From a virus, in the IMG/VR virus record IMGVR_UViG_3300027833_000096, positions 1 to 41,843 of that record: DNA of 41,843 nt. One strand, given 5' to 3'. The notes beneath the pieces were generated by a model. The model had not been told where the DNA came from and did no database searches. It saw only the letters and a list, made by a program, of their open reading frames with translations. How positions within the stretch are numbered: the first letter of the stretch is position 1; each line of letters opens with the position of its first letter. Shown here piece by piece: positions 1 to 41,843 of the stretch. The translations under genes were made by a program, and so were the position numbers.

Positions 1-364
1 GAATAACCTTAGTAGCAAATGAACCTTTAATCTTATCGTGATTCTTAAAGAAGTCAAATATATACCTCCAATTATGGTATTTTCTATGTAATGCGAAGTC
101 TTCATTACAGCTTAAATCGTACGTCCAATATTTAAAGTCTGTTTGATTAGGTTCTTTAATAGGTAACCACATAGCATGATCATTAACAGCTGTAAGTATA
201 TCTCCGTTGTTAGATGCTATACTAAGACTATTGTCATCTGTATGTCTCTTCATATAACAGTACGAACAATCTAATTTACAGCCATATCCAAAACTTGGAG
301 TTATAAAATCTGTACTTCTACCAGACTCTCGTATTATTAAACTTTTACGTGTTACTTTTTTCAT
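1..364 (-). CDS. Radical SAM enzyme, SPL-like, C-terminus cut by window edge
   Basis: The minus-strand frame starts with ATG at 364 and stays open to base 1, giving about 121 residues. It contains CKLDCSYC near residue 28, a CX3CX2C radical-SAM cluster motif, preceded by DFITPSFGYG. That context resembles spore photoproduct lyase-like radical SAM proteins found in phages and bacteria. The family binds a 4Fe-4S cluster and SAM; SPL members reverse thymine-dimer damage, but the substrate of this one cannot be read from the fragment. It is the last visible gene of the leftward block. The SPL-like assignment is an inference from motif context; radical SAM itself is fairly secure. Confidence 0.72.
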   Translation of the reverse strand, partial: MKKVTRKSLIIRESGRSTDFITPSFGYGCKLDCSYCYMKRHTDDNSLSIASNNGDILTAVNDHAMWLPIKEPNQTDFKYWTYDLSCNEDFALHRKYHNWRYIFDFFKNHDKIKGSFATKVI

Positions 365-377
365 ATTAGTATTCTTT

Positions 378-506
378 TTAACCTACTAATCCTCTTTTGT
401 TTTTTCTTATTCTTTTTAACCTCATTTTATAATATATAAAGAAAACTATAAGAGAAACACTATTAACCATAGATAGAATAATAGAAAGTATTAATAATTT
501 ATTCAT
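378..506 (-). CDS. Small single-TM membrane protein (42 aa)
   Basis: The short frame begins at ATG 504-506, overlaps the end of the 249-aa gene upstream by 8 nt, and stops at TAA 378-380. The product has an N-terminal hydrophobic segment (about residues 4-26) followed by a highly basic tail, MRLKRIRKNKRG, so it would sit in the membrane with the tail in the cytoplasm. The overlap with its upstream neighbour supports translational coupling. No family recognised. Confidence 0.45.
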   Translation of the reverse strand: MNKLLILSIILSMVNSVSLIVFFIYYKMRLKRIRKNKRGLVG

Positions 507-1248
507 GTAAACAACTGTTTAGTATAGTGTAAACTTCTTTAAATATTGCAGGTAGAAGTACTTGATTTATTCTTTTAACCTCTTTTTTGTTTTTAATTAA
601 CTCTTTACAAGGATTATCAGTTAAATGTACTCCTCCTCTATTATAAACTTCTGCAATTTCTCTTAAAGTATAAAAAGACTTAAATAGTTCACTGACTTTC
701 CATTTTTTTTCAATAGGTACAATATAACTACTTCCAAAATGATTATCTATAGCAGTTTTAAAATCTACTTTTTTATCTAAAGTATTCAAATGATAATGAC
801 AGTTTTTATTACCTAAATAACCCCATCCCCAATACCATCCACAATCCCAACTAGGGGGATATAAGTAAATGTTTTGTCCGCCTACTACTCCTATTTTTAT
901 CTTCTTATACTCTTCTTGTTTTTCTTCTTTTTCTATCCAGTTTTCTGGAAAAGGTTCTTCTAGAGAAGTATGATCATTAAATATATAAGATTCTTTTACT
1001 ATTTTAACTTCATCTTCAAACTTATCTTTAACTTGTTCTAGTACTATAAAAATATCTACAAGTTTACTTACATTTACATTTTCATAAACTTCTACAAGTC
1101 TTGTTTTACTTTCATCGTGTACAAAAGTAGAAATATGAATTGAAGTACATTCTTTTAGTTTTAATACCTGTAATTCTGTTTTTGGGTATCTTAAATCAGG
1201 GTTTTCATAAACTCTTTTACTATTAATTTCTCTTTTGTATGTATTCAT
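499..1248 (-). CDS. Conserved-looking hypothetical protein with WDCGWYWGWGYLGN motif
   Basis: A 249-aa soluble protein. The centre (about residues 128-155) holds a dense aromatic/glycine motif, SWDCGWYWGWGYLGNKNCHYH, with Cys and His residues that could form a ligand or metal site. N-terminal residues 1-100 look like a charged alpha/beta region; the C-terminus is helical. Its start ATG overlaps the stop of the dNMP kinase gene by one base (TAATG), so the two are translationally coupled. I do not recognise a functional family. Confidence 0.6.
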   Translation of the reverse strand: MNTYKREINSKRVYENPDLRYPKTELQVLKLKECTSIHISTFVHDESKTRLVEVYENVNVSKLVDIFIVLEQVKDKFEDEVKIVKESYIFNDHTSLEEPFPENWIEKEEKQEEYKKIKIGVVGGQNIYLYPPSWDCGWYWGWGYLGNKNCHYHLNTLDKKVDFKTAIDNHFGSSYIVPIEKKWKVSELFKSFYTLREIAEVYNRGGVHLTDNPCKELIKNKKEVKRINQVLLPAIFKEVYTILNSCLHE

Positions 1249-1994
1249 TACACTAAATTTAACTGTTTAACTTTTTCTACTAATTCTTCTATACTACCAT
1301 TATTATCAATTACATGGTCAAACTCATAGTCATCTAAAGCTGTTTCTGAAGGGTGAGTAAAGTCTATTTTTCCATGCACCCAATTACCACTTCCGCAATT
1401 AGGACATTCAGAACCTTTTGTGAATGTACTTTCACATGAACCACATTGTTTATCTCTATTAACTCTAATAACAATACCACTTCTATCTTTAATAGCTTGA
1501 GCTTCATTAGGAAATCTAACATCTGTTATTATCCATTTTGAGTTTAATCCTGATAACCAATCTGACTTGTTATCTTCATAATCAGCAAACAAACTATTAA
1601 CCCAAATATTAGGATGTATAATATCTCTACCACAATCAGTACCTAAAAGTTGAAAAAGTAGTCTAGGAGTCATAACTATATGATCTAAACTATAATCTCC
1701 TGAGTTACCTACAGGGATTTTTTTACTCCAGTTCCACTCTTCACCAAGTTCTTTCTCCTTAAACTCTCTATCTTCTAACTGTTCTCTAGTACAACCAATA
1801 AGTAAACAAACTATATCTTTAAGTCTATCTGCATACTTTTTGATTTGGTAATCAAAACCTGTAATATTAGCTCCATTAACATATTCTATTATTTGTGTAT
1901 TAGAATCAATACCTTGTGTTAACATTTGAATAATATTACCCATAGTATCTTTACCACTACCAATTTTACCTGATATACCTATTAAGTTATTCAT
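1248..1994 (-). CDS. Deoxynucleoside monophosphate kinase with zinc-ribbon insert
   Basis: A P-loop kinase, GKIGSGKDT at residues 9-17. WIITDVRFPNEAQAI (about 154-168) and the C-terminal HPSETALDDYEFDHVIDNNG match the T4 gp1-like dNMP kinase group, which phosphorylates dNMPs to supply phage DNA synthesis. The product is 248 aa, the usual size. Between the NEAQAI helix and the C-terminal part lie two CXXC pairs (C184/C187 and C197/C200), a rubredoxin-like zinc ribbon that T4 gp1 is not known to have. It sits in the leftward operon and is coupled to the downstream gene by a TAATG overlap. Confidence 0.82.
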   Translation of the reverse strand: MNNLIGISGKIGSGKDTMGNIIQMLTQGIDSNTQIIEYVNGANITGFDYQIKKYADRLKDIVCLLIGCTREQLEDREFKEKELGEEWNWSKKIPVGNSGDYSLDHIVMTPRLLFQLLGTDCGRDIIHPNIWVNSLFADYEDNKSDWLSGLNSKWIITDVRFPNEAQAIKDRSGIVIRVNRDKQCGSCESTFTKGSECPNCGSGNWVHGKIDFTHPSETALDDYEFDHVIDNNGSIEELVEKVKQLNLV

Positions 1995-2005
1995 TTCTAC
2001 GTTTA

Positions 2006-2227
2006 TTATATTTTATTTAATTCTTTTCTTAAATCTTCTGTAGATATTTTAACTACTTTTCTTTCTTTATAAACAAGAGTATTAACAAGAGGATGTTTTT
2101 CTACCTCTACTACTTGTCTATAAAAGTACTTTCCTTTTCTAATTATAAGAATCTCTTTTCTTATTAAATTAGTAACAGGTACTATACGTTTAGATAGTAC
2201 CTGTTCTTTATATGTAGTTTTAATCAT
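2006..2227 (-). CDS. Hypothetical basic protein (73 aa)
   Basis: A short, Lys/Arg-rich protein with predicted beta strands (ILIIRKGKYFYRQVVEVE) and a helical C-terminus. It starts 8 nt inside the end of the 108-aa gene upstream and ends 11 nt before the dNMP kinase start, so it is part of the same leftward transcript. No family recognised. Confidence 0.5.
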   Translation of the reverse strand: MIKTTYKEQVLSKRIVPVTNLIRKEILIIRKGKYFYRQVVEVEKHPLVNTLVYKERKVVKISTEDLRKELNKI

Positions 2228-2546
2228 TATTAGATTCTTCTTTAACCTTATCTTTTAACTTAAGCTTAGCTTTAAATACTTCTACATAGTGTTCTTTTCT
2301 AGCTTCTAAAAGTTTTATACAATAATCTAACTTTTTAGAGCTTTTTCTTCCTTCTATTTTTAATAATTCTTCAGCATAGCCTTCAGAAGGAGTATAAGAC
2401 TCTATTGTAACTCCTCTTTTATCTTTTTTTGAAAACTCTACTAACATTACAGAAAGAATATAAGACCTAGGTATATCTCTTATGTATATACTAAATCTAA
2501 TACTTTTTTCTTCTGTTAACTTATGGTATTGTTTATATTCTAACAT
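2220..2546 (-). CDS. Hypothetical protein (108 aa)
   Basis: A mixed alpha/beta protein with a Lys/Glu-rich helical C-terminal half (about residues 60-105). It follows the 113-aa gene with a gap of 4 nt and overlaps the 73-aa gene by 8 nt, typical of this tightly packed operon. No catalytic motif or membrane segment is visible, and no function is assigned. Confidence 0.5.
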   Translation of the reverse strand: MLEYKQYHKLTEEKSIRFSIYIRDIPRSYILSVMLVEFSKKDKRGVTIESYTPSEGYAEELLKIEGRKSSKKLDYCIKLLEARKEHYVEVFKAKLKLKDKVKEESNND

Positions 2547-2550
2547 ATTT

Positions 2551-2892
2551 TTAATTTTTAATTTTTGATAATACTTTTACTAATCCTAAGAGAGTATTTG
2601 TTAAGTCATTTAAGTCTGTGTGGTCTTCTACAGAACTTTCTACTATTGAACTTTCTACTATATCTCTTATATCTTCAGTAGTTATGTTTTTAGTATTTAT
2701 AAAAAAACTATAATCTAGTTCTTTTGCTTGTACTACTCTATAAGCATCATATTTAATAACTAAACCATCTTCTGCTTGTATATAATAGAAATTACTTTCT
2801 TCGTTCTTTCTTCCTATTACTTCAGTAGTATGACCTAGTACTTTAAAACTATACATTTTATCTTTTTGACTACAGATTTTACAAGTATACAT
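2551..2892 (-). CDS. Hypothetical protein with N-terminal CXXC (113 aa)
   Basis: The protein starts MYTCKICSQKDKMYSF, with a single CXXC pair that could be half of a zinc site, then a beta-rich segment (residues 15-60) and a helical C-terminus. The gap to the DUF932-like gene upstream is only 2 nt, so the two are co-transcribed. No family recognised. Confidence 0.5.
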   Translation of the reverse strand: MYTCKICSQKDKMYSFKVLGHTTEVIGRKNEESNFYYIQAEDGLVIKYDAYRVVQAKELDYSFFINTKNITTEDIRDIVESSIVESSVEDHTDLNDLTNTLLGLVKVLSKIKN

Positions 2893-2894
2893 AA

Positions 2895-3896
2895 TTATAA
2901 TAAAGTTTCTATTAGTTTTACACTTCTTTGAACTATCTTTTGTGAAGTACCTTCCATTATACTTTCAAACTTTACCTTTTCATCTCTAAAAGATTTCACA
3001 TTTTGAAAATAACCTGTAACCCCTTGTAGTAAACCGTATGCAGTTCCTTTACAAGCTTCAGATTGTTGAGTTTCATGACCCATAGTATATCTATAAGCTT
3101 CTTGCATAACATTAAGTTTTCTTGTAGAGATAATTCCTTTCTTAACTCCATCTGCAAAACTTAACTTACTGTCTGTTAATTCTTTTATTTCTTTATCATC
3201 TAAGAAAATAGTTTTAAAGTTGCTTTTAAAGTCTTCTGTATTAAGATTTATTTTAGAACTTCTTTCTAGAAATTCTTTAGTATCTTGAAAGTATTTTTTA
3301 GATATTCCTAGTATTTCAGAAGAACTGTTAAGTCTTTCTAAAGCATTAGAACTATGTCTAATAGTTACTTTATTGTTAGATTCTTTAAAAGAAGAAATTA
3401 AAGTATTATTACACCATATTCTAGTAGGAGTAAAGAAACATTTAATACTAGCTTTTCCATCATGACTTAATACTAATGTTAAGTAATTTTCATACTCTTC
3501 ATTTAATATAGTTACATCTTCAGGAAGTTTTGCTTGTAGAAATACTTTTTCTCCCTTACCTACGTATCCTGCATTTTTATAAATAATACCTCCTTTCTCT
3601 GACAAATTGTCAAAGAAAGAGAAAGCATCTTTATTCTGTACTATATTATAGTTATCAGAAACTACATCAAAACCTACATCTGTATCAGTTCTATAAGTAA
3701 CAAACCTCTTCTCTAATTGATTTTGAGTAGTTACATCTATAAAATCTCCTGAATCACTTATTCCTGTTCTTATTGTAGGAAAAGTTACAGGAGACTTTTT
3801 AACTTCATAATCTAATTTAGCTACTTCCATAGCTTCTTCTGCTGTCATACTTCCCTCTACAGAGTGAAAGTTACCAAATATGTGTTGCTTTACCAT
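2895..3896 (-). CDS. DUF932-family phage/plasmid protein
   Basis: A 333-aa protein. The pattern DVGFDVVSDNYNIVQNKDAFSFFDNL, then GEKVFLQAKLPEDV, NYLTLVLSHDGKASIKCFFTPTR and WCNNTL is typical of DUF932 (phage/plasmid-like TIGR03299) proteins. Their biochemical role is not established; they often sit near replication or recombination genes in phages and plasmids. Here the gene lies directly after the SF1 helicase gene with a 7-nt gap, which fits an accessory role in DNA metabolism (inference). Length matches the family. Confidence 0.75.
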   Translation of the reverse strand: MVKQHIFGNFHSVEGSMTAEEAMEVAKLDYEVKKSPVTFPTIRTGISDSGDFIDVTTQNQLEKRFVTYRTDTDVGFDVVSDNYNIVQNKDAFSFFDNLSEKGGIIYKNAGYVGKGEKVFLQAKLPEDVTILNEEYENYLTLVLSHDGKASIKCFFTPTRIWCNNTLISSFKESNNKVTIRHSSNALERLNSSSEILGISKKYFQDTKEFLERSSKINLNTEDFKSNFKTIFLDDKEIKELTDSKLSFADGVKKGIISTRKLNVMQEAYRYTMGHETQQSEACKGTAYGLLQGVTGYFQNVKSFRDEKVKFESIMEGTSQKIVQRSVKLIETLL

Positions 3897-3903
3897 TTTG
3901 TTT

Positions 3904-5292
3904 TTAATTAAGTGTACTAATAATTACTAATTTCTTTTTAGGTCTACTTGTAGCTACATATAAAGACTGAAATTTAGTTTTATGACTTGTAGCTCTAACA
4001 TTCATTATATTATCTTCAAATACATAAGCATTTCTATAAGTACTACCTTGACTTTTATGAGAAGTAATAGCGTAAGCATACTGAATATCTGCTACACTAT
4101 TAAGAAGTTCATAATACTTTTTGTATTTACTAACTTCTATTAAACTTTGTAAATCTCTTTTAAAATCAAAAATACTTTCTTTAGAAATTACTGGAACTTC
4201 TATATTAGTATTATTTATAGTTCTAAGTTTCAATTTTAAGATTTTATAACCTTTCTTATGTACTCCTTCTCTAATTCCTTGTACACTATATATATCAGAG
4301 TTATGAGTAACTACTTTTCCATTAGGTAAAGCAAAAGAAGTAAAAGAAATAACTCTTTCTCCTATTACATAGTCTTTTTTTGACTCTTCTTCTCCCCATA
4401 TATGGTTTCTTACCTCTTTATTTATATGTTTACGAGCTTGATTCGTATAAACTAGAGCTCTTGCATAGTTTAAGTCATCTTTTGCTTCTTCTTTTTGTAA
4501 ATCTAAACAAAGATTATAAATAGCTTGAGGAACACTCTTAGTAAAGATTATTCCTTCATCTTTTTCTCTATCATATATAGTTTTTCTATGTTTACTCTGT
4601 AAAGGTATAGAATTAAAGTAAGTATTGTTGTCAATAGCTTCTATAGAATCTGCATATACGTCTGTTATAGGAATAATAGGAGATTCTTTTTCTTGTCTCA
4701 TCCTTTCTTTTAATTCTGAAGAAAAGAAACAATCAAATGTAGGACTATTTTTATCTTTAAATAATCCTTCATCTCCTGGTCTTATAGGAGGAAGTTGATG
4801 ATAATCTCCTAAATAAACAACTTTACAATGTTTACTTTTATATTTCTTTATAAGAGTAATTAAGTCTTCTCCAACCATAGAACACTCATCTATTATAAGA
4901 ATATCAGCAGTTTCTATAGGAATACCAAACTGTCTTCTAGAAAATTCATCTATCTCAAAAGTACCTTTATTAACATTAAGCTTCATTCCTAAAATACTTG
5001 CAATAGTATGAACTTCATCTACAGTACTTCCTAAGCTATCTGATAATACATTTTTAGCAGCATGAGAAGGAGCAGCAGCCATTATATAAGTATGAGACAT
5101 TGTAATTTGTTCTACTACTTTTTTTATAATTGTTGTTTTTCCTGTACCTCCTTTACCTATAAGAGTAAAAGAATCTTTATTTTCTTTTATAGGACTTTTT
5201 AGAAACTCAATAGTAGCATCTATAGCTATTTTTTGTTCTTCATTAGCAAATACATTATCAAATAACTCATATTTATTTTTTACTTTATTCAT
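3904..5292 (-). CDS. SF1 DNA helicase, RecD/Dda-like
   Basis: A 462-aa superfamily-1 helicase with motifs in order: Walker A GKGGTGKTT (46-54), Walker B IIDECSM (about 133-139), motif III YLGDYHQLPPI, motif V AITSHKSQGSTY, and motif VI YVATSRPKKKLVI near the C-terminus. The compact size and HKSQGST match Dda/RecD2-type 5'-3' helicases, which unwind DNA during phage replication and recombination. It lies in the leftward operon between an 89-aa unknown gene and the DUF932-like gene. All catalytic motifs look intact. Confidence 0.9.
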   Translation of the reverse strand: MNKVKNKYELFDNVFANEEQKIAIDATIEFLKSPIKENKDSFTLIGKGGTGKTTIIKKVVEQITMSHTYIMAAAPSHAAKNVLSDSLGSTVDEVHTIASILGMKLNVNKGTFEIDEFSRRQFGIPIETADILIIDECSMVGEDLITLIKKYKSKHCKVVYLGDYHQLPPIRPGDEGLFKDKNSPTFDCFFSSELKERMRQEKESPIIPITDVYADSIEAIDNNTYFNSIPLQSKHRKTIYDREKDEGIIFTKSVPQAIYNLCLDLQKEEAKDDLNYARALVYTNQARKHINKEVRNHIWGEEESKKDYVIGERVISFTSFALPNGKVVTHNSDIYSVQGIREGVHKKGYKILKLKLRTINNTNIEVPVISKESIFDFKRDLQSLIEVSKYKKYYELLNSVADIQYAYAITSHKSQGSTYRNAYVFEDNIMNVRATSHKTKFQSLYVATSRPKKKLVIISTLN

Positions 5293-5295
5293 TAT

Positions 5296-5565
5296 TTATA
5301 TTTTTAAAATTCCTACCCAATCTTGCATTAAAATGTTAGTAGCAGGCTCTAAAGCTAACTGTTCTTCATCTAATACTATTTCTTTTTTATTATATATAGG
5401 AGTGTACCCTAGTTCAATACAAGATTCTTTAGTAAAAGAACAATGTTTACTTGCATGAAACCTAAAATCTCTTCCTTGCAAAAGAAAAACAGGACCTCCA
5501 TCTGCTTTTTTTATACCTTTACCTCCTATTTTATATGCTATTACTTTTGCCATTTCTTTTTCCAT
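5296..5565 (-). CDS. Hypothetical protein (89 aa)
   Basis: A small soluble protein (…AKVIAYKIGGKGIKKADGG…) with no recognised family. Two in-frame ATGs lie close together (MEKEMAKV); the second would shorten the product by four residues and cannot be excluded. It is packed between the MazG-like gene (4-nt gap) and the SF1 helicase gene (3-nt gap). Confidence 0.5.
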   Translation of the reverse strand: MEKEMAKVIAYKIGGKGIKKADGGPVFLLQGRDFRFHASKHCSFTKESCIELGYTPIYNKKEIVLDEEQLALEPATNILMQDWVGILKI

Positions 5566-5569
5566 TTCT

Positions 5570-6358
5570 TTAATATTTATTAGTACTTAAAATTTTATTT
5601 ATAAACTCTTTTTCTCTTTTTACTCCATCAATTAATCTACTTTTAAAATAAAAGTCTAAACTTTCTTGTTCTTTTATAGTAGTATCAAATAGATAAATAG
5701 CTCCTATAGTATTTTGAATATGCTTAGATACTTTACCTGTTTTAATAGTATATAAAACTTTATCTATTTCATTTAATAAATCTTTAAGACTACTTACTTC
5801 TTTTTCTTTTAATTTATTAATTCTACTTAGTAGCCTTATATCTTCTAAATTAGGAGCTATATATTTACTACCTTTTACTATCTTTCCTTTAGAATTTTTA
5901 AGACAAGCAAATCCTCCATTTTCATGTATAGTAATATCCGTAATACCTCTAGAAGCTAAATCATCTACGTCTTTACGTATTAAATCTTTTTCTTCTTTAT
6001 TATAAGTTTTAGAAATATTAGAAGAACTTACAATATCTAAAGCAGTTTCCAATACATCTCCGTGTCCTGTTATAATACTAGAAAATATAGTACTATAAAT
6101 TATATCAGCTAAAGCATCTAGTTGTTCTACAGTATTAGTAGTATCTTTTTTAGGGTCTACTTTATAAGTTTCTGTTTGAGTATGTACACATAAATTATCA
6201 AATACTTGTTCTAAGTTACAAGCTATTGCATATTCATGTAGTTCTTCAAATATTAACTCTATTGCAAGTTTCTTATCTTTCATAGTACTGTCTTGAGGAG
6301 TAGGACAAACTCTTTCTCTTGTTCTAACTACAAACTTTTTTACATCTAATATATTCAT
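5570..6358 (-). CDS. MazG-like NTP pyrophosphohydrolase
   Basis: A 262-aa protein whose first two thirds resemble all-alpha NTP pyrophosphatases: LIFEELHEYAIAC carries the EXXE metal-binding pair, EQLDALADIIYSTIFSS the second acidic helix, and ISKTYN with GKIVKGSKYIAPNLEDI matches the Asn/Lys and K-G-x-x-Y-x-x-P end of phage phosphoribosyl-ATP pyrophosphohydrolase-like proteins. The family hydrolyses NTPs or dNTPs to monophosphates, probably to tune nucleotide pools or counter (p)ppGpp signalling. The C-terminal 80 residues are an additional helical region of unknown role. Confidence 0.7.
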   Translation of the reverse strand: MNILDVKKFVVRTRERVCPTPQDSTMKDKKLAIELIFEELHEYAIACNLEQVFDNLCVHTQTETYKVDPKKDTTNTVEQLDALADIIYSTIFSSIITGHGDVLETALDIVSSSNISKTYNKEEKDLIRKDVDDLASRGITDITIHENGGFACLKNSKGKIVKGSKYIAPNLEDIRLLSRINKLKEKEVSSLKDLLNEIDKVLYTIKTGKVSKHIQNTIGAIYLFDTTIKEQESLDFYFKSRLIDGVKREKEFINKILSTNKY

Positions 6359-6359
6359 A

Positions 6360-6683
6360 TTATTTATCTTTTGAGGGTAATTTAACTAATTCAAACTCTT
6401 TTAAGAACTTTTCAGATTTCATACTAAAAATAGAAGAATTAAGAGGATTAGTAAATATAATAACATATTGAGTAAGACTATCAAAATCTTGTGAAAATGC
6501 GTTTAATACATACAGACCTCCTGAATCTTTTCTTTTATATAATCTTCCTACATAAAAAGGATATTTCTCTTTTATTTCATCTGGGATATTTAAGCCAGCA
6601 GGTTTTATATCTACTGGCTGTTTTTTAGGACTAGGAACAGTACTAGACCTTACTCTTTTTTCTACTTTTTTTAATATCGCCAT
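6360..6683 (-). CDS. Hypothetical protein (107 aa)
   Basis: It has a basic, disordered-looking N-terminus (VEKRVRSSTVPSPKKQP) followed by a compact beta-rich region (FYVGRLYKRKDSGGLYVLNAF). The start overlaps the stop of the Gp157-like gene by one base (TAATG), implying coupled translation. No family recognised. Confidence 0.5.
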   Translation of the reverse strand: MAILKKVEKRVRSSTVPSPKKQPVDIKPAGLNIPDEIKEKYPFYVGRLYKRKDSGGLYVLNAFSQDFDSLTQYVIIFTNPLNSSIFSMKSEKFLKEFELVKLPSKDK

Positions 6684-7324
6684 TATTTAATAGTTAGACT
6701 ATGAGAAACTTCTAGTTCTGCTCCTTCTATTTCCATTCCTAGTTTTAAAGCTTTAGTTAATGCAGATTTATCTACAGCTATTGAAGCTTCCTTAAGAAGT
6801 TCTTTAACCGTTGAAATATCTCCATGTTCTAAACTAAAATCTAATTCTTGTTTATTAATCTTAGGAAAAGTAACATTTTTAAACTCTGAACTTAACGCAT
6901 CTATATCTGTTATATTACATACTACAGTTTGTCTATTACTTAGATTAACAATATTACCAAAATCTCTTACAGTAAGTCTTCTAGTACCTTCTACTCCTGA
7001 CTTTTCTTGTGCCTTAGTAGGCTTATCTTGTTCTCCAAAGTTAAGAACTGCTTGTAGTAATCCTTTCTTTAAATTATTAGAATTAGTAGTAAATTTCTTT
7101 TCTAATACTTTTAATCTAGTTATTTCTTCTTTAACTAATTTTGCTTGACCTTCTAAATAAACTACAGCTTTTCTATAGTTCATTCCTTTCTCATTAAGTT
7201 GTTCTTCTTTAAGTACAAGAGCAGATTCTGCTTCTGGAGTTAATTCTCCTTCGTTTTCTTCTATTATATTAAATAGTTCTATTAAATCTTGAGATATTTG
7301 AAATAATGACATTGAATTTTCCAT
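6683..7324 (-). CDS. Siphovirus Gp157-like protein
   Basis: A 213-aa protein. The N-terminal two thirds form a long helical/coiled-coil region (ISQDLIELFNIIEENEGELTP… KKGLLQAVLNFG). The C-terminal part, with FPKINKQELD, VDKSALTKALKLGMEIEGAEL and a final SHSLTIK, matches the Gp157 family of phage proteins, which is common in replication modules and has been linked to resistance to superinfection in streptococcal phages. Its role here is not known. It is the last operon gene before the accessory island when read left to right. Confidence 0.65.
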   Translation of the reverse strand: MENSMSLFQISQDLIELFNIIEENEGELTPEAESALVLKEEQLNEKGMNYRKAVVYLEGQAKLVKEEITRLKVLEKKFTTNSNNLKKGLLQAVLNFGEQDKPTKAQEKSGVEGTRRLTVRDFGNIVNLSNRQTVVCNITDIDALSSEFKNVTFPKINKQELDFSLEHGDISTVKELLKEASIAVDKSALTKALKLGMEIEGAELEVSHSLTIK

Positions 7325-7353
7325 AATTATTTATTTAATTTTATTCTATTAAT

Positions 7354-7524
7354 TTACTTAGTGTAATCCTCTGTTTCAATCACATCAGAATATCTGTTTA
7401 TCTTTCCGTATCTTGCCCACCAAGTTTTTCCTTGTGGAAATGTTAGTTCGTTTGCATCTCTTGTAAATTGGTGCTTATACCAAACTCCACCTTTAAACTT
7501 TCTCCAAAACTTGTATCGTTTCAT
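7354..7524 (-). CDS. Small basic aromatic protein (56 aa), accessory island
   Basis: An uninterrupted frame from ATG 7522-7524 to TAA 7354-7356. The product is rich in Lys, Arg, Trp and Tyr (MKRYKFWRKFKGGVWYKHQF…KTWWARYGKINRY), suggesting a small nucleic-acid-binding or modulator protein. Codon choice is less AT-extreme than in the operon genes around it, like the other island genes. No family recognised. Confidence 0.5.
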   Translation of the reverse strand: MKRYKFWRKFKGGVWYKHQFTRDANELTFPQGKTWWARYGKINRYSDVIETEDYTK

Positions 7525-7581
7525 AATCTATTTATTAATTAAATCTCTCCAATTATGTATTTTACCATAATATACGGAACG

Positions 7582-8031
7582 TTATGCCTTATAAAGTTTT
7601 ACTGTATATTTTACACCTTCTTCAAGCGTATAGGCTTTGTGTGGTAGTACGTCATTTGATAGTGCAATACCGTCCGTATCTACTGCAACACCTTGATTGT
7701 ATTTAGTAGCTATTCCACTAAATTCAAAACAAGGCATAACACTATCTATAGGTAATGATTGCCCTTGCTTTAGTGCTTCATCTTTTTCATATTTTAAGTG
7801 ATAAAAGCAACTATCACAAAACTTATCGTGTTCTTCAGATTTGTACTTGCAAGTATTACACGAAACTCTAACATCATGTAACGATTCATTTTTAGAAACT
7901 AATCCATGTTCGTTCAGTAAATCACATATTTGTTGAGCCACTTCTTCTTTTCCTTTATAGCATATTGCTACTTCATACCCGTTTTCATCTATTATTACCC
8001 TCTTTTGTTTTTTTCCTACTCTATATTTCAT
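7582..8031 (-). CDS. Cys-rich putative zinc-binding protein (149 aa), accessory island
   Basis: The centre holds CNTCKYKSEEHDKFCDSCFYH (about residues 59-78), two CXXC pairs that would form a zinc ribbon. Another Cys (CFEFSG) and a VDTDGIALSNDVLPHKAY segment follow. The N-terminus is basic (RVGKKQKRV). Base composition is higher in G+C than the flanking operons. The upstream sequence (8075-8123) is a copy of a long intergenic repeat that could be its leader or promoter. Function unknown. Confidence 0.6.
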   Translation of the reverse strand: MKYRVGKKQKRVIIDENGYEVAICYKGKEEVAQQICDLLNEHGLVSKNESLHDVRVSCNTCKYKSEEHDKFCDSCFYHLKYEKDEALKQGQSLPIDSVMPCFEFSGIATKYNQGVAVDTDGIALSNDVLPHKAYTLEEGVKYTVKLYKA

Positions 8032-8074
8032 AATCGTTATCTATCCGTTTCTAAAATCAAATGTTACACCAACT

Positions 8075-8123
8075 TTGTATGCAATTAAAAAAGACATACA
8101 ACAATAAATATAAATAATAAGGC
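8075..8123 (-). repeat. 49-bp direct repeat, copy 1
   Basis: Matches 8219-8267 with one mismatch; the period is 144 bp. It contains an inner inverted repeat TTGTATG / CATACAA around an A-tract. Read on the minus strand it lies some 45-90 bp upstream of the 149-aa gene, so it may be a duplicated promoter or leader element. Confidence 0.8.
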
Positions 8124-8218
8124 TTGTAAGGTCGCTACTTCTTACCACTGTGTTTGTTCGGGTGTTCACTCACCTTTATAAGCTATCGAGTGTGCCTTAC
8201 TATTCATATTCTTTGCCA

Positions 8219-8267
8219 TTGTATGCAATTAAAAAAGACATACAACAATAAATATAAATAATAGGGC
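8219..8267 (-). repeat. 49-bp direct repeat, copy 2
   Basis: Second copy of the 8075-8123 element (one A/G difference at 8264). Its right-hand 26 bases are also the left arm of a perfect inverted repeat with 8339-8364. Confidence 0.8.
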
Positions 8268-8364
8268 GGTGGAAATCTAAGTCTAAGTCCTTATTGGTTA
8301 TTAATACAAAACCACCTTCAGTTTTTTTAATTTATAAAGCCCTATTATTTATATTTATTGTTGT
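8242..8364. repeat. 26-bp perfect inverted repeat enclosing a 71-nt centre
   Basis: Arms 8242-8267 and 8339-8364 are exact reverse complements. Inside, GGTGG (8268-8272) can pair with CCACC (8312-8316), extending the fold. As RNA it would be a long stable hairpin; as DNA it could be a recombination or protein-binding site. A less perfect arrangement of the same kind (arms ending AAGGC and GCCTT) is formed by 8101-8123 with 8194-8216. Confidence 0.75.
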
Positions 8365-8447
8365 TAGCGAGAATGGTATTGTAGTTTTAACCATTCTATT
8401 AATTCTGGTATTTCATCCTTTGGTACAAGAGCGTTAGCAAACATTAG

Positions 8448-8615
8448 CTAATAGGGTTTAATTATTTCGTATAAGTCATTTGCTTTAATCTGCAACTCAA
8501 TCAAGTTACCTTCGTGCACCATATCATAAAGTTTCATGCTTGCTTCTTCTAATTGGCTTATCCTTATTTTATATAAGGCTATAATTTCAGCCATTTTTTT
8601 CTCATTTTCAGTCAT
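8448..8615 (-). CDS. Small helical protein (55 aa), accessory island
   Basis: An open frame from ATG 8613-8615 to a TAG stop at 8448-8450. The product is an amphipathic helical protein (MTENEKKMAEIIALYKIRIS…). TAG is otherwise not used as a stop in the genes of this window, except in one other island gene. The stop lies in a short motif, ATTAGC on the minus strand, that recurs at the end of the gene at 9082. No family recognised. Confidence 0.5.
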   Translation of the reverse strand: MTENEKKMAEIIALYKIRISQLEEASMKLYDMVHEGNLIELQIKANDLYEIIKPY

Positions 8616-8665
8616 AATATTCTTGGTTTTTAGTATTAACGTTTGCTAACACAAATTAAAATTCA

Positions 8666-8986
8666 TTACAAGTCCTTTAAAACCTTTTCAGCCACTCCAT
8701 CTGCATATTCTTTTATTTTTTCTTCCAGCCTTTCGCTTATTGCATTTTGAACCTTTTGCTTAAACTCCCAACTATGGGTTGCTGAATGAATAGCATCATT
8801 TATCGCTTTTTTTGTACCCTCCTTAACGTAACCAATAAACCCCTCTTCATCAGTTATTTCATCAATAGCATTTTGTATTCCTATTGCTATTTGTTCTTCA
8901 ATAGCTTTGTTATTTATCATAACTTGCTGAGCTATTTGTTGTGCATTTATACCTAAATCCACTCTTAAAGTTGTCATATCTTTCAT
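8666..8986 (-). CDS. Hypothetical helical protein (106 aa), accessory island
   Basis: Almost wholly alpha-helical by inspection: repeated IGIQNAIDEI, AINDAIHSATHS and AISERLEEKIKEYADGVAEKVL segments suggest an amphipathic coiled protein. Codon use (GCA, AGC, GGG) is less AT-biased than in neighbouring replication genes. No motif points to a function. Confidence 0.55.
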   Translation of the reverse strand: MKDMTTLRVDLGINAQQIAQQVMINNKAIEEQIAIGIQNAIDEITDEEGFIGYVKEGTKKAINDAIHSATHSWEFKQKVQNAISERLEEKIKEYADGVAEKVLKDL

Positions 8987-9081
8987 TTTATCTATATTTT
9001 AAATTATTAATATTAAACGTTTTACAACACCACCTAAACAGCATTAAAACGAAATTTTACTTTCGCTCATTAGCAACAAGG

Positions 9082-9279
9082 CTAATTTTCGTCTTCTATA
9101 TGGTTATACATTAATTGCATTACCCACGCATTTTCAAATTCATACATACCACAAGTTGTGCAAGCATCTTCCATTGTGTCATAGTAATTTATCTTACCTT
9201 TTTCGTTTTTCATAAAGTCCATATTTCTAAGGTCTATGATTACATATTGTCCTTTCATAATTATATTTTTAGTTATCAA
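9082..9279 (-). CDS. Hypothetical small protein (65 aa), accessory island
   Basis: A short acidic protein with the segment YYDTMEDACTTCGMYEFENAW, which contains a CTTC pair. It overlaps the upstream 73-aa gene by 11 nt. The stop is TAG, inside a small hairpin (ATTAGC AACAAG GCTAAT, 9070-9087). I tentatively place it among phage accessory proteins of unknown role. Confidence 0.5.
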   Translation of the reverse strand: MITKNIIMKGQYVIIDLRNMDFMKNEKGKINYYDTMEDACTTCGMYEFENAWVMQLMYNHIEDEN

Positions 9280-9490
9280 TATCTAACTCTCTCTTATCCA
9301 TTAAGTGAAAGGTGTCTTGTTTTAATGCTTTTTGATAGTCATTAAACACACATAGTACTGTTCCCCAGAACCGATCATTTCCTTCTTGGTCATTGTCGTG
9401 GCAAGGGTTTCTCTTATACCATAAATCCTCTAATAACTGTTCCTTTTGTTTATGGGTTTTTTCCATATTTTTAACATACTTTTTTACCAT
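9269..9490 (-). CDS. Hypothetical protein (73 aa), accessory island
   Basis: A charged protein (KNMEKTHKQKEQLLEDLWYKRNPCHDNDQEGNDRFW…) with no recognised family, ending in the acidic DKRELDIDN. It lies 4 nt downstream of the DNA ligase gene, so it is read from the same leftward transcript, and it overlaps the 65-aa gene by 11 nt. Confidence 0.5.
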   Translation of the reverse strand: MVKKYVKNMEKTHKQKEQLLEDLWYKRNPCHDNDQEGNDRFWGTVLCVFNDYQKALKQDTFHLMDKRELDIDN

Positions 9491-9494
9491 AACA

Positions 9495-10613
9495 TTATTC
9501 GTAATCTCTAAAGTTTAACCCTACTCCATGAAAAGGTATATTTTTAGCTGTCCTTTCAAAGTATTTGACTGTAAGTTTTTTACCTACACACTTTTCTAAG
9601 ATTAAATTCTCTTTAAATCTTGAAGTTCCTGTCATTTTAACTTTAAATTCTTTACCTTCTTCTTGAGTACAAATAAATACTAAATCTTCTTTTCTTTTAC
9701 CATATTCGTAACCTACAACAATAAATTCTTCGTCTATAAATTTCTTTAACTTTAATAAAGCAGTAGAACGTTTACCAAAAGCATATTTAGCATCTACATC
9801 TCTAATAATAAGACCCTCATAACCGTCAGATAGTGCATCTTCTTCTATTTTAAGTAGACTTTCTGTATCACTAACTAAAAAGTTATGTGAAAGTTTTATT
9901 TTATTAGTTTCTTGAATTTCTAAAGATAGTATTCTATCTCCATTAGCTTCATTATTATTTATGTCGATTAATCCGTCATAAATATGATATTCTAACAAAG
10001 GTTCTACTACTTCTTTTCTTGCATAACCTGAAATTGTTTGTAAAGGAACTCCATGTATATAAAGTTCTCCGTCTAAAAACCCATTAGGATAAGTATTAAA
10101 AAAAGAAGTAGTTAAGTCAGCTCTAATAAGAGTAGTAGGGATATCATAAGATTTTCCTGCTCTTGATCTAGCTACAACTTTTCCATCTTTTTTAAACATT
10201 GTACATCTAACTCCATTTAGTTTATATTGAACAATATAACTTTTATCTAGTTTAAAATTAGCTTTCATAGGAGAAGCTAACATAGGTCTAAGGTCTCCTT
10301 CAGCAGAAGTAGATTGTAAAGGAATTAAATCCCAAGTAAACTCAGTTTCTGCATTATTACAATACTGTTCTTTAGTTTTATAACCTCTATCTTGAAGTTT
10401 ATTAACTACAGAATCAAATTTTAATATAGCTTGTTGACTTGTAGTTCTATTAGCTTTACCTTCTTCTATTATATCTACTTCTTCTCTAAGTTTTCCTTCT
10501 AGTATTCCTGACTTTCTTTCTATTAGAAAAGTATCATTTACTCTTCTAACAACTTCGACAGTACTTACTCTTATTTTACCTTTTGCATCTCTCTTATATA
10601 ATTCTTTTCTCAT
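9495..10613 (-). CDS. ATP-dependent DNA ligase
   Basis: A 372-aa ligase. Motif I KLNGVR (131-136) carries the adenylated lysine K131; FLDGELYIHG is motif III, YEGLIIRD motif IV and LLKLKKF motif V; the OB-fold follows to about residue 372. The N-terminal 60 residues (YKRDAKGKIR…) look like a small WGR-type DNA-binding extension. It would seal nicks during phage replication. The start overlaps the primase stop (ATGA), so ligase translation is coupled to primase. Confidence 0.9.
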   Translation of the reverse strand: MRKELYKRDAKGKIRVSTVEVVRRVNDTFLIERKSGILEGKLREEVDIIEEGKANRTTSQQAILKFDSVVNKLQDRGYKTKEQYCNNAETEFTWDLIPLQSTSAEGDLRPMLASPMKANFKLDKSYIVQYKLNGVRCTMFKKDGKVVARSRAGKSYDIPTTLIRADLTTSFFNTYPNGFLDGELYIHGVPLQTISGYARKEVVEPLLEYHIYDGLIDINNNEANGDRILSLEIQETNKIKLSHNFLVSDTESLLKIEEDALSDGYEGLIIRDVDAKYAFGKRSTALLKLKKFIDEEFIVVGYEYGKRKEDLVFICTQEEGKEFKVKMTGTSRFKENLILEKCVGKKLTVKYFERTAKNIPFHGVGLNFRDYE

Positions 10614-11593
10614 AATATCATTTGATTTAAAACTTCTTGTGTTTCAACTGTTCCTATATTCATAGTAACTTCATCAGTATCTTTACCTAAGTCTTCTTCA
10701 TAAAATATAGGTATAAAGTCCTTATAAACTTTATTTATTTTTTCTGTTGCTCTTCTTCCTGCTTCATCATTATCATTTAATAGAAATATATTATTAAATC
10801 TTTCTCTAAGATCATTTACATACATCTCTTCTATTAAAGTATTTTCTCCTATTTTACCAATAGAAGGAAACCCATATATTTCAGAAACTAATATAATATC
10901 TTTTAAAGATTTAGTAATTATAACATTTTCTCCACTAGGGGGGAGATGTTCCCAACCCATTACCCACTTAGAGTTAGTTAAGAATCTTCTTGTTTTTCTA
11001 TTAGGAAAATAAAATTGAACAGTATTATCTTCAAATTCATAAACATAACATACATCACTTGGTTTTCTTGTATATATAAGTTTATTATTATGAAAGATAT
11101 ACTTTATAGAACTAACATTGTATTTTTTAAGTTCTTTGGAATGTATGTGTCTTTTTGTCCAAAACTTAATATCAACTTCTTCCCATTGTAGGTATTGATA
11201 ATTAAACTTTGCTTTTGGTTTTTCTTTTAATTCCCCTAGTAAGGAATTGGACTTTTTAGGTGCTATACTATTAGAAGAATGTCCATAAAGCCTAAAATCT
11301 TTACAAATTCTAGTTATACTTTGATCAAAATTAAGACCATAAATATAACTAACAATTCCAAAACAATCTTCATTTATACCTGCTGCAAAATCTATATATT
11401 TAACTTTTATACCATTAAACAAGAACTTACAACCTGGAGAGGTATCAGAAGACCTTATTATAGAAGGACTAACAAATAAAGAAGTAAATTGTACAGAAAT
11501 TTGTAAATAGTATTCAAGTATTTCTATTTCAGAAACTTTATCTAATACCATTTCAGGACTAACAGCTTTTAGAGGTTCACTTTCATAAGCCAT
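10610..11593 (-). CDS. DnaG-type TOPRIM primase
   Basis: A 327-aa primase-like protein. The TOPRIM domain is visible as NVIITKSLKDIIL (about 223-235) and IFLLNDNDEAGRRA (about 269-282), with the DXD metal pair. The hydrophobic-E-G motif of bacterial DnaG is replaced by TKSLKD, a variant I recall from phage primases. The N-terminus (SSDTSPGCKFLF, YIDFAAGINEDCFG) resembles the primase zinc domain but keeps few of the usual Cys/His ligands. It would lay RNA primers for replication, coupled by overlap to the ligase gene downstream. Confidence 0.8.
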   Translation of the reverse strand: MAYESEPLKAVSPEMVLDKVSEIEILEYYLQISVQFTSLFVSPSIIRSSDTSPGCKFLFNGIKVKYIDFAAGINEDCFGIVSYIYGLNFDQSITRICKDFRLYGHSSNSIAPKKSNSLLGELKEKPKAKFNYQYLQWEEVDIKFWTKRHIHSKELKKYNVSSIKYIFHNNKLIYTRKPSDVCYVYEFEDNTVQFYFPNRKTRRFLTNSKWVMGWEHLPPSGENVIITKSLKDIILVSEIYGFPSIGKIGENTLIEEMYVNDLRERFNNIFLLNDNDEAGRRATEKINKVYKDFIPIFYEEDLGKDTDEVTMNIGTVETQEVLNQMIL

Positions 11594-11622
11594 ATTGTAA
11601 GAATTAACTTTTAAAATAACTT

Positions 11623-11654
11623 AAAAAAGGACGTATATTTCTATACGTCCTTTT
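11623..11654 (-). terminator. Intrinsic terminator after the SSB gene
   Basis: A 13-bp stem (11625-11637 with 11642-11654, GGACGTATA core) with a TTTC loop and a run of six T on the minus strand. It lies between the SSB stop and the primase start, so it would end or attenuate leftward transcripts from SSB. Confidence 0.8.
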
Positions 11655-11736
11655 AATCTCTAATACTTATAGTATCTAGTTTTCTTTGTTAAGACAAACA
11701 ATCTTTATAAAGACTTGAATCTCAATAAAGTATTCT

Positions 11737-12330
11737 TTAGAAAGGAAGGTCTGATTTTGGTGCATCTCCTATGTTAGATCCTGCACCAGAAGAAACTGCA
11801 CTAGAGTAGTATGCTTCATACTCTAAATTTCCTTTTCTTTCGTTAGGAGTATATTCTAATCTAAGTTTAGACTCTTGTCTTTCTAACCAACCTCCAAAAT
11901 TAGAAACAACAACAGAAGCTCTATTGTTATAAACATTTCCATTAAGTTTTAATTGAAATTTAACTTCAGAAGTTTCTCCAATAAGTTCGATTGACTTTTT
12001 AGTAAAATCTTCCCAACTAGTTACACCTTTTCCGTTAAAAGGAGTATCTACACCTTTAACTTTTGTAGCAATATAAGCTACAAAATTAGATACTTTTGTT
12101 TCATTTTTCCCTACTTTATCAGGAGTAGAACCCGCAGGATCAAATTGTCTAATAGTATGAGATTTCCCTACTGGATTTTCAAATTTAAAATCCATAACAT
12201 CATAAGTTTTTCCTTGACCGTTAGGCTCTGTTGTAAAAGCTTTAATTTCTACTAAAGAAACGTCTTGGTGGATTGCTATTCCTAATGGTGCTACTTCTTT
12301 TAATGCGTTTTCATTACTACCGTATGCCAT
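11737..12330 (-). CDS. ssb: Single-stranded DNA-binding protein
   Basis: A 197-aa protein placed between RecT-like and primase genes and flanked by terminators on both sides, so it is probably its own transcript. The body is beta-rich, as expected for an OB fold, with aromatic positions (FNGKGVTSWEDF, NFGGWLERQ). The C-terminus ends in a low-complexity linker and GDAPKSDLPF, the acidic-hydrophobic tip typical of bacterial SSB (DDDIPF in E. coli), which recruits replication and repair partners. The assignment rests on the tip, size and context; the OB fold itself was not verified. Confidence 0.7.
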   Translation of the reverse strand: MAYGSNENALKEVAPLGIAIHQDVSLVEIKAFTTEPNGQGKTYDVMDFKFENPVGKSHTIRQFDPAGSTPDKVGKNETKVSNFVAYIATKVKGVDTPFNGKGVTSWEDFTKKSIELIGETSEVKFQLKLNGNVYNNRASVVVSNFGGWLERQESKLRLEYTPNERKGNLEYEAYYSSAVSSGAGSNIGDAPKSDLPF

Positions 12331-12393
12331 AATTTTTTTATTTATTTAATTTTAATAATTTTATATCTAAGTAATAAATACTAAAGTTAAGGT

Positions 12394-12428
12394 AAAAAAA
12401 GCCTACTAATAATTAGTAGGCTTTTTTT
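12394..12428. terminator. Bidirectional intrinsic terminator
   Basis: Near-perfect palindrome GCCTACTA…TAGTAGGC flanked by an A-run and a T-run of seven. It follows the 149-aa gene (stop at 12461) on the minus strand and precedes the SSB gene. Confidence 0.85.
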
Positions 12429-12460
12429 AATAAGAAGTTACAAGTAACTTCTTTTACAAG

Positions 12461-12910
12461 TTATGCAAAAATATCTTCTTTTTGCTCTTCTACGTCTTCT
12501 ACGTCTTCTCCTTCGATTTCATCATCTTTCTTTTTGATTTCATCAAAAGTAAGAGGAAAGAAGCTAATTCCTTCATCTGTAATAGGAGTACCAACAGTAA
12601 ACCATACAGAAGTACCACCTTTAACACTCAAAGTAGGCTCACCTGCTTCTTGTTTAAGTCTAGCCATAAGACCAGAGTTAGAGAAAGTACCGTTAGAACC
12701 AAGTACATTACCTTTTTCTCCTTCTTCTGCAAGATATACAAAAACTTCTCCTGTTTCATCATCTTCTGCCCATTGAACCATATCTTTAGCTTTTGCTCCC
12801 ATATCGTCCATAACCTTTTGACTTAATTTAATTCCCGAAGAAAGTAATCTTAATAAAGGTAAAGTTTCAGTAACATAAACTTTTTTGCTTGATTTTCTAA
12901 CTAATGCCAT
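12461..12910 (-). CDS. Hypothetical acidic-tail protein beside SSB (149 aa)
   Basis: A basic N-terminus (ALVRKSSKKVYV) and a compact central domain (about residues 10-120) are followed by an acidic tail, EIEGEDVEDVEEQKEDIFA. The tail ends in a hydrophobic tip much like SSB proteins. The gene has a terminator downstream and a 156-bp spacer upstream, so it is likely transcribed alone and strongly. It may be a DNA-binding or SSB-like accessory protein, but no family was recognised. Confidence 0.55.
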   Translation of the reverse strand: MALVRKSSKKVYVTETLPLLRLLSSGIKLSQKVMDDMGAKAKDMVQWAEDDETGEVFVYLAEEGEKGNVLGSNGTFSNSGLMARLKQEAGEPTLSVKGGTSVWFTVGTPITDEGISFFPLTFDEIKKKDDEIEGEDVEDVEEQKEDIFA

Positions 12911-12993
12911 AATAGTAAATTTTATAAATTTGTTAAGTATTTTTATATCTAAAACCGAGAATCATTCCCTTGTTTCTATACATCTAAGTTACG

Positions 12994-13029
12994 AAAAATC
13001 TCTTAAAAGTCAAACTTTTATAAGAGAAA
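12994..13029 (-). terminator. Intrinsic terminator after the RecT-like gene
   Basis: Inverted repeat with TCTCTTA / TAAGAGA and AAAAGT / ACTTTT arms around a 3-nt loop, followed on the minus strand by a run of five T. It lies 38-73 bp past the RecT-like stop. Confidence 0.7.
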
Positions 13030-13066
13030 TCTTAACTATTTTTTTATTTTTATTTCTATTGAAATT

Positions 13067-13816
13067 TTATGTCTTCAAATTTCCATTTTCATCTAAAGAA
13101 TAAGAAGTATTTGTAGCATCTGCCATTTCTGTAACTTCCATAAGACCCATAAGAGTATTAGGAGCAACTCTTCTAGCACCTATAGAAAAAGCTCTAGAAT
13201 AAAGCATAGGTTTAGGGTATTTTACCCAATTATTCTTTTTATCAAGTCCTGCTGAAACAGCATCTGCCCAAGTAAAAGAAGAATCTTCTTCAATAGTAAT
13301 ATAAGAAGCATTTTTACCTGTACCTATCTTAGACTTATAATAAAATCTTACTGTAGTTCTTCTAGTTACTGCGTTTTCTCTTTTACATTTACTACCTTCT
13401 GCATCTATAAGAACAGAATCTTCTATTGTTTTAAAAGAAATACCATCTCTTCTTAGTAGTCCTGCTATTACATGAACAGAAAGAGACGGTTTACCTTCTA
13501 TATAGTAAATATTAAATATAGAAGTAACAGGATTTAAACCCAATTCTTTTCCTTGTAAAACTATAGTAGCAACTTGTTCAGGTTCTTGAAAAGGAACTAA
13601 TTTACTATCTACTAATACTTTAGAAAAAGATAGCATTTCTTCCATATTACTAAAAGAAGATAAAGAATTAACTTGTACAGCATTGTTAGGAGAAAGACTT
13701 TCTTCACTCTTAACAATGAGTTCTTTTACTTCTTCTATTTCTGTAACTTCCTCTATTTCTGCTTCTATAATTTCTACTTTTTCTTCTTTCTTTTCTTTTT
13801 TGTTAGCTTTTTCCAT
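13067..13816 (-). CDS. RecT-like single-strand annealing protein
   Basis: A 249-aa protein. After a charged, low-complexity N-terminus (residues 1-50, KEEKVEIIEAEIEEV…) come FSKVLVDSKLVPFQ, IVLQGKELGLNPVTSIFNIYYI, GKPSLSVHVIAGLLRR and NWVKYPKPMLYSRAFSIGARRVAPNTL, the pattern of RecT/Bet-type recombinases. Such proteins anneal complementary single strands in phage recombination and replication. The start overlaps the SF2 helicase stop by one base (TAATG). A terminator follows. Confidence 0.8.
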   Translation of the reverse strand: MEKANKKEKKEEKVEIIEAEIEEVTEIEEVKELIVKSEESLSPNNAVQVNSLSSFSNMEEMLSFSKVLVDSKLVPFQEPEQVATIVLQGKELGLNPVTSIFNIYYIEGKPSLSVHVIAGLLRRDGISFKTIEDSVLIDAEGSKCKRENAVTRRTTVRFYYKSKIGTGKNASYITIEEDSSFTWADAVSAGLDKKNNWVKYPKPMLYSRAFSIGARRVAPNTLMGLMEVTEMADATNTSYSLDENGNLKT

Positions 13817-15303
13817 TATAGTTCTATTTGTACTTCGTTATAAATTGTTTTTACGTTTTTACTATTCTTTTGAGCTTCTCTAAATTTATAAATAGCTTTA
13901 GTTCCTTTAGGAATAATATTAATCATATAAGAAATTTTATCTCCTTCTTTTCTAGAAGCTCTACCAATTTTCTGTTCATGAGTTGCATTATTAGAAGTTG
14001 TTGAAAGATTTACACCTAATTGTAATCCTTCAACATCTAAACCAACAATAAAAGATTTTGCAGAAATAATAGCATCTATTTTTCCTTTCTCTAGTTCTTC
14101 TAGCATAATCTCTCTTTGTTTAGTTTTAGTAATTTTTTTAATTCTAGGATATTCTACTACCCATTCATCCCCTTTCATAAAAGATTTACCATTTAATTTA
14201 CTTGCATTTCTATCAGCAGCAGCTTGTCCTTTATAAGATTTAGTAGCAGTTTCAGTAGTTACTATAGTTTTAATATTAGAATGATATACTTTTGCCCTTT
14301 CTCCTAATAATTTACCTAAGTCATCTGCTGCTTCTGTACTTTCTCCAAAAGTAATAGTCTTCATATCCATGTAATCAATAACTTCCTTAGCTTTTTGAAT
14401 ACAAGAAGGAAATTTATACATCATTTCTTTTAGAGTTCTAAAATCTTCTGAAAGACTTTTAGCTATTTTAGTCATTTCTTCCCAAAGAAGCTCTCCTTTA
14501 AGTAAAACAACATCTTCTGTTACTTGCTCTATCTCTTTATAGATAGTTCCATCTTCTCCAATAAAAGGTTGAGTATGTCTAGCTACAAATTGAGAGCCAG
14601 GTTGTCTTCTAGGTTCAGTTTCACCTCTAGAAGGAAAGTAAGCATCTTTTGATCTGGATCTACAGTATCTAAGATAGTCTACATCATAATCAAATACACT
14701 ATATTTCTCTCTTGTTCCATCATTAAAAGCATTATAACCATCTAATTCTTCTTTAGATAAATCTACTAAAAGATTATATTCTTTTACTCCTGCAACCCAC
14801 CCCATTTTTGAAGCATATTCAAAAGTAATTTCATCTACAATAGGAAGAATATTATTTATTATAGGCAATTCTTCTTCTTTTAAAGTTCCTGTAAGACCTA
14901 GCTTAAATTCTGATTTTGTTTTATCAAAGATTTTATTAAAAGTATCTCCATACATATATAAATGTATTTCATCATATATCCATAAATTTGCTATTTTCTC
15001 ATCTGTAGTTTCATTAAAAGATTGTATAGTATAAACTAATAAGTTTAAATTATGTTTTTCTTTTAATTTTAACCATTGACTTTGCAAAGGAGAAGTAGGA
15101 ACAATAACACCTACAATAATTTCATATCCTCTTTTCTTATTTATCTCTTTTATTATTTCTATAGCACATCTACTTTTTCCATAACCTACACACCCTTTAA
15201 TAGTTCCATTTCCTTTACTATACCTCCATTTTTCTATTGACTTCTTTTGCCTTTCAGTTCTAGTCATTTTAATAAGTTTATTAATTAAAGTTATTTTACC
15301 CAA
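13816..15303 (-). CDS. SF2 DNA/RNA helicase
   Basis: A 495-aa superfamily-2 helicase: motif I GCVGYGKS (37-44), motif II DEIH (111-114), motif III GLTGTL, and motif VI QKIGRASRKEGD near the C-terminus, with SAKSFIVGLDVEGLQLGVN as motif V. It resembles the UvsW/RAD25-like group used for branch migration or origin remodelling. Between the two RecA lobes is an Arg-rich insertion (SRSKDAYFPSRGETEPRRQPG, about residues 218-238). The first ATG overlaps polA by 13 nt; a second ATG at codon 13 (MTRTERQK) avoids the overlap and may be the true start. Confidence 0.85.
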   Translation of the reverse strand: MGKITLINKLIKMTRTERQKKSIEKWRYSKGNGTIKGCVGYGKSRCAIEIIKEINKKRGYEIIVGVIVPTSPLQSQWLKLKEKHNLNLLVYTIQSFNETTDEKIANLWIYDEIHLYMYGDTFNKIFDKTKSEFKLGLTGTLKEEELPIINNILPIVDEITFEYASKMGWVAGVKEYNLLVDLSKEELDGYNAFNDGTREKYSVFDYDVDYLRYCRSRSKDAYFPSRGETEPRRQPGSQFVARHTQPFIGEDGTIYKEIEQVTEDVVLLKGELLWEEMTKIAKSLSEDFRTLKEMMYKFPSCIQKAKEVIDYMDMKTITFGESTEAADDLGKLLGERAKVYHSNIKTIVTTETATKSYKGQAAADRNASKLNGKSFMKGDEWVVEYPRIKKITKTKQREIMLEELEKGKIDAIISAKSFIVGLDVEGLQLGVNLSTTSNNATHEQKIGRASRKEGDKISYMINIIPKGTKAIYKFREAQKNSKNVKTIYNEVQIEL

Positions 15304-17474
15304 GTGTCATTAATAGAATAATCTGCATCCATTTTATACCCTTTTTTTAAATACTTATTACAAGCTTCTAAAGCTATACTTTTTATCTTTTCAGAAAGTA
15401 CTGTAACTTCTGTATTTTCTATTCTAGGCTGTTTAGGCAATCTAATAACCCATTCATCATGAACCCACATTATAATATTAGCGTCTATTTTATTATCTTT
15501 AAAATAATCAAGAATATCAACACTTGCTTCTTTTACCATAAAAGCTTGAGTACCTTGTATAGGACTATTCTTACAAGCTCTTTCTACTTCTCCTATTACT
15601 TTTTGCTCTGGTGGATACCCTCTTTGTTTTGCTTCTACTATCTCTTTAAACCATCTTCTACTATTAGTTCTACTACAAGTTATAACATAACCACTATGTA
15701 CTCCAAAATTTGCATTTCTATTAAGATAGCTAAAAGTTTTAGGTATAAGTTTAGATATAGCATTTTCTATAATATTAGCATAATCCATACATATATTCAT
15801 AACCTCTGAAATCTTAGAAGCAGAAGCTCCGTAAGCAAGACCATAAATAATAGCTTTATAACTATTACGAATATCTTTAGAAGTCTTTTTACTTACTACA
15901 AATTCTCCTGTAACAAAAACTTCTTTAGCTCTTTCTTCTTTTTTAAGAATATCTAACAATTCTTGATACGCTCTTTGGTTTGACTGTATAATACTTTGAG
16001 GAATTTTTGAATATGAGCTATAAGAATTAGGAGTATATCCACTTTTAGTCATATTTGTCATTATATAATTAATCAAAGCTTGTGTACTTACAGTTGCAAT
16101 AGCACTATGAGGATCATCTAAAATAGATTTAAGAGTATCATCATCAGCATTAGAAGCAAGTATTACAAGTTCTGCTCCTGATAAATCCATAGTCATATAT
16201 TCATATTCATGATTGCTACTATCGCTATCGTATTGACCAAAACAAGTTCTAAAGTTTTCTAATGCAGGTATTTGTTGACTATTAATATAACCATTTTTAG
16301 TATCTCCTGATTGAAATCTACCAGTATCTGCACTTGCTTGTCTATAGATAGTATGAATGTTACCAGAATGTTCATTTATAATATCTATAAGATTCTGACC
16401 AAAAGAAGAAATCTGCTTACTTATTCCTCTATGAGAAAGTAAAAGACGTAGAAAAGGCTCTAGTCTTCCTCCTTTATCTTCTGATAGATAAGAATTTATA
16501 GCATCTACTCCTGTTGACTCTTTATAACCAAATCCGTCTTTAATTAAAGGTATAGGCTGGTTAAAAGACATAAATAACTCTTGTATTTGTTTAGTAGAAT
16601 CATAATTAATATTACCTTTATTCTTATTTTTAATTATAACAGGTTTAACATCAAACATTGAAGTCTGAATTAAAGATTCTGTTTTCCTTTTTCTACCCCA
16701 TTTTCCTACAAGGGGAATCTTATGAACTTCACAAAGACTTACAACTTGTTCATCCATTTTCTGTTCAATATCTAATAAACTTTCATCCATTTTTTTAATA
16801 TTAAGATTATGTTTAGGTTTATTAAATCTTATTCCTTCATATTCTGACTTTGCAAGATGTAAAACTAAAGGAAATTCTATAGTAACTAGAACTCTAGTCA
16901 TATCATAAGAAAGTATAAAAGGTTTTTGAGCTTCCATTAAAAGTTTTATATATAAAGTATCTTCAGCAGAATAAACTATATGTTTTCTTTCAGGAACAAA
17001 AGAAGTAGCATTTATAAAGTCTTCTCTAGTACTTTTTTCAAATTGAGATACTATATTAAGTCTTCTTTCTAATACTTTATCTAAACTATTTCCTCCTTTA
17101 ACCCCCATTCTTAGTGTTTGTTCTACTATCATAGTATCATAACACTTTTCAAACTCTACTCCATAATTTAAAAGAACTTTAGTATCATATTTTAAATTAT
17201 GACCTATTATTCTTATATGTGATAGCTTTTTTAAAAACTCTGGAGAAATTGTAGTATGGTCTATAACATAAGTTATTTTATCGTCTCCAATAGAAGATAA
17301 TAAAAGCTTGGCTCTATAAGGGTCTAATGCAGTTGCTTCAATATCTAGTCCTATAGAAGACTTAGAGCTTAAATTCTCTATCATTTCTGAAATTTCAGCA
17401 GTTTTAAACCCTAATTTATCCTCTCTTTTTGTAATATATCTAATTCTTTCTACTAATTTATCAATTTTCTTCAT
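15291..17474 (-). CDS. polA: Family A DNA polymerase with 3'-5' exonuclease
   Basis: A 727-aa replicative polymerase. The exonuclease domain has GLDIEATAL (D44/E46), IIGHNLKYDTK and YSAEDTLYIK. The polymerase domain has motif A TMDLSGAELVILAS, motif B YKAIIYGLAYGAS and motif C MWVHDEW (HDE from about residue 672). The metal-binding Asp of motif A and the HDE are intact, although motif A reads DLSGAEL rather than the usual DYSQIEL. There is no 5'-3' exonuclease domain. It is the first gene of the replication operon, with a putative divergent promoter region upstream. Confidence 0.92.
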   Translation of the reverse strand: MKKIDKLVERIRYITKREDKLGFKTAEISEMIENLSSKSSIGLDIEATALDPYRAKLLLSSIGDDKITYVIDHTTISPEFLKKLSHIRIIGHNLKYDTKVLLNYGVEFEKCYDTMIVEQTLRMGVKGGNSLDKVLERRLNIVSQFEKSTREDFINATSFVPERKHIVYSAEDTLYIKLLMEAQKPFILSYDMTRVLVTIEFPLVLHLAKSEYEGIRFNKPKHNLNIKKMDESLLDIEQKMDEQVVSLCEVHKIPLVGKWGRKRKTESLIQTSMFDVKPVIIKNKNKGNINYDSTKQIQELFMSFNQPIPLIKDGFGYKESTGVDAINSYLSEDKGGRLEPFLRLLLSHRGISKQISSFGQNLIDIINEHSGNIHTIYRQASADTGRFQSGDTKNGYINSQQIPALENFRTCFGQYDSDSSNHEYEYMTMDLSGAELVILASNADDDTLKSILDDPHSAIATVSTQALINYIMTNMTKSGYTPNSYSSYSKIPQSIIQSNQRAYQELLDILKKEERAKEVFVTGEFVVSKKTSKDIRNSYKAIIYGLAYGASASKISEVMNICMDYANIIENAISKLIPKTFSYLNRNANFGVHSGYVITCSRTNSRRWFKEIVEAKQRGYPPEQKVIGEVERACKNSPIQGTQAFMVKEASVDILDYFKDNKIDANIIMWVHDEWVIRLPKQPRIENTEVTVLSEKIKSIALEACNKYLKKGYKMDADYSINDTWVK

Positions 17475-17480
17475 TGTTTT

Positions 17481-17511
17481 TTTGTTTTATTTGTAAATTT
17501 TTGTATCTTTA
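17481..17511 (+). promoter_or_regulatory. Rightward Bacteroidota-type promoter near polA
   Basis: TTTG (17481-17484), 19-nt spacer, TATCTTTA (17504-17511), matching the TTTG-N19-TAnnTTTG consensus of Bacteroidota except for the last base. It points rightward, against the local operon, toward a 32-codon frame. Confidence 0.55.
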
Positions 17512-17527
17512 TAATATAAGAATAACC

Positions 17528-17560
17528 TAAAACTATTATTATTATGAAAACTAAAAACAA
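17528..17560 (-). promoter_or_regulatory. Candidate leftward promoter of polA
   Basis: On the minus strand, TTG (17558-17560), a 22-nt spacer and TAGTTTTA (17528-17535). The spacer is slightly long for the consensus. It would start a transcript about 45 nt before the polA ATG. Confidence 0.4.
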
Positions 17561-17642
17561 AATAATGTCGATAAGGTTATTAAACTTATCGACAATGAAA
17601 AGAGCTTTTTTACAAATTAAAAAAGGAAATTATGCCTTTTAA
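17544..17642 (+). CDS. Candidate 32-aa basic peptide, rightward
   Basis: ATG at 17544 to TAA at 17640-17642 gives MKTKNKIMSIRLLNLSTMKR and 12 further residues ending GNYAF. It lies 33 bp behind a good rightward promoter, the only plus-strand promoter found inside the leftward arm. The frame spans the 10-bp palindrome at 17566-17594. Nothing downstream continues rightward, so the transcript may instead be a regulatory RNA antisense to the 167-aa gene. Confidence 0.3.
   Translation: MKTKNKIMSIRLLNLSTMKRAFLQIKKGNYAF
17566..17594. promoter_or_regulatory. Perfect inverted repeat upstream of polA (operator or hairpin)
   Basis: TGTCGATAAG, a 9-nt spacer, then CTTATCGACA: perfect 10-bp arms. There is no T-run, so it is not an intrinsic terminator. 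Its place next to two divergent promoter-like sequences suits an operator or origin element. Confidence 0.6.
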
Positions 17643-17650
17643 TTTAAACC

Positions 17651-18154
17651 TTACGTAATATCTGATAGTATTTCAGATATTACAGGTAAGACTTCTTTTT
17701 TCCCTTTATTTTTTAATGCTCTTCTTAGAATTGCTTTTAGTTGAGGTATTGATACTTCTGATATACCACATCTATAATCATCTTCTAAATTTAAAATAAG
17801 ACTGTCTATTGTCTTAGTATTGCTTTTAAAGTATTCTTCAAATTCTAAATTATACCCTAAAATCTGATGTTCTATAATAGCAGATTTCTCTATTTTGGCT
17901 ATATTACTTAATATTGTTTTGGATATATTAAATACTTTTTTATAAATAGAAACAGACCTACTATCAGGTTTATTAACAAGGCTATTTAAAACTTTAACAT
18001 TCTCTACAAATTTTATTTGTTGTTTATAAAAATTTGTTTGTTTATTTTCTAATACTGAACCTATTAAAGATTTTACATTTTGTGAAGGAGTTATAAATGT
18101 TAAATCAGACTCTTTTAGTTCTAGTATATAAAGTTGATATTTAGTTATTTCCAT
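17651..18154 (-). CDS. Hypothetical helical protein (167 aa)
   Basis: Largely helical, Lys- and Ile-rich, with no recognised motif. Segments such as ITPSQNVKSLIGSVLENKQ and VSIPQLKAILRRALKNKGKKE suggest a small soluble protein. Last gene of the lysis/GroES transcript; its start overlaps the 60-aa gene upstream by 10 nt. Confidence 0.5.
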   Translation of the reverse strand: MEITKYQLYILELKESDLTFITPSQNVKSLIGSVLENKQTNFYKQQIKFVENVKVLNSLVNKPDSRSVSIYKKVFNISKTILSNIAKIEKSAIIEHQILGYNLEFEEYFKSNTKTIDSLILNLEDDYRCGISEVSIPQLKAILRRALKNKGKKEVLPVISEILSDIT

Positions 18155-18327
18155 TTTTCATTTTCTTTTTTAATGTTTTCTCTTCTTTTAAGTTCTTTTT
18201 CAGATACTTTTAATCTATTTTCTTTTGTATAATAATCTTTATCAAACCAAAAGTCAAACTCTGCTTTTTTACTATATATATTAAAACTTTCTTGACTTAC
18301 TTTATAAACTTTATCTGTATTTAACAT
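18145..18327 (-). CDS. Hypothetical charged protein (60 aa)
   Basis: A small hydrophilic protein rich in Lys, Glu and aromatic residues (EFDWFDKDYY-like centre, …KELKRRENIKKENEKWK end). It lies 2 nt after the GroES-like gene and overlaps the next gene by 10 nt. No family recognised. Confidence 0.45.
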   Translation of the reverse strand: MLNTDKVYKVSQESFNIYSKKAEFDFWFDKDYYTKENRLKVSEKELKRRENIKKENEKWK

Positions 18328-18329
18328 TA

Positions 18330-18617
18330 TTATAAAATTATAGCTAAAACTTCACTTTCTCTTACAAGTACTCCTTTTGTTCCTTCTATTTCTACAGAAG
18401 CTCCCGATCTACCTAAAATATGTACTTTTCTTCCTACTTTTAGAGACTTGTCTTTTATCTTATCTCCTACTTCTAAGATTTCTCCTATTTGGCTTCTATT
18501 TAAAGCGTCTTGAGTATCTTTTACTCTAAACTCTTGTATTATAATCCCAGAAGATGTAATTCTTTCGTCTTTTTCTTCTTCTAATTTTAAAAAAAGCCTA
18601 TTATGTAATATTTTCAT
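18330..18617 (-). CDS. GroES-like co-chaperonin (Cpn10)
   Basis: 95 aa, the usual GroES length. MKILHNRLFLKLEEEK matches the N-terminal strand, RITSSGIIIQEFRVKDTQD the mobile loop region that binds GroEL, and IGEILEVGDKIKD…LKVGRKVHILGRSGASVEI with a final VRESEVLAII the beta-barrel. Phage co-chaperonins such as T4 gp31 replace host GroES to fold the capsid protein with host GroEL. No GroEL is encoded in the window. The stop overlaps nothing; the start is coupled (one-base overlap) to the 185-aa gene. Confidence 0.85.
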   Translation of the reverse strand: MKILHNRLFLKLEEEKDERITSSGIIIQEFRVKDTQDALNRSQIGEILEVGDKIKDKSLKVGRKVHILGRSGASVEIEGTKGVLVRESEVLAIIL

Positions 18618-19174
18618 TATATTTTATATTTAAGTTTAAATTCTTTTTCTTCTTTAAATAAAGGAATATTTTTACTTTCTTTAGCTCTTATAAGCTCTTT
18701 TGTAAGTTGTGTTTTTTTCCTTTTGCTTTTTGTCTTTTCTTTTTTAATTTCAGATAGTACTTCAAAATCAGAATCAGTCTCACATTTTCTCCATTCTCCT
18801 GTTTTTAAATCTAATATTAATTCTTTTTCTATTTTATCTTCTAATGCTAGAATGTTTTTATTAATACCTCTTATTTTATAATCTATAAGATTAAGAGATC
18901 TTGCAATAGACTCTTCAGAAGATAAAACAGATAAAATAGGAATATCAAGTCCTAGAGATAAGTGATAAATAAGAATACTATTTGATTTTATATCTGCTTC
19001 TTTTAATAAAACAGAAAGATGTGATTTTTCTAATATAAGTTCTCTATCTTTTATTTCATTCTTAACTGTTGCTTCATCAATAGCAAGAAGAAGCATAGGA
19101 TTTGACTTTTTAGATATTTTAGTAATAGTTTTACTTTTATTATTCTTTTTTATGTAAAATGTTTCTCTTTTCAT
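18617..19174 (-). CDS. Hypothetical Lys-rich protein (185 aa)
   Basis: It has a very basic N-terminus (KKNNKSKTITKISKKS), a compact hydrophobic middle (about residues 28-90) and a C-terminal charged coiled coil (EIKKEKTKSKRKKTQLTKELIRAKESK). No catalytic motif found. It sits between the holin candidate and the GroES-like gene. Confidence 0.5.
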   Translation of the reverse strand: MKRETFYIKKNNKSKTITKISKKSNPMLLLAIDEATVKNEIKDRELILEKSHLSVLLKEADIKSNSILIYHLSLGLDIPILSVLSSEESIARSLNLIDYKIRGINKNILALEDKIEKELILDLKTGEWRKCETDSDFEVLSEIKKEKTKSKRKKTQLTKELIRAKESKNIPLFKEEKEFKLKYKI

Positions 19175-19175
19175 A

Positions 19176-19403
19176 TTATTTCCAGTCTTCTAGTACTATA
19201 TATTTAAAGCATATTATAAAAAGAATTAAATACCAAAATAAAACATAAAAAAGACCTTCAAGTATTAAGAAAAGTCTTATATTTGAAGGTCCTGTTTTAA
19301 ATGATGTTTTTATTCCTCTATTATATGCTTTTTTATGGTTTTTATTCATTATAAATATTCCCATTACTATTGATAGAGTAACTATCATTATATGTATCAC
19401 CAT
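19176..19403 (-). CDS. Two-TM membrane protein, holin candidate (75 aa)
   Basis: The start chosen is ATG 19401-19403, which lies 10 nt after the endolysin stop and avoids a 44-bp overlap produced by the more upstream ATG at 19457. The protein has TM1 at about residues 3-20 (IMIVTLSIVMGIFI), a basic loop (NKNHKKAYNRGIKTS) and TM2 at about 43-67 (LFLILEGLFYVLFWYLILFI). Size, topology and place beside the endolysin fit a holin, though phage membrane proteins of this type are not identifiable by sequence alone. Confidence 0.6.
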   Translation of the reverse strand: MVIHIMIVTLSIVMGIFIMNKNHKKAYNRGIKTSFKTGPSNIRLFLILEGLFYVLFWYLILFIICFKYIVLEDWK

Positions 19404-19413
19404 TATTTTAATT

Positions 19414-19854
19414 TTAAGGGTTAAATACTTGAATCTTATCTTTGTTTGTAGTTGCACAATCTAAATGATTCCATGTTGCAGTATGTGTACAACTTTCTAG
19501 TCTAGTTAGTCCTGCTTTCATAAATTCTTTTTCATTTTCAAGTATAAATTCTTGTACTTCTTTTGTTGTCATTCCTTTTACTTTAACATCTATTGCTCTA
19601 CCGAATTTATGTTGAGACATAGAAGCTCCTACTGTAGAAGAAAGTTTTCTTAATCCACTACTTTTGTACCTTCCTCCATTATACCAACTATTTATAACAA
19701 TAGGTTTTTTTACTAAAGTTCTAAGCAGTTGACCAACTTCTATTATTCTTTTATCAAGAAACCTTATAGAAGATTCTTTATAAAGGTTATAAACTTCTGG
19801 GTGTACAAATTCATCTAAATAAAAGTTGTCTGAAATCTTAATTCTATTCTCCAT
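19414..19854 (-). CDS. Endolysin, M15-family peptidase
   Basis: A 146-aa protein with SQHKFGRAIDVKV (SXHXXGRAXD) and WNHLDC (HXD) motifs. These supply the His, Asp and His zinc ligands of M15 peptidases, which cut peptidoglycan stem peptides. It opens with a short helical region (DNFYLDEFVHPEVYN), typical of the peptidase M15_3 type. No signal peptide is visible, so release would depend on a holin, for which the next gene is a candidate. It has its own promoter-like sequence at 19873-19903. Confidence 0.85.
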   Translation of the reverse strand: MENRIKISDNFYLDEFVHPEVYNLYKESSIRFLDKRIIEVGQLLRTLVKKPIVINSWYNGGRYKSSGLRKLSSTVGASMSQHKFGRAIDVKVKGMTTKEVQEFILENEKEFMKAGLTRLESCTHTATWNHLDCATTNKDKIQVFNP

Positions 19855-19872
19855 AATTATATTTTTTATAGA

Positions 19873-19903
19873 TAAAGATATAAATATTTATTATAAAATG
19901 CAA
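19873..19903 (-). promoter_or_regulatory. Leftward promoter of the endolysin cassette
   Basis: On the minus strand TTG (19901-19903), a 20-nt spacer, then TATCTTTA (19873-19880). The -7 box is identical to that at 17504-17511. It sits about 19 bp upstream of the endolysin ATG and likely drives endolysin, holin candidate and GroES. Confidence 0.6.
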
Positions 19904-19907
19904 CAAA

Positions 19908-20354
19908 TTAGTAATTTAAGTTATTTTTTATAATAAATTGCAAAGCTTTACAATGATTAAATCTGTTATAAATTACATTTGAATTATAATCTTTTACTAC
20001 TGTTTTTCTCCAATCAAAAAGATAAAAGAAAGCAATATTATATTCTTTCTTTTTTAAAAATTTTAAAACTTCTTCTTCTTCAAAATTAGATTCTTTTTTA
20101 AGATTTTTATCTGTTCCTATTTGATATAAAACTAATATTAAACTTTCAGTGTACTTTAAAAGTTCTGGTTTCTTGTAAATTTGAGGAGTTTTTGATAAAC
20201 ATTTTAAAACTTCTATAAAGTATAAGTGCGCACCATCAATAACAGGATTATATAATATACTTTTTGCGTTTGAAGAAAGAGGTTTACCTTCTATATCATA
20301 AAAGTATTTTAAATAGATGTAATTTATTAAGTTTTTTATTCTGTTTTTTACCAT
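19908..20354 (-). CDS. Hypothetical protein (148 aa)
   Basis: A helical, Lys/Tyr-rich protein (NLINYIYLKYFYDIEGKPLS…, EEEEVLKFLKKKEYNIAFFYLFDWRK). Several aromatic hydrophobic stretches are too short to be certain TM segments. It precedes the endolysin promoter, which overlaps its last codons. No family recognised. Confidence 0.5.
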   Translation of the reverse strand: MVKNRIKNLINYIYLKYFYDIEGKPLSSNAKSILYNPVIDGAHLYFIEVLKCLSKTPQIYKKPELLKYTESLILVLYQIGTDKNLKKESNFEEEEVLKFLKKKEYNIAFFYLFDWRKTVVKDYNSNVIYNRFNHCKALQFIIKNNLNY

Positions 20355-20360
20355 AATTTA

Positions 20361-20648
20361 TTATTTATATATTAATTCTTCTTTTAGTGCAAATATAATT
20401 CCTTCTCTTGAGTTATCTGTAATACATTTTATCCATTCTAGTTCAATTCTTTTAATAACCTCATCTTTTGTATAAGGAAAACAGATTCTAAATATATCTT
20501 CAATATTTTCTGGAATTATATCAAGTTTTTTAACTAATATTGCTTTTTCTCCTTTAAGTTTATTTCTTAAATACTCTGCATCTTGATATTTAATTTGAGT
20601 ATCTTCTAATAATAAATTTAAGCACGATTCTATTATATCTTTTTCCAT
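20361..20648 (-). CDS. Hypothetical protein (95 aa)
   Basis: A small acidic/helical protein (MEKDIIESCLNLLLEDTQIKY…), possibly co-translated with the 148-aa gene, from which it is separated by 6 nt. No recognised motif. Confidence 0.5.
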   Translation of the reverse strand: MEKDIIESCLNLLLEDTQIKYQDAEYLRNKLKGEKAILVKKLDIIPENIEDIFRICFPYTKDEVIKRIELEWIKCITDNSREGIIFALKEELIYK

Positions 20649-20653
20649 TACTT

Positions 20654-20752
20654 TTATTTATTGTTTTTTCTCATATAATGTCTAAATATAGAAACAGTAG
20701 CTAAACTATTAAAAATAGTAAGAGTAACTAATAGTATAATAAGATTTTCCAT
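20654..20752 (-). CDS. Small membrane peptide (32 aa)
   Basis: ATG at 20750-20752 to TAA at 20654-20656 gives one hydrophobic helix (ENLIILLVTLTIFNSLATVS) and a basic tail (RHYMRKNNK). Its start shares one base with the stop of the 35-aa peptide gene upstream (TAATG), which supports both being translated. Confidence 0.4.
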   Translation of the reverse strand: MENLIILLVTLTIFNSLATVSIFRHYMRKNNK

Positions 20753-20859
20753 TAGATTACTACGTTAAATATTAGAATTAAACAAGAGATAAACGTAATA
20801 ATTATATTTATAATCATTACATATTTTGAAATTGGTTTTAAAATTAGCTGGTTTTTCAT
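20752..20859 (-). CDS. Small membrane peptide (35 aa)
   Basis: ATG at 20857-20859 to TAA at 20752-20754. Residues 14-35 are a hydrophobic helix (VMIINIIITFISCLILIFNV) after a short basic N-terminus. It is one of a pair of adjacent one-TM peptides with coupled stop/start. Confidence 0.4.
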   Translation of the reverse strand: MKNQLILKPISKYVMIINIIITFISCLILIFNVVI

Positions 20860-20870
20860 TTTTACTTTAT

Positions 20871-21047
20871 TTATTGGTTTAACTTTAACTTCTTGTGTAA
20901 CTTTTCAATGCACTTTTTAAATGTTTTTTCATATGCAATTAGTATTTCTGTATTACTATCTTTAGTAATTCTTACTTGTACACGTTTATTTATTATTAAA
21001 GAGAATATTGAATATCCTGCTTTATGTATTGCTTTAATTTTATCCAT
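20871..21047 (-). CDS. Hypothetical basic protein (58 aa)
   Basis: An open frame from ATG 21045-21047 to TAA 20871-20873: MDKIKAIHKAGYSIFSLIIN… ending KKCIEKLHKKLKLNQ. It has the AT-rich codon use of the phage operons and a strongly basic C-terminal helix. Read in series with the 216-aa gene upstream (15-nt gap). No family recognised. Confidence 0.5.
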   Translation of the reverse strand: MDKIKAIHKAGYSIFSLIINKRVQVRITKDSNTEILIAYEKTFKKCIEKLHKKLKLNQ

Positions 21048-21062
21048 GCTTTTACTTTATAA

Positions 21063-21713
21063 TTATAAGTTTTCTTTAATCCATTGTTCTATTTCTAAAT
21101 CATTCATACCTTGACAATTTTGTGCAGTATGAAATGCAAACCCTTCAAGCTCTTCACGAGTGTATAGTTTCTGACCAATCATAAACTCACTTACTAGTGG
21201 TACTTTAGGCTCAACCCACACAACCTCGTTGTTTTGGAGTTTGAGTCTTATTAAATGATTTGTCTCTTCTATGTGAGATAAAGCAGGTAATGTATAACCG
21301 TCATACTCCAACTCTACATATTCAGTCTGATGTTTAACATAGTATTCTACTAGTGATTGAGCTATTTGAGGTAATGATATATATTTAACTTGTTTACCTA
21401 AATCTATTGATTCATACCCTAACTCTTTAATAAGCTTAGGGTCAGTTGTAGCTATGATTTTCCTATCTTGACCTATTACAGAAGTATCATGAAATACTTT
21501 ATGTACTTCGTTTATAACTCCATCATATATCCAATCACCTTCTTTTATCTCATCATCTGATAGTATGTAAAGGTGTTGAGGTTGTATGTAGTCATGTTTA
21601 ACAATATAACACCAACCTTCATTTTTAGCATATAATAAACCTTTTTTATTATGTACACCCAACAATGAGTAATCCTCAGTAGGCAACATTACTATTTTAT
21701 GTTTCTTTTTCAT
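21063..21713 (-). CDS. Conserved-looking phage hypothetical protein (216 aa)
   Basis: Contains LSDDEIKEGDWIYDGVINEVHKV, RKIIATTDPKLIKELG and LPQIAQSLVEYYVKHQ, an arrangement I have met in hypothetical proteins of several Bacteroidota phages. The ATTDP stretch follows a beta-rich first half. Codon use (GTC, ACC, CAC) is less AT-biased than in neighbours, so it may be recently acquired. No enzymatic motif and no assigned function. Confidence 0.6.
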   Translation of the reverse strand: MKKKHKIVMLPTEDYSLLGVHNKKGLLYAKNEGWCYIVKHDYIQPQHLYILSDDEIKEGDWIYDGVINEVHKVFHDTSVIGQDRKIIATTDPKLIKELGYESIDLGKQVKYISLPQIAQSLVEYYVKHQTEYVELEYDGYTLPALSHIEETNHLIRLKLQNNEVVWVEPKVPLVSEFMIGQKLYTREELEGFAFHTAQNCQGMNDLEIEQWIKENL

Positions 21714-21725
21714 ATTTCAATTAGT

Positions 21726-22001
21726 TTAAGTGCTTTTAATATCTATATGTGCATTCATTTTTATTATTTTACTTTGTATTTTACCTTTCTTTCTAAACCT
21801 AATAGCTTCAGCACCATCATAATCATGTATATAATATTCTTCATCTTCTGCTAACTCTATTTCAACTAATATAGGAGAAGACCAATTATCATCTGATAAA
21901 GTTTTAATATCATGATTAAATTCATCTTTAGAATTATATTCTCTTTTTAAATTATCATTAATTATTCCGTAAGAAGAATTAATATGTATGTACTTTTTCA
22001 T
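21726..22001 (-). CDS. Hypothetical protein (91 aa)
   Basis: A small acidic protein (DEEYYIHDYDGAEAIRFRKKGKIQSK) separated by 12 nt from the 216-aa gene. Its upstream side is the repeat-rich non-coding stretch 22002-22660. No family recognised. Confidence 0.5.
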   Translation of the reverse strand: MKKYIHINSSYGIINDNLKREYNSKDEFNHDIKTLSDDNWSSPILVEIELAEDEEYYIHDYDGAEAIRFRKKGKIQSKIIKMNAHIDIKST

Positions 22002-22140
22002 AATTAGTTTTATTTATATTTTTAAAATGTTGTATGTTGTATTTCTACTTTTATTACTAAATATATATCCTCCTTGTAATTTTAAGGTAATAGATATATT
22101 GTTGTATGTTTAAAGACTATTTAATTAGATAAATGTGTCT

Positions 22141-22299
22141 TTAGTAACAGGAAATATAAGATAATAAAACTAGGATATATAACAGGATAAAGAGAAAAGA
22201 TGTATATATATAAAGAAAAAAGAGGATAGGTTTATATTTAATGAGATATAGGTCGTGATGTTCTTGGGCAGCTCCTAAACCAACACCAACTACTATCAT
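22141..22299 (-). CDS. Candidate 52-aa membrane protein
   Basis: ATG at 22297-22299 to TAA at 22141-22143: MIVVGVGLGAAQEHHDLYLI, then a long hydrophobic C-terminal half (ILFFLYIYTSFLFILLYILV). The sequence AGGAG lies 5 nt before the ATG, which is unusual in this genome where Shine-Dalgarno sites are otherwise not obvious. The frame is open for 12 further codons upstream of the ATG. Codon use (GCC, CAC, GAC) is atypical. It could be a real small gene or a structured DNA/RNA region. Confidence 0.3.
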   Translation of the reverse strand: MIVVGVGLGAAQEHHDLYLIKYKPILFFLYIYTSFLFILLYILVLLSYISCY

Positions 22300-22392
22300 A
22301 TCTCCTGTTTCTCCTCTATTTCCTGCCTTTTCCTTCTATTTCTTCTCTTTTTATAACTTTATATCTCATTTTACCTCTTACTTTACTTTCTT

Positions 22393-22464
22393 ATTGCGTG
22401 ATTGCTTGAATCTAAGTTTGAAAATAGTATTAGTATTGCATGATTGTTTAAGATTGCGTGATTG
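22393..22464. repeat. Three ATTGCRTGATTG direct repeats
   Basis: 12-bp copies at 22393-22404, 22435-22446 and 22453-22464; the middle copy has A for G at one site. Spacings are 42 and 18 bp. Confidence 0.75.
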
Positions 22465-22496
22465 ATTAGTATTAACCCTAGTTTTAGAAGCAGGAA

Positions 22497-22618
22497 ATGA
22501 TTACATAACAAAACGGTATTAAAAAAAATAACATGGTTACGAAACAAAACGGTATTAAAATAGTAGGAATCACAACGGTATTAAAAAAAATAACATGATC
22601 ACAAAGCACAACGGTATT
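22497..22618. repeat. Four iteron-like AACGGTATT repeats
   Basis: AACGGTATT starts at 22512, 22548, 22574 and 22610, each followed by an A-tract (AAAA or AAAAAAAA) and preceded by a partly conserved ATGRTTAC-type block. Spacings are 36, 26 and 36 bp, all differing by about one helical turn. The pattern is that of an iteron or multi-site protein-binding array. Confidence 0.8.
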
Positions 22619-22621
22619 AAA

Positions 22622-22655
22622 AAAAATAAGTATAGAATTAACTATACTTATTTTT
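22622..22655. terminator. Strong intrinsic terminator after the 62-aa gene
   Basis: Perfect 14-bp stem (22622-22635 with 22642-22655, AAGTATAG core) with a 6-nt loop. A run of eight T follows on the minus strand, so it ends the leftward transcript from the 23.6-22.7 kb cluster. The stem is symmetric and may also act rightward. Confidence 0.85.
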
Positions 22656-22660
22656 AACTA

Positions 22661-22849
22661 TTAAAGATTTAGCTCCTCTATATTTTCTAGTACTTCTGAA
22701 AGTTTATGGATACAATCTTCTAAATGTACTCCCTCTACTTCAACAGAAAAATTAGATAAATGTCTATGAGTAACTTTAATAATAAGAGTAGTCTTATATG
22801 TAGACTTCACTTTAAACCCTTTTTCTAACAACTTTTCAAGATACTTCAT
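22661..22849 (-). CDS. Hypothetical protein (62 aa)
   Basis: A basic N-terminal helix (KYLEKLLEKGFKVKSTYKTT) followed by strands and an acidic helix (HKLSEVLENIEELN). Last gene of the rightmost leftward cluster, directly before a strong terminator. No family recognised. Confidence 0.5.
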   Translation of the reverse strand: MKYLEKLLEKGFKVKSTYKTTLIIKVTHRHLSNFSVEVEGVHLEDCIHKLSEVLENIEELNL

Positions 22850-22853
22850 AATT

Positions 22854-23048
22854 TTATTTTTTTAAGTTTTTAACTCTAATTTCTTCAGCTCTTCTAAAGC
22901 CTATTTCTATCTCGTCTGCTTCTTGAAAAGTTTCTATATCAGTAACAATAAAGAGAGGTTTTAATTCCTCTCTAAAGTACTTTATAGATTTAGTAGTAGC
23001 AAGATACTCTCTAACTCCTTTTTCTTCTGTTCTTAATATTGAATACAT
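22854..23048 (-). CDS. Hypothetical protein (64 aa)
   Basis: An alpha/beta protein (MYSILRTEEKGVREYLATTK…) of unknown function, 4 nt upstream of the 62-aa gene. No motif recognised. Confidence 0.5.
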   Translation of the reverse strand: MYSILRTEEKGVREYLATTKSIKYFREELKPLFIVTDIETFQEADEIEIGFRRAEEIRVKNLKK

Positions 23049-23054
23049 AATAAA

Positions 23055-23237
23055 TTATTTAGGTTCGATTTTAGAAAGTACTATTGTTGCTAATAACAAT
23101 AGTACTAAAAGACATATAAATAAAAATTCTCCTAATGTATGTAATAAATAACTACTAATATTAAAAGAGTTAAACATACAAAAGAGAAGAATAAAGAAAC
23201 ATGAAAGGCACAAAGGAATATAAATAAACTTGTTCAT
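23055..23237 (-). CDS. Two-TM membrane protein (60 aa)
   Basis: The start chosen is ATG 23235-23237, since the more upstream ATG at 23285 would place the start inside a hairpin (23272-23303). The product has two hydrophobic segments, about residues 4-24 (FIYIPLCLSCFFILLFCMF) and 35-54 (LGEFLFICLLVLLLLATIVL), and a short basic end. It may be a superinfection or lysis-control membrane protein; no family recognised. Confidence 0.5.
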   Translation of the reverse strand: MNKFIYIPLCLSCFFILLFCMFNSFNISSYLLHTLGEFLFICLLVLLLLATIVLSKIEPK

Positions 23238-23271
23238 AATATTATATTTTAAACGATTAATTAAATAATTG

Positions 23272-23303
23272 TAGGCTAGAGTCAATCCCTCAACTCTAAC
23301 CTA
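23272..23303 (-). terminator. Hairpin after the 108-aa gene (weak terminator)
   Basis: An 11-position stem with one mismatch (23272-23282 with 23293-23303), loop CAATCCCTCA. On the minus strand only a loose T-rich stretch follows, so it may attenuate or stabilise rather than terminate. Confidence 0.45.
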
Positions 23304-23309
23304 TTTAAC

Positions 23310-23636
23310 TTACTTCATAGAACCTAAAGCATACATTCTTGCACCACTATCTGCAAGACCTAAATACTCTATTTCAAAAGGAAGTTCAGAGTCTTTTTCA
23401 ATTTTAAGAACTTCTTTACCTCCTTTCATAAAAGAAACGCTACCTGTGATAACATCTATTTCAGTAGATTTAGGAAGTAAAAGAAGTCCGTTAAAAACTT
23501 CTAATTGGTCATCTGCTAAAAGATGTGATACCATTTCTTCGTGTCTAATCTTCATATATTTATGAAAGTAACCCAAAGTGTTTTCAGTAGAAGACTGACA
23601 AGAACCATTTGATTTTGATTTTTTAATAAAGCTCAT
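23310..23636 (-). CDS. Hypothetical protein (108 aa), first leftward gene
   Basis: The first gene of the leftward arm next to the divergence region. Its N-terminus is basic and Ser-rich (SFIKKSKSNGSCQSSTEN), followed by a helix (YFHKYMKIRHEEMVSHL) and a beta-rich end. Position suggests an early-expressed protein, possibly interacting with host functions (inference). No family recognised. Confidence 0.55.
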   Translation of the reverse strand: MSFIKKSKSNGSCQSSTENTLGYFHKYMKIRHEEMVSHLLADDQLEVFNGLLLLPKSTEIDVITGSVSFMKGGKEVLKIEKDSELPFEIEYLGLADSGARMYALGSMK

Positions 23637-23672
23637 AATAATAATTTTTAAAATTGAGAGAATAAATATAAT

Positions 23673-23834
23673 TTAAAATGAAGCACTAACTCTATCTCTC
23701 GTTAAAGAACTAGTACTTCTGCAAATCATAAAGGGGGATAACCCCAACATGACATAAACAAGAGGGAGATGTTCTATAGTAGGTACTACCCCAGAGACAC
23801 ATACACATTTTCTATAATATATCTCCAACTTCAT
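23673..23834 (-). CDS. Candidate 53-aa protein upstream of the first leftward gene
   Basis: ATG at 23832-23834 to TAA at 23673-23675, MKLEIYYRKCVCVSGVVPTI, continuing through a Cys- and Met-containing hydrophobic part to a Ser/Arg-rich end. Its codon choice (CTC, CCC, GGG) is unlike the real genes around it, so this may be only a more G+C-rich leader. It would lie at the head of the leftward cluster. Confidence 0.25.
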   Translation of the reverse strand: MKLEIYYRKCVCVSGVVPTIEHLPLVYVMLGLSPFMICRSTSSLTRDRVSASF

Positions 23835-23983
23835 CTAACTTCTATTTAATATCAATCTCTTTTTCCTCTTCTCTTTATTAATAATCTATGCAAACACCTT
23901 CTTCTTCTTTATTAAAAACAAAACTATATCCTCTACTATAATATCTTCTAATATAAATTTTTTATAAATTTTTTATATCTTAT

Positions 23984-24015
23984 CTTGACTTTTATATATA
24001 TTATTATTATATTTA
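23984..24015 (+). promoter_or_regulatory. Rightward promoter P1 in repeat copy 1
   Basis: CTTG (23984-23987), 20-nt spacer, TATATTTA (24008-24015), the Bacteroidota -33/-7 layout. The same bases also read TTGACT, 17 nt, TATATT, a good sigma70-type pair. Start is expected near 24021. Confidence 0.6.
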
Positions 24016-24116
24016 CAAAGCCGAAGCGATAAAAGAAGTATAATAATTTTTATATTATTATTTATATTATTATTTATCTTATTATATAAATTTTTTATAA
24101 ATTTTTTATATATTAT

Positions 24117-24148
24117 CTTGACTTTTATATATATTATTATTATATTTA
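24117..24148 (+). promoter_or_regulatory. Rightward promoter P2 in repeat copy 2
   Basis: Exact duplicate of P1 shifted by 133 bp: CTTG (24117-24120), 20 nt, TATATTTA (24141-24148). Two such promoters in series would raise rightward transcription. Confidence 0.6.
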
Positions 24149-24217
24149 CAAAGCCGAAGCGATAAAAGAAGTATAATAATTTTTATATTATTATTTATAT
24201 TATTATTTATCTTATTA

Positions 24218-24263
24218 TATAAATTTTTTATATCTTATTATATAAATTTTTTATATCTTATTA
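24218..24263. repeat. Two 23-bp AT repeats after the tandem duplication
   Basis: Copies at 24218-24240 and 24241-24263, derived from the left end of the 133-bp unit (TATAAATTTTTTATATC-type). The run continues the AT-rich array downstream of P2. Confidence 0.75.
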
Positions 24264-24280
24264 TATAAGTTAATGTGTTT

Positions 24281-24318
24281 CCCCTAGTAGAGAATCCTTA
24301 CCAATTTCATACTAGGGG
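24281..24318 (+). promoter_or_regulatory. Leader hairpin in the rightward transcript
   Basis: CCCCTAGTA (24281-24289) pairs with TACTAGGGG (24310-24318) over a 20-nt loop. It lies downstream of P1 and P2 and before the first rightward gene; no T-run follows the stem directly (TCTCTTTTT begins 2 nt later), so it may act as an attenuator or a protected 5' leader. Confidence 0.55.
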
Positions 24319-24440
24319 AGTCTCTTTTTAATTCTATAATAAACGGGGGAGTAATATATACAAGTTCTATAATTCTATTCTTTTAATAAGTACAAAAATA
24401 AGTATCAGAGTAAATAATAGTAAAATATTACCGTTTTAAT

Positions 24441-24471
24441 TTTGTAATTAAATATTATTTTACTATATTTA
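24441..24471 (+). promoter_or_regulatory. Rightward promoter P3 abutting the first start codon
   Basis: TTTG (24441-24444), 19-nt spacer, TATATTTA (24464-24471). The -7 box ends 3 bp before ATG 24475, so transcripts from here would be leaderless or start inside the gene. Confidence 0.55.
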
Positions 24472-24474
24472 GGT

Positions 24475-24804
24475 ATGGATAATGATATACTAATAAAAGG
24501 AGCAAATAGCATACTTACTGCTGTTCTTCTTCCAGAATTTAAAAAAGGAATGGATTTGATGTCTTCTTCTACTTTTAAACTATTACAACATTTTATATCT
24601 ATATATGACGTAAAACAAGAAAAAATACCTTTAACAAAATCACAACTAAGATTTGATATACCTAAAGTTATTCTTCTATCTGAATCTACAGTAGTTAATT
24701 CTTTTAATTATTTAAAAGCTTGTAATGCTCTTATAGAAAAAGAAAAAGGATTTTATACTTTTAACCCTTCTCTTATTATTATTAAAATTAAAAAAACTTT
24801 ATAA
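24475..24804 (+). CDS. Winged-helix (RepL-like) DNA-binding protein (109 aa)
   Basis: The first rightward gene. KVILLSESTVVNSFNYLKACNALIEKEKGFYTFNPSLIII matches a winged helix-turn-helix ending in the Y-x-x-NP turn seen in RepL-type replication proteins and related regulators. It could initiate replication or control the divergent promoters beside it; position favours a regulator (inference). The start is uncertain because promoter P3 ends 3 bp before this ATG. Its stop and the next start are adjacent (TAATGG). Confidence 0.55.
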   Translation: MDNDILIKGANSILTAVLLPEFKKGMDLMSSSTFKLLQHFISIYDVKQEKIPLTKSQLRFDIPKVILLSESTVVNSFNYLKACNALIEKEKGFYTFNPSLIIIKIKKTL

Positions 24805-25499
24805 TGGCTATCAAAAAGAAAAGTACTCCTATAGTTAATAAAAATAGAGACCTTAGAAAAGATACATTAACTTATAAAAGAACAGGATCTGTAAGAGGAA
24901 TTAAAATACCTTCTGTACCTATTTCTGCTTCTACTAGAGATATAGAAGATTATACTACTACTTACACTATTATAAGATATACAAATATATATGGAAATAT
25001 TAAATTAGAACTTAAAGATAATCATAGTTTGGGAATTGTATATAGTTCTTGTAGTGTTAATACAATTAAAGCTAAAGAACAAATAAATTATATTTATAAA
25101 AAGTACGGCAAGAGAAAAATAGCTGTAAATATTATAGATATTGCTTGTGAATTTGATTATAAAAAACTACCTTATATGAGTAAAGAAGAATTTAAAGTAG
25201 AAGAAGAAGTTAATAAAAAAGTTATAATAGACTTAAAAAAAGAAGAAGCGGCAAGAGTTTTAAATGCTAAGAAAAGTGTTATAGAAAATTGTTATAAATT
25301 AATTCCTTCTTATATAAAAGGAGCAATTCTTAAAGTATCTCATAATAGTTCTACTGTTGTAAAAGTTATTATAAGTGCTGAAAGTATAGCAGAGGGAGAA
25401 CATCTTCTTGAAATAGATTATAATACTAAACAATGTACTTATTTCTTAGATGGCAAAAAAAGAAAGACTAGAAAAAGCTTAGAAAAAATGATTAAATAA
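24804..25499 (+). CDS. Hypothetical basic protein (231 aa)
   Basis: The N-terminus is very basic (AIKKKSTPIVNKNRDLRKDTLTYKRTG) and likely disordered; the middle has alternating strands and helices (INYIYKKYGKRKIAVNIIDIACEF), and the C-terminus is basic again (DGKKRKTRKSLEKMIK). Start and stop are both coupled to neighbours (TAATG overlaps). It may bind nucleic acid; no family recognised. Confidence 0.5.
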   Translation: MAIKKKSTPIVNKNRDLRKDTLTYKRTGSVRGIKIPSVPISASTRDIEDYTTTYTIIRYTNIYGNIKLELKDNHSLGIVYSSCSVNTIKAKEQINYIYKKYGKRKIAVNIIDIACEFDYKKLPYMSKEEFKVEEEVNKKVIIDLKKEEAARVLNAKKSVIENCYKLIPSYIKGAILKVSHNSSTVVKVIISAESIAEGEHLLEIDYNTKQCTYFLDGKKRKTRKSLEKMIK

Positions 25500-25717
25500 T
25501 GGGAAGTATTTGTAATGAAATATTGATAACAGAAACAGCAGATGAACTAGGACTTTCTGAAGATTTAGTAAGAGATGTTATTACGTTTCAAGGAAAAGAA
25601 TGTGAAAGAGTTATTAAGAGAGGAGCATTTGAAACTGTTAGACTTCCTTATATAGGAAAACTAGAAGCAAATCATAAAAAGGTACAAAAATTAAATTCTA
25701 TAATTGTAAAGAAATGA
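25499..25717 (+). CDS. HU/IHF-like DNA-binding protein, short form (72 aa)
   Basis: ITETADELGLSEDLVRDVITF resembles the first two helices of HU/IHF, and KRGAFETVRLPYIGKLEANHKK matches the G-x-x-V-x-L-P-x-x-G-K strand that follows. HU/IHF proteins are about 90 aa with a DNA-bending beta arm; here the arm is missing or greatly shortened. IHF-like genes of this kind are typical of crAss-like phages near TerL. Stop overlaps the next start (ATGA). Confidence 0.6.
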   Translation: MGSICNEILITETADELGLSEDLVRDVITFQGKECERVIKRGAFETVRLPYIGKLEANHKKVQKLNSIIVKK

Positions 25718-26103
25718 AAAAAAGAATAAAAAGTTTAAAAATAAATACTTTAAACTTTCTCGCTAGTAATATATTAGTAGGAAAATCTAAAAAAGCGGCT
25801 AGACGTAAATTGATAGATACTTCTTTCTATGAAAATATTTATATAAAGGATGTTATTTATATAAAAGTTGATAATTTAATTATTTATAATTATCTTATTC
25901 TTAATTTAGAATTACATAAGATAGACAATGTTAGGTGTTATTTATGTGATTCTACAGATAAAGATATGGTAGAAGCTGTTTTTACTATTAGAGTTTTTAG
26001 AGATACGTCAGATATTTTTATAAGAACTTTTGTTAGACCTACACAGTTTATAAAAGAAGAAATTTTAAGTGTAATTATAAAAGAAATGAAAAATGGATTA
26101 TAA
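25714..26103 (+). CDS. Hypothetical protein (129 aa)
   Basis: A basic N-terminus (KKRIKSLKINTLN) is followed by a mixed alpha/beta body (FTIRVFRDTSDIFIRTFVRPTQF). It is read in an unbroken series with its neighbours: 4-bp overlap upstream, 11-bp overlap downstream. No family recognised. Confidence 0.5.
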   Translation: MKKRIKSLKINTLNFLASNILVGKSKKAARRKLIDTSFYENIYIKDVIYIKVDNLIIYNYLILNLELHKIDNVRCYLCDSTDKDMVEAVFTIRVFRDTSDIFIRTFVRPTQFIKEEILSVIIKEMKNGL

Positions 26104-26563
26104 TATTTTTACAAAAGAAGAACTTATTGAAAAACTAAAACACTTTGAAGAGATAATAGAAGCTCAAGATCTTTTAGTAGAAACAATAGAAAGTAATAAC
26201 TTATCTTCTACTAAAGCTATACATGAACTTTTATTAGATGCTTTTTCTACTTTTGAAAATAAGTATAATCTTATGAACGCATCTAAAACTATTCTTTTTA
26301 AACTAGAGAGGACTATAGCAGAGTGTGAACCTTTTCTTGCTAATGGAGCAAAAGTTATAGCAAAAGCACAGCTTGTTTTTTCAGTTACAGAGAGACAAGT
26401 TCTTACAGGAACTTCTCAAACTTATGTTTTGCAAAGTCCTACCTTTAATTTTCATAACCACGAACAGATAGAAGAAGAAGGGTGGGAGGAAATGTTATAT
26501 TCAGAGATTTTGAGAGGTTTTTTACAATGTGTTTTACAAGTCTTTCACGCATCTAAAACTTAA
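26093..26563 (+). CDS. Hypothetical helical protein (156 aa)
   Basis: Long helices in the first half (EELIEKLKHFEEIIEAQDLLVETIESNNLSS…) suggest a coiled coil; the second half is beta-rich and ends in a helix (SEILRGFLQCVLQVFH). Start overlaps the previous gene by 11 nt. Function unknown. Confidence 0.5.
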   Translation: MDYNIFTKEELIEKLKHFEEIIEAQDLLVETIESNNLSSTKAIHELLLDAFSTFENKYNLMNASKTILFKLERTIAECEPFLANGAKVIAKAQLVFSVTERQVLTGTSQTYVLQSPTFNFHNHEQIEEEGWEEMLYSEILRGFLQCVLQVFHASKT

Positions 26564-26565
26564 AT

Positions 26566-27141
26566 ATGGAATTATTTACTCTTGATATGTCGAACAAGTC
26601 TTTAGTAGTTATAAATAAAGCAGAAGTTCTTCTTATTCCTGAATTTAAAAGACTTCTTTCTAGAGACAGAGGAAGTGAAGGAGATGCAGACGGAAGAAAG
26701 AAATTTAAAGCTATAAAAGAGTTTACTTATATATGGTATTATTGTTCTTTTACTTCTCCTATTTTTGATTGGTCTGATAGAGATAGACACTTAGAAGCAT
26801 TAAAAATATCTACTTTAAAAGAGTCTAATATAGATACTGATGTAGATGCTGCTATAATAGCTTATAAAACATATACAAACGTTATAAGCTTAAGACTTTA
26901 TACTTCTGTTTTAGAAGGGTGTAATAAATTAGAACAGCATTTTAGTTCAATAGACTTTGAAGAAGAAGATGAATTTGGAAAAAGAAAAAATAATCCTAAA
27001 GATTTTATAAGTAATGTTAAGATGCTTAAATCTACTTTTAAAGAACTAAATGAATTTAGAGATATGGTTAAGCAAGACCTTGCAGGAAAAACTAAGATGA
27101 GAGGTAATAGTAAAAAAGGTAACAGAGAAGACCCTAATTAA
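26566..27141 (+). CDS. Hypothetical protein (191 aa)
   Basis: Contains FTSPIFDWSDRDRHLEALKIS and a basic tail (KTKMRGNSKKGNRED). The pattern YIWYYCSFTSPIFDW with SDRDR resembles conserved head-operon proteins in crAss-like phages, but I cannot name the family. It ends 14 nt before the HAD phosphatase gene. Confidence 0.5.
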   Translation: MELFTLDMSNKSLVVINKAEVLLIPEFKRLLSRDRGSEGDADGRKKFKAIKEFTYIWYYCSFTSPIFDWSDRDRHLEALKISTLKESNIDTDVDAAIIAYKTYTNVISLRLYTSVLEGCNKLEQHFSSIDFEEEDEFGKRKNNPKDFISNVKMLKSTFKELNEFRDMVKQDLAGKTKMRGNSKKGNREDPN

Positions 27142-27155
27142 CATAATAAAAAAGA

Positions 27156-27605
27156 ATGAATAAAGCAATATTATTAGATTTAGACCACACACTTATTCAA
27201 CCCTTAGAAGGTAGAATTTTTCCTCTAGGGATAGATGATTGGGAGTTTATAGATAAAACTATAGATTATATAAAGTCTCTTTGTGAACTAGATTCTTATG
27301 GAGTACATATAGTAAGTAATCAAGGAGGAATAGAAGCTGGTTACATTACTTCTGTAGATGTTAATAAAAAGTTTAATAACATCTTTTATAAACTTAAAGA
27401 AAAAGGAGTTCCTGTTATATCTATGCTTTACTGTCCTGATATGCAAAGCTATGAAAGAAAACCTAATCCAGGACTTGCTTATAGACTTGCTTGTGATTAT
27501 CAAATAAATCTTAAAGACAGTATTATGGTAGGAGATATGGCTACAGATAAAGAGTTTGCTACTTTTGCAGGAATAGGTAAATACATAGACGTAAAAGAAC
27601 TATAA
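27156..27605 (+). CDS. HAD-superfamily phosphatase
   Basis: A 149-aa HAD protein with all four motifs: DLDHT (8-12, nucleophile D8), SNQGG (motif II), RKPNPG (motif III Lys) and VGDMATDKEFA (motif IV acids). The size and motif set resemble HisB/GmhB-type and T4 Pnkp-like phosphatases that remove 3' or sugar phosphates. In crAss-like phages a HAD gene commonly lies just upstream of the nuclease and terminase. Its stop overlaps the next start (TAATG). Confidence 0.85.
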   Translation: MNKAILLDLDHTLIQPLEGRIFPLGIDDWEFIDKTIDYIKSLCELDSYGVHIVSNQGGIEAGYITSVDVNKKFNNIFYKLKEKGVPVISMLYCPDMQSYERKPNPGLAYRLACDYQINLKDSIMVGDMATDKEFATFAGIGKYIDVKEL

Positions 27606-27802
27606 TGCAGACTATATACTCATTACTTTATCCTTTTGTATGTACTTTTGATTTTGTAGTAATTAATACCGCTTCAAAGAGAGTTAAACATAGAGTACTA
27701 TTAGGAATTAAAGACTACGGAAGTAGAAATAGAAAAGGTCTTTCTTTACAAAGACATAAAACGTCTAAAAGAGAATCTAAAAGATGTAAAGATTTTAATT
27801 AA
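27605..27802 (+). CDS. Hypothetical basic protein (65 aa)
   Basis: It has a hydrophobic N-terminal part (YSLLYPFVCTFDFVVIN) followed by a strongly basic tail (KRVKHRV… RHKTSKRESKRCKD). It could be membrane-associated or nucleic-acid binding. Coupled to the HAD gene by a one-base overlap and separated from the nuclease gene by 26 nt. No family recognised. Confidence 0.45.
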   Translation: MQTIYSLLYPFVCTFDFVVINTASKRVKHRVLLGIKDYGSRNRKGLSLQRHKTSKRESKRCKDFN

Positions 27803-27828
27803 CATTTATAAAATAAAAATAAAAAGTA

Positions 27829-28692
27829 ATGGTAAGATTTGATGAACCCTCACATACTTATACAACAGAAAGTGGATTACAATATACTTCTGTTACTACT
27901 GTTATAGGAAAATATAAAGAACCTTTTGATAAAGAGTTTTGGTCAATATACAAAGCAGTTGAAAGAGTTTATATAGATGCTAATAGCTCTGATGAATGGA
28001 TTAAACATAAAAAAGAGTATAAGCCAAAAGGAATAGTTAATAACTTCAAAACTATGAGCTATTCTAATGATTTTTTAAATAAAGTAGATATTACTATTAA
28101 AAATGTAATAGATGAATGGGATTATGAGAGAGATATTTCTTGTTACAATGGTACAAACTTCCACAAACAAAAAGAGAATGAGCTTTTTACACTAGGGGTA
28201 TCTGGAGGACTTAAAGTAAATACACCTGAAGAACATAGAGGAATACCTGTAGAACTAGAAAGTCTTCCTGACGGTATTTATCCTGAGCTTACTTTATGGA
28301 GTAATTATTATAAACTTGCAGGTCAAGCAGATGTAGTTACTATTTATACTATTGATGGAATTAGATATATAGATATAGATGATCATAAAACTAATAAAGA
28401 GATAAAATCTACTTCTTTTTTTAATGCAAAAACTAAAAGACATTCTATGATGAAATCTCCTATAAGTCATATACAAGATTGTAATAAAGAACATTATAAA
28501 TTACAACTTTCTACGTATGCTTATATGTTAGAATGTGCAGGTTTTATACCAAAGAAACTTACTTTTAATCATTATAAGAATGTAGGAACTAAAAAAGAAC
28601 CTTCTTATATTCATAATAAAGAATACTTATTTGATTATGACAAAAAATCTGTAGTAAGGATGCTTAATCATTTTAAAATCTCAAAAAAATGA
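27829..28692 (+). CDS. PD-(D/E)XK nuclease
   Basis: A 287-aa protein. PELTLW (E153) and GQADVV (D168) are followed by IDIDDHKTNKEIK (D185 and K187, the D-x-K part of the core) and KLQLSTYAYMLE (226-234), the QXXXY motif of RecB/Cas4-type nucleases. The start FDEPSHTYT is typical of phage exonucleases of this class. It lies directly upstream of TerL with a 4-nt overlap (ATGA), suggesting a role in DNA processing or packaging. Confidence 0.8.
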   Translation: MVRFDEPSHTYTTESGLQYTSVTTVIGKYKEPFDKEFWSIYKAVERVYIDANSSDEWIKHKKEYKPKGIVNNFKTMSYSNDFLNKVDITIKNVIDEWDYERDISCYNGTNFHKQKENELFTLGVSGGLKVNTPEEHRGIPVELESLPDGIYPELTLWSNYYKLAGQADVVTIYTIDGIRYIDIDDHKTNKEIKSTSFFNAKTKRHSMMKSPISHIQDCNKEHYKLQLSTYAYMLECAGFIPKKLTFNHYKNVGTKKEPSYIHNKEYLFDYDKKSVVRMLNHFKISKK

Positions 28693-30830
28693 AACCTTTA
28701 TTAGTAAATACTGAATACTTTAGAGACTCTGCTAGGTTTTTTGAGAAACATAATTGTTATACTTTTGCTCCTGAAGGATCATTAGATTATGATACTTTTT
28801 GGGATGAAGAAGATAGAAGATGTAAAGAAGGCTATTCTGTAGGAGATCTTTCTATAACAGGAAAACATTATGCTTATCTTAATTATGGTGTAATTGAAAA
28901 AGTACCTGAGTCTGCTCTTAGAGATAAAAATAAAATAGGATCTGCCGTTAGTAAAGTTTTAGGATTCCCTTCCTTCTGGGAGATAGATTTGTGTTGGTGG
29001 GATGCAAAACAAGATGCTCTACTTCGACCTTTTGGAGAAGGAAATCACCTTGTATGTGCTAAAACTAGGGGGTGTGGGTGGTCTTATAAAGAAGCTTTCG
29101 ACGGAGTATATAATTATAATTTTATTCCTAAATCAAAATCTTTTTATTTAGCAAGTAAAGAAGATTACTTAAATAAAGATGGAATACTAGATAAAGTTGC
29201 TGTTATGCTTAACTTTATTAATAGACATACTGACTGGTATAAAAATAGACACAAGCATGATACAATAATGCACCAAATGGCTAGTTATGAATCTACAGAA
29301 CAAGGTAAGAAAGTTTCTAAAGGTTATCTTAGTGAAATAATAGGAGTAACAGTAGATAACCCAAACAAAGCTAGGGGTAAACGTGGAAATAAGATTACTT
29401 TTGAAGAATTTGGTTCTTTTAAAAGTGCTAAACTTGCATGGTCTATATGTAGAGAATCTGTAGAACAAGGAGGGTTTATTGCAGGACAAATGTCTGCTTT
29501 TGGTACAGGTGGAGAAGAAGGAGATCAAATAGAAGCTTTAGAAGATATGGTTAATAACCCTCTTGCTTATAACTGTCTTCCTTTTATTAATAAGTGGGAA
29601 GATTGCCCAAAAAATGATGGATCTTTAGATACTTTAGGAGGAGACCTTATTGTTCCTTATGTTCCTCCTAAAATAGAGATAAATAAATATGCTCCAATAG
29701 ATTATCAAGGAGATACGTGTGGTTTTGTAGTTCCTGCTTATCTTGCTAATGATAAAGCTATTGATGCTAATGGTGTAGCAGATTTGTATGAATCTGTAAA
29801 ACTTGAAATGAAAAATAGAAATCAGATAGCAAGTTCTGATGATGCAAAAGATTTAGATAGAAAAGTAGCAGAAAGACCTTTTAATCTTACTGAACTTTTA
29901 CAAAGAGTTTCTTTTAATCCTCTTCCTAGACAAGAAGCTTTAGAACAAATAAAACAAATAAAAAGAAACAGAAAACTTCAATCTATTATAAGAAATGGAG
30001 TATTAACTTCTACCACAGAAGGTTTTAAATTTGATCCTACTGTTCCTACAAAACCTTTAAATAAATTTCCTCATAAAAATGATGATGATTTAAAAGGGTG
30101 TGTAACTGTTTATGAACTTCCTCATAAAGTAGATAATAAAGTACCAGGTAGAATAGGAGAAATCTATACTGCTGTATTAGACCCTTACTATAAAGATGAT
30201 GCACAAGATAGAACTTCTTTAGGAGCTTTATACATATATAAAAATCCTAATAAATATACAGGACATAGAGAACAGTTAGTTGCTTCTTATATTGCAAGAC
30301 CTGTTAAACTTGATGACTTCTATAAAAACTGTTTTAATCTTATAAGAATGTATCAAGCCTGTCTTCAATCAGAAATACTAGGAGGAGGTAAAGGTGTTTG
30401 GGATTATGCAAAAAGTAAGAATTTACTTAAACATCTTTCTTTTGAAGTTACTATAGATTTAGCTAAAGAGAAAGCAGATAGTAAATCTAAAAATTACTTT
30501 ATGAATATTTCTACAGAAAGAAAAAATCAAGGAATGATCTACTTAGGAGAATGGCTACTTTCTGAAATAGGATTTAGAGAAGATAATAGTCCTATACTTA
30601 TGATTCATACTATATATGATTTAGGATTCTTAGAAGAAGTTAGTAAATGGAAAGATAAAGGAAACTTTGATAGAATCTCTGCTCATATTGTTTATATGTT
30701 TCAAAGAAAACAATATATACAAGATACTACAAGGTCTACAACTAAATCTAAATCTGACTTTTTTCATAGAAAGCATTTTACTTCCCCACAAGAAACAAAA
30801 AAAGAAAGTAACGGTTTTATAGGATTATAA
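28689..30830 (+). CDS. terL: Terminase large subunit
   Basis: A 713-aa packaging motor. AKTRGCGWSYK (124-134) is the Walker A region, NKITFEEFGSF (234-243, catalytic E) the Walker B and GTGG (272-275) the coupling motif. The C-terminal half from IYTAVLDPYYKDD (D498) carries the RNase H-like nuclease, with GGGKGVWDYAKSK and DRISAHIVYMF. Length matches crAss-like TerL. It moves DNA into the prohead through the portal gene product encoded next. No separate small terminase gene was recognised. Confidence 0.88.
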   Translation: MKPLLVNTEYFRDSARFFEKHNCYTFAPEGSLDYDTFWDEEDRRCKEGYSVGDLSITGKHYAYLNYGVIEKVPESALRDKNKIGSAVSKVLGFPSFWEIDLCWWDAKQDALLRPFGEGNHLVCAKTRGCGWSYKEAFDGVYNYNFIPKSKSFYLASKEDYLNKDGILDKVAVMLNFINRHTDWYKNRHKHDTIMHQMASYESTEQGKKVSKGYLSEIIGVTVDNPNKARGKRGNKITFEEFGSFKSAKLAWSICRESVEQGGFIAGQMSAFGTGGEEGDQIEALEDMVNNPLAYNCLPFINKWEDCPKNDGSLDTLGGDLIVPYVPPKIEINKYAPIDYQGDTCGFVVPAYLANDKAIDANGVADLYESVKLEMKNRNQIASSDDAKDLDRKVAERPFNLTELLQRVSFNPLPRQEALEQIKQIKRNRKLQSIIRNGVLTSTTEGFKFDPTVPTKPLNKFPHKNDDDLKGCVTVYELPHKVDNKVPGRIGEIYTAVLDPYYKDDAQDRTSLGALYIYKNPNKYTGHREQLVASYIARPVKLDDFYKNCFNLIRMYQACLQSEILGGGKGVWDYAKSKNLLKHLSFEVTIDLAKEKADSKSKNYFMNISTERKNQGMIYLGEWLLSEIGFREDNSPILMIHTIYDLGFLEEVSKWKDKGNFDRISAHIVYMFQRKQYIQDTTRSTTKSKSDFFHRKHFTSPQETKKESNGFIGL

Positions 30831-30879
30831 TTAGGATTTATTTATTTTATTCCTTATAAGCACTTCTAAAGATTAAACA

Positions 30880-33258
30880 ATGGCTAGAAATAGTAAACCT
30901 CTACAACGAGTATCTCAAACAGAAAAAGAAAAAGATGATTTTTTATGGGCTAAACAAACAGCTATATATTATCTTGGATCTTCTTCTATGTTCAATAATG
31001 CTTTAGGAGGAAATTCTTCTATTAGTAGAAAAGAAGAAAATTATAATATACTTAATAATAAAATTCCTGAAAAGTGGTTTCATCACATTACTAATCCTTT
31101 AGGAACAGATAAAGAAAACTATAAAAATTTTCCAGCTAAAATAAGACCTTATAATATAATTATTCCTAACTCTGATTTATACTTAGGAGAGTTTATTAAA
31201 CGTAACTTTAAATATCAAGTATTAAATAAGTCTGAAGAAGGTTATAATAGTTTTATAGAAGAGAAAACAAATGCTTTAAGACAAAATATAAGACAGCATT
31301 ATATAAATAGTTTAGTAGAAGCAGGGCAAGTAGATGAAGAAAACTATGAGGAAGTTGAATTACCTCAAGAACTTAATGAAGAGTTTCTTTCTAACTTTCA
31401 AGATCACTTAGCTCTTAAAGGTCAAAGTGTTTTAGCTTATATAGATTCAGATAAACGAACTTTTGAAGTATTTAAAGAATGTTTCTATGATTGGATTGCA
31501 GTAGGAGAATGTCACACTTATAAAAACATTGTAAGAGGAGATATAGAGTATGAAAGAGTAAATCCTTTAACTTTTACTACTGATTTTGGAGAAGACACAA
31601 AATATGGAGAAGATGGTAATTTTGCAGTAAGAAGAAGACGAGTATCTGTTTCCGATTTAGTATCTTCTTTTTATGATGAACTTTCTCCAGAACAAATAAT
31701 GGATTTTGAAAAAGCTCTACCTACTTTTTCAGGATCTGTAACAGGTACAGATGAAAACTTCTCTGATAAAGCATATCTTTATCACATTACTTGGAAGTCT
31801 CAAAAGATAATTAAAATTCTTTCTTATATAGACGACTTTGGTCAGTATCAAGAAATGGAAGTAGATGAACTTTATAAAGCAGATAAAACACTAGGAGAAT
31901 CTACAAAAGAAATTACAATTAATGAATGGTGGGAAACTCACTATATTCCTAGTTTATCTACAAGTGCTTCTACAGACTTTAATACAGAATCTGGACATTT
32001 CTTTAGAATAAGACCTATTCCTGTACAAAGAGGACTTCTTAACAATAGTGCTGCTTGTAAAGGACTTTATAATTCTATTTATTTTAAAAATGAAAATGCT
32101 GATAATATTTCTGTAGTAGACTTAGGAAAACCTTATCTTATTCTTTTTATTATACTTAATTATAAAATAGAGCTTACTATTGCAAAGAGTAAAGGAAAGA
32201 TTGTTCTTATTGATCAAAATGTAATTCCTAATGAAGAAGGTTGGGATGAAGAAAAGTTTATGTACTATGGAGAAGCTTTAGGTTGGGGTATTATAAATAG
32301 AAATCAAATAGGAGTTGATAAGTCTTATAATCAATATCAAGTATTAGATTTAGGGTTATATCAAGATATTTCTCAACTTATTAATATAAAAGAAAATATT
32401 AAAAATGATTATGACGAACTCTTAGGAATTTCTAGACAAAGAAAAGGACAAGTGTCTGCAAGTGAAACTGCTACTGCTACTAATACTGCTTCTGTTAATA
32501 GTTCTGTTATAAGTGAATATATCTTTGATAAGTTTGATGATTTTAGAAGAGTAGAATATGAAGGACTTTTAGACCTTTCTCAATTTGCATACTCAGAAGG
32601 AAAAAAAGGACTTTATATAGGGAGTGATGGAAGAACTAGACTTTTAGAACTATTAGAAGGAGATTTGCAAAGTGCTGAACTTGGTATATGTGTTAGTAGA
32701 AGTTCTAATGATAGTGAAAAACTTAATATGTTTAAATCCTATGCACAAGCTTTTGCACAAAACGGAGCTGCTGCTTCTACTGTAGGTAAAATTATACAAG
32801 CAGATAGTTTATTAGAAGTTACTAAAGTTTTAGAAGGAATAGAAGAGAAACAAGCAAAAGCTGCTGAAAGTAATGCTCAATCTGAACAAGAAGCTCAACT
32901 TGCATTAAAAGAAGTAGAAAAAGAGTTTGAAGCTTATAGACATATGCTAGGTCTTGAAACTCTGAATGTTGATCATGACAGACTAGATAACAGAGAGTAT
33001 ATAAAAGGAGACATAGAACTTACTAAAGAATCTATGTCAGAAAGTACTCCAGATTCTGTACCTGATATTTCTAATATAGAAGATAGAAATTCTGAAAGAG
33101 TTAAAGAACTTCAAGATCAAAGAAAACAAAATTCAGAAGAAGCTTTTAAATCTAAAGAAATGAGTTTAAAAGAAAGAGAACTTGATATTAAAGAAAAAGA
33201 TACAGACAATAAACTTAAAATTGCTAAAGTAAATAAAAACAAACACGATAAAAAATAA
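30880..33258 (+). CDS. Portal protein
   Basis: A 792-aa protein following TerL by 49 nt, the order and size expected for a crAss-like portal. It has an N-terminal region (DDFLWAKQTAIYYLGSS), a charged middle, a stretch (KENIKNDYDELLGISRQRKGQVSASETATATN) typical of the wing/tail-facing part of portals, and a long C-terminal helix-rich tail (EEKQAKAAESNAQSEQEAQ…) with coiled-coil repeats. It would form the dodecameric ring at the packaging vertex. Called by context and length; individual motifs are not diagnostic. Confidence 0.8.
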   Translation: MARNSKPLQRVSQTEKEKDDFLWAKQTAIYYLGSSSMFNNALGGNSSISRKEENYNILNNKIPEKWFHHITNPLGTDKENYKNFPAKIRPYNIIIPNSDLYLGEFIKRNFKYQVLNKSEEGYNSFIEEKTNALRQNIRQHYINSLVEAGQVDEENYEEVELPQELNEEFLSNFQDHLALKGQSVLAYIDSDKRTFEVFKECFYDWIAVGECHTYKNIVRGDIEYERVNPLTFTTDFGEDTKYGEDGNFAVRRRRVSVSDLVSSFYDELSPEQIMDFEKALPTFSGSVTGTDENFSDKAYLYHITWKSQKIIKILSYIDDFGQYQEMEVDELYKADKTLGESTKEITINEWWETHYIPSLSTSASTDFNTESGHFFRIRPIPVQRGLLNNSAACKGLYNSIYFKNENADNISVVDLGKPYLILFIILNYKIELTIAKSKGKIVLIDQNVIPNEEGWDEEKFMYYGEALGWGIINRNQIGVDKSYNQYQVLDLGLYQDISQLINIKENIKNDYDELLGISRQRKGQVSASETATATNTASVNSSVISEYIFDKFDDFRRVEYEGLLDLSQFAYSEGKKGLYIGSDGRTRLLELLEGDLQSAELGICVSRSSNDSEKLNMFKSYAQAFAQNGAAASTVGKIIQADSLLEVTKVLEGIEEKQAKAAESNAQSEQEAQLALKEVEKEFEAYRHMLGLETLNVDHDRLDNREYIKGDIELTKESMSESTPDSVPDISNIEDRNSERVKELQDQRKQNSEEAFKSKEMSLKERELDIKEKDTDNKLKIAKVNKNKHDKK

Positions 33259-33293
33259 TCTATATAAAAGATGTATATAAATAATATAATCTT

Positions 33294-33301
33294 TATATTT
33301 G
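33294..33301 (+). promoter_or_regulatory. Candidate -7 box before the scaffold gene
   Basis: TATATTTG at 33294-33301 is an exact TAnnTTTG. The -33 region has no clear TTG at the usual distance. It lies 32 bp before ATG 33333 in the 74-bp gap after the portal gene. Confidence 0.35.
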
Positions 33302-33332
33302 GGTAATACTTAACTTTTAACTATATTTAATT

Positions 33333-34436
33333 ATGTTTATACCAGAGGAAGAAAATGGACAAAAAATAGAATCTCAAAATGAAGGCTTAGAACCACAAGG
33401 ACAAGCAGAAGGATCTAATCCTCCTGCTGAAACTTCTAGTGATTCTAAAGATGAAAAAACTCCTGAAGAGATAGCTAATTCTGAAAAGATAGATTCTTTA
33501 TTAGAACGAGGTAATTCAGAAGATGCAGAATTTACTCAACAAGAATTAGACTTTCTTAAAGAAAATGGAGTAAAGATTGAAACAGGAGAAGATTCTAACT
33601 TTTTTACTGAAGTTGAAACTCTTACAGGAAATGCTTTAGAAGTAGATTATGGAGATATTGACCCTAATTCTGCACAAGGGGTAGTAAAATACTTAGACGC
33701 ACATAAAGTTAGTGTTGAATCTAATTTTGAACAACTTCTTAAAGAAAAAGCTCCTCTTTCTTATCAAGCTATGCTTATAGAAAATGGAGGAGGAAATCCT
33801 GCTGAATACTTTATATCAGAAGAAGATGACTCTATTGATTATTCAAAACAATCAGTATCTAAAAATAATATAGAAGATGTTAAAAGCTTTATTCGTAAAG
33901 ATTACACTTCAAAAGGAATGGATTTAGAAACTATTAATACTTTAATAGATTCTTTAGAAGATAAAGGAAAATTGTTAGATGCTGGTAAAAACTCTTTAGA
34001 ACACTTAGCAGGATCTCAAAAACAAAAAAGAGAAGCAGTTGTAGAAAATGCTAGAATTGCTCAACAACAAGAATATGATACTATGTCTGCATTTAGTAAT
34101 AGTATTGAAGAATCTATAAAAACAGGAATTGCAGGTAGCTTTAATATACCTCAAGCAGATTTAACTAAATTTCAAGATTATGTACTTGATAGAGTAGTTT
34201 ATCAAGACGGAAGTTTTTATTCTTCTAAAGAAATAAAAGCAGAAGATATTTCTAAAGAACTTGGTTCTCTTTTCTTTGAATATAAAGGAGGAAATATAGA
34301 TTCTTTAGTTCAGTCTCGTGTAAAGTCTGAAAATGTAAGAACTTTAAAACTTAAAAGTTCTTCACAGACAGGAAAAGTTCTTGGAGAAAAACAAAAACAT
34401 TCTAAAGGATTTATTCCTTTCGGAGATTTAACATAA
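33333..34436 (+). CDS. Scaffold-like head protein (367 aa)
   Basis: The N-terminal 70 residues are acidic and low in complexity (GQKIESQNEGLEPQGQAEG…PAETSSDSKDEKTPEEI). A helical centre (LEHLAGSQKQKREAVVENARIAQQQ) and a basic end with GFIPFGDLT follow. Position between portal and MCP, acidity and disorder match a scaffold or head-maturation protein. No protease motif seen. Function is inferred from context. Confidence 0.5.
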   Translation: MFIPEEENGQKIESQNEGLEPQGQAEGSNPPAETSSDSKDEKTPEEIANSEKIDSLLERGNSEDAEFTQQELDFLKENGVKIETGEDSNFFTEVETLTGNALEVDYGDIDPNSAQGVVKYLDAHKVSVESNFEQLLKEKAPLSYQAMLIENGGGNPAEYFISEEDDSIDYSKQSVSKNNIEDVKSFIRKDYTSKGMDLETINTLIDSLEDKGKLLDAGKNSLEHLAGSQKQKREAVVENARIAQQQEYDTMSAFSNSIEESIKTGIAGSFNIPQADLTKFQDYVLDRVVYQDGSFYSSKEIKAEDISKELGSLFFEYKGGNIDSLVQSRVKSENVRTLKLKSSSQTGKVLGEKQKHSKGFIPFGDLT

Positions 34437-34468
34437 ATTAAATTAAATTAAATTAAACTAATAATATA

Positions 34469-35989
34469 ATGAAAAAACCGTTAGATTATCAAGTTCTTGA
34501 AACAGTTTTTGATGGAAAGTCAATGCTAGACGAACAGAACTTTTATCATCAGAATCAGGGAGAACCTGCAAAGCTAACTAAACAGCTTACTTATATCTTA
34601 GGAGATAGTACTCAAAATTATCCAATTTGTACTATGACTTCTTCTTTATTAGCAAGTAAAGGAGCTAGTCAAGAGATTTCAGATACTCAATTTACTTATC
34701 CTGTAATGGGAAGAGATGAAAAAGCATCTGTAATTGCTTCTACCCTTTTTACAGAAGGAGATACTCCAGGAAAAGGTAATTCTAAATTTACTATTACTTT
34801 TAGTGATAATTGGATAAAACGTTATTACGTTATTCAATCAAGTACAGGTGTACAACTTTATGTACATTCTAAAGGTAGTCCCTCTGCACAAGGAGAAGGT
34901 TTTGATTATGAAGTACAGGTAGCTTCAGGAAATCCAGAAGAATGGTGTCCTGTTAGTGAACTTCAAGCAGGTACTCGTTGGATTGATTTATATGCTGCTG
35001 TTGCAGAGTCAGAATCAAGAGGAACTGAAAGTAGAATGGTAGCTCCTGGTAGTTACAAAAATCAATTAGGATATATTCGTAAATCTGCTTCTTGGGCAGG
35101 TACTTCTGCTTCAAGAGTAATGAATATAGAAGTTAATACTGATAAAGGTCAGAAAACAAGTGCTTGGATGGACTTCTTTATGTGGCAGTTTGAGAAAGCT
35201 TGGATGCATGAAAAAGAAACTCACTATTGGTATTCTCGTTATAACCGATTAGAAAGTGGAGCTGTAGGACTTAAAGATGCTGTAACAGGAAAAGATATTC
35301 CTATGGGATCTGGTCTTTTAGAGCAAATTCAAAATAAAGGTACTTATAGTAAACTTACTTATAACTACATTATGAATACTATCAGTGATGCTCTTTTTGG
35401 ACAATCTGATACTGATAATATGTCTATTACTTTATTTACAGGTACTGGAGGAATTAGAGAATTTCATAATGCAATGAAAGAAGAAGGTATTAGCCTTTTA
35501 GGAGGATTAGGAAATGGAAACATTTCTGATAGATACGTTACAGGTCAAGGTAGAGAACTTATGCTAGGAGGATTCTTCTATGGTTTCTATCATATTGATG
35601 GATATACTATTAAAGTTAAGAAAAATCCACTATTTGATAGAGGTAAAGTTGCTATGGCATCTCCTTTACATCCTAAATCTGGTCTTCCTTTAGAGTCTTA
35701 CAGAATGGTATTTATTGATGATGCTAATTATGACGGACAAGCTAATTTAAGAAGTGTTTATCACTCTGGATTTAAGAGTAATTATGGTTATAATCATGGT
35801 ATTGTTCAAGGACTAAATGAGCCTCCAAAATCTTTACAAATGTTAGGTGCTAAGCCTTTAGGAGCAGGAGATTTAAGAGATATGGCAACTGATGTAGATG
35901 TTTCATCTTACCATAGACACGCATCTTGTGGAGTTCAATTACTTAGAGGTAATAAATGCTTTGATCTTCAATGTGTAGCAGGACTTTAA
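34469..35989 (+). CDS. Major capsid protein (HK97 fold, crAss-like)
   Basis: A 506-aa protein. DFFMWQFEKAWMHEKETHYWYSRYNR, GSGLLEQIQNKGTYSKLTYN and ITLFTGTGGIREFHNAM are the clearest conserved-looking stretches and resemble the crAss-like MCP arrangement. It lies 32 nt after the scaffold-like gene behind a long A/T-rich leader and is followed by two hairpins, as expected of a very highly expressed gene. Called by position, size and motif pattern. Confidence 0.75.
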   Translation: MKKPLDYQVLETVFDGKSMLDEQNFYHQNQGEPAKLTKQLTYILGDSTQNYPICTMTSSLLASKGASQEISDTQFTYPVMGRDEKASVIASTLFTEGDTPGKGNSKFTITFSDNWIKRYYVIQSSTGVQLYVHSKGSPSAQGEGFDYEVQVASGNPEEWCPVSELQAGTRWIDLYAAVAESESRGTESRMVAPGSYKNQLGYIRKSASWAGTSASRVMNIEVNTDKGQKTSAWMDFFMWQFEKAWMHEKETHYWYSRYNRLESGAVGLKDAVTGKDIPMGSGLLEQIQNKGTYSKLTYNYIMNTISDALFGQSDTDNMSITLFTGTGGIREFHNAMKEEGISLLGGLGNGNISDRYVTGQGRELMLGGFFYGFYHIDGYTIKVKKNPLFDRGKVAMASPLHPKSGLPLESYRMVFIDDANYDGQANLRSVYHSGFKSNYGYNHGIVQGLNEPPKSLQMLGAKPLGAGDLRDMATDVDVSSYHRHASCGVQLLRGNKCFDLQCVAGL

Positions 35990-36032
35990 GATAATACATA
36001 CCTTCTAAGATTAAGTACTTAGAAGGATTATC
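35990..36032 (+). promoter_or_regulatory. Hairpin directly after the MCP gene
   Basis: GATAAT and CCTTCTAAG pair with CTTAGAAGG and ATTATC around an 8-nt loop, with a 5-nt bulge. Only three T follow, so it is more likely an mRNA 3'-end stabiliser or weak terminator ahead of the true terminator. Confidence 0.5.
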
Positions 36033-36083
36033 TTTAACTAGATTCTATAGTTAGTAATAGTAATAATTATAGAGTTAAGTATT

Positions 36084-36117
36084 AAAAAAGGCAGATACTT
36101 GGTATCTGTCTTTTTTT
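36084..36117 (+). terminator. Intrinsic terminator after the MCP gene
   Basis: A 15-bp stem (one G-U) with GGCAGATAC / GTATCTGTC core and a 3-nt TTG loop, preceded by A and followed by a run of seven T. It ends the MCP transcript. Its loop TTG also forms the -33 box of the next promoter. Confidence 0.85.
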
Positions 36118-36129
36118 GTTGTATATTTA
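36099..36129 (+). promoter_or_regulatory. Promoter overlapping the MCP terminator
   Basis: TTG (36099-36101), 20-nt spacer, TATATTTA (36122-36129). The transcript would start near 36136, about 38 nt before the next ATG, so the downstream virion genes can be transcribed independently of the MCP. Confidence 0.55.
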
Positions 36130-36173
36130 ATGTAAATACTTAATATAAACACTATTACTAAACTTTCTACAAA

Positions 36174-37055
36174 ATGACAGAAGATACAAGCGTAATTATA
36201 GAAATTAAAAGAGTTACTAAATTACAACATCAAAATAAAGAAGCTGCTAATAAGTTTGCTTTACAAGGCAAAGTTTCTATTGGTTCTTACTTTGAAACAG
36301 GAACATCTAAAACTGCAACAGGTTTATCAAGGTCAGAAATAAACTTATTACTACCTTTATTGATAGATTTTGATGTTCAAGATAGAGATTTTAAAAAAGA
36401 AGTAACAAAATACTTTGATAGTATGTTTACTCAAATTCCTTCTACAGGAAGAGAACTTGAAACAGGTCTTATGGATAATTCTTTAACTTTAGGAGCAAAA
36501 CTAAAAGAAGGAGGAGTAAATTTACCTTTAGAAGTTGAAGATTACGTTGCGTATAGACATTGTTTAGGTTTTCCTTTCTTAGCTAAAAGCTTAAAAGAAG
36601 CAAAAGGAGATCCTAGAAAAACATTATATATCTTAGATAGAAAGAAAGAGTCATTAGAGTCTACTTCTAAAAGAGAATTACAAGATACTTCTTTTGCTAA
36701 ATACTTAGCTATAAAAGATGATTCTAAGATGGTTTCACAAGTTCTTTCTGCTTTAGGAGTTTCAACTAGAGATTTAATTACAGGAAAAGCATTAGATGAA
36801 GTTTCTTTACTTAAAGATGCTTCTATGAAAAGACCTAAAGCTTTTATTCAAGCGGCAGATAACAAGGACTTAAAATTAATTTATACTATTAACTCTATGG
36901 TTAATCTTAAAATTGTTATAAAAGAAGGAACTAGGTATATATTTGAAGGTTCTCAACTTGCTGTAAGCATGAAAGATTTTATAGAATATATGAGAGATTC
37001 TAAAAACTCTAAAACAGTAGCAGTTTTAAAAGCTAGATTAGAAGAACTTTCTTAA
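36174..37055 (+). CDS. Hypothetical virion-region protein (293 aa)
   Basis: A helical, Lys-rich protein (IIEIKRVTKLQHQNKEAANK…, LKARLEELS end). It has its own promoter and is followed by a hairpin, so it is an independent transcription unit after the MCP. By position it may be a head or cargo protein; sequence shows no recognised domain. Confidence 0.5.
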   Translation: MTEDTSVIIEIKRVTKLQHQNKEAANKFALQGKVSIGSYFETGTSKTATGLSRSEINLLLPLLIDFDVQDRDFKKEVTKYFDSMFTQIPSTGRELETGLMDNSLTLGAKLKEGGVNLPLEVEDYVAYRHCLGFPFLAKSLKEAKGDPRKTLYILDRKKESLESTSKRELQDTSFAKYLAIKDDSKMVSQVLSALGVSTRDLITGKALDEVSLLKDASMKRPKAFIQAADNKDLKLIYTINSMVNLKIVIKEGTRYIFEGSQLAVSMKDFIEYMRDSKNSKTVAVLKARLEELS

Positions 37056-37062
37056 TTTTATC

Positions 37063-37092
37063 TTGAGCTTGTATGATTTTATACAAGCTCAA
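37063..37092 (+). terminator. Hairpin after the 293-aa gene
   Basis: Perfect 12-bp stem TTGAGCTTGTAT / ATACAAGCTCAA with a 6-nt loop. The T-run behind it is poor, so termination may be partial. Confidence 0.55.
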
Positions 37093-37112
37093 CTTATTTA
37101 ACTTACTTATCA

Positions 37113-38216
37113 ATGAACATAACAGAAGCACACATTCATGTAGAAAGAGGAGTACAAAGGTACAATGCTAACGTTTACGATTACTTTCTTCCTGAAGATA
37201 TAGATTTAATTCTTACTAAGATGCAAAACAGGTTTATTGATTCTAAGTTTAGAAGAGATAAAAATGATTTAGGATTTCAGTATGATCAAGGAGACTTAGA
37301 TGACTTAGAAGCTTTAATAGTTTCTAATTTTGAAATAGATTCCGATCAAGACTTTGAAAGAGAGAAAGCAAAGATACAACTTCCTTATAATTATAGGTAT
37401 TTAATAGATGCAGAAGGACAAGGAGTTAAAACTTGCTATTCTCCTTCTGATCCTAAGTATTCTTTAAACTCTTCAGAAAATGTTACAGAATATTTATATA
37501 CTCTTTCTTTTTCTGATGCTTCTCTTCCTCAATTAGAAAATGAAGCTTTTAAAAATCTTAAAATGGTTTTTGATTCTACTACTTTATTTGATATTAATAA
37601 TTTTCCTAGTATAGCAGAAGGTCTTCCTTCTACAGAAGATAAATATTTAGTTATTAATCTTATTTTAGGAGAACTTAGAAACTCTTTATTAAATATTAAT
37701 TTAAAAGGAGTTTATTGGGAAAGATATAAAGATCTTTATAGACCTGATTCTTTTATATTAGTTTCTACTTCTTCTTCTGCTTCTGATGTTACTTTATCTT
37801 CTGGAGATACTCAAAATCCTTCTATAGTTTTTGCATTACTATCAACTAATACATTAAAAGTTTCTACTTCTACAGAAAGTTTATATAAATGTAAACTTAG
37901 AATAACAAATAATGATAGAAAAGGACAAGTTTTATTTGATAATGCTTTTTCTAAATCTATCCCTAGAAGTCCTGTTACTACTCTAGCAGGAAAATCTTTA
38001 ATTGTAAATGTTGATAAAAGATTTACAGTAAAGAGGATATATATTGACTACATTAGGATTCCACAGAATATAAGTCTATCTTTAGGTAGAGGGTTTGAAC
38101 TACGAGAACAAACACATGAACGTATTTGTGATTTAGCTATTGAGTATATTAAAAATATAATAGAACAGCCAAGTTATAAAGAAACTCTTAGTGATAATAT
38201 GTTAAGAAGTGAATAA
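37113..38216 (+). CDS. Putative head-completion or head-decoration protein (367 aa)
   Basis: The first 230 residues are mixed and acidic; residues 230-330 are beta-rich (SSSASDVTLSSGDTQNPSIVFALLSTNTLKVS…), like an immunoglobulin-type or decoration domain. The helical C-terminus (LRSE end) follows. It lies between MCP and ring protein genes in the virion block, so a structural role is likely, but the family is not recognised. Confidence 0.5.
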   Translation: MNITEAHIHVERGVQRYNANVYDYFLPEDIDLILTKMQNRFIDSKFRRDKNDLGFQYDQGDLDDLEALIVSNFEIDSDQDFEREKAKIQLPYNYRYLIDAEGQGVKTCYSPSDPKYSLNSSENVTEYLYTLSFSDASLPQLENEAFKNLKMVFDSTTLFDINNFPSIAEGLPSTEDKYLVINLILGELRNSLLNINLKGVYWERYKDLYRPDSFILVSTSSSASDVTLSSGDTQNPSIVFALLSTNTLKVSTSTESLYKCKLRITNNDRKGQVLFDNAFSKSIPRSPVTTLAGKSLIVNVDKRFTVKRIYIDYIRIPQNISLSLGRGFELREQTHERICDLAIEYIKNIIEQPSYKETLSDNMLRSE

Positions 38217-38244
38217 AACTTAAAATTAAATTAAACTAATAATT

Positions 38245-39519
38245 ATGCCTGTAAGAAAGCCTATAAGCAAACGTACAAGAGGATATAACGCTACTACTTT
38301 TATTGGAGAAGCAGTTGCTTATAATCCTTCTACTAATCCTTTATATAAAGATTTTGTAGATAAAGCTCCTTTAGGAACTGTTGGACTCTTTAAGATACCT
38401 CTAAATGGAGATGAATCTTCAGCTACTCGTGTAGCAGGATCTCTATCAGAAGGAGAAAAGTTCTTTATTGCTCAAGTTATGAGTAATGTTGGAGATAATA
38501 GAGGAGCTGGTCCTCATATTAAAAAGTCTAAAACTTTAGATTTAAAATCTATTTCTAGAAAAACTAAAAATGATTTTATTTTACCTGCTTCACAACTTAC
38601 TCATATTGGGTATAACGGTGTAGGAGGAGATTTAGAATTTGTATCAGGAGCTATTGTAAGAGATTATGATTATTCTATTGCAATTCTTGAAACTTCTGAA
38701 GAAAATCAACCTTATCCAACTTGGCAATATAACTATCAGCCTAAATCATCTGATACTAGCAAAGATATTGCATTTGGTATAGCTGAAAAAGCTAATAATC
38801 CTTTTTCTTTACAAAATAAAGAAGCTTCTCCTTTAGTTACTATTGAAGTTTTAATTAAAGGACAGGAAGGTGCTATTACTGAAACTTTTGATGTAGAAGA
38901 AGGAAGCAATGTTATTGTTGCGTCTGCTGCTTCTCATGGATTAATCGTAGGAGATATTTTACAACTTACTGTAGGAACTTCTAAAGTTTCTTATTTAGTA
39001 GAGAAAGTAGACACTACTGATATTACATTAAATACTGGGTTTATAGGAAAAACTGCTACAGGTTTAGCAGGAGATATTCTTACTGCTATTGAAGCTGTAG
39101 GTTTACAAATTAAATCTATTTATGAAGATGTACACTTTAGAGTATCTGTAAGAGGAGAACTTGAAGACAGTGCTATCTATTATACTTCTCCTTATTCTGT
39201 AGGATCTGGTTCTAGAACACAGGTTGAAAGAATGGAATATGAAGGAAACATATTTGATGGAGGTACTACTATTCATGCTAAATATGCTCCTAAATATGGA
39301 GAGTTAAACAGATTTAGAAAAGATGAGTATGCTTATGAAGTTATTAATCTTCAATATGTTGCAGAATATGAATCAGTAGCTATTCCAAATACTACAGATT
39401 CTCATTTAGGATATATTGAATTTGCTTTACCTATTACTTCTGGTGCTTTAACAGATGAAGGATATGTAAATGCTCCTGCTTCTCCTTTATCAGCAGTAAA
39501 AAGTGCTTTAGGTTTATAA
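38245..39519 (+). CDS. Putative structural protein (424 aa)
   Basis: A basic, disordered start (PVRKPISKRTRGYNATTF) leads to a beta-rich, Gly/Thr/Ser-rich body (GSNVIVASAASHGLIVGDILQL, YTSPYSVGSGSRTQVERMEYEGNIFDGGT). The body composition is typical of abundant virion surface proteins. It is followed by a strong terminator, as seen after the MCP, suggesting high expression. It might be a head fibre, auxiliary capsid or tail-tube-like protein; no specific assignment is possible. Confidence 0.5.
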   Translation: MPVRKPISKRTRGYNATTFIGEAVAYNPSTNPLYKDFVDKAPLGTVGLFKIPLNGDESSATRVAGSLSEGEKFFIAQVMSNVGDNRGAGPHIKKSKTLDLKSISRKTKNDFILPASQLTHIGYNGVGGDLEFVSGAIVRDYDYSIAILETSEENQPYPTWQYNYQPKSSDTSKDIAFGIAEKANNPFSLQNKEASPLVTIEVLIKGQEGAITETFDVEEGSNVIVASAASHGLIVGDILQLTVGTSKVSYLVEKVDTTDITLNTGFIGKTATGLAGDILTAIEAVGLQIKSIYEDVHFRVSVRGELEDSAIYYTSPYSVGSGSRTQVERMEYEGNIFDGGTTIHAKYAPKYGELNRFRKDEYAYEVINLQYVAEYESVAIPNTTDSHLGYIEFALPITSGALTDEGYVNAPASPLSAVKSALGL

Positions 39520-39560
39520 GAGTACTTGTAATATAATACATAAATTTATAATATATACTT

Positions 39561-39596
39561 AAAAGGAGTAAAGTTTAGCTACTTTACTCCTTTTTT
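39561..39596 (+). terminator. Intrinsic terminator after the 424-aa gene
   Basis: A perfect 14-bp stem (AAAAGGAGTAAAGT / ACTTTACTCCTTTT) with TTAGCT loop and a run of eight T. It closes the rightward unit; the next gene starts 12 nt behind it. Confidence 0.85.
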
Positions 39597-39608
39597 AATT
39601 TAAAAATC

Positions 39609-40283
39609 ATGGCAATAACAGTAAATCAAGTAATTAGTATTTTATCAGAAAGAGCAGGAAAGCCTTTTGATATTCCTTTTCAAGAAGAATTAAAAGTTAT
39701 AGCCGATTATTGGATTAGTTCTATATTAAAACAAGTTTTAGAAAAAAGACCTCAAGATAGATATAGATTTCAAGTTTCTTTTGTATTAGAATTAGAAAGA
39801 GTACCAGAGATAGAATGTCCAATAGAGTATGGGTGTGTTTTAAGAACAAAACAACAACTTCCAAAGCCTTCTAGAGGAGGAGGAGATACACTTTTTGATT
39901 ATATAGGTTCTGCTGATTTTAGAGATCCATGGAATAGAGCAATTCCTACAGCTTTTATGGACATAATGGCAAGTGAACCAATAGTAGGAAAAAGACCTAA
40001 ACCTTCTTATAGAAATGATTATATATATGTTTATGGGCATGATGCTAAAGAAGTTAAGTATATTGGAGTAAAAGGAGTTTTTACAGACTTTTCTAAACTT
40101 AGAGAACTACAATGTAAAGAAGGAGGATCTTGTTTTGAAGAAGATATTCCTTACCCTGTTACTGAAGATATTATACAACAAGCTATACAAGCTATTCTTT
40201 CTACTGAACTTAGACTTCAACCTCTTTTAGAAGATACAGAAGTAGAAGCTACTATTCCTCAACCTTTAAATAAACGTAAGTAA
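39609..40283 (+). CDS. Neck/ring protein, crAss-like (224 aa)
   Basis: Contains VLRTKQQLPKPSRGGGDTLFDYIGSADF, RNDYIYVYG and ELQCKEGGSCFEEDIPYPV…DIIQQAIQAILSTEL. This set (K-x-P-K-P…DYIGSAD, NDYIYVY, C-x-x-DIPYP) resembles the ring proteins stacked on the portal of crAss-like phages. The gene starts directly after a terminator, with too little room for a separate promoter, so it may be read through. Stop overlaps the next start (TAATG). Confidence 0.6.
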   Translation: MAITVNQVISILSERAGKPFDIPFQEELKVIADYWISSILKQVLEKRPQDRYRFQVSFVLELERVPEIECPIEYGCVLRTKQQLPKPSRGGGDTLFDYIGSADFRDPWNRAIPTAFMDIMASEPIVGKRPKPSYRNDYIYVYGHDAKEVKYIGVKGVFTDFSKLRELQCKEGGSCFEEDIPYPVTEDIIQQAIQAILSTELRLQPLLEDTEVEATIPQPLNKRK

Positions 40284-41050
40284 TGTTAATTAGAAAAGAA
40301 AAAGGAAGAGCTAAAAATATTAAAAAGCCTGATACTATAGGACAAGTAGATTTATATAAATCTTATGTTAATAACTTATTAAAATCTAGTAATTACTATA
40401 TTTTTAAATCTAATAAAGTTTTTATAGATACTAGAAAAAAGAAAGAAGTTTATAGAGAAGAGATAAACTTTCTTAAAGATAGGAAAGAATATCTATTATC
40501 AAAGATAGTACTTACTCCTTATGAAAAAAAGAGTTTAAATAAAACTAATACTCTTCTTTCTCATTATAAAAATACTATATCTGGATTAGAAAGTGGATTA
40601 GTTCTTTATATTACTTTTGAAAAGTTTAAAAATATACTAAAAACACATAACGAACTTTTACAAGAAAGACTTTTAACAGGATATAAATATACTATATCTC
40701 CTAAACTTGGTTACTTAGAAATGAGAGAAATTTCTAGGAATTTTGGTAAAAAAAGAGTAGATTTTGGAGAGACTAACAAAGCAAAAAGAAGACTATTAGA
40801 GAAAGGTCATAAAGAAGAAGATCTTTATAACTTAACTACTAATCCTACAAGTAAACTTAAATATGTTGTTTATTATGTAGATGATTCTTATACTATAGTT
40901 TATTGGGTAAAAGGAAAGTTTCCTAATTGTTCTGTATATAAGTTTAAGCCTTCTAGCGGACAAGTAGGAAAAGGATTTAAAAATAATATAGCAATTACTT
41001 TAAAAAAGAAACCTTACTTAAAGTCTTTGTATAACGTAATTTCTAAATAA
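40283..41050 (+). CDS. Basic virion-region protein (255 aa)
   Basis: Highly Lys-rich. The first half is a coiled coil (YREEINFLKDRKEYLLSKIV). The centre LGYLEMREISRNFGKKRVDFGETNKAKRRLLEKG, and a beta-rich KYVVYYVDDSYTIVYWVKG, match a conserved arrangement in Bacteroidota phage head-neck genes whose function I do not know. Start shares one base with the upstream ring gene, and the next gene follows 8 nt later. Confidence 0.5.
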   Translation: MLIRKEKGRAKNIKKPDTIGQVDLYKSYVNNLLKSSNYYIFKSNKVFIDTRKKKEVYREEINFLKDRKEYLLSKIVLTPYEKKSLNKTNTLLSHYKNTISGLESGLVLYITFEKFKNILKTHNELLQERLLTGYKYTISPKLGYLEMREISRNFGKKRVDFGETNKAKRRLLEKGHKEEDLYNLTTNPTSKLKYVVYYVDDSYTIVYWVKGKFPNCSVYKFKPSSGQVGKGFKNNIAITLKKKPYLKSLYNVISK

Positions 41051-41058
41051 TAATAAAA

Positions 41059-41841
41059 ATGGTTTATAAATTTGTATCATCTAAAGAAGTTATAACTAGA
41101 ATAATAAGAAAGAGTAAATTATCTAATACTTCTTATTTAGAAGATATTAAAGTATGGTTACCAGAAGGTATAAATGCTTTAAAAACAAAACATTCTGTTT
41201 CTCTTGTTTCTGCTCCTTTAGAAGTATCTAATCATATAGCTTATTTGCCTGATGATTTATCTTCTCTGGTAGGGATTCTTTACGAGGGGAAACGCCTTAG
41301 AATGTCAAGTAGTGATTTAGATTTTACTACTTTTCCTCTTCAACAACAAAAAACAATTACATCTTTTTATACTAACGTAGGTTCTCATGCTTCTCTTTCT
41401 AGTACTGAATTTAACAGTGGACAAGATATAATAGCACAATATTCTCAATGTAATGTTAATAGTTATAAGATAAATTTAGGAAATATTCATACTTCTTTTT
41501 GTGAAGGAAACATAGAAGTAATTTATAATAAACTTCCTGTAGATTGTGAAGGATTTTTATTAATTCCAGATAATACAGACTATAAACAAGCTTTAGAGTG
41601 GTATGTTTATCAACAAATGACTTTTGGAGGATATAAACTACCTGATCCTAGAATGGATTACACTTTTTGTACACAAGAATTTGAAAGGTTTGCAGCTAGG
41701 GCTTTAGCTAGTATTAAATATCCTTCTGTAGATAAAATGGAAACTACTTACAGATCTACTACTAATTTAGTTTTTCCTCAACATTATTGGGAACATTTTG
41801 GGCAAAACTTAGAACAAATTCAAGAAATAAGAGGACTATGA
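41059..41841 (+). CDS. Neck/ring or tail-tube protein (260 aa)
   Basis: EVITRIIRKSKLSNTSYLEDIKVWLPEGINAL, then PLEVSNHIAYLPDDLSSLVGILYEGKRL resembles the ring or tubular-tail proteins that follow the MCP in crAss-like podoviruses. The stop TGA (41839-41841) overlaps an ATG at 41838, which opens a further gene cut by the window edge. In other crAss-like genomes tail and large virion-RNA-polymerase genes follow this block. Confidence 0.6.
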   Translation: MVYKFVSSKEVITRIIRKSKLSNTSYLEDIKVWLPEGINALKTKHSVSLVSAPLEVSNHIAYLPDDLSSLVGILYEGKRLRMSSSDLDFTTFPLQQQKTITSFYTNVGSHASLSSTEFNSGQDIIAQYSQCNVNSYKINLGNIHTSFCEGNIEVIYNKLPVDCEGFLLIPDNTDYKQALEWYVYQQMTFGGYKLPDPRMDYTFCTQEFERFAARALASIKYPSVDKMETTYRSTTNLVFPQHYWEHFGQNLEQIQEIRGL

Positions 41842-41843
41842 GA

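Follow-up and report, generated by a model that had tools for sequence, protein, structure and literature searches.

The window, which is the whole 41.8-kb stretch of DNA analyzed here and a virus record with DNA polymerase, primase, ligase and portal genes, carries a locus that is probably best understood as two tandem ORF-less integron-like cassettes holding an RNA within an attC-like loop, of a type residing in marine Bacteroidota-type phages. This reading is built on the observed architecture of the locus, the dispersal of sharp-edged modules, the pairing of arms, covariation in the core of unit B and the many cores carried by one chassis. Accordingly conceived, each cassette would consist of an attC-like hairpin plus a 27-nt palindromic connector providing complementary R' and R'' boxes, and the apical loop, the 'variable terminal structure' of attC sites, would serve as slot for an 80-nt structured RNA on the coding strand of the operon. 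Single-stranded phage DNA may fold into the attC-like sites, and an integron-type integrase supplied by the host or another element could then swap the folded single-strand cassettes between CATACAA and the following C. The RNA, in turn, might be made from the operon transcript containing the hairpin, be stabilized by the long closing stem, and possibly act as a small functional RNA.

A direct repeat of 49 nt (8075–8123 and 8219–8267, 98% identity, period 144) and a perfect inverted repeat with 26-bp arms (8242–8267 and 8339–8364) enclosing 71 nt are found exactly where the first-pass annotation had placed them, and the GGTGG/CCACC pairing it described within the loop is present as well. Likewise, the less perfect version of this fold claimed for the first repeat copy exists, as the latter pairs with 8194–8216 on the minus strand via G-U pairs and with one mismatch. 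When permitting three mismatches, 44 nt of the repeat give two matches in the window versus none in 100 shuffles, and folding of the region is characterized by z values of –7.4 on the minus and –6.2 on the plus strand. Each repeat copy additionally bears its own hairpin of the type TTGTATG-loop-CATACAA. As the flanking genes are on the minus strand, this was taken as the sense strand; read in this direction, each unit of about 144 nt shows the order 5' arm, structured core of about 80 nt, 3' arm and 27-nt hairpin (Table 1).

Table 1. Features of the two-cassette locus, with positions in the window, and loci bearing the motif of the sister core.
Feature	Position	Strand	Basis or remark
Cassette A: 27-nt connector and attC-like hairpin with putative structured RNA core A	8219–8363	–	144-bp period; relatives L023 and L074; right edge would be 8362 or 8363, judged from module edges
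Unit A 5' arm	8339–8364	–	Exact complement of unit A 3' arm; unlike relative L023
Unit A core (loop) with GGTGG/CCACC stem	8268–8338	–	Weak covariation in unit A
Unit A 3' arm	8242–8267	–	Inverted repeat and fold
Connector hairpin 1, sense TTGTATG-TCTTTTTTAATTG-CATACAA	8219–8245	–	Exact 27-mer, 73 virus stretches
Cassette B: 27-nt connector and attC-like hairpin with putative structured RNA core B	8075–8218	–	144-bp period; relative L091, 7 compensatory pairs
Unit B 5' arm	8194–8216	–	G-U-containing pairing with unit B 3' arm
Unit B core, branched RNA fold	8124–8193	–	Compensatory changes versus L091
Unit B 3' arm	8098–8123	–	Repeat and comparison with L091
Connector hairpin 2	8075–8101	–	Repeat match; 27-mer
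Downstream gene, 149 aa, DUF2616 below cut-off only	7582–8031	–	3' part recurs in L077
Sister-core motif	L020 cassette core; L100 2470–2560; L101 2362–2666; L102 about 1480–1565; L103, L104, L105, L106, L107

Downstream of the cassettes, the 149-aa gene has a final third that recurs at 88% DNA identity in another virus (L077, 3001–3170) behind a different N-terminal part, placing a mosaic joint within the gene. A type III toxin-antitoxin system (ToxIN-like), in which a toxN-like gene would follow tandem RNA repeats, was considered for the locus and is disfavored, with the downstream gene giving only DUF2616 below cut-off and no PHROG match. Elsewhere in the window, at 23942–24262, two tandem 133-bp copies (98% identical) together with shorter AT-rich repeats occupy a non-coding stretch ahead of divergent plus-strand genes; this stretch may serve as origin or control region.

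With its sole relative (L091), unit B shares a common fold of 30 pairs showing seven compensatory changes and no broken pair. For the core, six compensatory pairs were counted versus 0.9 in column shuffles (0 of 200 reaching six; z of –6.5), this covariation being that of two sequences only, in line with the repeated RNA proposed in the first-pass annotation. A motif search for unit B gave, beyond L091, matches devoid of the arms and resembling coding sequence. Relatives of unit A are L023, with a core of about 98% identity, and L074, with a diverged loop, while no others were found by core search, and covariation in this unit is weak. The 5' arm of unit A departs from that of L023 exactly so as to complement its own 3' arm, whereas L023 combines a nearly identical core with an ordinary G-U-containing arm. 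Hence, the perfect inverted repeat appears to be particular to this copy, one arm having been rewritten to match the other, and is best read as an imperfect palindrome probably corrected from its own other arm. Such a later correction would account for the perfect repeat without any inversion. Inversion of the loop by recombination, for which the arms had initially been thought long enough, is disfavored by the single orientation in which cores are held between the arms (0 reversed among 50 distinct cores).

In line with the non-autonomous mobile element unit that had been suggested as well, the element recurs in dozens of other viruses and in varied contexts, so that both a second occurrence outside the locus and covariation, on which the initial idea hinged, were found. 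The exact 27-mer of the connector is present in 73 IMG/VR virus stretches and in 3 of 84,980 species genomes, with two of the three genome contigs appearing viral by eye; when one mismatch was permitted, 1 of 300 Flavobacteriaceae, namely strain BBFL7, was found to have it. Nearly always, a contig contains one copy. Among 63 distinct contexts, the base following CATACAA is C in 87%, after which conservation drops to background, and on the opposite side of the 27-mer the arm is conserved over about 18 nt. Moreover, of 54 upstream contexts, 8 are seen again in front of other DNA. This sharp edge after CATACAA(C), together with upstream contexts joined to new downstream DNA, indicates that the hairpin closes a module. 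Counter to a strict cassette logic, some copies of one and the same RNA have differing connectors or spacers. The 27-mer itself was at first read as the center of an attC site; this was dropped, as the module edges and the BBFL7 array favor a connector plus an attC site with cargo, inverted relative to the phage genes.

Qi et al. (2023) described attC sites in the Polaribacter phage P12002L, of which attC2 recombines with IntI1 (PMC9892861). P12002L carries the same half-sites as the elements described here, both halves of the 27-mer among them. In the chromosome of Flavobacteria bacterium BBFL7, ten attC-like sites of about 120 nt are lined up within 14 kb in one orientation (L129–L131, scaffold positions 122270–136111), between genes located mostly on the other strand and with the 27-mer lying within the array, and near the array one site encloses a 41-aa ORF. 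A tyrosine recombinase (PF00589) was found neither in the window nor in 29 related virus records (30 in total), while controls were positive in 14 genomes. Similarly, no integron integrase above cut-off was detected in BBFL7 or among 300 Flavobacteriaceae, with the latter search giving no control match and the same model scoring 329 bits in another genome elsewhere. The missing integrase, degenerate R'' boxes and mixed connectors are indicative of attC-like cassettes without a known motor rather than of a complete integron.

The arm pairs follow the layout AAC, spacer, stem half, terminal structure, stem half, shorter spacer and GTT. Scanning for this anatomy resulted in 117 sites in 93 marine viral loci versus 2–3 in shuffles, in one site in 18 loci from other phages used as controls (0–1 in shuffles) and in four sites in P12002L (0–1 in shuffles). 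As the viral loci had partly been chosen by their arms, the independent weight rests on P12002L and BBFL7. R-box ends of the AAC...GTT type are found across the family; the window keeps the GTT side, with the AAC side being degenerate in unit B (CATACAAT). Degenerate R boxes in the window (CATACAAT and CATACAAA in place of CATACAAC) suggest that the copies there may be inactive. As known from attC sites, the L stems are complementary at poor sequence conservation, evident from pairing with the own arm (0 of 5000 permutations) and from the compensated arm pairs of unit B. Unpaired asymmetric central spacers of about 6–7 and 2–5 nt are present between the R and L stems, whereas at the position of extrahelical bases on the R''-L'' arm the units of the window show a mismatch and not a clear bulge. 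With 131 nt, the attC-like site of unit B is within the range of published attC sites (57–142 nt), for which an unpaired spacer and a possibly complex and branched terminal structure have been described (PMC2727003). In stems picked by Watson-Crick pairs only, the sense strand shows 223 G-T wobbles versus 28 A-C, counts that are not independent as many stems share descent. The strand with the wobbles runs antisense to the array genes of BBFL7, in agreement with an attC bottom strand. The phages have it as their coding strand, corresponding to cassettes inverted relative to the phage genes; there, the RNA and the attC bottom-strand readings predict the same strand and are inseparable by wobble count.

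Modules upstream of the 27-mer have RNA-type arms in 37 contexts, whereas in 22 a stop codon lies at most 40 nt upstream. By a pattern search for the arms, 47 stretches were obtained, and about 50 RNA cores with the same arms are now known, mostly of 71–96 nt and grouped into about 22 families when a loose identity threshold is applied. Regarding ORF modules picked without regard to pairing, in those ending at the 27-mer (n = 22) the 5'UTR arm fits its own 3'UTR arm best (0 of 5000 permutations), and in the noisier set starting at the 27-mer (n = 51) own-arm pairing gave p = 0.008. Arms vary between modules, yet are complementary within each. The tested ORF modules, as well as positions 4843–4968 of L099, have small ORFs of about 30–120 aa between complementary 5'UTR and 3'UTR arms, that is, within an attC-like stem loop. 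Besides, some cores (L058, L083, L080, L037) show a motif resembling a tRNA T-arm, for example GGTTCGAGTCC, and ARAGORN called no tRNA at the core in two of the loci with this motif (among L058, L080 and L037). Rfam 15 at gathering score gave no match in the window or to the cores in scanned relatives, and tRNA and tmRNA searches of the window were likewise negative. BLAST of the locus against isolate phages returned noise only, and a concatenated query of 13 cores found no match.

A sister core (L020 and relatives), which is not that of the window, has matches of 79–93% identity and about 53 nt in 50 records of isolate phages, where the DNA concerned is mostly without annotation. These matches lie in or beside tRNA clusters of T4-like, T5-like, Vequintavirinae and RaK2-type phages, and also inside a group I intron of a split DNA polymerase gene. 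The sister-core RNA occurs in two arrangements that are circular permutations of each other. Its motif, GAAYAAGGGTT..AGTA..CAAACGAGTAACCCCGAAAGACCC..GCTCTTAGG, is RNA-like, and an Rfam scan of the loci with the sister core assigned no family to it. The stable RNAs of phage T4, rnaC and rnaD, resemble it in being phage non-coding RNAs at a tRNA locus, as in the T4-like phage G2469. However, none of the sister-core motifs is found in the T4 tRNA region (rnaC/rnaD), and the likeness is that of neighborhood only.

Going beyond the reading of integron-like cassettes, it is conceivable, albeit quite tentatively, that one folded stem is at the same time a DNA mobility signal and an RNA scaffold, with at least 20 unrelated structured RNAs or very small ORFs as cargo inside a recombination hairpin of marine Bacteroidota viruses. 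The mover would then be a recombinase not yet recognized, as none was found in the viruses or the sampled host family. From T4-type phages, mobile promoter/stem-loop cassettes are known, which are scattered between genes as stem-loops and associated with the shuffling of genes among phages; these are not known to have attC-type ends or RNA cargo. An analogous role as mobile regulatory linkers, with intergenic hairpins giving homology for ordinary recombination and shaping transcripts in the absence of a site-specific recombinase, is an unlikely explanation here. It is in line with viruses having no recombinase, with conserved 5' leaders ahead of different ORFs and with hairpins swapped independently of cores, but arms covarying per module are at odds with sequence homology, which would need identical arms. 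The attC-type ends and spacers, the orderly one-orientation array of BBFL7 and the attC activity proven in P12002L (PMC9892861) also speak against it.

Rather improbable, too, is a function at the RNA level only, where the arms would be stems that process or protect the individual genes or small RNAs within a polycistronic transcript, comparable to RNase III-type sites, and dispersal would be incidental to mosaicism. While the excess of G-U over A-C on the sense strand, the covariation in unit B and the RNA shared with tRNA clusters agree with such a role, it leaves unexplained why the wobble strand of BBFL7 is antisense to the array genes, and conflicts with sharp module edges and attC ends. 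Finally, a MITE-like non-autonomous transposon with terminal inverted repeats is highly improbable: its hallmarks of inverted-repeat ends, missing ORF and dispersal are seen, but the arms differ across modules and are complementary inside each, unlike a transposase-binding end, the copy number per contig is nearly always one, and the elements are located at gene borders with no target duplication by eye.

Bacterial protein genes are the cargo for which integron cassettes are mainly known. In the integrase-less phages studied here, the attC-like loop of the integron-like cassettes apparently offers room for functional RNAs, so that a single pattern is enough to retrieve about 22 phage RNA families. 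One of these has ties to an RNA without a name that lies within tRNA clusters of T4- and T5-like phages. Both the 27-mer and the chassis can be used for mining, in the search for the missing recombinase and in tests of phage small RNA function. In the open-access literature, no account of structured RNAs or ORFs inside an attC loop was found, which is weak evidence. Closest are the phage attC sites and CALINs, notably of P12002L, having the same half-sites and ends in virulent phages without integrase (PMC9892861); there, protein genes are outside the hairpin, whereas here the cargo, RNA or small ORF, is inside and cassettes are inverted relative to the phage genes. Also known are integron cassettes devoid of an ORF and a small RNA encoded by an integron, sRNA-Xcc1 (PMC8876359, PMC6557892), demonstrating, as proposed here, that a cassette without ORF is able to encode a regulatory RNA. 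The sRNA-Xcc1 type, however, is bacterial and carries an ordinary attC at its 3' end, whereas the phage RNAs, in about 22 families, would themselves be the terminal structure of the attC-like site. The Vibrio VCR (PMC2727003), finally, has a similarly long, branched and variable terminal structure at comparable total length, but its removal is of little consequence and no RNA is known to be encoded by it, in contrast to the diverse cores found here, one of which is a conserved RNA elsewhere.
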